The notes beneath the pieces are model-generated. The model worked only from the letters and a program-made list of their open reading frames with translations. It ran no database searches and was not told where the DNA came from. Below are positions 1 to 39,226 of a stretch of 39,226 bases of DNA, one piece after another (positions within the stretch are counted from its first letter, which is position 1; every line of letters starts with the position of its first letter). Source of the DNA: a virus. Both the position numbers and the translations under genes were made by a program. Location: positions 1 to 39,226 of IMG/VR virus record IMGVR_UViG_3300027784_000769. One strand, written 5' to 3'.

Positions 1-144
1 CCGGATCCTGACCCGGATAACGGCAACGGCGATCAAGGCGATAATAATGGAAGTGAAGATGGCGAAAAGACCGAGTTTTTGCAATGGCTGGTTAAACAGC
101 TTAAAGCGCTTATTGCTGCAATAATCAAGCGCCTTAATGGTTGA
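1..144 (+). CDS. 3' end of a truncated gene: acidic Gly/Asn linker plus C-terminal amphipathic helix
   Basis: The window opens inside a reading frame that ends at TGA 142-144; 47 residues are visible. They form a low-complexity Asp/Asn/Gly linker followed by a helical tail rich in Leu, Ile and Lys (FLQWLVKQLKALIAAIIK). The same arrangement, a Gly/Asn linker and then a short basic amphipathic helix, ends the phage subtilase at 29591..30499, so this could be the tail of a related protein or a shared anchoring tail. The catalytic or structural part lies upstream of the window and cannot be judged. The following tail-fibre gene suggests the tail or lysis module. Confidence 0.6.
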   Translation, partial: PDPDPDNGNGDQGDNNGSEDGEKTEFLQWLVKQLKALIAAIIKRLNG

Positions 145-169
145 TTAAACCGGCTGCGCGCGATATAAT
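141..169 (+). promoter_or_regulatory. sigma-70-like promoter for the distal tail genes
   Basis: TTGATT at 141-146, a 17-bp spacer, and a perfect TATAAT at 164-169. The -35 box overlaps the stop codon of the truncated gene. The first start codon downstream is GTG 199, preceded by GGGAGGTGG, so the predicted 5' leader is about 25 nt. Confidence 0.6.
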
Positions 170-198
170 AAGATTAAACAGACGGGAGGTGGTTTAAA

Positions 199-618
199 GT
201 GGCTAATATTAGTGAACACTGGGAACAAAAAATACTTGACGCCGTTTTGCGCGGTGAAACGGTTAGTATGCCGGACAATGTTTACTGCGGATTAGTTAGC
301 GACAGCGGCACGGATAACGAGTTGGAGCAGAATGACTTAACAAACGAAATCACAGGCTATACAGGCAATCGCAAGCAGATCAATTTCAGCGCAGTTAGCT
401 GGGAAGATGAGGACAAGACGAACCCTGCAGAAGTGGAAAATGAAAACCTGCTGGAATTTGAAGATATGCCTTCTGGAGCGGTTAAATACGCTATAGTCTG
501 CGATGCCGACGATGGCGGAAATATCATTTATTGGTGTCCGCTTAAGGATCAAAAAACGGTTAACGCAGGCGATACCTTCCAGCTTCCGATCAGCGACCTT
601 GTTTGCGATCTGGATTAA
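199..618 (+). CDS. Gp80-like phage tail fibre / virion protein
   Basis: This 139-residue protein fits the phage tail-fibre family typified by Gp80. It has an N-terminal helix (ISEHWEQKILDAVLRGE), a strand with YCGLVSDSGTD matching the family's 'lYvGLftsdPtd', and a middle sequence ending in GYTGNRKQINFSA. The C-terminal half holds 'AIVCDADDGGNIIYW' and 'KTVNAGDTFQLPISDLVCDLD', which match the conserved 'gnlLawgpL..sktVnaGDtp.f..g.L.vtlD' ending. Family members are usually 130-150 residues and sit among tail genes. GTG 199 is used because GGGAGGTGG lies 8 nt upstream. It likely contributes to tail-tip or fibre structure; the exact role is unknown. Confidence 0.7.
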   Translation: MANISEHWEQKILDAVLRGETVSMPDNVYCGLVSDSGTDNELEQNDLTNEITGYTGNRKQINFSAVSWEDEDKTNPAEVENENLLEFEDMPSGAVKYAIVCDADDGGNIIYWCPLKDQKTVNAGDTFQLPISDLVCDLD

Positions 619-636
619 GGCAGTGCAGCATAAACC

Positions 637-663
637 GGGAGGGCAGTTAAACGCTGCCCTCCC
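637..663 (+). promoter_or_regulatory. intergenic GC hairpin with TTAA-type loop (copy 1)
   Basis: A perfect 10-bp stem: arms GGGAGGGCAG (637-646) and CTGCCCTCCC (654-663) around loop TTAAACG. No T-run follows, so it is not a standard intrinsic terminator. Hairpins with nearly the same stem end and loop recur at 8256-8276 and 37999-38023, each between genes, suggesting an RNA processing, stability or attenuation element. Confidence 0.6.
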
Positions 664-688
664 TTGCTAAAGGTGGCAATGAAAAGCA

Positions 689-3520
689 ATGCTTACAATT
701 TTTAACATAACGGATACTCACATAGACAACGAAGATCGCGCCGGTTATGTTAATACTTCTTTTAATTGGATCAAGGATAACTGGGGATCCGCGGATAAAA
801 ACGGGCTGGTTGTGCTGCACGCTGGGGATGTTGTAAATCGTGGTTACAACTTGGACGAGTTTCAGTTGGCCGAACCGGAAATGGATATTTTATTTGATAA
901 CGACATACCGCTTTTAATAGCGCCGGGGAACCATGATTACGACGATGATAACGAAACGGACTGGGAAGCTGAAACGCGCGGCTTAACGCGCTTTAACGAT
1001 CATTTCGGGCTGGATAAATACAGCGACAAAGACTGGTTCGGCGGCAGCCACGGGGAAGGCGCTGAAAATGTTTATTTTTTACTTTCAGGCGGCGGCAAGG
1101 ACTGGTTGTTTATGGCGCTCGAATACCGGCCACGCAGTTCGACCCTTGACTGGGCGAACGGCATTGCAGCGGATCATCCTAACAGGGAGATCGTTGTGGT
1201 TACACATGAATATTTAGATGGCGCGGAAGAAGCGCTTTTAAGGGATAGCGGAAAAAATATATGGCAAAACTTTGTCTGTAAACACGGCAATATTTCGATC
1301 GTGCTTTGTGGGCATTGCTTGGGATCTATAGAGGGCGGCACGCATACGGACGGGGCGCGCAGGTTTGATTATAATAATGCCGGCCGGCGCGTTGGACAAT
1401 TTTATCATAACTGGCAGGCGTATGAGCATCAGAATAACTATGAAGATTACATGGGTGATCGCGGCGAAGGGCGTTTTAGGAAGCATAAGTGGGATCAGGA
1501 TAGCAGCGTGCAGGTGGAAAGTTTTGCGCCGGAACACAGCGGCGAAGAAGAAGATTATATGAAGGAATACCTAACAAGCGGCCGGCATCAGTTTGATTAT
1601 ACTTTTCCAATGGAGGCGAAAACAGTGCGTGAATATGATTATGAAGTTGAAGCGGATACTTACGATGCCACGGAGCAGGCGAACCCGGAAAACTGGTTAG
1701 TAGAGGGCCGCGCGCGCATAGTGCCGCCGCCGTTTCCTTCTCCCGGTCAGCCGGGCTTAAAGTTTAACAGCACGAAGCGGACTTATGCCGGCTTTTCTTC
1801 TGGCACGTATGCGCAGGCAGATAGCTCCGTTTTCGGAACCGCGGCGCTATCCGCGATCATGCTGGTTAAGTTTGGATCGGAGCCGTCGGACGCTAATACG
1901 GAAGTCCTTGCAACGGCGTTCGCCACGGCAAACAGTGGGATCCGGCTTTGGGTGAATACCAGTGGCGAAATGAACTTCCGGGGCGTTTACTCATCAAGCG
2001 GCAACTGGAATTTTAACGCGGACGCTGATTTTCCTTGCGACGGCCGCTGGCACGTGGTATATATTGACTGGACTGGAACCACGGATAGCGATGGCGCGCG
2101 GTTGTTTATTGATGACATGGACAGTCCGGCTGCCACGGACACGGCGGAAATTTGGATCACTTCCCACGCGGACGATCTTACCGTGGGCAGGGCAAGCGAC
2201 CGGAGCGAACGCTGGTTTCCTTCTGGCAGTGGCATTGCCGGGCTGGCGATCTTTGATGTGCGCATTGCAAGCGCAGCGGATCGCCGGCGTTTGGCCGACC
2301 TGCTGCTTAACGGCGAAGAATTTGATTGCGAAGCTTATTACAGGATGGATGAAGGCAGCGGCAGCAGCATTGATAACGCTGCAGACGCAGCGGATGACGG
2401 GCTGACTTATCATAGCGATGACTGGGGCGAAGAAATAGTGCCTTCCAGTTGGGTGCAATTTTCCGATCGTGTTTTGCCGGCGCAAGTGGGCGGCCATCCA
2501 ATAAGCGTTATATTTGAACTGGCAGCGCATGAGCAGCCGACGGAAGAAAATATGGGGCTTTGGTCAACTGTTTTTTCCACGGCGGATCACGGGATCCGCT
2601 GCTGGTTAAGCACGGCCGGGAATTTAACGGTGGCCGGCTGCCACGGATCAAGCGGCGACTGGACATTTATACTTTCGCACGGCTTTAACTTTGATGGGAA
2701 CCGGCACGTTTGCTGTTTTACGTGGATTGACGGCTCTGATGGCGGCGAAGTGCGCCTGTTTGTTGATGATTATGAAGGCGCAGTTGATAGTCAAAACGCG
2801 GACGCGGATCTAAACTGGCATAGCTACGATCTTGTCTTTGGCCGGGCAAACGATCGGAACGAACGTTATGCCGGGATAGAGCTTGCAAACTTTGCAGTGT
2901 TTGATAAAGAGCTTGCATGGTGGGAGCGCGAAATTTACTTTGACGACCTAAAAAATGGCGATCTTATCCCGGAAGATAGCGACGGGCTTATACATTATTA
3001 TCCGATGCGCAAGGGCGGCGGCGATGAAGTTAAAGATACCGTGGGCAGTGCAAACGGTAAAATTTACGGCGGCGCCGGCTGGATGAAAGATGACGTTTTG
3101 CTATTCAACCTGATGCCGTTTATTGAACCTTATTGGACGGAAGGTTATACAAGCGGCACGCGCAGCGTTGATTATAAAGATGATCATATAGAGCTTGAAG
3201 TTAGCGGCAGCGACAGCCAGATAAATTTACGGGTTGACAATGCAATCGATCTGGGTGATTTTAGCGAAATTATGTTTGAATTTGAAGTGGAGGACGGCAG
3301 CGGCGCGATTGTGCAACTTGGAGTTTTTACCAGCACAGGGCAGCAATACATGGACGCTTCGCGATCTATCCGTTATCTGCCGGACGCGCAAGGCCACGGG
3401 CGGCGCGTGCATATACTAAAAACCGGCGTATCTGGAACGAATTATCCGGGCTTTGGTATCAGGCGCACGGCAGCCGGCAGCAGCAAGTTAAAGGTTTATA
3501 ATGTTACCTTGTTAAAATAA
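689..3520 (+). CDS. large tail-associated protein: calcineurin-like phosphoesterase domain plus two LamG-like domains
   Basis: 943 residues in at least three parts. Residues 1 to about 270 are a calcineurin-like metallophosphoesterase: ITDTHID (metal Asp/His), HAGDVVNRG, APGNHDYD, VVTHEY and LCGHC. The last motif is GHC followed by Leu, where most family members have GHxH, and GDVVNRG has Asn for the usual Asp, so metal binding or activity may be altered. Residues about 350-570 and 575-810 are two concanavalin A/laminin-G-like sandwiches with paired motifs (GRWHVVYIDW, ARLFIDD, LTVGRA and GNRHVCCFTW, VRLFVDD, LVFGRA). The last 130 residues look like another beta-sandwich. LamG domains bind glycans, so a receptor-binding or host-surface role is likely. 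It lies between tail-fibre genes. The start follows AAAGGTGG. Confidence 0.75.
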   Translation: MLTIFNITDTHIDNEDRAGYVNTSFNWIKDNWGSADKNGLVVLHAGDVVNRGYNLDEFQLAEPEMDILFDNDIPLLIAPGNHDYDDDNETDWEAETRGLTRFNDHFGLDKYSDKDWFGGSHGEGAENVYFLLSGGGKDWLFMALEYRPRSSTLDWANGIAADHPNREIVVVTHEYLDGAEEALLRDSGKNIWQNFVCKHGNISIVLCGHCLGSIEGGTHTDGARRFDYNNAGRRVGQFYHNWQAYEHQNNYEDYMGDRGEGRFRKHKWDQDSSVQVESFAPEHSGEEEDYMKEYLTSGRHQFDYTFPMEAKTVREYDYEVEADTYDATEQANPENWLVEGRARIVPPPFPSPGQPGLKFNSTKRTYAGFSSGTYAQADSSVFGTAALSAIMLVKFGSEPSDANTEVLATAFATANSGIRLWVNTSGEMNFRGVYSSSGNWNFNADADFPCDGRWHVVYIDWTGTTDSDGARLFIDDMDSPAATDTAEIWITSHADDLTVGRASDRSERWFPSGSGIAGLAIFDVRIASAADRRRLADLLLNGEEFDCEAYYRMDEGSGSSIDNAADAADDGLTYHSDDWGEEIVPSSWVQFSDRVLPAQVGGHPISVIFELAAHEQPTEENMGLWSTVFSTADHGIRCWLSTAGNLTVAGCHGSSGDWTFILSHGFNFDGNRHVCCFTWIDGSDGGEVRLFVDDYEGAVDSQNADADLNWHSYDLVFGRANDRNERYAGIELANFAVFDKELAWWEREIYFDDLKNGDLIPEDSDGLIHYYPMRKGGGDEVKDTVGSANGKIYGGAGWMKDDVLLFNLMPFIEPYWTEGYTSGTRSVDYKDDHIELEVSGSDSQINLRVDNAIDLGDFSEIMFEFEVEDGSGAIVQLGVFTSTGQQYMDASRSIRYLPDAQGHGRRVHILKTGVSGTNYPGFGIRRTAAGSSKLKVYNVTLLK

Positions 3521-3538
3521 GCGCAGGAGGTGATCAGC

Positions 3539-5314
3539 GTGCCTGAAATTGGCTTTCATGTTTGGCTTTATTATCGCAAAAAAGGCGAAGAAGAATGGAA
3601 CAGCGTTGAAGTTGACGATCACATGGTTGGCGACACGTGGGAGTATTTCGATCACCTTCTGGAAGGCTTGGATCTTGGTTATGAATATGAATATGAGTGG
3701 GCTTTCCTTGATCTTAATAAATACGATTGGCATTATGGCGGCGTGCAAACGTTTGAAACGCAAGAAATTATTGTAGAAGGTGCAGCGGATGGATCCGGCG
3801 TTGGATCGGCCACGGCAGAAGGCCGGCGCGTTGTGCATGGCGAAGCAGACGGATCCGGTGCAGGGCAGGCGGCAGCAGAAGCGAATGTTATAGGTATTCA
3901 CAAAGGCGCCGCAAGTGGATCCGGGGCCGGGCAGGCCACGGCTGACAGTCGGGCGGTTGTTAGTGCTGCAGCAAGCGGCAGCGGTGCTGGGGCTGCAACT
4001 TCTAAAGGAACCGTGATTGCGATTATACTTGCGCAGGCGGACGGCTCCGGTGCAGGTGCCGGGCAGGCGCAGGGCAAGAGCTTAATTCTGGCCGCCGCTT
4101 CCGGTTCTGCGCAGGCAGGCGCGCACGCGGACGGGCAGGCGCGCATATACGCAAGCGCGCGCGGCTCCGCGCAGGCAGGCGCGCACGCGGACGCGCTGCT
4201 TAAAATATACGCGGAAGCTTCCGGCTTCGGGCTTGGTTCCGGGTTAGCTTCCGGGAATGTTATAGGCTTTTATCGGGGCGCAGCAAGTGGATCCGGTGCA
4301 GGCGCCGGGCAGGCCGACGGGCTGGTTAACGTGCAGGCGTTTGCGCTGGGCGTTGCAAAAGGAACCGCTGCAGCGGACAGCAAGGTTACTGTTAAGGCAG
4401 CAGCAAGCGGATCCGGGCGTGGAACCGGCGTTGGCCGCGGATCGTTTATAGGCTTTAAACAGGGCCGCGGCAAGGGCCACGGGATCGGCAGTGCTGCAGC
4501 AGACGGCAAGGTTACTGTTAAGGCGCAGGCCGCCGGCAGCGGCACGGCTGAAAGTTTGGCCGTTGGCCGCTTACAGGTGCCGGCGCAGGCCACGGGATCG
4601 GCCGCCGGGCAGGCAGCAGCAAAAGGCTTGCGCGTTGTGCTGGGCAGCGCTAAAGGTGCCGGCGTTGCAGCCGGGCAGGCAGAAGGCCGGGCGGTTACGA
4701 CAGCCGCCGCGACAGGAGCAGGACGTGGGCTGGGAACCGCTGACAGCTTAATGCTAATCCCGGCAAGCGCGGCAGGATCGGGCTTTGCGGCCGGATCTGC
4801 AGCCGGCAAGGTTTACCAGCAGGCAGCCGCGACAGGTGCCGCGACAGGAGCCGGACGTGCTGACGCTTACCTTGAAATATATGCAAAGGCGCACGGTCAA
4901 GGGATCGGGATCGGTTTGGCCGACGGCGCGATCTTTGGGATACATGAAGCGGAAGGTTACGGCGCCGGCCGTGGTAAAATGCGCGCACAGGGCAAGCAGA
5001 TCGCGACAGGTGCCGCTTCTGGCTCCGGCGTGGGTGTTTGCATAGGCCGTTCCTTATTATTGATTTACGGCCACGCTGGCGGCGTTGGTGTTGGAAATAT
5101 GCAAGCTGCTCCGTTGCTGCGCGTTAACGGCAAGGCAGCAGGTGCCGGCGTGGGCAAGGGCTTTGTCTTTGTTGTTCCGCTGCCGGTTGTGGAGCTATAT
5201 GGCAAGCTTTATCCAGAAGTGGACTTAACGGCTGCGCTGGTTGAACAGGCGCCGCTTTACGGACTTATACAGGCAGAAATTAAACTGGTTGCAAAGTTTG
5301 CGAAAACCGGTTAA
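3539..5314 (+). CDS. Gly/Ala-rich repeat tail protein (about 23 repeats)
   Basis: 591 residues from GTG 3539, chosen because AGGAGGTGATC lies just upstream; an earlier in-frame GTG at 3530 is inside that ribosome site. The first 75 residues resemble a fibronectin type III-like beta-sandwich (FHVWLYYRKKGEEEWNSVEV, YEYEYEWAF). About 23 degenerate repeats of 20-22 residues follow, each with a core like AASGSGAGQA and a hydrophobic turn such as VIGF or VTVKA. A 40-residue unique C-terminus ends it. The repeats resemble glycine-rich phage adhesins or a beta-solenoid shaft. Its place between the LamG protein and a BppU-like protein supports a fibre or adhesin role. No enzyme motif is seen. Confidence 0.7.
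   Translation: MPEIGFHVWLYYRKKGEEEWNSVEVDDHMVGDTWEYFDHLLEGLDLGYEYEYEWAFLDLNKYDWHYGGVQTFETQEIIVEGAADGSGVGSATAEGRRVVHGEADGSGAGQAAAEANVIGIHKGAASGSGAGQATADSRAVVSAAASGSGAGAATSKGTVIAIILAQADGSGAGAGQAQGKSLILAAASGSAQAGAHADGQARIYASARGSAQAGAHADALLKIYAEASGFGLGSGLASGNVIGFYRGAASGSGAGAGQADGLVNVQAFALGVAKGTAAADSKVTVKAAASGSGRGTGVGRGSFIGFKQGRGKGHGIGSAAADGKVTVKAQAAGSGTAESLAVGRLQVPAQATGSAAGQAAAKGLRVVLGSAKGAGVAAGQAEGRAVTTAAATGAGRGLGTADSLMLIPASAAGSGFAAGSAAGKVYQQAAATGAATGAGRADAYLEIYAKAHGQGIGIGLADGAIFGIHEAEGYGAGRGKMRAQGKQIATGAASGSGVGVCIGRSLLLIYGHAGGVGVGNMQAAPLLRVNGKAAGAGVGKGFVFVVPLPVVELYGKLYPEVDLTAALVEQAPLYGLIQAEIKLVAKFAKTG
3782..5161 (+). repeat. tandem degenerate repeats of 60-66 bp inside the Gly/Ala-rich tail gene
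   Basis: About 23 in-frame units encode a pattern of small residue, GSGAG-like core, Ala-rich stretch and hydrophobic segment. DNA similarity is patchy: GCGCAGGCAGGCGCGCACGC occurs twice near 4108 and 4171, and 'AAGGTTACTGTTAAGGC' occurs twice near 4382 and 4508, showing recent unit duplication. Nearly all differences keep the frame. Confidence 0.75.
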
Positions 5315-5342
5315 AATTGCACAAAGGGAGGGATTTTATAAA

Positions 5343-5657
5343 ATGAGCGTTGTTAGGAACCAGAACTTTGAGCTTTATGCCGGCGATGATAAGCGGCTGC
5401 GCTTTAAGGTGCAGGACGCCGAAACGTTGGATCATGGCTCGGCCGTTTGGGCTTTATCGGAGCGCTTAAGCAGCGAACCTTTTTTGGAAAAGGATAACGT
5501 TTCGCTGCAGGGGAACCTTGCGCTGGTTGATTTAGTGCCGGCGGACACAAACGAACTGCAGGGCAGTTATTATCACGAATTAAAGGTTACGATTGAAGGG
5601 AAGCAGCATACAGTCGCTTCCGGAACAATGGTTGTTCACCCAGTTATAATCAATTAA
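5343..5657 (+). CDS. BppU-like/Ig-like baseplate or tail protein
   Basis: 104 residues. The pattern 'QNFELYAGDDKRLRFKVQD', a small insertion, 'AVWALSE', a polar turn, 'ALVDLVPADT' and 'GSYYHELKVT..GKQHTVASGTMVVHP' matches the N-terminal beta-sandwich of BppU-type baseplate proteins and related phage Ig-like domains, which start with a 'y.GDd..l.f.v.d' strand. ATG 5343 is chosen because AAAGGGAGGG lies about 11 nt upstream; the frame is open further 5' but overlaps the previous gene. It probably assembles with the preceding fibre proteins. Confidence 0.6.
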   Translation: MSVVRNQNFELYAGDDKRLRFKVQDAETLDHGSAVWALSERLSSEPFLEKDNVSLQGNLALVDLVPADTNELQGSYYHELKVTIEGKQHTVASGTMVVHPVIIN

Positions 5658-5672
5658 AGGGAGGGCTTGTTT

Positions 5673-6221
5673 ATGCAAGCGATTTATCTTGCAGGTGCAA
5701 TCAGTGAAGTTTCGCCTGAATACGCGGTTGGATGGCGCAGGGCGGCAGGGAGTTATTTAGAAAGGGCAGGCTTTAAGGTGTTTGACCCGACAAGCGGAAA
5801 GGATTTAACGCTGCCGGGCATTAACACGGATTATTATACTCCGGAGGGCATTGTAGAAGCAGACCTTGACGCTATATGGCAAAGTGATATAATACTTGCG
5901 GAAATAGCTTTAAAGGGCGTTGCTTACCACGGAACCAGCATGGAGCTTGCGTATGCTTACAACTGGAACAAGCTGGTTTTCGTTTGGGGCGGCGCGACCT
6001 CTTACTGGGTGCGATACCATGCCACGGAAATTTTCGATGAATTGACGGAAGCACTGGAAAGGATTGCAGCATTAAAGGTGCTTTGTGCGCCGGTTAACAC
6101 AAAGGAGGAATTAAAGTTTGGACAACGAAACACGCAGAAAAAAGGTTTGGGATCTTTACTTACAGGGAGAAAGCTACAATGCGATCGGTTCAGAACTGGG
6201 CTTGAGCTTCCATCAAGTTAA
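5673..6221 (+). CDS. nucleoside 2-deoxyribosyltransferase-like protein (DUF4406-like)
   Basis: 182 residues with the Rossmann-like pattern of the nucleoside 2-deoxyribosyltransferase/DUF4406 group: an N-terminal strand IYLAGAIS, then GFKVFDPT, then DLDAIWQSDIILAEI (acidic residues after the third strand), and GTSMELAYAYNWNKLVFVW, where TSMELAYA carries the expected catalytic-type Glu. Such proteins cleave or transfer deoxyribose on nucleosides, or act in nucleotide salvage. The last 35 residues overlap the next gene in another frame for 104 nt and look unlike a folded domain, so the functional protein may end near residue 148. ATG 5673 follows AAAGGGAGGG. Confidence 0.6.
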   Translation: MQAIYLAGAISEVSPEYAVGWRRAAGSYLERAGFKVFDPTSGKDLTLPGINTDYYTPEGIVEADLDAIWQSDIILAEIALKGVAYHGTSMELAYAYNWNKLVFVWGGATSYWVRYHATEIFDELTEALERIAALKVLCAPVNTKEELKFGQRNTQKKGLGSLLTGRKLQCDRFRTGLELPSS

Positions 6222-7278
6222 AGGGATCATTGGCAGGGCAAAGGAGCAGGCCAAAAAACACGGGCAAGCGTTCCGGCCAAAAAGAACCGTTGAACAGGAG
6301 CAGCAGGAAGAACCGTTTACCATGCAAGAACTTAACGAGCAGCTTTATAGCTTTTTAGCAAAGCCACGGGCTGCGGAGGACATAAAGCAGCGTTTCGGGA
6401 TCAGCGACCGCGTGCTGGAAGCCGCCGTTGCGGATCTGCAGGAAGAAGGAAAGCTGGTTGAATATAATGACGGCGTTTACAGGCTGCAGAAGGATCTTGC
6501 GCCGGTAGATATACCGGTGCATGACGCAGGCTGGCAGGGCGACCGGATTATACGGTTCGGCGTTGCAAGCGATAAGCACTTTAACAGCAAATTTGCACAG
6601 ATTACGAACATGAACCGGCTTTATGATGTATTTGAACAGGAAGGGATCGAAAACGTTTATGATCCGGGCGATCTGGATGAAGGCGAAAAAATGCGCAAGG
6701 GCCACGAATACGAATGCTATAATCAAGGCGCGGATGATCACGTTGAAGAAGTGGTTAAAAACCACCCACGGCGCACAGTTAACGGCCGGCCGATGAAAAC
6801 TTACTTTATAACAGGGAACCATGACTTGAGCTTTGTTAAGCGCAGCGGCTTGGATATTGGCAGCATGATCGCAAACAAGCGCGATGACATGGTTTATTTA
6901 GGGCAAAGCTGGGCGCTGATTAACTTGACCCCGACCTGCACTATGGAACTTCGCCATCCGGCCGATGCCACGGCATACGCGATCAGCTACAAAACGCAGA
7001 AGATGATCGATGCCATGTTCGGCGGCGAAAAGCCGAATATATTGGTTGTGGGTCATTATCACAAAGCAGAATATTTATTTTACCGCAACGTTCACGCTAT
7101 ACAGGCCGGCTGCCTGCAGGGCCAGACGCCTTTTATGCGGAACAAAGGGCTGGCGGCCATGATGGGCGGATGGATTGTAGAAATCCGCGTGGATGATGAA
7201 GGCGGCGTTGATCGCATAAAGCTTGAGTTTGTTCCGTTTTACTATACGCAGAAGGACGATTATTTAAACTTTAGGTAA
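6118..7278 (+). CDS. metallophosphoesterase with N-terminal helix-turn-helix region
   Basis: 386 residues starting at TTG 6118 after AAAGGAGG. Residues about 1-45 form a small HTH (NAIGSELGLSFHQVKGIIGRA); residues about 70-120 look like a winged helix (EDIKQRFGISDRVLEAAVADLQEEGKL in outline). From residue about 135 comes a calcineurin-like phosphoesterase: ASDKHFNS, YDPGDLDEG, ITGNHDLS and VVGHYHKAEY, with GHYH the intact C-terminal metal motif. The likely activity is phosphodiester hydrolysis on nucleic acid or nucleotide, guided by the HTH part. It differs from the first phosphoesterase (689..3520) in that all metal motifs look intact. Its 5' end overlaps the previous gene by 104 nt. Confidence 0.75.
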   Translation: MDNETRRKKVWDLYLQGESYNAIGSELGLSFHQVKGIIGRAKEQAKKHGQAFRPKRTVEQEQQEEPFTMQELNEQLYSFLAKPRAAEDIKQRFGISDRVLEAAVADLQEEGKLVEYNDGVYRLQKDLAPVDIPVHDAGWQGDRIIRFGVASDKHFNSKFAQITNMNRLYDVFEQEGIENVYDPGDLDEGEKMRKGHEYECYNQGADDHVEEVVKNHPRRTVNGRPMKTYFITGNHDLSFVKRSGLDIGSMIANKRDDMVYLGQSWALINLTPTCTMELRHPADATAYAISYKTQKMIDAMFGGEKPNILVVGHYHKAEYLFYRNVHAIQAGCLQGQTPFMRNKGLAAMMGGWIVEIRVDDEGGVDRIKLEFVPFYYTQKDDYLNFR

Positions 7279-7295
7279 AAGGAGGTGAAAAAGCA

Positions 7296-7616
7296 ATGGC
7301 TGAATTTTTTGATTTTGTTTTAAGTTACTGGGGATTGATTGGTTTAGCGTTGATCTTTGTGCTAAAGGCGATCTTTGACTGGGAAGCTACAAAAAAGCGG
7401 ATTCGGGATTTGATCTTTTTAGCTGAAGAATTAGCGCAAAAGAAGATCCTTGAAACTGGGAAGGAAAAGTTTGAATGGGTGAAAAATAACGGATACGCTT
7501 ACCTTCCGAAGTGGCTTAAACTGGTTATTAGCGAAGAACTGTTTGAAAAAATAGTGCAAAACATTTTCGATCGGATCAAAGAGTGGGCAAAAGGCGAAGA
7601 TTTGATCGAAGAATAA
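7296..7616 (+). CDS. holin-like small membrane protein
   Basis: 106 residues. One transmembrane segment lies near the N-terminus (SYWGLIGLALIFVLKAIF), followed by a long charged amphipathic helix (EATKKRIRDLIFLAEELAQKK), a Trp/Tyr turn and a basic C-terminus. This order resembles phage holins of the LL-H superfamily, which oligomerise in the membrane to time lysis. Length and position at the end of the tail module just before a strong terminator fit that role. AAAGGAGGTG precedes ATG 7296. No endolysin is recognisable next to it, so the holin call rests on topology alone. Confidence 0.55.
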   Translation: MAEFFDFVLSYWGLIGLALIFVLKAIFDWEATKKRIRDLIFLAEELAQKKILETGKEKFEWVKNNGYAYLPKWLKLVISEELFEKIVQNIFDRIKEWAKGEDLIEE

Positions 7617-7646
7617 GGCTCCCTTCCCTTTAGGGTTCCCTTATAT

Positions 7647-7678
7647 GCCGCCGTGCTGCAAGGCGCGGCGGTTTTTTT
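7647..7678 (+). terminator. intrinsic terminator after the tail/holin operon
   Basis: Arms CCGCCG (7648-7653) and CGGCGG (7666-7671) enclose a loop of about 12 nt, followed at once by seven T (7672-7678). It sits 30 nt after the holin-like stop codon and marks the end of the operon. Confidence 0.75.
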
Positions 7679-7881
7679 ATGTTTTTCTTGGACTTTACAG
7701 GCCGCCGGGCAACGTTTACAATAAAAAAAGCAGAAAAAATCAAAAAAAATCATAAAAAAAATAAAAAAAAATCCAGTTTTTTTGCTTGCAAGAATAAGAA
7801 ATGCCTTAACCACGGGCTTTTCGGGGAACAAGAAGATGTCCGGGGAAGTTAAAAAAAACACGAAAAAAGTGGGTGAAACCC

Positions 7882-7910
7882 TTTACAAGGTGCAAAGGGC
7901 ATGTTATTAT
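7882..7910 (+). promoter_or_regulatory. sigma-70-like promoter upstream of the candidate leader RNA
   Basis: TTTACA at 7882-7887, a 17-bp spacer, TATTAT at 7905-7910. It follows a very A-rich tract (7723-7772), which could act as an UP element or curved DNA. The predicted transcript starts near 7917 and runs through a gene-free stretch into the amidoligase gene. Confidence 0.5.
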
Positions 7911-7916
7911 ATAATT

Positions 7917-8276
7917 AGAGCAAGGGCAAAACAGAAAGACAAGCAAGACCGAACCTTGAAAACAGAATAGCCGCCGCAAGCCGGGAAGACCCTAAGAGCC
8001 GGCCACAGCCAAAAGGCTGACGGGAGCAGGAACCGCGAAAGACCGGTAGGGCAAACAGAAGGGCGGAGGCAAAACTGGCAGAAAGAAGCCACGGGTGGCG
8101 CCGATAAGGAGCTGGGGAGCCGAGAGGTTTTAAAAGGAAAACACGGCGCAAGAGCCGCAAGCAAGAGCAGGCGAAAATGGCGTTGGACAGGTAAACGACA
8201 CCCCGAACGGAGCAGCCGGGTTGCAACGGTTGTTAAACATAGTGAGCCGAAAACGGGCGGCAGTTAAGCTGCCGCC
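7917..8276 (+). ncRNA. candidate structured RNA / long leader of the amidoligase operon
   Basis: About 360 nt without a convincing gene, purine-rich and dense in short hairpins: CAGCC/GGCTG around AAAA near 8006, GCCGG/CCGGC near 7979-8003, ACCG/CGGT near 8032, GTTTT/AAAAC near 8127, CGGC/GCCG around GCAAGA near 8144, CCG/CGG around AAAA near 8247, and an 8-bp stem at 8256-8276. A promoter lies just upstream and no terminator is seen before the amidoligase. It does not match a class I can name (it is reminiscent of the large ornate RNAs seen in phages). The 7617-7916 part holds the terminator, the A-rich tract and no supported gene. Confidence 0.45.
8256..8276 (+). promoter_or_regulatory. intergenic GC hairpin with TTAA-type loop (copy 2)
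   Basis: Arms GGCGGCAG (8256-8263) and CTGCCGCC (8269-8276) around loop TTAAG. The 3' arm can instead pair with GCGGCAG at 8296-8302, so this hairpin and the downstream element are potentially mutually exclusive. Confidence 0.6.
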
Positions 8277-8280
8277 GTTA

Positions 8281-8321
8281 CATTGCCGATTAGCCGCGGC
8301 AGTGCTGATGATGGCAGGCTA
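8281..8321 (+). promoter_or_regulatory. repeated leader element copy 1: hairpin, CTGATGA, pseudoknot strand
   Basis: Stem CATTGCC (8281-8287) with GGCAGTG (8298-8304), then CTGATGA (8305-8311), then a GGC-rich strand. Loop bases TAGCC (8291-8295) can pair with GGCTA (8317-8321). An A-rich stretch and the ribosome site of the amidoligase follow. Copies 2 and 3 precede other genes in this module. Confidence 0.5.
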
Positions 8322-8348
8322 AACAAAACTTTTAAAGGGGTGCTGAAA

Positions 8349-9194
8349 ATGAAAAAGATCGTTAACAGCTTTAATGAAGAAAGAACTTTTGGAGTAGAGA
8401 TTGAGTTTGTGCATAACAACGCGGAGCAGGTTGCAGCTAAAGTGAGGGAATACGGGTTGGATTGCAGGGTTGAACATTATAACCACGAAGATCGAACATG
8501 GTGGAAGATTGTTACCGACGCAAGCGTGCAGGCGCGGAACGGCCAGATTGGCCGCGGACTTGAAATTGTTAGCCCGATTTTAAAAGGCCGCGAAGGGCTT
8601 GCAGAAATTGAAACTGTTTGCGCCGCGCTGGAACAAGCTGGCGCCGACGTTAACGTTACAGCCGGCTTGCACGTGCATCACGACGCAAGCGATTTTAACG
8701 TAAACAGCTTTAAAAACATAACCTTACTTTATACCCGTTACGAAAAAACAATAGACAGTTTAATGCCGCGCAGCCGCCGGGCAAACGGGAACCAATATTG
8801 CAAGAGCTTGTTTGATGCCCGGATGGGCAGCTTTAGCAGCGACGAAGCGTTTATGAATTGGATTTACAATGCCAGCAGCACTGACCAACTGTTAAACTTT
8901 TTTACAGACCGGTTTTTAAAGCTTAACTTAAGGGCTTACCGGGCGCACAGCACGGTTGAATTTAGGCAGCACAGCGGAACGGTTGAAGCGCCGAAAATTA
9001 TAAACTGGATTAAGTTAACGCAAGCAATGGTTAACAAGGCGACTGACCGCAACGTTTTGAACCCCAAAAACGTTGACGATAGCTGGAAAAGCTTTAAGAA
9101 AGCCGTTGCACTGACCGGATACCGCGGCGCTGACGAAGAACTGCAGCAAGTGCAGAAATTTTACGGCAAGCGCCAGAAGCAGTTAGCAAGCTAA
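8349..9194 (+). CDS. phage amidoligase (Amidoligase_2-like)
   Basis: 281 residues from ATG 8349, preceded by AAAGGGGTG. It shows the order of motifs of the COOH-NH2 ligase (glutamine-synthetase-like fold) amidoligase family: FGVEIEF near residue 14, GLEIVSP, GLHVHHD near residue 107, and a C-terminal 'RAHSTVEFRQHSGT'. The acidic and His residues in these motifs are those expected for ATP and metal binding. Family members ligate a carboxylate to an amine, making isopeptide or peptide bonds; phage substrates are not known. A gamma-glutamylcyclotransferase lies 3 kb downstream, a pairing known from comparative genomics of this family. It is the first gene after the candidate leader RNA. Confidence 0.8.
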   Translation: MKKIVNSFNEERTFGVEIEFVHNNAEQVAAKVREYGLDCRVEHYNHEDRTWWKIVTDASVQARNGQIGRGLEIVSPILKGREGLAEIETVCAALEQAGADVNVTAGLHVHHDASDFNVNSFKNITLLYTRYEKTIDSLMPRSRRANGNQYCKSLFDARMGSFSSDEAFMNWIYNASSTDQLLNFFTDRFLKLNLRAYRAHSTVEFRQHSGTVEAPKIINWIKLTQAMVNKATDRNVLNPKNVDDSWKSFKKAVALTGYRGADEELQQVQKFYGKRQKQLAS

Positions 9195-9203
9195 CAAGGC
9201 GAA

Positions 9204-9265
9204 AGCAGCGCGCACGACCGGCGCTGCTCTGCAGCGGTGGCGCCGCTGCACTGATGAGCCAGCCA
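9204..9265 (+). promoter_or_regulatory. repeated leader element copy 2: two hairpins, CTGATGA, pseudoknot strand
   Basis: First hairpin: AGCAGCGC (9204-9211) with GCGCTGCT (9221-9228). Second hairpin: GCAGCGG (9231-9237) with CCGCTGC (9243-9249), loop TGGCG. Then A, CTGATGA (9251-9257), and GCCA twice (9258-9261 and 9262-9265). Loop TGGC can pair with GCCA. An A-rich run and the GGGAGTTG ribosome site of the next gene follow. Confidence 0.55.
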
Positions 9266-9294
9266 GATAAAAAAAGGGGAAGGGAGTTGTTAAC

Positions 9295-9780
9295 ATGGAA
9301 CGGACGGGCGTTAAGTTGGAGGGCATTGAACGGCAGTGGGAATTTATGTTAGCAGGGAACGCGCTGCTTACCATTGAAAACGAACAGACCGGCAGCCGTT
9401 ACACTTACCGGATTAAAGGCCGCAAGACTGGCAACGGCAAGATCCTTTACTTTGTTAACGTTTTAAGCGGCAGCAATAATGAAACGGATTATAGATACGT
9501 TGGAACCATATTTTTTGAAAAGGGCGCTGCAGAGGGTGAGTTTAGGCTTACCAGTAAAAGCAGGGTGAGCGCACAGTGCAAGAGCTTTAAGGCGTTTTAC
9601 TGGTTGTTTAATATGCTGCAGCAAGGAAACGCGCTGCCGGAACATATTAACTTTTACCATGCCGGATCTTGCGGCAAGTGCGGCCGGACTTTAACAGTGC
9701 CGGAAAGCATTGAAACCGGACTGGGGCCGCATTGCCGGCAGAACATTGGAACAAGCGGATTGCGGACACTGGCAAGCTAA
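9295..9780 (+). CDS. DUF6011-like phage protein with C-terminal zinc knuckle
   Basis: 161 residues. The first 110 residues are mixed alpha/beta and contain 'TGSRYTYRIKGRK' and 'YVGTIFFEK'. The C-terminal part 'SCGKCGRTLTVPES' followed by GLGPHC is the zinc-binding signature (CxxC then GxGPxC) of DUF6011, common in phage and actinophage replication or single-strand-binding-associated proteins. Function is unknown; a nucleic-acid-associated role is plausible. It lies downstream of leader element copy 2 and 18 nt before the next gene. ATG 9295 follows GGGAGTTG. Confidence 0.6.
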   Translation: MERTGVKLEGIERQWEFMLAGNALLTIENEQTGSRYTYRIKGRKTGNGKILYFVNVLSGSNNETDYRYVGTIFFEKGAAEGEFRLTSKSRVSAQCKSFKAFYWLFNMLQQGNALPEHINFYHAGSCGKCGRTLTVPESIETGLGPHCRQNIGTSGLRTLAS

Positions 9781-9797
9781 AAAAGGAGGGATTGTTA

Positions 9798-10052
9798 ATG
9801 ATTTACATTTTATTGGAAACAGGAAAATGGTATAAGGGCGAAACTTGTTTGGACTTGGTTAAAGCACTGCGCGACGCGACTTGGATGGTTGAAAACAATA
9901 TACGTTATATGGAAGGCGTTGCGCAGCGCTGCCGGATCTGGAACGGTGATGTGCTGCAGTTTAACAATGAAGATGAATTTGTTGCAGAACTGCTGCGCGC
10001 TGGCGTTATTAAAGAAATGGTTGTTAAGGAGGAAGATACGGTTAATGGATAG
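9798..10052 (+). CDS. small phage protein, unknown
   Basis: 84 residues from ATG 9798, which has AAAGGAGGG upstream. It begins with a beta-strand (MIYILLETGKWYKG), then a helix (CLDLVKALRDATWMVENN), then a C-terminal helix (DEFVAELLRAG). It is acidic in the C-terminus (EEDTVNG). I recognise no family. It follows the DUF6011 gene by 17 nt, so is probably co-transcribed. Confidence 0.55.
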   Translation: MIYILLETGKWYKGETCLDLVKALRDATWMVENNIRYMEGVAQRCRIWNGDVLQFNNEDEFVAELLRAGVIKEMVVKEEDTVNG

Positions 10053-10062
10053 GGCGCAGCGG

Positions 10063-10091
10063 TTGACAGGCGGCCGCTGCCGCCTTATAAG
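10063..10091 (+). promoter_or_regulatory. sigma-70-like promoter with palindromic spacer
   Basis: Perfect TTGACA at 10063-10068, 17-bp spacer, TATAAG at 10086-10091. The spacer contains GGCGGC and GCCGCC arms, and the -10 box lies inside a longer inverted repeat (10081-10122), so the site could be repressor-controlled. Confidence 0.55.
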
Positions 10092-10122
10092 TGCAGCCGG
10101 GGCCGGTTGCATTTATAAGGCG
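10081..10122 (+). repeat. 20-bp inverted repeat and alternative hairpin upstream of a small gene
   Basis: 10081-10100 and 10103-10122 are complementary over 20 positions with two G-T mismatches. The inner part reads CAGCCGG then CCGGTTG. The 3' arm overlaps a second hairpin, TAAGGCG (10116-10122) with CGCCTTA (10130-10136), so the two folds exclude each other. This resembles an attenuator or operator just after a promoter. Confidence 0.6.
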
Positions 10123-10162
10123 CTTAAAACGCCTTAAAATCAATTTTAAAGGGGTGCTGACA

Positions 10163-10489
10163 ATGACTGAAAGGGAATTGCAAGTATTGGAGATCAGGGA
10201 ACGGATTGCAAGGGAAAAGCTGGTTGAAAGTATTAAAGACGCAGTTGATACGATTAATAGGTTTGCCGGTGAAGGCAGCCGTTACGTTGAACGCTTGGAA
10301 GAACAGGACGATCGCGTTGCAATATGGGAGCGCGCAAGCTGGTTTATTAACCACGTAAATAATATGAGCTTTAATATACCGCTTGACCGGATCGCGCGCG
10401 ATGCTGCAGAACTGGCAAAAATACAGGGCATGAAGCAGCAGCTTGATAACGAAATAAACCGTAAAAGTGAAGAAGAAGGGCTTATTTAA
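10163..10489 (+). CDS. small helical phage protein, unknown
   Basis: 108 residues from ATG 10163 after AAAGGGGTG; the ribosome-site context (TTTTAAAGGGGTGCTGA then one base and AATG) is almost identical to that of the amidoligase, suggesting a duplicated leader. The protein is almost entirely helical and charged (ELQVLEIRERIAREKLVES; ARDAAELAKIQGMKQQLDNE), probably a coiled coil. No family recognised. Confidence 0.55.
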   Translation: MTERELQVLEIRERIAREKLVESIKDAVDTINRFAGEGSRYVERLEEQDDRVAIWERASWFINHVNNMSFNIPLDRIARDAAELAKIQGMKQQLDNEINRKSEEEGLI

Positions 10490-10515
10490 CCTAAAATTTT
10501 AAGGAGGGCTTTATA

Positions 10516-10893
10516 ATGGCAAGGGCATTGACTGGCGTTAAGGCGCTGCAAAACGAAATTGAACGGAAGGGCAGTTTGGTTATAAGCGACGGAACCATGC
10601 GGAACAGCGATTTGCTGGAAGCAATGGTTGATTTAGTGCAGGCTTACGATCTGCGGCCAGAATGGCGCAAGGAAGCGGAACGGCTGGTTTACGGCGATAA
10701 TGAAGTGCCGGCGCCGCCGGAAGAAGCGCTTAATGACTGGGATGGTGAATGTTTTGATCAGGCGATAATATTGATCCACGAAGAAGCGTGGCCTTACTTG
10801 GACGAGATTGCCGCCGGCATTGATGCCGACTTTGGGTGCCATCCCGGCGACGGCGCGCTGGTTGGCTTCTTTTATGAAGGAGTTTTAAAATAG
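10516..10893 (+). CDS. acidic phage protein, unknown
   Basis: 125 residues, acidic, with helices and an aromatic C-terminal half (EEAWPYLDEIAAGIDADFG, GALVGFFYEGVLK). No catalytic motif or family is recognised. AAGGAGGG lies 8 nt before ATG 10516. The gene ends directly before leader element copy 3. Confidence 0.55.
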   Translation: MARALTGVKALQNEIERKGSLVISDGTMRNSDLLEAMVDLVQAYDLRPEWRKEAERLVYGDNEVPAPPEEALNDWDGECFDQAIILIHEEAWPYLDEIAAGIDADFGCHPGDGALVGFFYEGVLK

Positions 10894-10898
10894 CCGAA

Positions 10899-10968
10899 AG
10901 GCCGCGGTTATGGCTGACGCCGCGGCCTCTGCAGCAGGTTTGCCACTGCTGCACTGATGAAGGCAGGC
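10899..10968 (+). promoter_or_regulatory. repeated leader element copy 3: two hairpins, CTGATGA, pseudoknot strand
   Basis: First hairpin: AGGCCGCGG (10899-10907) with CCGCGGCCT (10920-10928). Second: GCAGCAG (10931-10937) with CTGCTGC (10946-10952), loop GTTTGCCA. Then A, CTGATGA (10954-10960) and GGCA (10962-10965), which can pair with loop TGCC (10941-10944). The corresponding pair in copy 2 is TGGC/GCCA, a compensatory change. An A-rich run and GGGAGTTG follow as in copy 2. Confidence 0.55.
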
Positions 10969-10996
10969 TGCAAAACAAAAAAGGGAGTTGATTGCC

Positions 10997-11311
10997 ATGC
11001 GTTTTGAAGAAATTTTAGCGGACAAGGTTTTAATGAACCCTAACAGGTTAATCAGGCAGCAGGTTAAATATTGCCTGCCGAACGGCGCTGTTTTGGCCGT
11101 GCTTGATAAGCCAGAAGCGCAAGAGCTTGTTTTAAGCAAAAAGGCAAGCGTTGCAGGGGATGACAAGATCGTTGAGTTAGTTTGCCCGGATTGCGAAAAT
11201 ATGGGCATGGTATTTAAGGATGACGGAACGGAAGAATATTGCAGTTTATGCCGCTGGGGTGCAGAGCTTAAGGCGGAAGCTGCTGAATATGGAGGTGGCT
11301 GCAATGCGTAA
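10997..11311 (+). CDS. small zinc-ribbon phage protein
   Basis: 104 residues from ATG 10997 after GGGAGTTG. Residues about 1-60 are mixed alpha/beta; the C-terminal third has CPDC and CSLC about 20 residues apart, a typical zinc ribbon (VCPDCENMG, EYCSLCRWG). Such modules bind nucleic acid or protein; the specific role is unknown. Its stop overlaps the next start by 8 nt, indicating translational coupling. Confidence 0.6.
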   Translation: MRFEEILADKVLMNPNRLIRQQVKYCLPNGAVLAVLDKPEAQELVLSKKASVAGDDKIVELVCPDCENMGMVFKDDGTEEYCSLCRWGAELKAEAAEYGGGCNA

Positions 11312-11501
11312 AACGAAAACAAAAGGCGCGCTTAACTGCGCCGATTGCGGCGTGGAAATGATCGGGGAAGCGGCAGCGCTGCTGCACGATCTGCAGCGCG
11401 AGCCGATCTTTACGGTTTACAATGCAAAGGGAACGATCTGGCGCTTGATCTGCAAGCGCTGCTTTTGGGAACTTACTAACAAAACAGAAGGAGGATCTTA
11501 A
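11304..11501 (+). CDS. small CxxC zinc-binding phage protein
   Basis: 65 residues from ATG 11304 after GGAGGTGG. Two Cys pairs, NCADCG near the N-terminus and LICKRCFWE near the C-terminus, form a probable zinc finger around a GEAAALLHDLQ helix. It ends in NKTEGGS. It overlaps the previous zinc-ribbon gene by 8 nt and is followed one base later by the next start codon. Function unknown. Confidence 0.6.
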   Translation: MRKTKTKGALNCADCGVEMIGEAAALLHDLQREPIFTVYNAKGTIWRLICKRCFWELTNKTEGGS

Positions 11502-11502
11502 A

Positions 11503-11763
11503 ATGAGTGAAGTTTACGGTGCAGTTGTAGGAAACCGCGGCAAGGCAACGCGGCAGGGATCAAAAGAAAGCGGCATAAGGGCCGCCGCGCAAAGCTGGGA
11601 AGGCAGCGTTATAACGGAACTTTACCAGTGGCAAGGCGAAAAATGCGTGCGGATCACGATTAACGAAGGCAGCACAGATGAACATTATAGCGGAAATACG
11701 CTGTTTAATGGCACGTTGGCCGAACTGAAAGAGTTGGCCGCCGAAAAGGAACGGGAGGGTTAA
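11503..11763 (+). CDS. small phage protein, unknown
   Basis: 86 residues. It begins with MSEVYGAVVGNRGKATRQG and continues into a beta-rich core (VITELYQWQGEKCVRITIN) and a C-terminal helix (LAELKELAAEKER). The Gly/Arg-rich N-terminus could bind RNA or DNA. No family is recognised. AAGGAGG precedes ATG 11503 and the gene is tightly packed between neighbours. Confidence 0.55.
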   Translation: MSEVYGAVVGNRGKATRQGSKESGIRAAAQSWEGSVITELYQWQGEKCVRITINEGSTDEHYSGNTLFNGTLAELKELAAEKEREG

Positions 11764-11768
11764 GCGTT

Positions 11769-12014
11769 ATGACAGAGTTTATTGCAGGGATGGATCAAGT
11801 TTTGCTGACGCGGTTGGCTGCACTGGCAGCCGCCGCGTTGGCCGGAGCATTGCTTGTTAAGTTTGTTGACAGTATAATGGGATCGGTATATGCGCGCAGG
11901 CGCGCAAGGCTGCGCCTTGTTGCAGCGTTACGGGCGCGCGGCATTATGCGACCCCGGCTGCAGCAGAATTATAAAAGACATAAACGCCAAAAAGAAGGGT
12001 TTTGGCGGTTGTAA
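11769..12014 (+). CDS. small membrane protein with basic cytoplasmic tail
   Basis: 81 residues. A single transmembrane helix lies at residues about 12-33 (TRLAALAAAALAGALLVKF), followed by a strongly basic tail with many Arg and Lys (YARRRARLRLVAALRARG, NYKRHKRQKEG). The charge pattern predicts the tail inside the cell. It begins 5 nt after the previous stop, with a ribosome site GGGAGGG inside that gene. Role unknown; it could sit with the next small membrane protein. Confidence 0.55.
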   Translation: MTEFIAGMDQVLLTRLAALAAAALAGALLVKFVDSIMGSVYARRRARLRLVAALRARGIMRPRLQQNYKRHKRQKEGFWRL

Positions 12015-12035
12015 AAGACAAAGGAGTTGGGTGGT

Positions 12036-12143
12036 ATGAACGAAGCAGCTTTTGATTTTTTTGTTAACTTTTGGTTGTTTGGCTTTATGTTATGGGTGCA
12101 AGGTGTTTGCATATATATTTTAAAAGTAAGAAGGGGTGAATAA
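12036..12143 (+). CDS. 35-residue membrane protein
   Basis: ATG 12036 follows AAGGAGTTGGGTGG. The peptide has one hydrophobic, aromatic-rich segment (FDFFVNFWLFGFMLWVQGV) and ends in KVRRGE, giving an inside-positive C-terminus. The stop TAA at 12141-12143 is one base before the next start codon, so the two genes are coupled. Small phage membrane proteins like this often act in lysis or host takeover, but nothing here proves it. Confidence 0.5.
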   Translation: MNEAAFDFFVNFWLFGFMLWVQGVCIYILKVRRGE

Positions 12144-12144
12144 C

Positions 12145-12633
12145 ATGGGCAAAAAAATGATATATTTCGCTTATGGCAGCAACTTAAACTTAAGGCAGAT
12201 GAAGCAGCGCTGCCCGGACGCACGGCCGATCGGAGTGGCAAAGCTGCCCGGACACAGGCTGGTTTTCCGCGGCGTTGCTGACGTGATACCTAACAGGCAG
12301 GGCGGATCGGTTATGGGTGTTATATGGGAAATAACGCCGCGCTGCTTAAAGGAGCTTGATCGTTATGAAGGTTATCCGCATTTATACGGCCGGCGATACT
12401 GCACGGTGATCGGCGAAGATGACGGCATATTGCGCGAAGCGATCGTTTACTATATGAAGAAGGGCGATCTTGCGCCGCCGAGCCGCGGATACTGGAAGGT
12501 GATCATGGAAGGATATAATGACTTTTGCATGGTGCCACGGCGCGATCTGCTGGAACCGAATTATGGTTACGGGAACGCGCGGCTGGACTATGATTGCGAA
12601 AAGTATTATCAGAGCGTTTTGCATTGGTATTAA
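12145..12633 (+). CDS. gamma-glutamylcyclotransferase-like protein (AIG2/GGCT fold)
   Basis: 162 residues from ATG 12145. The N-terminal YFAYGSNLN is the hallmark loop of the GGCT/AIG2 family, followed by GHRLVFRGVADVIP, a 'GSVMGVIWEI' strand and LDRYEGYP, where the Glu is the expected catalytic acid/base. The family cleaves gamma-glutamyl amide bonds to give 5-oxoproline and free amine. In a phage operon headed by an amidoligase, one enzyme may make and the other remove or trim gamma-glutamyl-type links. An in-frame GTG at 12136 is less likely because it is inside the ribosome site AAGGGGTG. Confidence 0.8.
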   Translation: MGKKMIYFAYGSNLNLRQMKQRCPDARPIGVAKLPGHRLVFRGVADVIPNRQGGSVMGVIWEITPRCLKELDRYEGYPHLYGRRYCTVIGEDDGILREAIVYYMKKGDLAPPSRGYWKVIMEGYNDFCMVPRRDLLEPNYGYGNARLDYDCEKYYQSVLHWY

Positions 12634-12645
12634 AGGGCTTTACAG

Positions 12646-12699
12646 GCAGCGCAAGCGGCCGCCGTTTGTGCTGCTAATAAAGCCGCTTTAAGTGGCTTT
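12646..12699 (+). terminator. pair of hairpins ending the amidoligase module
   Basis: First stem: 12646-12657 pairs with 12663-12674 over 12 bp including two G-T pairs, loop GCCGC. Second stem: AAAGCCGC (12679-12686) with GTGGCTTT (12692-12699), followed by T-rich sequence to 12710. The second hairpin has the look of a weak intrinsic terminator; the first adds stability. Confidence 0.5.
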
Positions 12700-12723
12700 T
12701 AATAACTTTTGGGAGGTGGTTAT

Positions 12724-12981
12724 ATGGATAAACGGCCGGAAGTGCCGCTGCCGGATATGCTGGATACGCTTAAGGCGTTAAGGCTTTACCGGAAGCGATC
12801 ACTGCGGCAGGCTGCAGAAGTGCTGGGCTTGAGCAGCAGTGGTTTGAGTTTGATCGAAAGTGGAGATCGGAGTTTATCGCTGCAACGTGCAGCGGACATG
12901 GCGGCGCTCTATGAAGTGGATCTGGATACCATATATAAGCTTTACAGGGCGACACGCAAACAAAAAAAGGAGGATGATTAA
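12724..12981 (+). CDS. XRE-family helix-turn-helix regulator
   Basis: 85 residues from ATG 12724 after GGGAGGTGG. It is a single Cro/C1-type HTH: LKALRLYRKRSLRQAAEVLGLSS, then SGLSLIESGDRSLSLQRA and ALYEVDLDTIYKL. The whole protein is the domain plus a short basic tail (RATRKQKKEDD), so it has no effector domain and probably acts as a dimer. It opens the replication block and is a good candidate to bind the palindromes around promoters at 10063, 15881 or 22816. Its stop is two bases before the next gene. Confidence 0.75.
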   Translation: MDKRPEVPLPDMLDTLKALRLYRKRSLRQAAEVLGLSSSGLSLIESGDRSLSLQRAADMAALYEVDLDTIYKLYRATRKQKKEDD

Positions 12982-12982
12982 A

Positions 12983-14068
12983 GTGGGTAAAAAGACATTG
13001 TTGCAAGTGGCGAATGAAGTGGAGCATGATCAGCGCGGAAAGATCGACTATGTTTTGCCGTTTAGGAACCTTTACATGGATGATAACGGTGGATTTGCTT
13101 TTAAGCGCGTTAACGAAGTTCAGATACCTTATGCGCACGAAAGCACGGCGCGACAGGCAGATGTTAGGCTTGAGCCGAACGACTGGGCCACGGGCCAGCT
13201 TTTAGGGCGGCTTAATATGCCGGCTGAATACTTTAAGCGCCTGTTAACACAAAGGGAAGCGGCGCCGTGGCTGTTTGCGAGCCATTTCAATTACTGGGCA
13301 AGCCGGACGAATAAGCATATAAGGTTAAGGGCAAAACTCTATAACGGCAACGGAACGGGCGTTGTGCGCGGCGCAGTTAGCGACAAATATAGCATATTGG
13401 ATAATGATACCGTGATCAGCACTTTAGCCGGCATAATGCAAGGCAGGGAAGATGACTTTGAAATAGTTGACTTCCATTTAGACGATCGCAGGATGAACCT
13501 GCGCGTGGCTTATAACGATTTAGCCGTGCAGCTTGGGAACCTGCCGGGCGGCGAAGCTGACTGGAACAAGCTGGGCAGCGACTTTGTGAATAGCGAAGTG
13601 GGTGCAAGTGCTTTTAACCTGCAGGCGTTGATCTGGCGCTTGATCTGCAGCAACGGCTTGCGTGGCTGGGATCAGCAGGGCGAAGCATTTACACAGCGGC
13701 ATATTCACTTAAGGCCGATCGAGTTTCAAGGCCGGATTGCTGATGCTATAGTTAACAGCTTGCAGACCGGGCAGGACTTTTTGAACGCCTTTAAAGACAC
13801 GCAGGAAAAGCAGATTAATGACCCGTTTGCTGTTATTAAAAAACTGGCAAACGATGGCAACTTTAGCCGGCAGTTTACGGATCAGGCCGTTTCAGAGTGG
13901 GAAGGCCACGATACCGCTTATGGCGTTGTGAACGCCTTTACACGTGCAGCGCGCACGTTACCGAACGAGCGCCGGCTGGAAGCGGAAAGCTATGCTGGGC
14001 GGCTGACACGTTTGCCGGCCGAACAGTGGGATAAAATAAGCGAAGAAGCAATATTGGAAACAGCTTAA
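12983..14068 (+). CDS. DUF932-family phage protein
   Basis: 361 residues from GTG 12983, with AAAAAGGAGG placed 9 nt upstream; an in-frame ATG at 12974 abuts the ribosome site and is less likely. The sequence has the DUF932 (YfjQ-like) pattern: HLRAKLYNG-like strand here as HIRLRAKLYNG, VRGAVSDKYSILDNDTVI, NLRVAYND, 'GFNLQALIWRLICSNGL' region and a helical C-terminus. DUF932 proteins are common on plasmids and phages near recombination and replication genes; the biochemical role is unknown. It lies directly upstream of the SNF2 helicase. Confidence 0.7.
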   Translation: MGKKTLLQVANEVEHDQRGKIDYVLPFRNLYMDDNGGFAFKRVNEVQIPYAHESTARQADVRLEPNDWATGQLLGRLNMPAEYFKRLLTQREAAPWLFASHFNYWASRTNKHIRLRAKLYNGNGTGVVRGAVSDKYSILDNDTVISTLAGIMQGREDDFEIVDFHLDDRRMNLRVAYNDLAVQLGNLPGGEADWNKLGSDFVNSEVGASAFNLQALIWRLICSNGLRGWDQQGEAFTQRHIHLRPIEFQGRIADAIVNSLQTGQDFLNAFKDTQEKQINDPFAVIKKLANDGNFSRQFTDQAVSEWEGHDTAYGVVNAFTRAARTLPNERRLEAESYAGRLTRLPAEQWDKISEEAILETA

Positions 14069-14083
14069 AAAGGAGCGATCAGT

Positions 14084-15820
14084 ATGTATATATTAACAGC
14101 GGCGGAAGGTGGCGGCCTCGTTTACCGGGGCCGCTATAACCGCAACTTGATCAGCATAATAAAACAACTGCCGGGCCGATCATATAATCCGGAAACTAAA
14201 GAATGGTTCCTGCCGGCAGAGCCGGAGGTTGTGGAAACGCTGGAAAACAACGGCGTTGAAATAACGGCCGAAGCGCGCGAGCTTGTTAGGCAAAAAGTGG
14301 AAGCGCAGGAAATGATCGCGCAGGCGAAGGATCAGGCCCGGCCAGAACCAGCAAAGCCGATGCCGCTTAAGGGCCATATTGAACCTTTTGCGCATCAGAT
14401 CAAGGGCTATAATATCAGCTTAATGCACAGCGCAGCCGGTTTATTGCATGAACAGGGCTGCGGCAAAACTATAACCGCGATCGCAACGGCCGGGCGCCGT
14501 TACCTTGACGGTGAAGTTAAAAAGCTGTTAATCGTTGCGCCGTTAAGCGTGATCCCGGTTTGGAAAGCAGAGTTTGAAGAAGCCGCTGACTTTAACTTTG
14601 TGGCCGTTACGCTGCAGGGTGATAAAGCAAAACGGCAGCAAGCACTTGTTGATCTGCAGGAAGTGAATGGCGCACTGCAGGTTGCGCTTGTTAATTATGA
14701 AGGATACTGGCGGCCGGGGATCTTTGAAATGCTGCTTGGGTGGAACCCGGACATGGTTATAGCCGACGAAAGCCAGAGGATCAAAAATCATACCGCAAAG
14801 CAGAGCAAGGGCTTGCATAAGATCAGCGACAAGGCCGGCTTTAGGATGATCCTGACTGGAACGCCGGTTACGGCGACGCCGCTGGACTTCTTTAGCCAAT
14901 ATAAGTTTCTTGATCCGGAAGTGTTTGGCAAAAGTTATTACTCCTTCCGGAACAGATATGCGATCATGGGTGGTTACGAAAATCGCGAAGTTGTGGGATA
15001 CCGTAACAAGGATGAACTGGTTAGGAAGGCGCACAGTATAGCGCACAGAGTAACAAAAGAGGAAGCGCTTGATCTGCCGGAGTGGATCGATCAGGATCTT
15101 TATTGCGATCTTGAACCGAAGGCGCGCCGTTATTATAACGATATGTTAAAAACTAACATGGCAGAAATTGAAAACGAAAAACAGCAGCGCGGCCGGCTGG
15201 TTGCGAGCAACGTATTAACAAGGCTGCTGCGCTTGCAGCAGATGGTCGGTGGTTTTGTGCCACGCGATCAGGATGAAGATCAGGAATTTAACGCGGAAAG
15301 CGCTGAAATGATGCAAGTTAGCAGCGCAAAGCTTGATCTTTTAAAGGAAACGCTGGGCGATCTGCTGCACGCAGGACACAAAGTTGTTATATTCGCGCGC
15401 TTTGTGCCGGAAATTAAGGCCATTATGAAGCTGCTTGATGAAACAAAGTTTAACGGGCTGGGCCGGGCCGGATACCGTTATATTTACGGCGCTGTTAAGC
15501 AAGAGGATCGCGGCGCTATGGTTGATCAGTTTCAGAACGACCCGGAGATCCGCGTATTTATTGCGCAGGTGCAGACAGCCGGGCTGGGGATCACGCTGCA
15601 CGCGGCAGACACGGCCATATTTTACAGCGCTGACTTTAATTATGGCAATTATGATCAATGCAAGGCGCGCGTTCACAGGATCGGGCAGCGCCGGCCGGTT
15701 AATTACTTGCATTTAATCGCGAAGGATACCGTGGACGAAAAAATATACCGGGCCATTAAACAGAAGCGCAGTTTGGCCGACGACGTGGTTAATAATTGGA
15801 AACAATACTTTGCGAAATAA
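14084..15820 (+). CDS. SNF2-family helicase/translocase
   Basis: 578 residues. A short N-terminal region (residues 1-60; RGRYNRNLISIIKQLPGRSY, then WFLPA) resembles the HARP-like module of SMARCAL1-type proteins. The ATPase core follows: motif I EQGCGKT at about 123-129, Ia LLIVAPLSVI, DESQ at about 227 (the DEAD-box position), motif III LTGTP, then the second RecA lobe with VIFARF, 'VFIAQVQTAGLGITL' and motif VI VHRIGQ near 531. SNF2 proteins translocate on duplex DNA; HARP types anneal or remodel forks, so a replication or recombination role fits its place before the SSB-like and primase-helicase genes. AAAAGGAG precedes ATG 14084. Confidence 0.85.
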   Translation: MYILTAAEGGGLVYRGRYNRNLISIIKQLPGRSYNPETKEWFLPAEPEVVETLENNGVEITAEARELVRQKVEAQEMIAQAKDQARPEPAKPMPLKGHIEPFAHQIKGYNISLMHSAAGLLHEQGCGKTITAIATAGRRYLDGEVKKLLIVAPLSVIPVWKAEFEEAADFNFVAVTLQGDKAKRQQALVDLQEVNGALQVALVNYEGYWRPGIFEMLLGWNPDMVIADESQRIKNHTAKQSKGLHKISDKAGFRMILTGTPVTATPLDFFSQYKFLDPEVFGKSYYSFRNRYAIMGGYENREVVGYRNKDELVRKAHSIAHRVTKEEALDLPEWIDQDLYCDLEPKARRYYNDMLKTNMAEIENEKQQRGRLVASNVLTRLLRLQQMVGGFVPRDQDEDQEFNAESAEMMQVSSAKLDLLKETLGDLLHAGHKVVIFARFVPEIKAIMKLLDETKFNGLGRAGYRYIYGAVKQEDRGAMVDQFQNDPEIRVFIAQVQTAGLGITLHAADTAIFYSADFNYGNYDQCKARVHRIGQRRPVNYLHLIAKDTVDEKIYRAIKQKRSLADDVVNNWKQYFAK

Positions 15821-15837
15821 TAGCTGCAAAGATGGAG

Positions 15838-15880
15838 GCCGGGTCTAACAGGGTATAATAAAGGACAACGTTGACCCGGC
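15838..15880 (+). repeat. interrupted palindrome upstream of a strong promoter
   Basis: GCCGGGTCTAAC (15838-15849) and GTTGACCCGGC (15870-15880) pair over 11 bp with one bulged T. A TATAAT-like box (15854-15859) lies in the 20-nt loop. The right arm abuts the -35 box of the promoter at 15881. This could be an operator or a leader hairpin. Confidence 0.55.
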
Positions 15881-15909
15881 TTGCACTGTTTGCAGTTAGG
15901 TTGTATAAT
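15881..15909 (+). promoter_or_regulatory. sigma-70-like promoter for the replication operon
   Basis: TTGCAC at 15881-15886, 17-bp spacer, perfect TATAAT at 15904-15909. The next ribosome site GGGAGGTG is at 15934-15941, ahead of a small frameshifted gene and then the coiled-coil, SSB-like and primase genes. Confidence 0.65.
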
Positions 15910-15940
15910 AACAAAACAGCGAGCAATAATTCGGGAGGTG

Positions 15941-16091
15941 ATGTTAAAGCTGGATAAAGCTAAAAAATGGCGCCGTAAAGGCCGCCAGAACCGCTGACAG
16001 GTATAAACGCCTTTTAATAGACTTAAAACTTGACAGCGGCGCGATAAATAGCCTTTACAACTATTTTAAAGGAAGGAGGAACGTGGTATAA
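15941..16091 (+). pseudogene. small basic gene interrupted by a +1 frameshift (error, decay or programmed)
   Basis: After GGGAGGTG, a frame from ATG 15941 (or CTG 15950) encodes MLKLDKAKKWRRKGRQNR and stops at TGA 15995-15997. One base over, an open frame runs through the same DNA to TAA 16089-16091 and reads as a natural continuation (KAARTADRYKRLL, then IDLKLDSGAINSLYNYFKG). That second frame has no ATG, GTG or TTG of its own, and its TAA overlaps the next ATG as TAATG, a coupling seen elsewhere in this genome. A shift around 15972-15982 (CGT AAA GGC CGC) would give one 49-residue basic protein. Function unknown; a DNA-binding role is possible from its charge. Confidence 0.5.
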
Positions 16092-16501
16092 TGGCAATGG
16101 ACAGGATTTTTGAATTGGCTGACCGTTATAAGGAGCTAAAGGAAGAAAAGGACGCGTTGCAGGGCAAGCTTAAAGAGCTTAACAAGCAGCTTGAAAAAAC
16201 GAACGATGAACTTACTGCTGAAATGGTTGATAATGAACTGCAAAACTTTCAGCGCGGCGATCGCACGTTTTACCTGCAAACAAAACTCCACGCGCACGAC
16301 CTTAAAGACAAGCGAGATCAGCTTTATGAAGTTTTAAGGAAGGAGGGATACGGCGATCTAATTAAGGAAACCGTGAACCCTAAGACCCTTGAAAGCTTTG
16401 TTAGGGAGCAGATCGAAGAAAACGAAGGCGACCTGCCAGAGTGGATCAGGGAGTATGTTAGTGTTTACGAAAAAGACGTTGTGGGCATGAGGAAAGCTTA
16501 A
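16091..16501 (+). CDS. phage coiled-coil protein of the replication operon
   Basis: 136 residues. Residues about 5-50 are a heptad-type coiled coil (YKELKEEKDALQGKLKELN); the rest reads 'RGDRTFYLQTKLHA', then 'LRKEGYGDLIKETVNPKTL' and 'FVREQIEE', a pattern I associate with a common but uncharacterised phage family found next to SSB-like genes. It probably oligomerises; its partner may be the next protein. ATG 16091 overlaps the stop of the preceding frameshifted gene (TAATG) with GGAAGGAGG upstream. Confidence 0.6.
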   Translation: MAMDRIFELADRYKELKEEKDALQGKLKELNKQLEKTNDELTAEMVDNELQNFQRGDRTFYLQTKLHAHDLKDKRDQLYEVLRKEGYGDLIKETVNPKTLESFVREQIEENEGDLPEWIREYVSVYEKDVVGMRKA

Positions 16502-16534
16502 AAAAACTAACATTATTAAGGAGGATTTTAAAGT

Positions 16535-17287
16535 ATGCCAGAACAGAAAAATGCGTTGGCAGTTGTAGAGGGTTTTGACGCGCCTGCACTGCTTGACAGT
16601 GCGGACGTTATGGAAGAAATGGATGGTTTACAATTTAGGTTTACGAATGTTAAGGTGCCGAGTGGCGGCGGCTTAACGTTTGAATTGCCGGGCGATGATG
16701 ACGACGAACCAGAAATTGAAAAAGAACTGGAAGGCGTTATAGTGCATCATCACCCAGTTAACGTTTATTTTAAAGACAGCTATGACGGCACGAACGCGCC
16801 GCCTGATTGCGTTTCCTATGATGGAAAGTTTGGCGTTGGCGAGCCGGGCGGCCATTGCAAGACCTGCGAACTGAACGAATGGGGAACCGGGCGCGATGGC
16901 GAAGGCAAGGCTTGCAGCAATAGGCGCCGTGTTTACCTGCTGCGGCAGGGCGAGATGTTTCCGCTGCTGGTTAGTTTGCCGCCGACTTCTTTAGGCAACT
17001 TTAGCGACCTGATTAGCAGGAAGATCCTGCAAAAAGGCAAAAGGAGCCATGAAGTTGTAGTTAAGGCAAAGCTTAAGAAGGTTACTTCTAACAGTGGCAT
17101 TGAATACAGCCGGATAAGCTGGGCCGTTACCGGGCAGCTTGATCAAGAAGCCGCGCAAGCGATGAAACAATACGGCGAGAGCATTAAAGCTCTGGCCGGT
17201 GGCTTAACGGTTGATCAGGTTGAAGGTGAAGCCGATCATAGCAGCGAACCGAAATGGGAAACCGGCGACTTTCCAGAAGATCTATAG
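16535..17287 (+). CDS. phage single-stranded-DNA-binding-like protein with Cys cluster
   Basis: 250 residues. A central Cys set (PPDC, then GGHCKTCELNEWG, then ACSNRRRVYLL) suggests a zinc site within a beta-rich, OB-like core. The C-terminus is acidic and ends DFPEDL, reminiscent of the acidic tip by which SSB proteins recruit partners. Position immediately before the primase-helicase supports an ssDNA-binding role. The protein does not match the classical bacterial SSB motif, so the assignment rests on layout and tail. AAGGAGG precedes ATG 16535. Confidence 0.5.
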   Translation: MPEQKNALAVVEGFDAPALLDSADVMEEMDGLQFRFTNVKVPSGGGLTFELPGDDDDEPEIEKELEGVIVHHHPVNVYFKDSYDGTNAPPDCVSYDGKFGVGEPGGHCKTCELNEWGTGRDGEGKACSNRRRVYLLRQGEMFPLLVSLPPTSLGNFSDLISRKILQKGKRSHEVVVKAKLKKVTSNSGIEYSRISWAVTGQLDQEAAQAMKQYGESIKALAGGLTVDQVEGEADHSSEPKWETGDFPEDL

Positions 17288-17300
17288 GTTGAACCAGCAG

Positions 17301-17335
17301 GGCGGCAGGCTGCAGCAAGTGGGCGGCCTGCCGCC
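17301..17335 (+). promoter_or_regulatory. GC hairpin before the primase-helicase gene
   Basis: A perfect 10-bp stem: GGCGGCAGGC (17301-17310) with GCCTGCCGCC (17326-17335), 15-nt loop, followed by TTATT but no long T-run. It separates the SSB-like gene from the primase and may slow transcription or protect RNA ends. Confidence 0.55.
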
Positions 17336-17338
17336 TTA

Positions 17339-17376
17339 TTGAAGGAGGCTTAATATATTGAAGGAGGCTTAATATA
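17339..17376 (+). repeat. tandem 19-bp duplication of the ribosome-binding site of the primase gene
   Basis: Two exact copies of TTGAAGGAGGCTTAATATA lie head to tail at 17339-17357 and 17358-17376. The second supplies GAAGGAGG for ATG 17376; the first could drive a four-codon peptide (TTG AAG GAG GCT TAA) ending just before the real start. Confidence 0.85.
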
Positions 17377-19991
17377 TGGCGGACTATGACAGGCTTGTAA
17401 ACTGGGAACAGTTTTACAAGGATCGCCTGCAAAACTGGGAAATGAACAACGGTGAAATAAAGGCGTTATGTCCGTTTCACAGCGAAAAAGAGGGCAGCTT
17501 TACGGCAAAGCTGGACAATGGGCTTTGGAAGTGTTTTGGCTGCGACTTGGGTGGCAACGGGATAACCTTTTTACAAAAAACGGAAGGCTTAAGCAAAGAT
17601 GACGCCTTTAAGGTGCTGAATAAGTATGCTTCCGAAAATATACTTAAAAAACAGGAAGAACGGCGGAAATATACCGTTGAAGATTATGCGAACGCAAAAA
17701 AGCTTCCGACGCAGTTCTTGCAGGAGCTTGGTTTAAAGAATACAAAGCTGGGGATCACTATACCTTATATGGACGAAGCCGGATCCGTGTTAAGCACGCG
17801 GCGCAGGTTTGGCGATGCCGGCAGTGGGCCGAAGTTTACATGGAGCCGGGGAAGCAAGGTGATCCTTTATGGTTTATGGCGCCTGCCGGAAATACGCAAG
17901 CAGAAGCGCGTTTTTTTGGTTGAAGGCGAAAGTGATGCGCATACGCTCTGGCATCACGGCGAGCCGGCTTTAGGCGTGCCGGGTGCAAGCGTGTTTAAAA
18001 AGGAATGGATCAGTCAATGGCTGCAGGATCTTGAGCAGATTTACGTTGTGCAGGAACCGGATCAGGGCGGCAGCACTTTTATTCAAAAAGTGGCCGAAGC
18101 TTGTTACCATGCCGATTATAGAGGCAAGGTGTTTGCGGTTGATCTGTTTGATGAACATAAAGATCCGAGCGAATTACACTGCGCAGACCCGGACAAGTTT
18201 GCTGAACGCTGGCAATCGGCCGTTACGAATGCGCGCGAGTTAAACGTTGCGGAGATCACTAATAAGAGCAGCGATACGCTTACAGACGCGCCGGTGCAGT
18301 TAAGGCAGCCGTCAGGCTGGCGCTTTACAGAAGATGGGATCGTTACCATTGACGATAATACCGGGCTGCAGGTTACTATCTGCAGGACGCCGATCTTAAT
18401 ACAGCGCCGGATCCGATCGTTGGAGGACGGGCAAGAAAAGGTTGAAATATGTTATCAGCGCGACGGTGAATGGCATAGCGAAATCGTGCCGCGATCAACG
18501 TTGTTTCAGGCCCGATCGCTGCCAATTCTTGCGGATTTAGGTATGACCATAACAAGCGAAAACGCGAAACCGCTTGTTAAGTTTTTTCAAGCGCTGGAAC
18601 AGGAAAATTATGATCTGCTTGAAACTGCAAAAAGTATATCGCAGCTTGGGTGGCATGGCAACTTATTTTATCCCGGCAATGCCGGCGATCTGCTGGTTGA
18701 TGTTGAACCGGCCACGCGGCAATGGGTGGAAGCTTACTGCGAAGAAGGCACGTTGGATCAGTGGAAAGAGGTTGTGGGCGCAGAACGCGAAAAAAGCGAT
18801 ATATTGCGCCTTATGATCGCGGCCAGCTTTGCGGCGCCGCTGCTTGCAATAATTAGACATAGGAATATTATATTGCACAACTGGGGAACCACGCGGATCG
18901 GCAAAACAGCCGCCTTAAAAGCGGCTTTAAGCGCTTGGGGCGACCCGGAGCAGTTAATGACTTCCTTTTATGCGACTAAAGTGGGCATGGAACGGATCGC
19001 AGGCTTTTTCCGGGATCTGCCGCTGGGCATTGACGAAAAACAGGTTGCAGGCAATGACGATTTTTTAAACAGGCTGCCTTATATGCTGGGATCAGGGCAA
19101 GGCAAGGTTCGCGGCAGCAAGGGCGGCGGTTTACAGCAGACGCAGCACTGGCGCACGGTTGCAATTACAACGGGCGAAGAACCGCTGGTTGTAGATAATG
19201 CGCAGGGCGGCCAATATACAAGGGTTGTGGAGGTTAAAGGCGCGCCGTTTGCAAGCGAAAAAGACGCGCAGCGTATGCACGAACTTAACAGTTTCGGCCA
19301 CGCCGGGCCGCTGTTTGTGCGCAAGGTTACAGAAGCAGGCACGGAAGCACTGCAGGATCGTTATACTTTTATGAAGGATCATTTAGCAGATACACTGACA
19401 CAGGCGCACGATTTAGTTCCCAGCCACGCGGCCGCGCTGGTTGTGTTTGCGTTTGCTGATATGCTGGTTAGCGAATACGTGTTTCAAGAAGATCCAGAAG
19501 TGGCCGAAGCGGAAGCGGTGAACTTTGCACTGCGCAGCGCTGAAATGATGGTTAAGCAATCGGAAGCAAGTTTGGCCGAGCGTGCTTACCATAGGATCGA
19601 GAGTTGGATTAATGCGAATGCCTTGCGGTTTGAAGATGAAGAAATTACTCCGCGTTATGGATGGCGTGAAGGCAATATTTATTATATACTGCCGCACGAA
19701 CTCCGCAACTTCCTCAAGCGCGAAGAAATGCCGCTGGAAAGCACAGTTATCGCAGCATTGGCAGAAGCCGGTTATTTAATTACAGGGCAAAAGGAAGCAA
19801 ACAGCCGGGGCCGCAAGCAGATCGTTAAACGGATTGACGGCGGAACGAAGCGTGTTTACGCGTTGCGTCTTAAGCGCGTTGATGAAGATAAAATAGACGC
19901 TGAAACCGATTATTATCCGCCGCCTGCAGCAAGGGATCCAGAACCGGCGCCGGAGCCAGAACAGCAGGAACGCTGGTATGATCAGGATTAG
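17376..19991 (+). CDS. primase-helicase (CHC2 zinc finger, TOPRIM, DUF927 helicase)
   Basis: 871 residues. A CHC2 primase zinc finger lies at the N-terminus: C32, H35, C53, C56 (LCPFHSEKEG, WKCFGCDLGG). A TOPRIM region follows, VFLVEGESDA at about 181-190 and VVQEPDQGG. From about residue 330 comes a DUF927-type helicase: SQLGWHGN, ILHNWGTTRIGKTAALKA (Walker A near 503-510), LPLGIDEKQ (Walker B-like), WRTVAITTGEEPL. A winged-helix-like C-terminus ends in an acidic Pro/Glu-rich tail. It should prime and unwind at the phage origin, with the iteron region directly downstream as the likely site. No separate polymerase is in the window. Confidence 0.85.
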   Translation: MADYDRLVNWEQFYKDRLQNWEMNNGEIKALCPFHSEKEGSFTAKLDNGLWKCFGCDLGGNGITFLQKTEGLSKDDAFKVLNKYASENILKKQEERRKYTVEDYANAKKLPTQFLQELGLKNTKLGITIPYMDEAGSVLSTRRRFGDAGSGPKFTWSRGSKVILYGLWRLPEIRKQKRVFLVEGESDAHTLWHHGEPALGVPGASVFKKEWISQWLQDLEQIYVVQEPDQGGSTFIQKVAEACYHADYRGKVFAVDLFDEHKDPSELHCADPDKFAERWQSAVTNARELNVAEITNKSSDTLTDAPVQLRQPSGWRFTEDGIVTIDDNTGLQVTICRTPILIQRRIRSLEDGQEKVEICYQRDGEWHSEIVPRSTLFQARSLPILADLGMTITSENAKPLVKFFQALEQENYDLLETAKSISQLGWHGNLFYPGNAGDLLVDVEPATRQWVEAYCEEGTLDQWKEVVGAEREKSDILRLMIAASFAAPLLAIIRHRNIILHNWGTTRIGKTAALKAALSAWGDPEQLMTSFYATKVGMERIAGFFRDLPLGIDEKQVAGNDDFLNRLPYMLGSGQGKVRGSKGGGLQQTQHWRTVAITTGEEPLVVDNAQGGQYTRVVEVKGAPFASEKDAQRMHELNSFGHAGPLFVRKVTEAGTEALQDRYTFMKDHLADTLTQAHDLVPSHAAALVVFAFADMLVSEYVFQEDPEVAEAEAVNFALRSAEMMVKQSEASLAERAYHRIESWINANALRFEDEEITPRYGWREGNIYYILPHELRNFLKREEMPLESTVIAALAEAGYLITGQKEANSRGRKQIVKRIDGGTKRVYALRLKRVDEDKIDAETDYYPPPAARDPEPAPEPEQQERWYDQD

Positions 19992-19994
19992 CGG

Positions 19995-20280
19995 CGCAAG
20001 TGGTAATAATGGGCTTAAGTGGTAACGCGAGTGGTAACGGAAAAATGCCTTAATGGCGGGCTTTATAGATCACTATTACCACTATTACCACTATTACCAC
20101 CCATTATTGGTTTAAAGCAAAACAAAACTTTATAAAATATTATGATCATAGTTTTGTAAAAAATACACGGTGTATATTGGCGAAAATAGTGGTAATGTGG
20201 TAATGTGGCCGATTTTGCCCGTGGTTAAGGGCTTTTTCCGTTACCACTCGGCCGAAATAACTGGTAACGCATTACCACAA
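19995..20280 (+). other. candidate phage replication origin: iteron array and AT-rich segment
   Basis: No gene lies at 19992-20373. GTGGTAAT or GTGGTAAC occurs at 20000, 20019, 20031, 20189 and 20197; the reverse form RTTACCAC at 20075, 20084, 20093 (three tandem copies, 9-bp period), 20240 and 20271; a near match at 20261. Between the blocks is an AT-rich stretch (about 20110-20180) with an inverted repeat ACAAAACT/AGTTTTGT around TTATAAAATATTATGATCAT and a palindrome ATACAC-G-GTGTAT. Iterons around an easily melted core, directly after a primase-helicase gene, are the usual layout of an initiator-bound origin. The 20280-20373 remainder shows nothing more. Confidence 0.65.
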
Positions 20281-20373
20281 AAAGCGATTTTCACCCTTGA
20301 TTTTTGCCACGGTGTAACAATACTGTTAATAGATGGCAGCGCTGGTAGAATGTAATGGGTGGCTTGAAGGGAG

Positions 20374-20685
20374 GTGTTTGGGCTGGCAGAGTGGAATGAG
20401 CCGAACGAAAAAAATATAACCGACAACGTTATGAAACTGCTTAAAAAGCAGCCGGGCGGATTTGCAGTTAAGCTGCACGGTGGCCGGTATCAAAAATCGG
20501 GCCTGCCGGACGTGCTTTTTATACAGGATGGAACGGTTTACTTTTTTGAAGTTAAGCGGCCGGGCAATAAACTGACAAAACTTCAAGCCGATACCATGAA
20601 AAGACTTTGCAAAGCCGGCGCGTTCTGTTACACTGTTTTCAGCGCAGCGGACGTTAAAGCAGCGCTTAAGGAGGGCGATCAATAA
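20374..20685 (+). CDS. VRR-NUC domain nuclease
   Basis: 103 residues from GTG 20374. It carries the PD-(D/E)xK core of the VRR-NUC family: HGGRYQKSGLPDVLFI and VYFFEVKRPGNKLTKLQ (the PD and ExK residues), then helices LQADTMKRLCKAGAF. Stand-alone VRR-NUC proteins are common in phages and are thought to be structure-specific or Holliday-junction-type nucleases. The GTG lies inside the ribosome site GGGAGGTG; CTG 20383, eight bases after GGAGG, may be the true start. It follows the candidate origin and is coupled (TAATG) to the next gene. Confidence 0.8.
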   Translation: MFGLAEWNEPNEKNITDNVMKLLKKQPGGFAVKLHGGRYQKSGLPDVLFIQDGTVYFFEVKRPGNKLTKLQADTMKRLCKAGAFCYTVFSAADVKAALKEGDQ

Positions 20686-20855
20686 TGGATCCGTTAACAG
20701 AAAAGCAACGAGAAACGCTATACAAGTTGATTGATATTGTTGAAGAAAAGGGCGGCATTGCGCCGCTGGATAAAACGGAAGTTGACGATTTAAGTGTGGG
20801 CGAAGCCGGCAGTTTTATTGCAGAAATACTGCGCGATCTTGGCTGGGAAGAATAG
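20685..20855 (+). CDS. 56-residue phage protein, unknown
   Basis: ATG 20685 overlaps the stop of the nuclease gene as TAATG, with AAGGAGGG upstream inside that gene. The peptide is acidic and helical (LYKLIDIVEEKGGIAPLDK, then GSFIAEILRDLGWEE). No family is recognised; the coupling suggests equal production with the nuclease. Confidence 0.6.
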   Translation: MDPLTEKQRETLYKLIDIVEEKGGIAPLDKTEVDDLSVGEAGSFIAEILRDLGWEE

Positions 20856-20878
20856 CCGATGGAAGGCAGGTGTTGGCC

Positions 20879-21085
20879 GTGGGTGATCTGTTTATTTTAA
20901 TTTATAACCGCGCAAGCGGCGCCTGCAATGTTTACGTGAATGGCATGGAGATCGCTGTTAAGGGCGACCTTAAGGCGTGGCGCGTTTTGCAGCTTATGCA
21001 ATTATATGAGCATAACAGCGAAGCGCTGCCGGTGCCGGAAAAACCTTATGAAACACGGGAGGAAAACACTGATGCAAACGAATGA
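20879..21085 (+). CDS. small phage protein, unknown
   Basis: 68 residues from GTG 20879; GGCAGGTG is the likely ribosome site. It has a beta-rich first half (DLFILIYNRASGACNVYVNG, IAVKGD) and a helix (WRVLQLMQLYEH) with an acidic C-terminus. No family is recognised. It overlaps the next gene by 14 nt. TTG 20873 is an alternative start. Confidence 0.5.
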   Translation: MGDLFILIYNRASGACNVYVNGMEIAVKGDLKAWRVLQLMQLYEHNSEALPVPEKPYETREENTDANE

Positions 21086-21677
21086 TATTATTGTTTGCCT
21101 TATGGGCAAAAGTGGCAGCGGCAAGACCGCGCTTGCGGACGTTTTGCGCAGGTATCACGGTTTTAACGTTATAAAATCCTTTACCACGCGCACGCCGCGG
21201 CCGGGTGAAAGCGGCGATGAATATTACTTTGTAGATCAGCCGCCGGCGCAGCCGGACGCTGACCCGGAAATAATAACTTATGCCGAACATAACGGCGCGC
21301 ATTACTGGACGGAGCGCAGCCAATATAAAGGCAAGGGCTGCAGCGCGTTTGTGGTTGAACCGATCGGCGCGCAGTTGTTAAAGCAAGAGGTTAACGACGC
21401 GCTGGTTGTTATTATTTATTTAGAGGTTGAAGAAGAAGAACGTTACCGGCGCATGAGGAAGCAGGGCCGGCGCATGGGTGATTATAGAATATACGCGGAC
21501 GGGAAAAAGTTTAATTATTCGCTGCTCCCGTGCGATTATATTATTAACGGCACGTTTCAAGACCCGGACGATCTGGCGTTTAGCATAGCTTCTGAAATGG
21601 AAAATATACAGCAAAACAAGGAAGGGGTGATTAGCAGATGGAAAAAAGCCGTGCAGAGCGTTTGTCGAAAATTTTAA
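21072..21677 (+). CDS. guanylate-kinase-like P-loop protein
   Basis: 201 residues from ATG 21072. Walker A is GKSGSGKT at residues 12-19, followed by 'SFTTRTPRPGESGDEYYFV', the GMP-binding signature of guanylate kinase (conserved T-R-PRPGE). A mid-protein 'VIIYLEVEEEERYRRM' resembles the lid region. It should phosphorylate (d)GMP or a modified nucleotide; a phage that modifies its DNA may need a kinase for unusual nucleotides, though that is inference. The gene overlaps the next by 40 nt. Confidence 0.8.
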   Translation: MQTNDIIVCLMGKSGSGKTALADVLRRYHGFNVIKSFTTRTPRPGESGDEYYFVDQPPAQPDADPEIITYAEHNGAHYWTERSQYKGKGCSAFVVEPIGAQLLKQEVNDALVVIIYLEVEEEERYRRMRKQGRRMGDYRIYADGKKFNYSLLPCDYIINGTFQDPDDLAFSIASEMENIQQNKEGVISRWKKAVQSVCRKF

Positions 21678-21922
21678 GGCAGCAGGCCGCGGCCGTTAAA
21701 TCCCGGAACAAGAACCTTTTAGACCGGCCACGGGAGGAAACGGATCCGGGCCAGTATTTAGTGAAGGCGCAGGTGCAGGCTTACTGCGACGCGCTGGAAC
21801 ACGCTGCACAGCAGGCGGAGGAAGCTGTTTGGCTTGATCGCATGGAACCGAGTTTGGATCAGCAGCAGCAGGCCGAGCTTGAGAGGAAAGTGTTTTGGCC
21901 GGATTATTTTTATTTTAGTTAA
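21638..21922 (+). CDS. helical phage protein, unknown
   Basis: 94 residues from ATG 21638, with GGAAGGGGTG upstream inside the kinase gene. It is helical and charged (AERLSKILRQQAAAVKSRNK, KAQVQAYCDALEHAAQQAEE) and ends in an aromatic cluster (VFWPDYFYFS). No family is recognised. Confidence 0.55.
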   Translation: MEKSRAERLSKILRQQAAAVKSRNKNLLDRPREETDPGQYLVKAQVQAYCDALEHAAQQAEEAVWLDRMEPSLDQQQQAELERKVFWPDYFYFS

Positions 21923-21935
21923 GGAGGGCTTTTTT

Positions 21936-22043
21936 ATGACAATGACGGCAGCAGTTGTGATGGGTGCTTGTTGTTTTATTGCTGGGAACGTTGTGGCTTG
22001 GTTAATGTTTAGGGAACAATATTTTAAGAAAGGAGGGAAATAA
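21936..22043 (+). CDS. 35-residue membrane protein
   Basis: ATG 21936 follows AAGGAGGG. One transmembrane segment (AAVVMGACCFIAGNVVAWLMF) and a short basic end (FKKGGK). It sits directly before another membrane protein with its own AGGAGGG, whose start follows one base after this stop. Function unknown. Confidence 0.5.
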   Translation: MTMTAAVVMGACCFIAGNVVAWLMFREQYFKKGGK

Positions 22044-22044
22044 T

Positions 22045-22785
22045 ATGATGGGCTTAATTAGATTGATCTTTTGGATCACGGTGATCGTGCTGGTTATGGG
22101 CTGGGCTGCTAATAACGCGCCGGCAAACAGCGGCGACGGTGAAACTTATATTAGCGAACCGGTTAGCGCTGGGGAAGCTGTTTACTGCAGCGACGCGCTT
22201 GATCTTGGGTGCGAAATATGGTTGGATACGGACGCGGCCAGACATTACACTTTACAAGGCACGCAGCCGCTTTGTTTTAACTGTTTTTCGCAGTTGTATC
22301 CTTGCGTTGAGTGCGGTGAACGGCGCAACGATCGGGAGCCGGGGCTTACCTGCCCGATCTGCAAGGCAGAAGAACCAGCAGAACCGGAAGATCCGGAGTG
22401 CTGCGAACCGGAAGTAATTACTGAAACCGAAACGGAAGTTGTTACCGTTACTGAAACCGAATACGTGGAAAAAGAAGTGGAAGTGCCATGTTCGGATCAG
22501 GCCGACCGGATCGATGAACTGGAAGATGAATTGGCCGAAAAAGGCGATCTGCTGCAGGAATACCGCGAAGCAGAGCAGTTTGAAGATCTGGAAGAATACC
22601 TTAAAGAAAACGTGCCGGGCTTTATGGAAGAAGAAGAACCGGAGTTTGCTTACAGGCTGCCTTTGTGGCAGGTGTTAACAATTTACTTTTTAGGCGTGGC
22701 CGTTGTGGCCGCTATTGGCTTTTACCTTTACAGCAGGGCTAAAAGCAAGCCGCGCGGCAAAGACGACGATTATGGCAAGCTGTAA
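22045..22785 (+). CDS. two-pass membrane protein with zinc-ribbon and coiled coil
   Basis: 246 residues. A transmembrane helix opens the protein (LIRLIFWITVIVLVMGWAAN), then a Cys-rich segment (CFNCFSQLYPCVECGERRND, LTCPICKAEE), a Glu/Thr-rich stretch with repeated TETE, a coiled coil (DRIDELEDELAEKGDLLQEY), and a second transmembrane helix near the C-terminus with a basic tail. This architecture resembles envelope-associated phage proteins; whether it is a spanin-like or host-membrane protein is not known. No lipobox is seen. Confidence 0.55.
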   Translation: MMGLIRLIFWITVIVLVMGWAANNAPANSGDGETYISEPVSAGEAVYCSDALDLGCEIWLDTDAARHYTLQGTQPLCFNCFSQLYPCVECGERRNDREPGLTCPICKAEEPAEPEDPECCEPEVITETETEVVTVTETEYVEKEVEVPCSDQADRIDELEDELAEKGDLLQEYREAEQFEDLEEYLKENVPGFMEEEEPEFAYRLPLWQVLTIYFLGVAVVAAIGFYLYSRAKSKPRGKDDDYGKL

Positions 22786-22799
22786 ACTATAATAAGCGG

Positions 22800-22844
22800 C
22801 CGGGCAGGTTTGGAGTTTACTCCCCTGCCCGGTTATGGTATAAT
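22800..22844 (+). promoter_or_regulatory. promoter overlapped by a strong palindrome
   Basis: TTTACT at 22816-22821, 17-bp spacer, extended TGG then TATAAT at 22839-22844. CCGGGCAGG (22800-22808) pairs perfectly with CCTGCCCGG (22824-22832), with an inner GGAG/CTCC, so the palindrome covers the -35 box. It can be an operator or, as RNA read from upstream, a terminator-like hairpin. Confidence 0.6.
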
Positions 22845-22873
22845 ATGGAAACAAGGAGGGCAGAATAGATATT

Positions 22874-23029
22874 ATGATAACAGTTGTTCAGGTGTTTTTT
22901 ATTATTATAATGGCGATTAGTGCGCTTGGTTTTTTTGGCGAAGAAGAAGCTGCAAAAAAACCTCACTTGTTAGCAGGTGCGGTTATTGCAGCTTTAATCA
23001 TTGTTAGTTTGGAGGTGCTTGTTAAATAA
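22874..23029 (+). CDS. 51-residue membrane protein
   Basis: ATG 22874. Two hydrophobic segments (VVQVFFIIIMAISALGFF and LLAGAVIAALIIVSLEVLV) flank a short charged loop (GEEEAAKKPH), a hairpin topology typical of small holins or phage membrane toxins. AAGGAGGG lies 17 nt upstream, rather far. Its stop overlaps the next start (TAATG). A holin role is possible but unproven. Confidence 0.5.
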   Translation: MITVVQVFFIIIMAISALGFFGEEEAAKKPHLLAGAVIAALIIVSLEVLVK

Positions 23030-23241
23030 TGACTAAAAAGCGCAAGCGCACGGGGCCGGAAATAGTGCCGGAAACTTTTGAACCGGCGCGTGATGGCGAA
23101 GAAGTGGAAGAACTGGCGAAGGATCTGCTGGGCAAGGCGATCAAGGGCGAACTGGAAGCAAAGGATCGGGAAGTTTGGCTGGATAACGGCCATAAAATAC
23201 TCCATTGGCTACGCGCGCAGTTTGCAGGGCTGGCGGAGTAA
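23029..23241 (+). CDS. small charged phage protein, unknown
   Basis: 70 residues. The N-terminus is basic (TKKRKRTGPE), the rest a Glu-rich helix (EVEELAKDLLGKAIKGELEA) and an amphipathic end (GHKILHWLRAQFAGL). Coupled to the previous membrane protein by TAATG with GGAGGTG upstream. No family recognised. Confidence 0.55.
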   Translation: MTKKRKRTGPEIVPETFEPARDGEEVEELAKDLLGKAIKGELEAKDREVWLDNGHKILHWLRAQFAGLAE

Positions 23242-23272
23242 AAAACAACTATTAAAAGGAGGATTTTGTATT

Positions 23273-23857
23273 ATGGACGCAAGTTTAAAGTTAAAGGAAG
23301 TTTTTAAAAAGGTTTACAAGGACATTGACGGGTTGCAGGACATGATTTTAGCACGGGCCAGTGAAGAAGGCTGGTTGGATGAACTGGTTGAATTGCACGA
23401 TGATCAAGAGGAAGCGGTTACGGACGATTTCGATCTGGGCAGCGTTGCTGGCGTTGCTGGCATGGGCTTGCACGATGCCGCGAGTGCGCTGGGCGAATTG
23501 CGTATGCGCTGCGCAGCAGAAGCCGAAGATGAAGCTGAAGCTATAGAAGAACAGATCCGGGCCGATGGCAGCGAAGCGCTGGACGCAAAAGTGCGCTGGT
23601 TGGTTAACGTTTTAAAGCGCCTGCGCGGCATTGAAGAACTGGACATAGATATATGGGTGCATAATTTATCGAACACTATAGGCGCAGACACAGCAGCGCT
23701 GCAGATTGTTAAAAGCTTACTGGTTAAGCAAGAAGATGACTGCAAGGTGGGCGTTTACGAAGATGATAAGAGCCTTAAGGTTAATTACAGGCTTGAAAGT
23801 GGCGATACTGCAGAAGTTGTGATCATTAAAGGCGAGCGGCCGAACTGGGCAAGGTAA
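23273..23857 (+). CDS. acidic helical phage protein, unknown
   Basis: 194 residues from ATG 23273 after AAAAGGAGG. Mostly helical and acidic (LKEVFKKVYKDIDGLQDMIL, AEAEDEAEAIEEQIRAD), with a final beta-hairpin (SLKVNYRLESGDTAEVVIIKG). No family motif is recognised. It is the last gene before the MT-A70 methyltransferase. Confidence 0.55.
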   Translation: MDASLKLKEVFKKVYKDIDGLQDMILARASEEGWLDELVELHDDQEEAVTDDFDLGSVAGVAGMGLHDAASALGELRMRCAAEAEDEAEAIEEQIRADGSEALDAKVRWLVNVLKRLRGIEELDIDIWVHNLSNTIGADTAALQIVKSLLVKQEDDCKVGVYEDDKSLKVNYRLESGDTAEVVIIKGERPNWAR

Positions 23858-23874
23858 AAGGAGGGCGCGCGGTT

Positions 23875-24408
23875 ATGGACTTACCGGACAAAACGTATGA
23901 AATAATATACGCAGATCCGCCGTGGCAATATAAAGATCGCGCGCTGGCAGGCGAACGCGGCGCCGGGTGCAAGTATAAAATTATGGATATTAAGGATATA
24001 CAGGCGCTTCCGGTGCCGCGGATCGCGGCAGAAAACAGCGTGCTTTTTCTTTGGGCCACGTTTCCGCTTATTGATGAAGCCTTGACCACGCTGGCAGGCT
24101 GGGGCTTTATGTATAAGACCGCGGCGTTTGTTTGGGTTAAGCTTAACAAGCGGCAGCCGACGCCGTTTTGGGGAATGGGCAACTGGACACGGGCGAACGC
24201 AGAGGTTTGCCTGCTGGGCATTAAAGGCAATCCAAAAAGAGTTAATGCCGGTGTGCATCAGGTTATTATGACGCCGCGCGAAGAACACAGTAAAAAACCG
24301 GACGAAGCAAGGCGGCGGATCGTGCAGCTTTTAGGCGATCGGCCGCGGATCGAATTGTTTGCACGGCAAACGGCCGCCGGCTGGGATAGCTGGGGCGACG
24401 AATTATAA
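23875..24408 (+). CDS. MT-A70-family N6-adenine methyltransferase
   Basis: 177 residues. The N-terminal DPPW motif (YADPPWQYKDRA), with KIMDIKDIQALP, LFLWATFPL and 'EVCLLGIKGNPKR', then PREEHSKKPDEA and GDRPRIELFARQ, is the complete signature of phage MT-A70 methyltransferases. They add a methyl group from SAM to N6 of adenine in DNA, often protecting phage DNA from host restriction. There is no separate specificity domain. It lies 1.1 kb before the ParB-methyltransferase-PP-loop fusion. AAAAGGAGGG precedes ATG 23875. Confidence 0.85.
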   Translation: MDLPDKTYEIIYADPPWQYKDRALAGERGAGCKYKIMDIKDIQALPVPRIAAENSVLFLWATFPLIDEALTTLAGWGFMYKTAAFVWVKLNKRQPTPFWGMGNWTRANAEVCLLGIKGNPKRVNAGVHQVIMTPREEHSKKPDEARRRIVQLLGDRPRIELFARQTAAGWDSWGDEL

Positions 24409-24418
24409 CAATAGCGCT

Positions 24419-24461
24419 GCAGGGCGATTTTTAGCGTTTATCGCCTTGCAGGGCGATTTTT
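24419..24461 (+). terminator. terminator-like hairpin with repeated GCAGGGCGATTTTT
   Basis: GCAGGGCGAT (24419-24428) pairs with ATCGCCTTGC (24440-24449) with one G-T pair, then AGGGCGA and six T. GCAGGGCGATTTTT occurs twice (24419 and 24448), so a duplication made the T-run follow the stem. Confidence 0.5.
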
Positions 24462-24475
24462 TGGGAGGTGTTTTT

Positions 24476-24829
24476 ATGGAAGGCAGGTTAGGGATCAAGA
24501 TTAGCTCGCAGGAAGAATTATTAAGTTATGCTGCGCTTAACAGGGATCAGATCCGGCAGGTTAGGGCGATCGCGTTGGAAGAAGGGCTTGAAGAATGGCG
24601 GCTGGCGCAGTTAAGCGATAGTGAAGTTATTGGCTGGTTAATGGAACGATACTGGTTTATGGTTGCTTATGACGACCCGGAAGCGCAGACCATTTACTTA
24701 ATTGATCCGGGCCATATACTTGAAAATTCACCCACGATCGATAAGGATTACTATGCAAGCGATGATATATGGGAACCGGATCAGCGCGCACGGGTTAGAG
24801 TGGCAGGTGATCAGTTTGACCGGAAATAA
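24476..24829 (+). CDS. phage protein, unknown
   Basis: 117 residues from ATG 24476 after GGGAGGTG. Helical first half (SQEELLSYAALNRDQIRQVR, LSDSEVIGWLMERYW), then an acidic strand-rich second half (TIYLIDPGHI, YYASDDIWEPD). No family is recognised. The C-terminus overlaps the next gene by 14 nt. Confidence 0.55.
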   Translation: MEGRLGIKISSQEELLSYAALNRDQIRQVRAIALEEGLEEWRLAQLSDSEVIGWLMERYWFMVAYDDPEAQTIYLIDPGHILENSPTIDKDYYASDDIWEPDQRARVRVAGDQFDRK

Positions 24830-25340
24830 ATACTGCAAGCAGTGCGATCAATGGCTGCCGGCCAATACGGATTATTTCTACCGGAACCGAAAAATGGAGG
24901 ATAACCTTTATTATATCTGCAAAAAATGCTTGTCAGCACAGCAAAAATCGCGCCGGGGCAGCAGCGATCGGCGCTTTGGTATAAAGATAACAGAAGAAGA
25001 TCGGGCCCGGCGGATCTGGTTGGTTGAACACGGTTACAACGATCAGCAAGCGGCCGAACAGGTGGGGATAACGTGGCACGCTTTCGCTAATTGGCGTCGA
25101 AAAAACGGTTACTTAAGGCCGGGTCGCAAAAAGCGCAAAGTTGAACATAATACGCCGAAGGAGCTTGAACTTACCACGACGCAAAAGGTGATCGCGGTTG
25201 CTTTTTTAAAGGATCTTGACTGGTTAAAGAAAAAAGCTGCAGCGGCCGGCGCACAGATCAGCGAAGATCAGATCCGGGCTATTATTGACGCATGGCGCGA
25301 AGGCCGGGGCGCGCAGCTTGATAAAATACTTGTTCAATAG
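24816..25340 (+). CDS. zinc-finger plus helix-turn-helix protein
   Basis: 174 residues from TTG 24816, chosen because AGGTGATC is a few bases upstream; the frame is open further 5' inside the preceding gene. Near the N-terminus KYCKQCDQW and YYICKKCLSAQ form a four-Cys zinc site, like the first domain of recombination endonuclease VII-type or small HNH proteins. Residues about 75-95 form an HTH (NDQQAAEQVGITWHAFANWR), and the C-terminus is helical and basic. Likely a DNA-binding protein, possibly a regulator or small terminase-like factor; it lacks the catalytic HNH residues I would expect. Confidence 0.55.
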   Translation: MTGNKYCKQCDQWLPANTDYFYRNRKMEDNLYYICKKCLSAQQKSRRGSSDRRFGIKITEEDRARRIWLVEHGYNDQQAAEQVGITWHAFANWRRKNGYLRPGRKKRKVEHNTPKELELTTTQKVIAVAFLKDLDWLKKKAAAAGAQISEDQIRAIIDAWREGRGAQLDKILVQ

Positions 25341-25342
25341 GC

Positions 25343-25371
25343 TTGACATTGGGTGGCAGGGGTGGTAAAAT
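25343..25371 (+). promoter_or_regulatory. strong sigma-70-like promoter of a small RNA
   Basis: Perfect TTGACA at 25343-25348, 17-bp spacer, extended TGG then TAAAAT at 25366-25371. No gene start lies between it and the terminator at 25449-25489. Confidence 0.7.
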
Positions 25372-25377
25372 TGGATC

Positions 25378-25489
25378 AAGGTGGTTAAAAACAATGTTAT
25401 CCCTTGCAACTGCAATGTCTATACACTACCCTTCTCCTTTTACGGCAGCAGCAGCGCGTTTCACCCCTTGCGCGCTGCTGGTTTTTTTT
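25378..25489 (+). ncRNA. candidate phage small RNA of about 110 nt
   Basis: A consensus promoter and a strong intrinsic terminator enclose about 110 nt with no gene. The terminator stem pairs CAGCAGCGCG (25449-25458) with CGCGCTGCTG (25471-25480) and ends in eight T (25482-25489). Before it lies a C/U-rich, apparently unpaired stretch (about 25425-25443) containing CCTTCTCCTTTTAC, the complement of GTAAAAGGAG-type ribosome sites found at 7275-7284 (holin-like gene) and 23854-23863 (MT-A70 gene). Base-pairing regulation of translation is therefore plausible. No known RNA family is recognised. Confidence 0.6.
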
Positions 25490-25524
25490 GTCCTTAAAAC
25501 AATTATTAACGGAGGTGGATAAAA

Positions 25525-27969
25525 TTGGAATTAAAACGGATGAAGCTTGAAGAAATAACGCCTGCGGAGTATAATCCGCGCGTGGATTTGCAGCCGGGCG
25601 ACCCTGAATATGAACGGCTGCGCAAAAGTTTGCAGGAGTTTGGGCTGGTTGATCCGCTGGTATTTAACAAGCGCACGGGGCGCCTTGTAGGCGGACATCA
25701 GCGCGTTAAGGTGCTGCAGGATCTTGGTTACACAGAAGCGGACGTCAGTTTGGTTGACCTGCCGGCGGAAAAGGAGCAGGCCTTGAACCTTGCGCTTAAC
25801 AAGATCGAAGGGCGCTGGGATGAAGATGCGCTGCGCGATGTTTTGGATAATATTAATAAGTGGATCGATGAAGAAATGCCGGACTTTGATATTGAAGCAA
25901 CTGGTTTTTCGGAGCAGGAAATAGACGATCTTATAGGCGATACGGAAGGGCTTATGGACGGCGCTGATTACATGGACGGCGACGGGCAAAGTTTGGCAGA
26001 GCGCTTTGTCGTGCCGCCATTTACGGTATTAGACGCGCGGCAGGGTTACTGGCGGCAGCGAAAAGAGGAATGGTATGCAAAGGGCATTATAACGGAGGCC
26101 GGCAGGGAGGATCTTGACGATACCACGGCTTCCGGTTGGGTGAGCCGCGGCAGGGATCAGGGCGGCAGCGCGTTTGATCCGGTGCTGGCAGAAATAGCGT
26201 TTAAATGGTTCTGCCCGGAAGGCGGCGCAGTGCTTGATCCGTTTGCCGGCGAAAGCACGAAGGGCATCGTGGCCGGGCTGCTGGGCTTTAGTTATACAGG
26301 CGTTGAAGTTAGGAAGGATCAGGTGGACGCCAATTACAGGCAGCTTGAAGCAATGCCGGAAAAACCGGGCGGCGAAGTGCGTTGGATCACTGGCGACGCT
26401 GCAAAGCTGGAAAGCGTTTTGCCGCAAGGGCAGGAGTATGATTTTATTTTTACCAGTCCGCCTTATTATGACTTGGAGGTTTACAGCAGTGAAGAAGCCG
26501 ACGGCAGCACGTTTGGCAGTTATGCTGAATTTATGGCGTGGTATGAGCATATCTTTAAGCAGGCCGTTGCGCAGTTAAAGGAAAACGCCTTTGTTGTGGT
26601 AAAAGTGGGCGAAATACGCGATAAAAAGACCGGCGCTTACCGGAACTTCGTGGGTGATAACATAAGCTGCTTTAAAGGGCTGGGCTTGCATTACTACAAC
26701 GAAGCGATCTTGGTTACTCCGGTCGGCAGCTTACCGCTGCGCGCCGGGCGGCAGTTTGAAGCAAGCCGCAAGCTGGGCAAGGCGCATCAGAATATCCTTG
26801 TATTTTACAAGGGCGACCTTAATAAAATTAAGGATCTGCAGTTTGTGGAAGTTGAACTGGACGAAGATGGCAGCGTTACGCTGGAAAGCGAAGCGGAAAC
26901 TGCTGCAGGCGATGGCGCGCAGGTGCAGGCTGCAGACGGCGGCGGCGGCAACGTAAAGATGAAGCTGGGCAAAGTGGCCGACAATGCGCTGCCGCGCGAA
27001 GCTATGGAGTTATATAACGCAACGGGATCGGTGCCTTTTGCAAAAAAGTTTAACGCCTGCCCGGAACTGGGCGAATATTTAAAGCTGGTTTACGGTGCAG
27101 GCGATCAAGAGCTTACACTGCAAGAAGTTGATTGCCCGAAGCCGATACCGTTACAGGATAACGGAACCTGCTGGGTGAGTTTTACCGGTGGGAAGGACAG
27201 CGTGGCTGCAGCGATCAGGGCGCAGGAGCGCGGTTACAAGGTGATCCCTTATTACTTGCAGGGCATTAACCGGGGCGTCGCCGATGAACTGCACTATGCG
27301 CAGAAGATCTGCGACCGCATGGGTTGGCCGCTGGTTGTAGATAAGATCAGTATTAGCGGCAAAAAAAGCGGCGTTGTAGAAATGCCGACCAAAAATCAAG
27401 TCATTGTTTTGTGTATGCTGGGGCGCATGGCAGAACAGGGCGGCGCAGCTTGGACGGCCGGTTATCACGAAGATACGGCGCAGGCGGAACGCGGCTGGGG
27501 CTTTGACTTTAGCGACGGCGACAAAGCGGTTGCGCTGTTTAACGCTTACCTTGAAAAGCGCGTGCCGGGTGTTAAGTTCTTAATGCTGCTGCAAGATACG
27601 CTTGAATGCTGGGCTTTGTGCGCGGACTATGGACTAATCAACTATATTAAAGGCTGCGCTTGTCAGCCACGGTTTAAGGAAATGCGCCGGAAGAAGAATG
27701 TTGAAAAGTTCGGCGCTGCTAATATACTGCACGGCCGCTGCGGAAGCTGTATAAAGTGCGCGTGGGAACAGGTTGCACTTCAACGGCTGGGCATAGTGCC
27801 GGAAAGCCGCGCGGTTAGACAGCACGGCTTGAAGTTCTTGGAGCAGTTTAAAAGTGTTTGGAATACCGGCGGCCGGGATATGGAAAATTATTTAGTGCCG
27901 CAAAGCAGGGCCGAACAGGAAAAACAGGCAAGGCGTGGCCGGTGGCCGAAGCAGCCGATGCCTGATTAA
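25525..27969 (+). CDS. ParB / DNA methyltransferase / PP-loop ATPase fusion
   Basis: 814 residues from TTG 25525 after GGAGGTGG. Residues 1-95 are a ParB/Srx-like domain (ITPAEYNPR, LVGGHQRVKVL). Residues about 155-440 are a SAM-dependent amino-methyltransferase: LDPFAGESTKG near 238 and FIFTSPPYYD near 310 (the TSPPY catalytic motif). A short linker leads to residues about 545-770, a PP-loop ATPase of the QueC/PAPS-reductase superfamily: VSFTGGKDSVAAA near 552 and a Cys cluster GCACQP, GRCGSCIKCAWE near 737, like the zinc or iron-sulfur Cys set of QueC. ParB-methyltransferase fusions are known in phages; adding a PP-loop enzyme suggests chemistry beyond methylation, such as thiolation or base replacement. 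Neighbours are an unknown protein and a Mom-like protein. Confidence 0.75.
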   Translation: MELKRMKLEEITPAEYNPRVDLQPGDPEYERLRKSLQEFGLVDPLVFNKRTGRLVGGHQRVKVLQDLGYTEADVSLVDLPAEKEQALNLALNKIEGRWDEDALRDVLDNINKWIDEEMPDFDIEATGFSEQEIDDLIGDTEGLMDGADYMDGDGQSLAERFVVPPFTVLDARQGYWRQRKEEWYAKGIITEAGREDLDDTTASGWVSRGRDQGGSAFDPVLAEIAFKWFCPEGGAVLDPFAGESTKGIVAGLLGFSYTGVEVRKDQVDANYRQLEAMPEKPGGEVRWITGDAAKLESVLPQGQEYDFIFTSPPYYDLEVYSSEEADGSTFGSYAEFMAWYEHIFKQAVAQLKENAFVVVKVGEIRDKKTGAYRNFVGDNISCFKGLGLHYYNEAILVTPVGSLPLRAGRQFEASRKLGKAHQNILVFYKGDLNKIKDLQFVEVELDEDGSVTLESEAETAAGDGAQVQAADGGGGNVKMKLGKVADNALPREAMELYNATGSVPFAKKFNACPELGEYLKLVYGAGDQELTLQEVDCPKPIPLQDNGTCWVSFTGGKDSVAAAIRAQERGYKVIPYYLQGINRGVADELHYAQKICDRMGWPLVVDKISISGKKSGVVEMPTKNQVIVLCMLGRMAEQGGAAWTAGYHEDTAQAERGWGFDFSDGDKAVALFNAYLEKRVPGVKFLMLLQDTLECWALCADYGLINYIKGCACQPRFKEMRRKKNVEKFGAANILHGRCGSCIKCAWEQVALQRLGIVPESRAVRQHGLKFLEQFKSVWNTGGRDMENYLVPQSRAEQEKQARRGRWPKQPMPD

Positions 27970-27989
27970 TTAAAAAGGTGGGTGCTTTT

Positions 27990-28577
27990 ATGGCGTTGAT
28001 CGATTTAAGGTTAGGCGATCGCAAGTGGATCCGGGCTAAAGAGATCGCGCGGTGGATGGAAGAAGCCGGTTACGATCAGGCGATCTGCTTTAGTTGTGGC
28101 AATGCAAGCAAAGAGTTAAAAAATGCCGGCATTAAGACCCTTGAGATTGCGCCGGGGCGCGACCTGCAGGCGCAGCGGTGGTTCAAGCAAAGCGAGATCC
28201 GCCGCTTTTGGCCGCACTGCTTTGACGCGACCAGTGGGAACCTGCCGGCGGAGCTTATGGAACGGATCGGCTGGCGGCTGGCAACGCTGGCAAAGTTTGA
28301 ACTTAAGGAACGTGGCTTTATTGACCGGGATCGCGATGTTTTGATCCGGGAGGATACTTACCGGATCACTTGCGGCAGCGGCGAAACACTGGTTGCGCTG
28401 GCAATGGCAAAGCCGGGCTTTAAGTTTGAAGCGGTTTACGACAATGAGAACCCGGCGACGCGGTTTGAAAAAGAAGCGCCGTTGACGCCGCTGGTTTTTA
28501 ACATAGCGGAGCGCGTTTGGCTGGGTGATAAACTTTTAAAGGCTTGCGACGCTTCCTTTTACTGGGTGGAAGGTTAA
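27990..28577 (+). CDS. unrecognised protein of the putative DNA-modification cluster
   Basis: 195 residues from ATG 27990. Visible features: DQAICFSCGNASKELKNAG, CFDATSGNLPAEL and RITCGSGETLVALAMAKPG. The GN and GSGETL turns loosely resemble cofactor loops of PLP fold-type II enzymes, but the protein is too short for a full member and no catalytic Lys is assigned, so I do not name a function. It is 20 nt after the ParB-methyltransferase-PP-loop gene, and the Mom-like gene starts on the base after its stop codon. This spacing implies one operon and a shared pathway. AAAAAGGTGGG precedes the start. Confidence 0.6.
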   Translation: MALIDLRLGDRKWIRAKEIARWMEEAGYDQAICFSCGNASKELKNAGIKTLEIAPGRDLQAQRWFKQSEIRRFWPHCFDATSGNLPAELMERIGWRLATLAKFELKERGFIDRDRDVLIREDTYRITCGSGETLVALAMAKPGFKFEAVYDNENPATRFEKEAPLTPLVFNIAERVWLGDKLLKACDASFYWVEG

Positions 28578-29306
28578 ATGGGAACCTGCTGGCAGTATAT
28601 ACAACGGCAAAAGTTCGCTGCCGAAGGGCTGCCGGCAGGGCTGCAGCCGGATCAGTTAAAGCCACGCCTTGCGCACGTTGCACGGATCAGCAAGGATCAG
28701 GCGCGCGCGGTTATCCTGAAATATGAATGGCTGGGAACAATGGCGCAAACGGGCCTTCATTATGGCATATTTTACGGCGATCACTTGGCAGGCGTTACTT
28801 GCGTCAACGTGGGCGGCGCCGGGGCGGCCGGTGTTAACAGTCATAAGGAGTTTAACCTGCAGCGCGATCAGGTGGCTTATTTAGCGCGCGGCGCTTGCGT
28901 TCACTGGGCGCCGACCGGAACTAACAGCCGCCTTGTTAGCATAACGGCGCGCATGGTTGCAAAGGACAGCGCTGCAAAGGTGCTGCTTGCATACGCTGAC
29001 CCGGCTGCCGGGGAGATCGGAACAATATATCAGGCTTGCAACTGGTATTATATAGGCAGAACGTGGCCGGGCCGGCGCTGGGTGTCGCCTGATGGGCAAA
29101 AGGATCGCGATTGGAAATATCCTTATGATCTTAAAAAACAGCGCGGAAAAACTCGTAAACACTGGGCGGACTGGTTAAAGGCGCAGGGCTGGACTGTTAA
29201 GGTGCTGCAGCCGAAATATAAATACGTGGCAATCTTGGACAAGGGCGACCCGGATCTGTTAAAATTGATTAAGGGAAAAGCGCAGGCTTATCCTAAAAAA
29301 GTTTGA
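28578..29306 (+). CDS. Mom-like GNAT-fold DNA modification protein
   Basis: 242 residues. The order of segments is that of the Mom family, which shares the GNAT acyltransferase fold: YEWLGTMAQTGLHYGIFYG, DHLAGVTCVN, YLARGACVHWAPTGTNSRL, then 'LLAYADPAAGEIGTIYQA' and CNWYYIGRT near residues 130-160. The block with ADPAxGExGTIYQAxNWxYxG is the part that recalls Mom. Mu Mom converts adenine to N6-carbamoylmethyladenine and protects phage DNA. The exact product of this homologue is unknown. It abuts the preceding gene with no gap and is followed by a tRNA-like element. Confidence 0.65.
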   Translation: MGTCWQYIQRQKFAAEGLPAGLQPDQLKPRLAHVARISKDQARAVILKYEWLGTMAQTGLHYGIFYGDHLAGVTCVNVGGAGAAGVNSHKEFNLQRDQVAYLARGACVHWAPTGTNSRLVSITARMVAKDSAAKVLLAYADPAAGEIGTIYQACNWYYIGRTWPGRRWVSPDGQKDRDWKYPYDLKKQRGKTRKHWADWLKAQGWTVKVLQPKYKYVAILDKGDPDLLKLIKGKAQAYPKKV

Positions 29307-29374
29307 GCGTCCGAAGTGGGCTTAAGCTGCAGCCAGCAGCGAAGCGGCGGTTCAACTCCGACCCGGACGCTCCA
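29307..29374 (+). tRNA. tRNA-like element A (degenerate, with encoded CCA)
   Basis: GCGTCCG (29307-29313) pairs perfectly with CGGACGC (29364-29370), followed by T and CCA; the stem extends two pairs outward if the end is read differently. GGCGG-TTCAACT-CCGAC (29346-29362) has the TTCAA core of a T arm, with one stem mismatch and one extra C. A hairpin GCTGC/GCAGC lies inside, but there is no clear D arm and no U-turn anticodon loop. At 68 nt it is too short for a normal tRNA. It overlaps the stop codon of the Mom-like gene. I treat it as a tRNA mimic or a decayed tRNA. Confidence 0.4.
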
Positions 29375-29394
29375 TATTTTTGGAGGTGATATTT

Positions 29395-29547
29395 TTGGAA
29401 AATTATACGCAGCAAACGCAGCAAGCGCAGCAGCAAGAACAGCAAGCGCAGCAGCAAGGCGGCTGCCCGGATTGCGGAAGTTTTAATTACATACCGCAAG
29501 GCGGCTGCCCGGTTTGCATGGATTGCGGATACTCGAAGTGCGGTTAA
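29395..29547 (+). CDS. 50-residue Gln-rich protein with a NrdJ-type Cys tail
   Basis: TTG 29395 follows TGGAGGTGAT. The N-terminus is Gln/Ala-rich (QQAQQQEQQAQQQGG); the C-terminus is CPDCGSFNY, GGCPVCMDCGYSKCG, the zinc-binding Cys pattern found at the C-terminus of B12-dependent ribonucleotide reductases and similar proteins ('C..CG..l...GC..C..CGySKC'). No reductase is present, so this is a free-standing version. It may bind zinc and recruit a partner. Function unknown. Confidence 0.55.
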   Translation: MENYTQQTQQAQQQEQQAQQQGGCPDCGSFNYIPQGGCPVCMDCGYSKCG

Positions 29548-29590
29548 GGTGGCCGCGACAACGGATGAAACGGCTGGGAGGTGGAGATTT

Positions 29591-30499
29591 TTGCTTAACG
29601 AGAACAGGTTATATGCGGAAAAGCAGGGTATCGACAAGTATCACGACGCAGGCTTTAAAGGTGCAGGCGTGCGGATCGGAATGCTGGATACCGGCTTTGT
29701 GATCCCTGACGGATGGCTGGGTGGAAAAATAAAATATGGCGGCGAACCGGAAACGTTTAACGGGCAGCAGTGGGAACACGGTGCAATGACCGCGCACGTT
29801 TTGCATCAGGTTGCGCCGGAAGCTACAATTTACACTTTTAACGCGAACCGGTTAATGCCTTATGACGTGATCGAACTTTGCATAAAGCAGAACATTGATA
29901 TATTAACTGCAAGTCTTGGTTATCCAGATCCGGGCAGTTGGTTCATGCGCGAATTGGCAAAGTGGAGTGAAAAGCTCCTTAACAAAGGCGGCCTGCTTTG
30001 TGCTGCAGCCGGGAACAGCGATTATGACGGTGTTAGCGTGCCGGCGAAAAAGGATACGTGGCTGGCAGTGGGCGCAGCCGTTCTTGACAGCGGTGCTATA
30101 GTTAGGAAGTATTATAGCGCGGTTGGCAGTGCGCTTGAAGTCATGGGCTTTACGAACTGGCGTATAAACATTAAGCCGGTGGGTGATACGATCGTGGATA
30201 TTTATACCGGAACAAGCGCTGCTTGTCCGAACGTGGCCGGGCTGCTTGCGTTATATATAACGGCACGCGGCAAGCCGCGCAGCAAGGAGCAGATCCGGGC
30301 CATGATCGAAGCAAACACGCTCCCAGTCGTGCAGGCGCACAGCCGCGATAAATATACCGGCTTTGGGCTGCTTGTTTTGCCGGCGTTGGACGAACTGGGC
30401 GATTATGATAATGGCGGCAACGGCAACGGTGCGCCGGGCTTTTGGGAGCAGTTGTTCCTTTTTATGCGCAAGCTTGTCAAAAAGCTATTTTCGCGATAA
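29591..30499 (+). CDS. intracellular-type subtilisin-like serine protease (S8)
   Basis: 302 residues from TTG 29591, after GGGAGGTGG; an in-frame GTG at 29549 has no ribosome site. The catalytic triad is visible: D33 (IGMLDTGF), H63 (EHGAMTAHV) and S209 (GTSAACPNVAG), with oxyanion N142 (AAGNSD). There is no signal peptide or propeptide, so it acts inside the cell or virion. The C-terminus is a Gly/Asn linker (GNGNGAPG) and an amphipathic basic helix (FLFMRKLVKKLFSR), like the truncated gene at the window start. Its place just before the terminase genes is unusual; it might mature capsid proteins or attack host proteins. Confidence 0.8.
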   Translation: MLNENRLYAEKQGIDKYHDAGFKGAGVRIGMLDTGFVIPDGWLGGKIKYGGEPETFNGQQWEHGAMTAHVLHQVAPEATIYTFNANRLMPYDVIELCIKQNIDILTASLGYPDPGSWFMRELAKWSEKLLNKGGLLCAAAGNSDYDGVSVPAKKDTWLAVGAAVLDSGAIVRKYYSAVGSALEVMGFTNWRINIKPVGDTIVDIYTGTSAACPNVAGLLALYITARGKPRSKEQIRAMIEANTLPVVQAHSRDKYTGFGLLVLPALDELGDYDNGGNGNGAPGFWEQLFLFMRKLVKKLFSR

Positions 30500-30522
30500 A
30501 ATAAGGGCAGGAGGTTTTTAAC

Positions 30523-31083
30523 ATGGGCAAGCGGCATGACTGGGAACCGGTAAAAAGTGAATATATAGAAGGCTATACGGACAGCGACGGGAACCATGTT
30601 TGGCCGACGTTGCAGCAGTTAAGCGAACGGCATGGTATAAGCGAAAGCACTATGCGCAAGCGCGCGTCGCAGGAGGACTGGGCCAATGAACGGAACATTT
30701 TCCGGCAAAGAGTGGAACACAAACGGCAAGAAAAGCGCGCTGAACATTTAGCCGGCAAGGCGAGCGAGTTTGACGCAACGATCTTCCGGGCGTCGGAAAC
30801 GGCGACAAAACATATACAGGCGCATCTTGCGCAGGCAAGCGAACGCTTTCGGCAAAGCGGCGGCCGGGATCCGATGCCGCTGGCACAGTTGGAACAACTT
30901 GCAAAAAGTTTGGAACGTTACCAGAAGATCGGGCGCCTTGCACTGGGCGAAGCGACCGATATAACGGAGGGCGACGAAGATGGCACAGACCAGATCATTA
31001 TCAAGGAACTCGTCGGCGACCCCGACGTTGCAGCAAAAGTTAAAGAACTATTCCGATCAAGAACTGCTGAAAGAACTCGCTAA
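30523..31083 (+). CDS. terminase small subunit
   Basis: 186 residues. An N-terminal HTH (TLQQLSERHGISESTMRKRASQE) for DNA recognition, followed by a helical, Gln/Arg-rich oligomerisation region (HKRQEKRAEHLAGKASEF) and an acidic C-terminus. The order and the terminase large subunit directly downstream support the call. It begins DNA packaging by binding the packaging site. AGGAGG precedes ATG 30523. Its last 104 nt overlap the large subunit gene in another frame. Confidence 0.75.
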   Translation: MGKRHDWEPVKSEYIEGYTDSDGNHVWPTLQQLSERHGISESTMRKRASQEDWANERNIFRQRVEHKRQEKRAEHLAGKASEFDATIFRASETATKHIQAHLAQASERFRQSGGRDPMPLAQLEQLAKSLERYQKIGRLALGEATDITEGDEDGTDQIIIKELVGDPDVAAKVKELFRSRTAERTR

Positions 31084-32545
31084 ACAGGATTATTCGTTTT
31101 ATTGCGAATACACGCATAAGGGCTTATATAAGCCGGCGCGGCATTTACAATTAATTGCAGATCGGCTGACGGAGGTTGCGTTGGGTGATCTGCAGAAAAT
31201 AATGTTTTTATTGCCGCCGCGGCACGGCAAGAGCATGACCGTTACTGAAACGTTTCCTTCTTACTTTATAGGCAAGGATCCGGAGCGCCGCGTTATGGCG
31301 ATCAGCTATGGCAGCTTCCTTGCACAGAAATTCGGCCGGGCCAATAGGCAAAAAGTGATTGACTTTGGCCCGGCTTTGTTTGATATACAGGTTAACAGGG
31401 ATCATTCCAGTTCAACGAACTGGGGAATTAAAGGGCATCGGGGCGGCATGATCAGCGCAGGGCTGGGCAGTGGGATCACTGGCGAAGGTGCCGACCTGCT
31501 AATAATAGATGACCCGATTAAGAACCGCAAGGAAGCGGACAGCGTTACTTACCGCGAAAACTTATGGCACGAATGGCAGAACACGCTTGTTCCGCGGTTG
31601 CAGCCGGGCGGCGCAGTTATACTTATATTGACCCGGTGGCATGAGGACGATCTGGCAGGGCGCCTGCTGGAACATGAGCCTGACGAATGGGAGGTTTTTA
31701 GTTTGCCGGCGCAGTGCGAAGAACCGGAAGCGGATCTGCTGGGCAGGCAGCAAGGCGAATATCTTTGGCCGGGCGTTGGCTTTGACCATGACTGGGGCGA
31801 AAAGCGGAAGAAGGAAGTTGGAACGCGCGCTTGGAACGCGCTTTACCAGCAGCGGCCGGCGCCGAACACGGGTGCAATATTGAAGCGGCATTGGTGGAGG
31901 TTTTGGTGTTATAAAGGGCAGGCCGATGATTTAAAGCCGGTTACGCTGCCAATACCAGAAGCGGAAGGCGGCGGCTTTATTGAACGGGCTGCAGAGGAAT
32001 TGCCTGAAAGTTTTGATAGCATGGCGCAGAGTTGGGATATGGCATTTAAGGATCACAGCGACAGCAGTTATGTTGTCGGGCAGGTTTGGGCTGCAAAGGG
32101 ATCGCAGTATTATGTCAAGGATCAGATCCGCCGGCAGCTTAACTTCCCGGCCACGGTTAAGGCGCTTGAGCAGTTATCGCTTAAGTGGCCGGAAACGCGT
32201 GCAAAGTGGATCGAAGATAAGGCAAACGGGCCGGCAGTTATACAGCAGCTTCAAGGCAAGGTTAGCGGCATGATTGCAGTTAGGCCGGACGGCAGCAAGG
32301 AAGCGCGCGGCCACGCAGTTTCACCCATTGTAGAAGCTGGCAACGTTTACCTTCCTCATCCATCCCTTGCGCCGTGGGTCTGGGATCTGATTGAAGAATG
32401 CGCCGTTGCGCCTTATGGCGCGACTGATGATATGTTTGACGCCTTAACGCAGGCGTTAACACGGTTAACACAGCAAAGCAGCACGCGGCACGCGCGCGCG
32501 GCAAGCAGTGCAGGCAGCGCAAAGCGTGGCCGGCGGCGCAAATAA
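30980..32545 (+). CDS. terminase large subunit
   Basis: 521 residues. The ATPase has a Walker A PPRHGKSM at residues about 79-86 and a Walker B LLIIDDP near 173-179, with VILILTRWHEDD as a coupling motif. The C-terminal RNase H-like nuclease has SWDMAFKD near 350, an acidic DKANGPAVIQQL region and FDALTQALTRL. A basic tail (AKRGRRRK) ends the protein. This is the motor that cuts and packages DNA into the prohead. ATG 30980 follows ACGGAGGG inside the small-subunit gene. Confidence 0.9.
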   Translation: MAQTRSLSRNSSATPTLQQKLKNYSDQELLKELAKQDYSFYCEYTHKGLYKPARHLQLIADRLTEVALGDLQKIMFLLPPRHGKSMTVTETFPSYFIGKDPERRVMAISYGSFLAQKFGRANRQKVIDFGPALFDIQVNRDHSSSTNWGIKGHRGGMISAGLGSGITGEGADLLIIDDPIKNRKEADSVTYRENLWHEWQNTLVPRLQPGGAVILILTRWHEDDLAGRLLEHEPDEWEVFSLPAQCEEPEADLLGRQQGEYLWPGVGFDHDWGEKRKKEVGTRAWNALYQQRPAPNTGAILKRHWWRFWCYKGQADDLKPVTLPIPEAEGGGFIERAAEELPESFDSMAQSWDMAFKDHSDSSYVVGQVWAAKGSQYYVKDQIRRQLNFPATVKALEQLSLKWPETRAKWIEDKANGPAVIQQLQGKVSGMIAVRPDGSKEARGHAVSPIVEAGNVYLPHPSLAPWVWDLIEECAVAPYGATDDMFDALTQALTRLTQQSSTRHARAASSAGSAKRGRRRK

Positions 32546-32563
32546 TGAAAGGAGGCGATTGTA

Positions 32564-34210
32564 GTGCCTTATAAAGACCCGGAGAAGAAACGGGAACACG
32601 CAAGAACTTATAACAAGCAGAAGCGCGAACAGCAAAAGGCTGCAAGCAATGCTCCGCGGCGGCCGTTTTGTTATGTAACAAAGGAAGGGCGCACAGTGCG
32701 CGAAGATGTTTTGGATCAATACGCAGTTAAATCGGAGGAAGGCTCCCGGCAGATGGCGGCGGATCGTTTTGCGGATCACTATGGGCCAGAAAACGTTATT
32801 AAGCCGCTTTACAATCCCGAAGCAATGGCTGGCATATTGGAGATCAATACATTCCACGCGCGCTGCACAGCGGTCAAAGCGCGCGACGCTGCTGGGCTTG
32901 GGTGGGAATTGGAGCCAGTTGTGGAGGATCCTTCCCCGACGCAAAAGGAGCAGCTTAAGGAGTTCTTTGATCAGCAGGGCTTAACAGCGACCTTTTACCG
33001 GCATCAATACGATATTGAAGCCGTGGGATACGGGGCGTTGGAAGTTGTGCGCGCAGATCACAGCGCGGACGGCTTACCGATTAAGTTTTACCATATCCCG
33101 TCGCATACGCTGCGAATGCACAGCGGCGGCGAAAAGGTTGTGCAGCGCCGGGCTGGTAAAAAGCGATACTTTAAACTTTACGGCGTGGAAAAGGATATTG
33201 ATTACAAGACTGGGCTGGAGCATGAACTGGGCAGCTTACCGGCGGATCGCAGGGCCACGGAAGTCCTTTGGAACAGCTTGTATTCGCAGCGGTCGGACTT
33301 TTACGGGATCCCTGACATAGTGCCGGCGCTGGGCGCTGTTCATGGCGACCTTGCACGGCGCGATTATAACCTTAATTTCTTTGATAATTTCGGCGTGCCG
33401 GCTTATGCTGTATTTATCACGGGCGATTATGATCCGGGGCCGGTGGATCCTGATACTGGGAAAACGGAACTGGAAGAAGAAATTGAAAATCACCTGCGCA
33501 AGCTGGCGGACGAACCGCACAGCACGCTCATTTTAACGGTGCCGACGCGCGAAGGTGCAAACAATGATGTCAAGATTGAGTTTCAGCCGTTGGCAGTGGA
33601 AACAAAGGACGCAAGCTTTAGGCTTTACCGCAAGGACAACCGGGATGAAATTGTCGTTGCGCACGGCGTTCCGCCTTATAGGATCGGGCTTGCGGAAACC
33701 GGATCTTTGGGTGGCAGCACTGCAGCGGAAAGCACGCAGATTTATAAAGACAGCGTTATTAAGCCGCGGCAGGAAATACTTGAAGAAATGGTTAACATGG
33801 TTGTCCGTGAAGGCTTTGAAATAACGGACTGGCGCTTTAAGTTTGCGGAAATAGACACGGAAGATGAACAGCACGATGTTCAGATGGTTATGCACTTGTT
33901 CAGTATGGGCGCGATGCGGATCCGTGATGTTATACAGCGCTATGCGGATAAATACGGGCTGGAAGATGACCCGGATGATCCGCTGCTTGATACGCGCTTT
34001 GTGGGTGGACAGCCGCTTACACAAGAGCGCATTGAACCACGGCAAGCGCAGCAGATGCAGGCGGCGATGCAAAGCTTGCAAGATAAACTCTTAAAGGTGG
34101 CGATCAAAGATGGACACAGCTACGGCCTTGAAAATGGCGTTGATCTCGGAGATCGAAATGCGCCGGGCAGCGCTAAAGGTGGAACGGATGGAATGGACGG
34201 CGTGGGCTGA
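32564..34210 (+). CDS. portal protein
   Basis: 548 residues from GTG 32564 after AAAGGAGGCG. The N-terminus is a short basic extension (PYKDPEKKREHARTYNKQK) resembling small HNH-adjacent tails. The rest has portal character: IKPLYNPEAMAGI, ARDAAGLGWELEP, IVPALGAVHGDLARRDYNLN (the conserved 'pl....' helix), 'APAY'-type region here GVPAYAVFITG, a Glu-rich EEEIENHLRKL, AHGVPPYRIGLAE and a helical C-terminus. It forms the dodecameric DNA entry ring. It overlaps the next gene by 101 nt. Confidence 0.8.
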   Translation: MPYKDPEKKREHARTYNKQKREQQKAASNAPRRPFCYVTKEGRTVREDVLDQYAVKSEEGSRQMAADRFADHYGPENVIKPLYNPEAMAGILEINTFHARCTAVKARDAAGLGWELEPVVEDPSPTQKEQLKEFFDQQGLTATFYRHQYDIEAVGYGALEVVRADHSADGLPIKFYHIPSHTLRMHSGGEKVVQRRAGKKRYFKLYGVEKDIDYKTGLEHELGSLPADRRATEVLWNSLYSQRSDFYGIPDIVPALGAVHGDLARRDYNLNFFDNFGVPAYAVFITGDYDPGPVDPDTGKTELEEEIENHLRKLADEPHSTLILTVPTREGANNDVKIEFQPLAVETKDASFRLYRKDNRDEIVVAHGVPPYRIGLAETGSLGGSTAAESTQIYKDSVIKPRQEILEEMVNMVVREGFEITDWRFKFAEIDTEDEQHDVQMVMHLFSMGAMRIRDVIQRYADKYGLEDDPDDPLLDTRFVGGQPLTQERIEPRQAQQMQAAMQSLQDKLLKVAIKDGHSYGLENGVDLGDRNAPGSAKGGTDGMDGVG

Positions 34211-35012
34211 AAATAGGCTTGCGGCGCGGTTGCGCCGTTTGCTGGGCAGCGCCTTTGATGAAGTCCTAACAAAACTGCAGCAGCGCGGCCGGGTGCCTTC
34301 CGACAGTGCAGCGCAGCAGGCTTTACTTGCAGCACTGCGCAAAAAGGAGCCGGAGTTTATTAGTATAATCCAGAACGCGGCGCTGGATAGCGCAGGGCGT
34401 GGCCGTCAGCAGGTTTACGACTACGCGAAAACAGTGCCACACGCTCCGGATTTTACCGCGCGCGAGTTTAGCGAACGGGTTAAAAAGCTTATCAAGGATC
34501 ACGCCTTTGAAGCAAGCGAGCGCACGATGGCACGTATGCGCGGCGACGTTATGGGCAATTTAGCGCGCAGCTATGAAGAAGGGCTGGGGATCCGTGATGC
34601 TGCAGACCGGCTGCGCGATCAGTTTGATAGTATGGAGGAATACGAATTAAAGCGCGTTGCGCGCACGGAAACAAACAGTTTTCAAAACATGGGCGCGCAT
34701 GAAACCTGCCGGGAGCTTACCAATTATGAGCAGTGGTGGGGTGCAGACGATGATCGCAGCCGTGGCACGGAGCCGCAAGACTTGGCCGATCATACGCTGG
34801 CAGGTATGCACGGCCAGATCGTGGCCGTGGATGATCCGTTTAGCAATGGGCTGCAGTATCCGGGCGATCGCAGCGGCGGCGAAGCTACAATCCATGAGTG
34901 GATCAACTGCCGCTGCCGCGTGGTTCCGTTCTTTATTCCGCAAGGTTACAAGGCGCCGCCGGGCGCAACTTACTTTTATGAATATGACCTTGTTTACGTG
35001 GGTGATGATTAA
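34110..35012 (+). CDS. minor head / head morphogenesis protein (SPP1 gp7 / Mu F-like)
   Basis: 300 residues. Helical N-terminus with Arg-rich segments, then a central RGDVMGNLARSYEEGLGIRDA helix pair, 'RVARTETNSFQNMGAHE', and a C-terminal part with DHTLAGMHGQIV, DPFSNGLQYPGD and NCRCRVV. The 'rtEt..a.n.a', 'H..mdG', 'PgD' and 'CRC' order is that of SPP1 gp7-type head morphogenesis proteins, a few copies of which enter the procapsid at the portal. AAAGGTGG precedes ATG 34110 inside the portal gene. No separate ADP-ribosyltransferase domain is seen. Confidence 0.8.
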   Translation: MDTATALKMALISEIEMRRAALKVERMEWTAWAENRLAARLRRLLGSAFDEVLTKLQQRGRVPSDSAAQQALLAALRKKEPEFISIIQNAALDSAGRGRQQVYDYAKTVPHAPDFTAREFSERVKKLIKDHAFEASERTMARMRGDVMGNLARSYEEGLGIRDAADRLRDQFDSMEEYELKRVARTETNSFQNMGAHETCRELTNYEQWWGADDDRSRGTEPQDLADHTLAGMHGQIVAVDDPFSNGLQYPGDRSGGEATIHEWINCRCRVVPFFIPQGYKAPPGATYFYEYDLVYVGDD

Positions 35013-35096
35013 GCGGCGCGGATATTAACATAGAAGCGACCATTATGGCAAGCAGTTAATGAGCTTTGAAAAATGCAAAGCTAAAATAATCCATGC

Positions 35097-35125
35097 TTGA
35101 CAGGAGGTGTTCGGCGATGTAAACT
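35097..35125 (+). promoter_or_regulatory. sigma-70-like promoter for tRNA-like element B
   Basis: Perfect TTGACA at 35097-35102, 17-bp spacer, TAAACT at 35120-35125. It starts a transcript about 15 nt before the tRNA-like element. A 7-bp hairpin AGCTTTG/CAAAGCT (about 35072-35092) lies just upstream. Confidence 0.6.
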
Positions 35126-35146
35126 ATAACCAGAAGCTTTATAGCT

Positions 35147-35223
35147 GGGGCCGGTTTGGGATCGGCAAGTGTTAACGCCTGCAAGGCAGCGCTTGTATCC
35201 GGGTTCAACTCCCGGCGGCTCCA
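35147..35223 (+). tRNA. tRNA/tmRNA-like element B with its own promoter
   Basis: GGGGCCG (35147-35153) pairs with CGGCTCC (35216-35222) over 7 bp with one G-T. A perfect T arm follows canonical form: CCGGG (35199-35203), TTCAACT, CCCGG (35211-35215). The 5' part GGGGCCGGTTTGGGATCGGC recalls the start of tmRNA. Inside is GGC/GCC around AAGTGTTAAC, like a D arm, and a hairpin with no U-turn anticodon. It ends in TCA rather than CCA. A T-run at 35242-35248 could end the transcript. It is most like the tRNA-like domain of tmRNA with the message part missing. Confidence 0.45.
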
Positions 35224-35279
35224 TCAGCAACGGAACTGCAGTTTTTTTATAAGCTTGGAAAAAGGAGGTGTTCTATTTA

Positions 35280-36929
35280 ATGCCATTAGACAAACATTCC
35301 ATTGAAGAAAAACTACGCAAGATCAGCAATGCGCTTGAAATGAACTCTGGTTTAGCAGACCCTCTGCCGGTTGCAACTTATGGCGATAATGTTATTGTTA
35401 AGGACTACGGCAACGATGGGGAGCTTTACCAGCTTCAATATTCGGAAGTGAACGGCGAAATAGTGTTTGGGCAGCCGGCGCCGGTGGACGTTGCATACGT
35501 GCAGAAGCAGCTTTTAGAGCAGAACCCGAACGCTGCAGCTAAAGACGTTCAAAGCTTAATTGATACTTGGAGCGAGTGGGCCGGCGGCTTTAGTGAATGC
35601 GTGGCAGCACTGGCGGACAAGCCGGGGATCGATAATCCCGAAGCTTTGTGCGCTTGGTTGCATTATCAGGCGGAAGGCAAGTGGCCGGCGGAAGCTGCTG
35701 CAAACGCGGCAAAGGACAAGGACGCGGAGCTTACCGGGCCAATTGTATATAAGAATGATGCAAAGCGGATCGCATACGCGGCCGTCTTAGTGCCGGGCGA
35801 ACCGGATCATGATGGCGAAACGGTTAGCGCGGAGCAGGTTGAAAAGGCTGCGCATGAATGGATGGAGCTTTATAGGAACGTTGACCTGCAGCACAGCTTG
35901 AACAACGTGGGCGTTCCGGTTGAAAGTTATCTGCTGCCGCAAGCAATGACCGTTAAATCGCTTGACGGGCAGGATCTTGAATTGCCTGCCGGAGCTTGGA
36001 TCTTGGGCAGCAAGGCCACGGATGACGAAACTTGGGGCCGCGTAACAAGCGGCGAACTTACTGGATATTCTGTTATGGGAATTAAGCGCACGGCTGGCAA
36101 GTCTATTGATAAGGACGCGGCATTTAAACGAACCCTGCTCGGTGATTTGGGTGAAGATTGGGTGGCCGCGTTTGTTAGTTTTGTCGATCAGCCGGCCGTT
36201 CCGAAGGCAAAGTTTTTCGCGCTTAAAAGTAAAGCGCCGGAGCCGGGCAACGGTGGACAGAAAAAAGGAATACTGCAAAGGTTTGTCGAAAGCTTAAAAG
36301 GCGGCGATCAGGCTGGCAAAGCCGGCCGGCAGTTTAGCGATGATAATTATACAAAGCTGCAGCAACTTAAAAATCAGGTTGCGGACGCCTTGCAAGAACT
36401 TAACGGGTTGATTAAAGTGGCCGAACAGGAAAGGGCTGGCGGCAATGCGTATGACGCGAACTTTAATTCCGGGAAAGGAGGCGATGCTGACATGACTAAA
36501 GAAGAACTGTTAAAGGCAATTAAAGAGGATCCTGAAACAAAGGAAGCTTTAAAGGCTGCGCTTGCAGAGGAAGATCAGGGCGCCGGGGATCAGGGCGATC
36601 AAAACGATCAGAATGATCAAGGCAGCAATGATCAAAACGCTGCAGGCAAAGATCAGGATCAGGGCGATGCTGGCGATCAGGATCAGGGCGATCAGGATCA
36701 AGGCAGCGGCGGTGATACCGAAACGGTGTCTAAAGAAGATTATGATCAGCTTAAGGCTGATTATGACGCTTTAGCGGAAAAGGTTGAAAAGGCGCTGGGA
36801 ACCGGCAGCCGTTCTATTAAAGGGCAAGACGGCAGCGACGACGATACCAGCACAAACGCGAAGAAGCGCGCTGAACTTTGGGGCCGGGATGGTTTTGGCC
36901 GGCGCAGGCGCGATCTTGAAGATAAATAA
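35280..36929 (+). CDS. XkdF-like prohead protease fused to scaffold
   Basis: 549 residues from ATG 35280 after AAAGGAGGTG. Residues about 160-330 match the phage XkdF-type putative serine protease: VYKNDAKRIAYAAVLVPGEPD, VDLQHSLNNVGVPVESYLLPQ (His), GAWILGSKATDDETW and SGELTGYSVMGI, with Ser as the nucleophile candidate. Residues 1-130 include a helical NAAAKDVQSLIDTWSEW region. The C-terminal 150 residues are scaffold-like: a coiled coil, Asp/Gln/Gly repeats (DQGDQNDQNDQ) and a basic end. Scaffold and protease shape and mature the prohead. A nested in-frame start lies at 36492. Confidence 0.75.
   Translation: MPLDKHSIEEKLRKISNALEMNSGLADPLPVATYGDNVIVKDYGNDGELYQLQYSEVNGEIVFGQPAPVDVAYVQKQLLEQNPNAAAKDVQSLIDTWSEWAGGFSECVAALADKPGIDNPEALCAWLHYQAEGKWPAEAAANAAKDKDAELTGPIVYKNDAKRIAYAAVLVPGEPDHDGETVSAEQVEKAAHEWMELYRNVDLQHSLNNVGVPVESYLLPQAMTVKSLDGQDLELPAGAWILGSKATDDETWGRVTSGELTGYSVMGIKRTAGKSIDKDAAFKRTLLGDLGEDWVAAFVSFVDQPAVPKAKFFALKSKAPEPGNGGQKKGILQRFVESLKGGDQAGKAGRQFSDDNYTKLQQLKNQVADALQELNGLIKVAEQERAGGNAYDANFNSGKGGDADMTKEELLKAIKEDPETKEALKAALAEEDQGAGDQGDQNDQNDQGSNDQNAAGKDQDQGDAGDQDQGDQDQGSGGDTETVSKEDYDQLKADYDALAEKVEKALGTGSRSIKGQDGSDDDTSTNAKKRAELWGRDGFGRRRRDLEDK
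36492..36929 (+). CDS. nested in-frame scaffold protein
   Basis: Within the protease gene, AAAGGAGG at 36474-36481 is followed by ATG 36492 in the same frame. The 145-residue product begins MTKEELLKAIKEDPETKEA, holds the Asp/Gln-rich repeats and a coiled coil (DYDQLKADYDALAEKVEKAL), and ends basic. Separate in-frame scaffold products are known in lambda (Nu3 within C) and many related phages, so this would give extra scaffold without protease. Confidence 0.65.
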   Translation: MTKEELLKAIKEDPETKEALKAALAEEDQGAGDQGDQNDQNDQGSNDQNAAGKDQDQGDAGDQDQGDQDQGSGGDTETVSKEDYDQLKADYDALAEKVEKALGTGSRSIKGQDGSDDDTSTNAKKRAELWGRDGFGRRRRDLEDK

Positions 36930-36974
36930 GCGCCTTTTCAGGTGCAGACCTTATGGAAAGGAGGTTGATATTAC

Positions 36975-37979
36975 ATGGGTAAAGGACAATACACAAACGC
37001 TGAACTTTTGGCACGTGTTGACGGTGCGTTTAAGGCGATCACAGTTGGCGACTTGGACGAAGGTATTTTAACTCCGGACAAGTTTGATCAGTTTGTGCGC
37101 GTTATTCAGCGGAGGACGCGGATCTTGGATGAAGCTCGGTTTATACCTATGGACAGTCAGCAGGTGGAAATCGACCGTGTTGGCTTTGTTGGCCGGGTGC
37201 TGCGCGCAGGGCTTGAAAGCGATAAAACTTCTCACAAAACGTTGGAGGAAGGCGATCACGTTAAGCCGGAGTTTTGGAACAATAAACTTATCGCGCAGGA
37301 ATTGCAGGCCATTACTGGTATAAAGGATCAGGCTTTAAGGCGGAACATTGAACGCGGCAACTTTGAAGATACGTTGCTGGACTTGTTCGGTGAAGCTGCA
37401 GGCCGCGACCTTGAGGAATTTAACGTTCGGGCAGATACCGATACTGCTTATGGCACGGACGCCGTTTTAAGCTTGACTGACGGCTGGGCAAAGCTTGCGG
37501 AGAACCATATTTACGGGCAGAACGGCGACTTTGATCCTTCTGATAGCGATGCTTATCCCGAAAATATGTTTGAAGCGCTGCTTAGTGCCATTCCTAAAAA
37601 GTATCTGCAGAACCGTTCTGAATGGCGTTTTTATGTTGACTGGGACGTGGAAAACGCTTACCGGAACCTCTTGCGTGAGCGTCAGACCAGCTTGGGTGAT
37701 GCCGCAACTTTACAGCATCAGGATTTAACTTACAAGGGTATCCCTGTTCGTTATGTTCCTATGCTGGAACGCGATAACGCTTCTCAAGGCGATATTGCAA
37801 TGCTGCAGCATCCCGATAACATGGTTTGGGGCTTGTTCCATGAGGTTACGATTGAACGGGATCGGATACCTAAAGAACGGCGCACGGATTTCGTGTTAAC
37901 GCTGGAAGGCGACGCTCACTATGAAGATGAAAACGCCGCGGTTGTGGCGCACATCGATAAAAGCTCGCCTGAAAGTTAA
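36975..37979 (+). CDS. major capsid protein
   Basis: 334 residues. It directly follows protease-scaffold, with GAAAGGAGG before ATG 36975. The sequence has an N-terminal helix (YTNAELLARVDGAFKA), ARFIPMDSQQVEIDRVGF, 'LDLFGEAAGRDLEEF' spine-like helix, SEWRFYVDWDVENAYRNLL, and a C-terminal strand region (GIPVRYVPML, IAMLQHPDNMVWGLFHEVTIERDR). This order of extended arm, spine helix and peripheral strands fits HK97-fold capsids. No separate decoration domain is seen. Most likely the main shell protein. Confidence 0.75.
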   Translation: MGKGQYTNAELLARVDGAFKAITVGDLDEGILTPDKFDQFVRVIQRRTRILDEARFIPMDSQQVEIDRVGFVGRVLRAGLESDKTSHKTLEEGDHVKPEFWNNKLIAQELQAITGIKDQALRRNIERGNFEDTLLDLFGEAAGRDLEEFNVRADTDTAYGTDAVLSLTDGWAKLAENHIYGQNGDFDPSDSDAYPENMFEALLSAIPKKYLQNRSEWRFYVDWDVENAYRNLLRERQTSLGDAATLQHQDLTYKGIPVRYVPMLERDNASQGDIAMLQHPDNMVWGLFHEVTIERDRIPKERRTDFVLTLEGDAHYEDENAAVVAHIDKSSPES

Positions 37980-37998
37980 TCCATAAAGGAGGGCAACG

Positions 37999-38023
37999 GG
38001 GCGGCAGTTAATAGCTGCCGCCC
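37999..38023 (+). promoter_or_regulatory. intergenic GC hairpin with TTAA-type loop (copy 3)
   Basis: GGGCGGCAG (37999-38007) pairs with CTGCCGCCC (38015-38023), loop TTAATAG. It lies between a ribosome-site-like AAAGGAGGG (37985-37993) and ATG 38034, which has no site of its own nearby; folding would bring the two within reach. Confidence 0.6.
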
Positions 38024-38033
38024 TTAGCTTAAA

Positions 38034-38483
38034 ATGACAAAAAAACAGTTAAGCAGGGCGGCTTTACCGCTTAAGGACTATGAACAAGAGGATTTTGCCG
38101 GGCTGCCGCTGGTTAAGGGCATATCTGGCGCGAAAAAAGTTGTTTGTTTTGACCCCGAAGCTGAATTTAATACCAGTTTGATTAGAATAGGGCTGCAGCA
38201 GTTGGATCGTTGGGAAGTTTTGGTTCCCTTTAGGCGATACAACGAGCTTGCAGTTGATTTTTTTGGGGAAAAAGATCCGGCCATGAAGCAGGCGTTGGGT
38301 GATTTGCGGATACCAGTTTATGATCCGCGGCTGGTTATGCTGCGCGTTAACAATACGACGCGCGCGTTGTGGAAACGTTATAATGAGTTAAGCGCAGAAT
38401 ATGACTGGCGGATCGCGTTTCAATTGGCGTTGTGGGAAACAAAGCCGCATTATTATCCGCTTCCGGCAGGTGTTTGGATATGA
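38034..38483 (+). CDS. phage protein after the capsid gene, unknown
   Basis: 149 residues. Features: KVVCFDPEAEFNTSLIRIGL, WEVLVPFRRYNELAV, then VYDPRLVMLRVNN and helical end (ALWKRYNELSAEYDWRIAFQ). A position right after the capsid often holds head-tail connector or completion proteins, but no family is recognised. It overlaps the methyltransferase gene by 4 nt (ATGA). The ribosome site may be reached across the hairpin at 37999-38023. Confidence 0.5.
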   Translation: MTKKQLSRAALPLKDYEQEDFAGLPLVKGISGAKKVVCFDPEAEFNTSLIRIGLQQLDRWEVLVPFRRYNELAVDFFGEKDPAMKQALGDLRIPVYDPRLVMLRVNNTTRALWKRYNELSAEYDWRIAFQLALWETKPHYYPLPAGVWI

Positions 38484-39226
38484 GCATAAATCAAGTTATA
38501 CACGGTGATTGCTTAGAAGTCATGCCATCACTGCCCGATAAAAGTATAGACATGATTTTATGCGATTTACCTTACGGCACAACTGCTTGTAAATGGGATA
38601 GCATAATACCGTTTGAACCGTTATGGGCAGAATATAAACGGTTGATAAAAGATAATGGTGCGATAGTGTTGACGGCAGACCAACCATTTACAAGTGTATT
38701 GATAACAAGTAATTTATCTGATTATAAATACCGTTGGGTTTGGGATAAAATGCGGGGCGTTGGACATTTAAACGCAAGGCATAGACCAATGATGAGCGCA
38801 GAAGACATTTGCGTTTTTTGTGACGGTGTGACAAAATACAACCCACAAATGCGGGAAAGGGAAAACCCCCGTAAAAGTAAAAACTATGGAACACAAGAAT
38901 GTTATGGTAAGACAAGAGATATCTTTGACGGTGAGGTTTTAATGGAAAAGCACCCTATCAATATTTTAAGGTTTAGTAAATCAGAACAATCAGATATGTT
39001 ATTACACCCTACACAAAAACCCGTTGCCCTGTTTGAATATCTAATTAAAACCTACACCAATGAAGGTGAAACGGTATTAGATAATTGCGCAGGTTCAGGA
39101 ACAACAGCAATAGCCTGCATAAACACTAACCGCAATTATATCCTAATCGAGAAGTATAAAAAATATGTAGATATGATCAACGAGCGAATATCCGAGCACG
39201 AACAGCAGGCATCATTATTTGGAGGC
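38480..39226 (+). CDS. DNA methyltransferase (beta-class amino-MTase), 3' end cut by window edge
   Basis: 249 residues are visible and the frame is open at the window end. Near the N-terminus, VIHGDCLEVMPSLPDKSIDMI and CDLPYGTT (catalytic DPPY-type motif, Leu for the first Pro) at about residue 28; near the C-terminus, HPTQKPVALFEYLIK and LDNCAGSGTTAIA at about 200. Motif IV before motif I is the order of beta-class N6-adenine/N4-cytosine methyltransferases. Codons and base composition are clearly more AT-rich than all other genes here, with one GATC against about ten or more per kb elsewhere, so it is likely a recent acquisition. ATG overlaps the previous stop (ATGA). Confidence 0.85.
   Translation, partial: MSINQVIHGDCLEVMPSLPDKSIDMILCDLPYGTTACKWDSIIPFEPLWAEYKRLIKDNGAIVLTADQPFTSVLITSNLSDYKYRWVWDKMRGVGHLNARHRPMMSAEDICVFCDGVTKYNPQMRERENPRKSKNYGTQECYGKTRDIFDGEVLMEKHPINILRFSKSEQSDMLLHPTQKPVALFEYLIKTYTNEGETVLDNCAGSGTTAIACINTNRNYILIEKYKKYVDMINERISEHEQQASLFGG

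Follow-up and report, generated by a model that had tools for sequence, protein, structure and literature searches.

The window, by which we mean the whole stretch of 39,226 nucleotides of viral DNA that was analysed (IMG/VR record IMGVR_UViG_3300027784_000769), contains three copies of a repeated element, all on the + strand. In each copy a GC-rich hairpin stands before an invariant CTGATGA, and further 3' come a run rich in A, a ribosome-binding site and the ATG of a gene, at 8349, 9295 and 10997; a first-pass annotation had described the copies in this way, each of them before a gene, and we could confirm it. The gene after copy 1 (8349..9194, + strand) codes for an amidoligase (PF12224, Pfam E 8.3e-47), the one after copy 2 (9295..9780, + strand) carries a C-terminal DUF6011 zinc-ribbon-like motif (Pfam PF19474, E 1.3e-11), and the one after copy 3 (10997..11311, + strand) codes for a Cys-rich protein of 104 aa; by Pfam the three are unrelated to one another. 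Upstream of copy 1 lies a putative non-coding leader RNA (7917..8245, + strand), which is conserved in a relative, the locus L262 (81% over 343 nt), and has no match in the annotated phage collection by blastn. We place its start from a promoter-like site at 7882-7910, and its 3' end would be set by copy 1.

The three elements are very probably type II hammerhead ribozymes, situated at gene boundaries of a phage operon with co-directional genes and predicted to cut themselves, and this is in our opinion the best explanation of them. CTGATGA is the hammerhead core strand CUGAUGA, and the other half of the core (GCC/GGC-GAAA) is found just 5' of each copy as first reported. The first-pass annotation had missed this GAAA half; the copies that it delimited are real, but their 5' starts were wrong, since copy 1 begins at about 8246 and not at 8281, copy 2 at 9198 and copy 3 at 10893. 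The start once given for copy 1, 8281, is where the downstream product of the predicted cut would begin. In an Rfam search all three were matched to Hammerhead_II (RF02276), copy 2 with 42.4 bits and thus over the gathering score of 37, copy 3 under it with 30.1 bits (E 6.4e-6 when the record was searched with this family alone) and copy 1 also under it with 20.7 bits (in the same search E 0.001 was not reached). With a threshold of E <= 1, matches appeared in 5 of 14 control genomes and above the cut-off in none of the 14; matches to CsrC, mir-449, RsaF and similar families were far under their cut-offs and we read them as chance. A scanner for the full motif, that is GAAA, stem III, U16.1/H17, stem I, CTGATGA and stem II, found the core plus three stems three times in the window and never in 200 dinucleotide shuffles of it. 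CTGATGA by itself is ordinary (4 in the window, 1.9 expected, at least 4 in 14 of 100 shuffles), and the scanner finds no hammerhead at the fourth one (32424).

The core strands CUGAUGA and GAA(A), the A15.1-U16.1 pair and an H17 that is not G are present in all three copies, as are loop-closed stems I and III and an open stem II. Copy 1 (8246..8322, + strand) has stem II at 8246-8248 and 8313-8315, GAAA at 8249-8252, stem III up to U16.1 at 8279, A17 at 8280, stem I at 8281-8304 and CTGATGA at 8305-8311, with the predicted cut at 8280/8281. Copy 2 (9198..9265, + strand) has stem II at 9198-9200 and 9258-9260, GAAA at 9201-9204, stem III up to 9228, C17 at 9229, stem I at 9230-9250 and CTGATGA at 9251-9257, and would be cut at 9229/9230. 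Copy 3 (10893..10974, + strand) has stem II at 10893-10895 and 10962-10964, GAAA at 10896-10899, stem III up to 10928, C17 at 10929, stem I at 10930-10953 and CTGATGA at 10954-10960, its predicted cut being 10929/10930; the first base of its stem II is the G of the upstream stop codon TAG (10891-10893). H17 is thus A in copy 1 and C in copies 2 and 3. Stem I measures 8, 9 and 8 bp in copies 1, 2 and 3, stem III 5, 8 and 10 contiguous bp, and stem II 3 bp. Copies 1 and 3 have one additional base between CTGATGA and stem II.

A pseudoknot can form between loop I and the 3' tail in each copy, with 6, 4 and 5 Watson-Crick pairs in copies 1, 2 and 3, and such a pseudoknot is present in the majority of type II hammerheads (PMC3088659). 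In copy 2 it is TGGC/GCCA (9238-9241 with 9262-9265), just as first proposed, but the TGCC/GGCA pairing proposed for copy 3 makes use of the stem II strand GGC at 10962-10964; instead, TTTGC at 10939-10943 can pair with GCAAA at 10970-10974, which is compatible with stem II. Copy 1, for which no pairing had been listed, can pair TTAGCC (8290-8295) with GGCTAA (8317-8322). Among the matches listed in the survey described below, 98 of 186 distinct ribozymes (three of them from the window) can form at least 4 bp here, versus 39 with the tails swapped.

The copies in the window are unlike one another in the sequence of all stems, and L262 carries three type II hammerheads as well, two of them at boundaries orthologous to those of copies 1 and 2. 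In an ungapped comparison from the stem base, the stems of the window and L262 differ by 5, 8 and 7 two-sided pair changes, with 1, 0 and 3 pairs broken in either one; because the comparison is ungapped, the bulge in stem III of copy 1 counts against that copy. The stems have been rewritten and yet kept by two-sided changes, and we therefore think that the fold is under selection. The stems also covary among 129 pattern matches, so the earlier claim that they differ but keep pairing holds, and the covariation in homologues on which the first-pass annotation had staked its proposal was found for the stems and for the loop I/tail pseudoknot. The minimum-energy fold of copy 1 is a competing and more stable one than the hammerhead. 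It is not the minimum-energy fold of the L262 orthologue, and a conserved switch between the two folds was rejected on this ground.

The ribozyme 3' of the amidoligase gene is present also in the loci L263-L265, and the orthologous set consists of the window, L262, L263-L265 and L193. Any scanner match was found at 4 of 80 amidoligase loci, which are those of the four best-matching amidoligases, and at 3 of 82 primase loci, and a ribozyme within 250 nt upstream at 1 of 52 DUF6011 loci. Ribozymes are thus absent at these genes in most relatives, and regulation specific to the DUF6011 or amidoligase genes was rejected on the 1/52 and 4/80 counts. A scanner match in L198 had no Rfam support, the annotated primase relatives THSA-485A and FP_Epona gave no Hammerhead_II match, and no relatives came up in single-protein scans that used the amidoligase, the helicase or the primase.

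The survey started from at least 120 viral stretches retrieved with one pattern, in which the basal pairs of stem I were fixed as TGC/GCA; since this is a single fixed pattern and we worked among the matches listed, the sample is not random. Of the 120 stretches listed, 105 contain ribozymes according to the scanner and the remaining 15 were left out; the 192 scanner matches, including the three of the window, became 186 when identical ones were removed. All the following counts apply among the matches listed, with distances to stops and starts taken from a simple ORF rule and with loci that are not phylogenetically independent. Within the 20 nt that precede the core a stop codon is present in 149 of 186 ribozymes versus 25 of 196 control sites, and it stands 0-8 nt before GAA in 123 of the 183 ribozymes from outside the window, 18 of which have no upstream stop within the limits of the rule. 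Counting one ribozyme per locus, the stop is at 0-8 nt in 68 of 102 and within 20 nt in 81 of 102. Many downstream "starts" at -4 are the ATG within CTGATGA and were excluded as evidence. At multi-copy loci the genes are co-directional in 39 of 39 cases.

The sequence, structure, covariation, orthology and position of the three ribozymes are what we observe, and from them we infer that their most likely function is segmentation of the mRNA. That they cleave is suggested by the intact core and by the known cleavage of such elements: tandem type II hammerheads are reported to be active in vitro and in E. coli (PMC3088659). Against the reading as a whole count the scores of copies 1 and 3 under the gathering score, the competing fold of copy 1, the extra base by stem II in copies 1 and 3, the 4 of 18 consensus-like hammerheads that Perreault et al. 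found inactive in vitro (PMC3088659), and the lack of ribozymes at these genes in most relatives. The transcript would cut itself after H17, at 8280, 9229 and 10929, and the upstream RNA would then end in the stem III hairpin with a 2',3'-cyclic phosphate, and the downstream RNA would start at a 5'-OH with the stem I hairpin and keep its own ribosome site. One long transcript would in this way give a leader RNA, an amidoligase mRNA of 949 nt, a 1700-nt mRNA of four genes (9230-10929) and a remainder. The DUF6011 gene is the first in the predicted 1700-nt mRNA. The benefit would presumably be RNA pieces that are capped by hairpins and separately controlled.

It is possible, if rather doubtful, that type II hammerheads are a general punctuation of phage operons, by which each cistron or block is freed as its own hairpin-ended mRNA. 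The ribozyme would fill the spacer, with stem II adjoining or including the upstream stop codon and the tail adjoining the next ribosome site, and since the core would be hidden under a ribosome that terminates there, translation of the upstream gene may influence the cutting. In the window phage the first ribozyme comes after the conserved leader, which has an rRNA-leader-like motif, and an antiterminated transcript could be cut like an rRNA precursor, by RNA instead of RNases.

Regulated ribozymes, the cutting of which is gated, seem unlikely to us. The GAA strand and stem III might, for example, be shielded by a ribosome that terminates at the stop, which would restrict cutting to times of low upstream translation, or a signal might shift copy 1 between its two folds. 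The short distances from stop to GAA, the stop codon within stem II of copy 3 and the more stable fold of copy 1 would fit, but short spacers by themselves would put a ribozyme beside a stop codon, the competing fold is not the preferred one in L262, and no additional conserved domain was seen in or next to the ribozymes. Somewhat less probable still are selfish or neutral elements that spread between phage genes and are tolerated since cuts between cistrons do little harm; copy number and gene partners do vary, as the DUF6011, amidoligase and primase counts show, but the two-sided changes imply selection on the fold, and copies that differ in all stems are unlike recent insertions. The first-pass annotation was right in seeing a cis-acting RNA class with a core, covarying stems and a pseudoknot, though according to Rfam it is the type II hammerhead and not a new class of leader, and the ligand sensing that it envisaged found no support. 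A leader that senses a ligand or protein without cleavage is highly improbable: position before genes and a pseudoknot are features shared with riboswitches and attenuator leaders, but here there is a full catalytic core with three stems and no conserved aptamer, the ribosome sites appear from the sequence to lie outside the paired parts and no sequestered one was found, and the downstream genes do not belong to one family or pathway (a ribozyme precedes the DUF6011 gene at a single locus). No terminator-like site was found on the + strand from 8246 to 11400, and because no such hairpin stands between a copy and its gene there is no sign of an expression platform; a ligand riboswitch was rejected on this ground and on the complete core.

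In prophages, Perreault et al. 2011 (PMC3088659) reported type II hammerheads that occur in clusters and have this pseudoknot, and the three ribozymes are thus a known kind of element in a new phage. They resemble the described ones (RF02276, PMC3088659) in the core, in the permutation with stem II open, in the loop I/3'-tail pseudoknot and in that several copies flank genes in a prophage or phage; they differ in the phage, in the amidoligase and DUF6011 gene partners, in the extra base of copies 1 and 3, and in that copy 1 follows a leader and not a gene. The triple hammerhead around ardA in Agrobacterium tumefaciens, for which self-cleavage was reported in vitro and in E. coli, likewise has three hammerheads that flank two gene blocks (PMC3088659), but with other genes and other sequences, and the likeness noted is one of arrangement. 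A 2017 review (PMC6155905) treats what hammerheads do in phages and prokaryotes as an open question. The orthologous set and the positional rule, a core beside a stop codon, make a compact system that can be tested, with three ribozymes, defined cut sites, predicted products of 949 and 1700 nt and a prediction of coupling to translation. In themselves the three ribozymes are ordinary for their class. Less expected are that the ribozymes mostly adjoin the upstream stop codon, and that a single phage contig carries 24 of them in a 7.6-kb stretch, about one per gene.

The three copies described in the first-pass annotation are present in the window, and the CTGATGA that they share is one strand of a hammerhead catalytic core. 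The second core strand, GAAA preceded by GCC or GGC, lies immediately 5' of each copy, on the + strand at 8246-8252 (copy 1), 9198-9204 (copy 2) and 10893-10899 (copy 3). The Rfam model Hammerhead_II (RF02276) matches all three on the + strand: copy 2 (9197-9268) scores 42.4 bits and exceeds the gathering score of 37, whereas copy 3 (10892-10972, 30.1 bits) and copy 1 (8245-8323, 20.7 bits) stay below it; in a single-family search of the record copy 2 has an E of 3.8e-9 and copy 3 of 6.4e-6, and copy 1 fails to reach 0.001. A pattern scanner independent of Rfam, which demands GAAA, the core pair A15.1-U16.1, a base other than G at H17 (5' of the predicted cut), stems III and I of 4 bp or more each, CTGATGA and a stem II of 2 bp or more, finds exactly these three copies in the window; 200 dinucleotide shuffles gave no hit. 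We have hardly any doubt that copies 2 and 3 are hammerhead ribozymes, and are nearly as confident for copy 1. They join an already known kind of element, going by the available text of Perreault et al. (PMC3088659).

According to the scanner, stem I has 8, 9 and 8 bp in copies 1, 2 and 3, and stem III has 5, 8 and 10 contiguous pairs, resuming beyond a bulge in copy 1. Stem II is 3 bp in every copy, with one additional base separating it from CTGATGA in copies 1 and 3. Loop I pairs with the strand 3' of stem II, forming a pseudoknot of 6, 4 and 5 Watson-Crick pairs; the loop pairing proposed earlier for copy 3, TGCC/GGCA, would use up a stem II strand and gives way to TTTGC/GCAAA, which leaves stem II free. 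The cuts predicted from the sequence fall at 8280/8281, 9229/9230 and 10929/10930 (+ strand). Energy folding recovers the hammerhead stems of copy 2, and also those of copy 3 with stem II shifted; the hammerhead of copy 1 is less stable than a competing fold.

Scanning IMG/VR with an amidoligase alignment gave a viral stretch, L262, whose amidoligase is 77% identical to that of the window (8349-9194). Its record holds three Hammerhead_II matches (41.3, 32.0 and 21.2 bits). Just as in the window, one is placed 5' of the amidoligase and another separates that gene from the DUF6011 gene; the third comes after the homologue of the 9798-10052 gene, and its place is thus similar, not identical, to that of copy 3. 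In the stem pairs, copy 1 and its counterpart differ by 5 two-sided changes and 3 one-sided ones; a single pair is broken in just one phage, and another is unpaired in both. Copy 2 differs from its counterpart by 8 two-sided changes with none broken, and copy 3 from the third L262 match by 7 two-sided changes with 3 broken. In energy folding the L262 orthologue of copy 1 adopts the hammerhead, unlike that of copy 2; the competing folds are thus not conserved. A ribozyme directly 3' of the amidoligase is also found in the next three amidoligase matches (43-44%); the fifth match has none, and neither have the other 75 of the 80 amidoligase loci. In another viral stretch, L193, the order is amidoligase, 9798-like gene, ribozyme (48.9 bits) and cyclotransferase, with no ribozyme immediately 3' of the amidoligase.

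The stems also covary in a larger set of 129 distinct pattern hits, where the mean number of Watson-Crick pairs was 4.27 of the five further pairs of stem III (2.19 with swapped partners), 2.65 of the three further pairs of stem I (1.12) and 2.24 of 3 in stem II (1.46). Pseudoknots of 4 bp or more occur in 98 of 186 distinct ribozymes, including the three of the window; when the tails were swapped 200 times, the mean was 39.3 and the maximum 53. In both comparisons the swaps leave kinship among loci in the counts.

A co-directional ORF ends at most 20 nt 5' of the GAA in 149 of the 186 ribozymes; of 196 other CTGATGA sites in these loci, 25 have such an ORF. The most frequent gaps from stop codon to GAA are 2, 3 and 6 nt (34, 25 and 24 of the 151 ribozymes with a gap of -20 to 40 nt). 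All copies are on one strand in 39 of 39 multi-copy loci. In the window, 6 nt separate the TAA at 9192-9194 from the GAA of copy 2, and the G of the TAG at 10891-10893 belongs to stem II of copy 3; copy 1 is preceded by a non-coding leader, with no coding gene directly 5'. In the record of the stretch L027 (IMGVR_UViG_3300017605_000570), 24 Hammerhead_II matches share one strand at 9932-17520, forming a 7.6 kb array (also seen in L125) with about one ribozyme per small gene, each beginning at the preceding stop codon. Within the fetched stretch the scanner finds 21, with a stop codon 1-7 nt 5' of the GAA in 20 and an ATG at most 22 nt 3' of the core in 20, of which 18 at 16-22 nt. The stretch L103 has 12 by the scanner (11 Rfam matches in its record), and in 11 of them a stop codon lies 2-11 nt 5' of the GAA. 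A punctuation function would be expected to leave such a pattern, which is our strongest pointer beyond what is already known.

Core, fold, covariation, orthology and position are established by these comparisons, and each copy would self-cleave at its predicted site, since cleavage in vitro is reported for tandem type II hammerheads whose core is intact, and for one triple arrangement also in E. coli; in the same available text, 4 of 18 consensus-like hammerheads were inactive in vitro (PMC3088659). A 2017 review, as far as its text was available, leaves the role of these hammerheads open (PMC6155905), and in the available text of open-licence papers we found no mention of ribozymes that abut a stop codon or of arrays with tens of copies, and for neither do we claim priority. 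Cleavage would divide the transcript into the leader, a 949-nt amidoligase mRNA (8281-9229), a 1700-nt four-gene mRNA (9230-10929) and the remainder, and the inner pieces would carry the stem I hairpin, with a 5'-OH, at their 5' end and the stem III hairpin at their 3' end. Hairpins on both RNA ends should retard end-dependent decay in bacteria. We lean towards such mRNA segmentation as the function of the three ribozymes; that their cutting is regulated seems to us improbable.

A terminator-like hairpin (7647-7672) and a promoter-like site (7882-7910) precede copy 1, promoters being no more numerous than in shuffles. Between this site and copy 1 about 330 nt are free of genes, and this non-coding leader RNA (7917-8245; about 1565-1890 in L262) is 81% conserved over 343 nt between the two phages, with no Rfam match above cut-off. 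Copy 1 would define its 3' end. A 20-base stretch of the leader (7950-7969), CGAACCTTGAAAACAGAATA, is also present in 29 viral and 84 bacterial stretches, and in several bacterial contigs, by eye in the subset viewed, it stands directly 5' of 16S rRNA or tRNA genes; we take it for a probable boxA-like antitermination signal within the leader of a phage operon.

The 39,226-base virus record carries primase/helicase, terminase, portal and virion genes on the + strand and is therefore that of a tailed phage. Its nearest annotated primase relative is that of Thermoanaerobacterium phage THSA-485A (45.5% identity), which hints at, short of proving, a Clostridia-type host. The spacer at about 10055-10163, 5' of the gene at 10163, has by eye several GC-rich palindromes and a TTATAAG...CTTATAA-type inverted repeat, and no hammerhead by the scanner. 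An 80-base tRNA-like element at 35147-35226 (+) matches both ends of the tmRNA model, the middle being absent (50.1 bits), and ARAGORN calls neither a tRNA nor a tmRNA there. It is kept in a relative (L455 1501-1576; 5849-5924 of its record G012) at 38.3 bits with different stem sequences, and by eye both have the G3-U70 acceptor pair of alanine identity and lack a normal anticodon arm; it is possibly a phage tRNA-Ala mimic. The amidoligase gene is near a gamma-glutamyl cyclotransferase gene (12136-12633) in the window, and the two are also close in Bacillus phage 031MP004 (L207) and L193, and this proximity in several phages suggests a gamma-glutamyl modification cassette.

Follow-up and report, generated by a model that had tools for sequence, protein, structure and literature searches.

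A phage operon of methyltransferase, QueC-like, PLP-fold-like and Mom-family modules: a putative modular system for DNA base hypermodification

What might a phage do to its own DNA with a methyltransferase, a PP-loop domain and a Mom-like protein encoded side by side? The question is raised by three genes on the plus strand at 25525-29306 of a 39,226-nucleotide stretch of viral DNA (IMG/VR record IMGVR_UViG_3300027784_000769; the whole stretch is hereafter the window). A first-pass annotation had described the genes as tightly packed, with gaps of 20 and 0 nt, and had proposed a DNA hypermodification system. Reading the sequence directly, we recovered the same coordinates and gaps (Table 1): ORF1 extends from a TTG start codon at 25525 to 27969, the likeliest ORF2 start is an ATG at 27990 preceded by AAGGTGGG, which leaves 20 nt between the two genes, and the ORF2 stop codon (TAA, 28575-28577) directly adjoins the ATG of ORF3 at 28578. 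Hypermodification still appears to be the best reading; we put the probability that the three genes form a modular phage system hypermodifying its own DNA bases, as a general scheme, at just over 60%. The domain calls behind the proposal were right, but Mom is not part of the core, and no link to the dPreQ0 or Dnd pathways emerged.

Table 1. Features of the three-gene operon, in window coordinates.
Feature	Position	Strand	Basis
RBS of ORF1	25511..25518	+	GGAGGTGG, upstream of TTG 25525, read directly
ParB-like domain, ORF1 residues 1-142	25525..25950	+	PHROG 620, E 7e-40; Pfam ParB_N weak, 0.008
Exocyclic-amino DNA methyltransferase, ORF1 residues 159-447	25999..26865	+	PF01555, E 2e-14; PHROG 498, 4e-114
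QueC/QatC-type PP-loop domain, ORF1 residues 476-814, C-terminal fusion	26950..27966	+	Profile and AF2 model
PP-loop motif SFTGGKDS, ORF1 residues 552-559	27178..27201	+	G-G-x-D invariant, 29 relatives
Four invariant Cys, ORF1 C711, C739, C742, C745	27655..27759	+	C-x27-CGxCxKC, 29-relative alignment
ORF2, predicted compact fold-type II PLP-like protein, 195 aa	27990..28577	+	Alignment, AF2 and fold searches
ORF3, Mom-family (GNAT fold) DNA modification protein	28578..29306	+	PF25680, E 7e-24; PHROG 1384, 3e-27

In ORF1, the ParB-like domain and the TSPPY-type methyltransferase were both borne out by profile matches (Table 1). The protein has the features of ParB-associated N6/N4 amino-methyltransferases: a DPFxG SAM motif (DPFAGES at residue 238), a catalytic SPPY (within TSPPYY at residue 310) and a ParB domain. 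Judging by these motifs, the SPPY module would place a group, presumably SAM-derived, on an exocyclic amine (adenine N6 or cytosine N4), and the ParB part would hold or guide the enzyme on DNA. PADLOC matched ORF1 mainly to methyltransferase models and weakly to QueC, and gave no known defence system name to ORF2, ORF3 or the L050 PP-loop.

The C-terminal part of ORF1 had been called a QueC/PAPS-reductase-type PP-loop ATPase with a Cys cluster, and the QueC-type call withstood comparison by profile and by model. On its own, the sequence scores 13.6 bits against Pfam QueC (PF06508), under the cut-off of 22; a 29-sequence profile matches E. coli QueC at 3e-6 and, in the PDB, TtuA (1.8e-11), Cap9 (1.9e-6) and QueC (3.6e-4). 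Structure prediction, which had been suggested as a check, supports the fold, as the AF2 model (pLDDT 91.0) matches QatC (Z 16.1, 268 aa), Cap9 (15.4, 173 aa) and QueC (14.7, 187 aa). These three members of the QueC family (PMC13329287, PMC13279940), Cap9 being that of type IV CBASS, are its best structural matches, and the likeness extends to SGGxDS, CGxCxxC, P-x-(K/R)-N and an Asp at the YPDC position. The Cys pattern of the window, C711-x27-CGSCIKC, resembles the QueC/QatC zinc site, although its spacing differs from the x8 of QueC and the x19 of QatC (PMC13329287). Unlike the QueC family, this domain is joined to a DNA methyltransferase or lies next to one, and the full YxQxHxxE/YPDC signature is lost; aligned with E. 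coli QueC, it retains just P-x-K-N and the Asp of the canonical YxQxHxxE/VPxRN/YPDC. The main text of a 2026 survey of the QueC family mentions neither methyltransferases nor ParB (PMC13329287). In the manner of QueC and Cap9, the domain would activate a carboxylate with ATP and then join it to an amine.

A different chemistry is DNA thiolation, in which a PLP-type protein would release the sulfur of cysteine and the PP-loop domain would insert it into a base, carrying to DNA what TtuA, ThiI and LarE do on RNA or cofactors. TtuA is indeed the top PDB match by sequence profile, but in structure QatC, Cap9 and QueC (Z 16.1-14.6) outscore ThiI, LarE and TtuA (12.7 and lower), and the four-Cys CGxCxKC arrangement follows the QueC/QatC zinc-site pattern (PMC13329287). 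We regard thiolation as unlikely.

The middle gene, ORF2, had gone unrecognised and can now be assigned. Its AF2 model (pLDDT 91.5) matches threonine synthase (Z 11.3, 164 residues), and the best 50 VIA-align rows belong to the fold-type II (tryptophan-synthase-beta group) superfamily, at Z 9.2-11.3. Foldseek gave probabilities of 0.97-1.00 for most CBS, OASS and TrpB rows; its lowest single E-value fell on an SRP GTPase (TM 0.27). By sequence, ORF2 has no PF00291 match at E 1 (nor have two relatives at E 10), no match to CysK/CysM profiles and, by profile, no true relative among PDB sequences. The link between the ORF2 and PALP profiles is weak (hhalign probability 43, E 2.5e-4, with the Lys region outside the alignment), so the placement in the PLP superfamily rests on the predicted structure. 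A scan of viral contigs with the single ORF2 sequence found no relatives; a three-member alignment did recover them. A match to F420 dehydrogenase (0.075) was judged to be chance, and a role as a second methyltransferase was dropped after the fold searches gave fold-type II PLP. As modelled, ORF2 is a compact fold-type II PLP-like protein, in a form missed by sequence libraries.

By its model, ORF2 has the fold of threonine synthase, cysteine synthase and cystathionine beta-synthase over 162-178 residues (Z 11.3-9.2), and its invariant Lys, which starts the first helix, and its SxGN and GSGE loops may be the counterparts of theirs. Invariant positions in the 27-member alignment are K12, R15, S35-C36-G37-N38, A80-T81-x-G83 and G129-S130-G131-E132; in a comparison by secondary structure, K12, SCGN and GSGE lie where they would in PLP enzymes. 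The Lys, present in 27/27 relatives, and the association of modules described below both count for the hypermodification scheme. Unlike the fold-type II enzymes, ORF2 proteins are about 160-200 residues long, missing the C-terminal part and some of the small domain, are genetically tied to a DNA methyltransferase and have no Pfam PALP match. Of the roughly 348 residues of threonine synthase, ORF2 covers 43-268, so the C-terminal segment needed to complete the PLP site is absent and the protein may lack enzymatic activity.

ORF2 could then be a non-catalytic, degenerate PLP-fold subunit that keeps the methyltransferase stable or determines which DNA it targets, and the product would be an ordinary methylated base. 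Its truncation relative to full fold-type II enzymes and a methyltransferase that adjoins it nearly always would fit such a role, but Lys12, Arg15, SxGN and GSGE are invariant down to 30% identity, a pattern like that of an active site, and the alternative partner, PALP, is a larger and fuller PLP domain that keeps its Lys in 64/66. This explanation seems to us quite unlikely. Under the hypermodification scheme, ORF2 would work in complex with the methyltransferase, since its PALP counterpart occurs as a methyltransferase fusion, and would act on the alpha-amino-acid moiety, either in the donor or in the base-borne group. In favour of thiolation, fold-type II also includes H2S-producing enzymes (matched rows Fn1220 and Fn1055).

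How often do these modules occur together in other phages? Associations were drawn from three viral-contig scans, each with a partner alone as the query (ORF2, PP-loop or PALP). A ParB-methyltransferase adjoins ORF2 in 31/32 ORF2 loci, lies alongside the PP-loop nearly always, and is mostly fused or adjacent to PALP. Over all fetched loci, a tally that certain contigs enter more than once, a methyltransferase lies within 100 nt of ORF2 in 43 cases and within 2 kb in 10 (one locus is without), is fused to the PP-loop in 9 and within 100 nt of it in 28, and is fused to PALP in 33 and within 100 nt in 15. When loci were sampled by the methyltransferase only (best 80 by score, 79 loci), PALP was present in 8, ORF2 in 7, and SAM decarboxylase and Mom in one each, and 61/79 had no visible partner. 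None of the fetched loci, and none of the whole records searched, holds both ORF2 and PALP, as expected of alternatives. ORF2 and the PP-loop are each often present without the other, and therefore need not belong to one linear pathway.

PALP can be inserted into the methyltransferase, always at a single site immediately before motif III (in Pam4, on the motif III/IV face), and in L044-L047 the PP-loop is inserted only a few positions from there. Cultured phages with systems of this kind include AlanGrant, Pam4, ZS04 and ZRG1. Partner modules have been recruited repeatedly onto the methyltransferase; its tree holds at least 25 state changes for PALP, at least 11 for the PP-loop and at least 3 for ORF2. 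In three related phages a SAM decarboxylase gene overlaps that of the methyltransferase; the three form one clade and so represent one origin. Other phages have a fused GNAT or LPG_synthase_C domain as a further occasional partner. In ZS04 and L148, a PAPS-reductase-like gene close to the PALP-methyltransferase fusion would suit thiolation, but most PALP and ORF2 loci are without a PP-loop of this family.

That these modules recur together in many unrelated phages suggests that DNA bases are decorated in a way not yet described. One possible form, which we propose tentatively, is a hypermodification of adenine N6 or cytosine N4 for which a non-methyl group (for example SAM's aminocarboxypropyl, or the aminopropyl of decarboxylated SAM) would be added and then tailored on DNA by PLP-type and QueC-like modules, partly within the same polypeptide as the methyltransferase-fold enzyme. 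An amino-acid-bearing handle, such as SAM's 3-amino-3-carboxypropyl, is a rather doubtful guess, made because its amine would suit modules of the PLP and GNAT types and its carboxylate the ligase. We predict that a sizeable share of the phage genes that annotation treats as simple DNA methyltransferases in fact produce larger modifications of bases, and a small unrecognised protein family beside a common phage methyltransferase gains a predicted identity. Such modifications shield phages against restriction, affect sequencing and supply enzymes for site-directed DNA labelling.

In Synechococcus phage S-B43, CmoA-CmoX-CmoY makes 5-carboxymethylcytosine: a methyltransferase homologue adds a handle from a SAM derivative, which is then lengthened by an ATP-dependent, AMP-forming ligase (PMC12783734). 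ParB-domain proteins are frequently found near systems of this type, and the authors report that they found no N6 or N4 counterpart with a CmoA association (PMC12783734). The proposed system would resemble this one in its SAM-derived handle placed by a methyltransferase relative, its AMP-forming ligase and its nearby ParB domain. However, CmoX is a C5-cytosine enzyme whereas the window methyltransferase is of the N6/N4 type, CmoY is an asparagine-synthetase homologue whereas the ligase-like domain here is QueC/QatC-like, and the window operon has a PLP-type protein. The window contains neither CmoA nor a C5-methyltransferase, and the Cx-SAM (5cxmC) pathway was rejected for lack of CmoA. Phages M6 and ViI tailor bases with PLP, ligase-like and GNAT-type enzymes in thymidine hypermodification, in pathways that begin at 5-hydroxymethyl-dU and use other PLP folds; the starting enzyme in the window is instead an amino-methyltransferase.

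The suggested relation to dPreQ0 or Dnd was not upheld. QueD/PTPS is absent from the 16 viral records searched, unlike the situation for canonical QueC, and the 7-deazaguanine (dPreQ0) pathway was rejected on this ground. An Aminotran_5/DndA desulfurase is likewise absent from the 14 records searched, the window among them, although a host gene might supply it, and Dnd phosphorothioation was rejected with no desulfurase beside the PP-loop. The window is also without a radical-SAM protein; one of unknown kind occurs in 3 of 16 records. Searches of open-access papers found no description of this module combination; an earlier mention in other literature may exist.

ORF3 had been likened to Mom, and its match to PF25680 is near full length: it scores 85 bits, where the cut-off is 27.1, and spans positions 3-202 of the 202-position profile. 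It thereby shares a family with Mom of phage Mu and relatives; unlike Mu Mom, it has QueC-like, PLP-type and methyltransferase modules in its operon. Mom makes N6-carbamoylmethyl-adenine, and ORF3 would add or diversify an adenine modification. Among the ORF2 records searched, Mom is in the operon only in the window and its close relative L002, and is absent from 19 further ORF2 records. The recurrent core is the methyltransferase and the PLP-fold protein, with or without the PP-loop, and Mom is a lineage-specific addition, the variable piece.

The genes might even be independent neighbours, comprising a plain adenine or cytosine methyltransferase, Mom, and a QueC-like protein whose role is to modify proteins or to counteract the defences of the host. 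Both Mom and the methyltransferase are known to occur alone, the QueC-like Cap9 and QatC target proteins in host defence (PMC13279940), and the PP-loop and ORF2 are each found apart. We consider this very unlikely in view of the fusions and insertions of domains in the methyltransferase and of the gene order retained in L002. The search for this order in other phages, proposed in the first-pass annotation, found it there: L002 has the same three genes in the order of the window, with a PP-loop 74% identical to that of the window, and the ORF1-ORF2 pair of L002 is also present in a Syntrophomonadaceae MAG contig, so the arrangement is not chance.

Re-reading coordinates and gene starts in the sequence bore out the three tightly packed genes of the first-pass annotation, with the spacing it had claimed. 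In ORF1, a methyltransferase bearing DPFAGES and TSPPYY motifs sits between a ParB-like domain and a C-terminal PP-loop domain; ORF2, the middle gene, most likely starts at the ATG at 27990; and ORF3 is a Mom protein, matched in both Pfam and PHROGs.

Searches of Pfam, PHROGs and PADLOC gave no match for ORF2. A relative found in L001, a human gut phage record, also adjoins a methyltransferase, and a three-member alignment used as query retrieved 32 viral loci; K12, R15, CFSCGNA, AT-x-G and GSGE are invariant among 27 aligned sequences. Using the confident AF2 model, the lowest single Foldseek E-value belonged to an SRP GTPase (TM only 0.27), followed by cystathionine beta-synthase, O-acetylserine sulfhydrylase and TrpB (probability mostly 0.97-1.00, TM up to 0.54). 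On realignment, fold-type II PLP proteins filled all of the best 50 rows shown (threonine synthase at Z 11.3, with 164 residues aligned), with ORF2 spanning just the first two thirds of these enzymes. We identify ORF2 as a predicted compact PLP-type protein, an assignment based on predicted fold and conservation because profile comparison matched it only weakly to PALP, the larger PLP-type domain found in other phages.

Single-sequence scores of the PP-loop domain fell under the cut-off, and a profile including 29 viral-contig relatives matched TtuA, Cap9 and QueC. For its model (pLDDT 91.0) the top structural match was QatC, aligned along almost the full length at Z 16.1 (268 residues). Cap9 and QueC ranked next; thiolation enzymes reached Z 12.7 and lower. 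Compared with E. coli QueC, the domain keeps the PP-loop, the YPDC Asp, and P-x-K-N where QueC has VPxRN. All four cysteines of C-x27-CGxCxKC are invariant across the 29-relative alignment; a zinc site of this type is present in QueC and QatC, and in the reactions of QueC and Cap9 an activated carboxylate is coupled to ammonia or to an amine of a protein (PMC13329287, PMC13279940). From this likeness and chemistry, we infer ATP-dependent amide formation.

Separate scans with ORF2, PP-loop or PALP as the only query converged on one ParB-methyltransferase, carrying these modules in many layouts (see table). PALP inserts at methyltransferase profile positions 114-131 and PP-loop at 131-137, immediately ahead of the WITGDA motif; a few loci instead have PALP fused at the C-terminus. 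ORF2 and PALP never shared a fetched locus or searched record. Minimum changes on the methyltransferase tree were 25 for PALP, 11 for PP-loop and 3 for ORF2. In a methyltransferase-only sample, taken as the best 80 by score rather than randomly, PALP occurred in 8/79 loci and ORF2 in 7/79; pooled partner counts include some contigs from more than one scan, and fragmentary contigs hide partners. The PP-loop gene of Alsa_1 (profile positions 128-310 only) may be broken. In AlanGrant, gene 2 overlaps the ParB-methyltransferase gene, and its annotation as a nucleoside deaminase looks wrong.

Arrangements around the ParB-methyltransferase (MTase; PP, PP-loop; L-numbers, comparison loci) and gene positions
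Feature	Locus	Position (nt)	Detail
ORF1	Window	25525-27969	814 aa
ORF2	Window	27990-28577	195 aa
ORF3	Window	28578-29306	Mom
MTase-ORF2 alone			
MTase-ORF2-PP	L012, L013, L014, L024		
MTase-PP-ORF2	L015, L016, L036, L037		
MTase-PP-PALP	L049		
MTase-PP-PALP	L003 (Staphylococcus phage Alsa_1)	4633-7393	Divergent MTase, shortened PP gene, PALP gene
PALP inserted in MTase	Pam4, ZS04, many others		
PP inserted in MTase	L044-L047		
MTase split around PP gene	L052, L064		
PP and LPG_synthase_C within one MTase polypeptide	L067		
PALP-type gene 2	L090 (Mycobacterium phage AlanGrant)	1406-2275	
PAPS-reductase-like gene	L007 (ZS04)	1-939	~1.4 kb upstream of PALP-MTase fusion
PAPS-reductase-like gene	L148	1272-2498	~1 kb upstream of PALP-MTase fusion
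SAM decarboxylase	L219	5833-6108	
SAM decarboxylase	L088	4364-4753	
SAM decarboxylase	L008	6307-6627	
Amidoligase	Window	8283-9194	PF12224, 1e-46
Gamma-glutamyl cyclotransferase	Window	12136-12633	PF06094, 3e-15
Guanylate-kinase-like	Window	20940-21677	PHROG 1815, 1.5e-29
MT-A70 methyltransferase	Window	23875-24408	PF05063, 5e-33
Subtilase-like protease	Window	29549-30499	PF00082, 7e-16

SAM decarboxylase genes overlap the ParB-methyltransferase gene in Croceibacter phage P2559S, Pseudomonas phage ZRG1 and contig L219, three cases forming one clade of the methyltransferase tree; they possibly point to an aminopropyl donor for DNA. L054 and L056 carry GNAT domains as fusions. Mom is an addition to the core system, since among 21 records searched only the window and L002, which has the same three-gene order, carry it.

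The domains, folds and repeated genetic and physical coupling are computational observations, and ORF2 is a partner within a widespread modular system. The operon described in the first-pass annotation stands, and its hypermodification reading was right in kind, the missing partner now being identified as the predicted compact PLP-type protein. On phage DNA as the probable target, the methyltransferase module would have N6-A or N4-C as its site of action, the PLP-type module would handle an alpha-amino-acid moiety, the QueC-like module would make an amide and Mom would act on adenine. A SAM-derived aminocarboxypropyl handle is a guess (probability roughly 0.25); it would explain why one enzyme has PLP-type proteins, SAM decarboxylase, GNAT domains and a ligase that activates a carboxylate as its partners, and why either the PLP-type or the PP-loop module can function in the other's absence. 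Among chemical alternatives, sulfur insertion is the leading one.

The nearest tested system, CmoA/CmoX/CmoY of Synechococcus phage S-B43, in which a DNA methyltransferase homologue adds a carboxymethyl handle that an ATP-dependent ligase extends (PMC12783734), is alike in outline but different: searches of the window found neither its CmoA nor its C5-methyltransferase, and its authors report no CmoA-associated candidates of the N6 or N4 type. The open-access literature searched, with key subscription papers outside its range, held no description of ParB-methyltransferase, PLP-type and QueC-like modules combined.

In the window, a phage record, primase/helicase genes lie upstream of the operon and terminase and head genes downstream, the latter separated from it by the protease gene. 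Because a Syntrophomonadaceae MAG carries a near-identical copy of the L002 ORF1-ORF2 pair, a clostridial host is suggested for this lineage. The MT-A70 gene, a second DNA methyltransferase 1.1 kb upstream of the operon, occupies a similar position in L002. Elsewhere, the window encodes a candidate nucleotide kinase (guanylate-kinase-like), and the amidoligase and gamma-glutamyl cyclotransferase are possibly a peptide-tagging pair, to which we draw no link from the operon.
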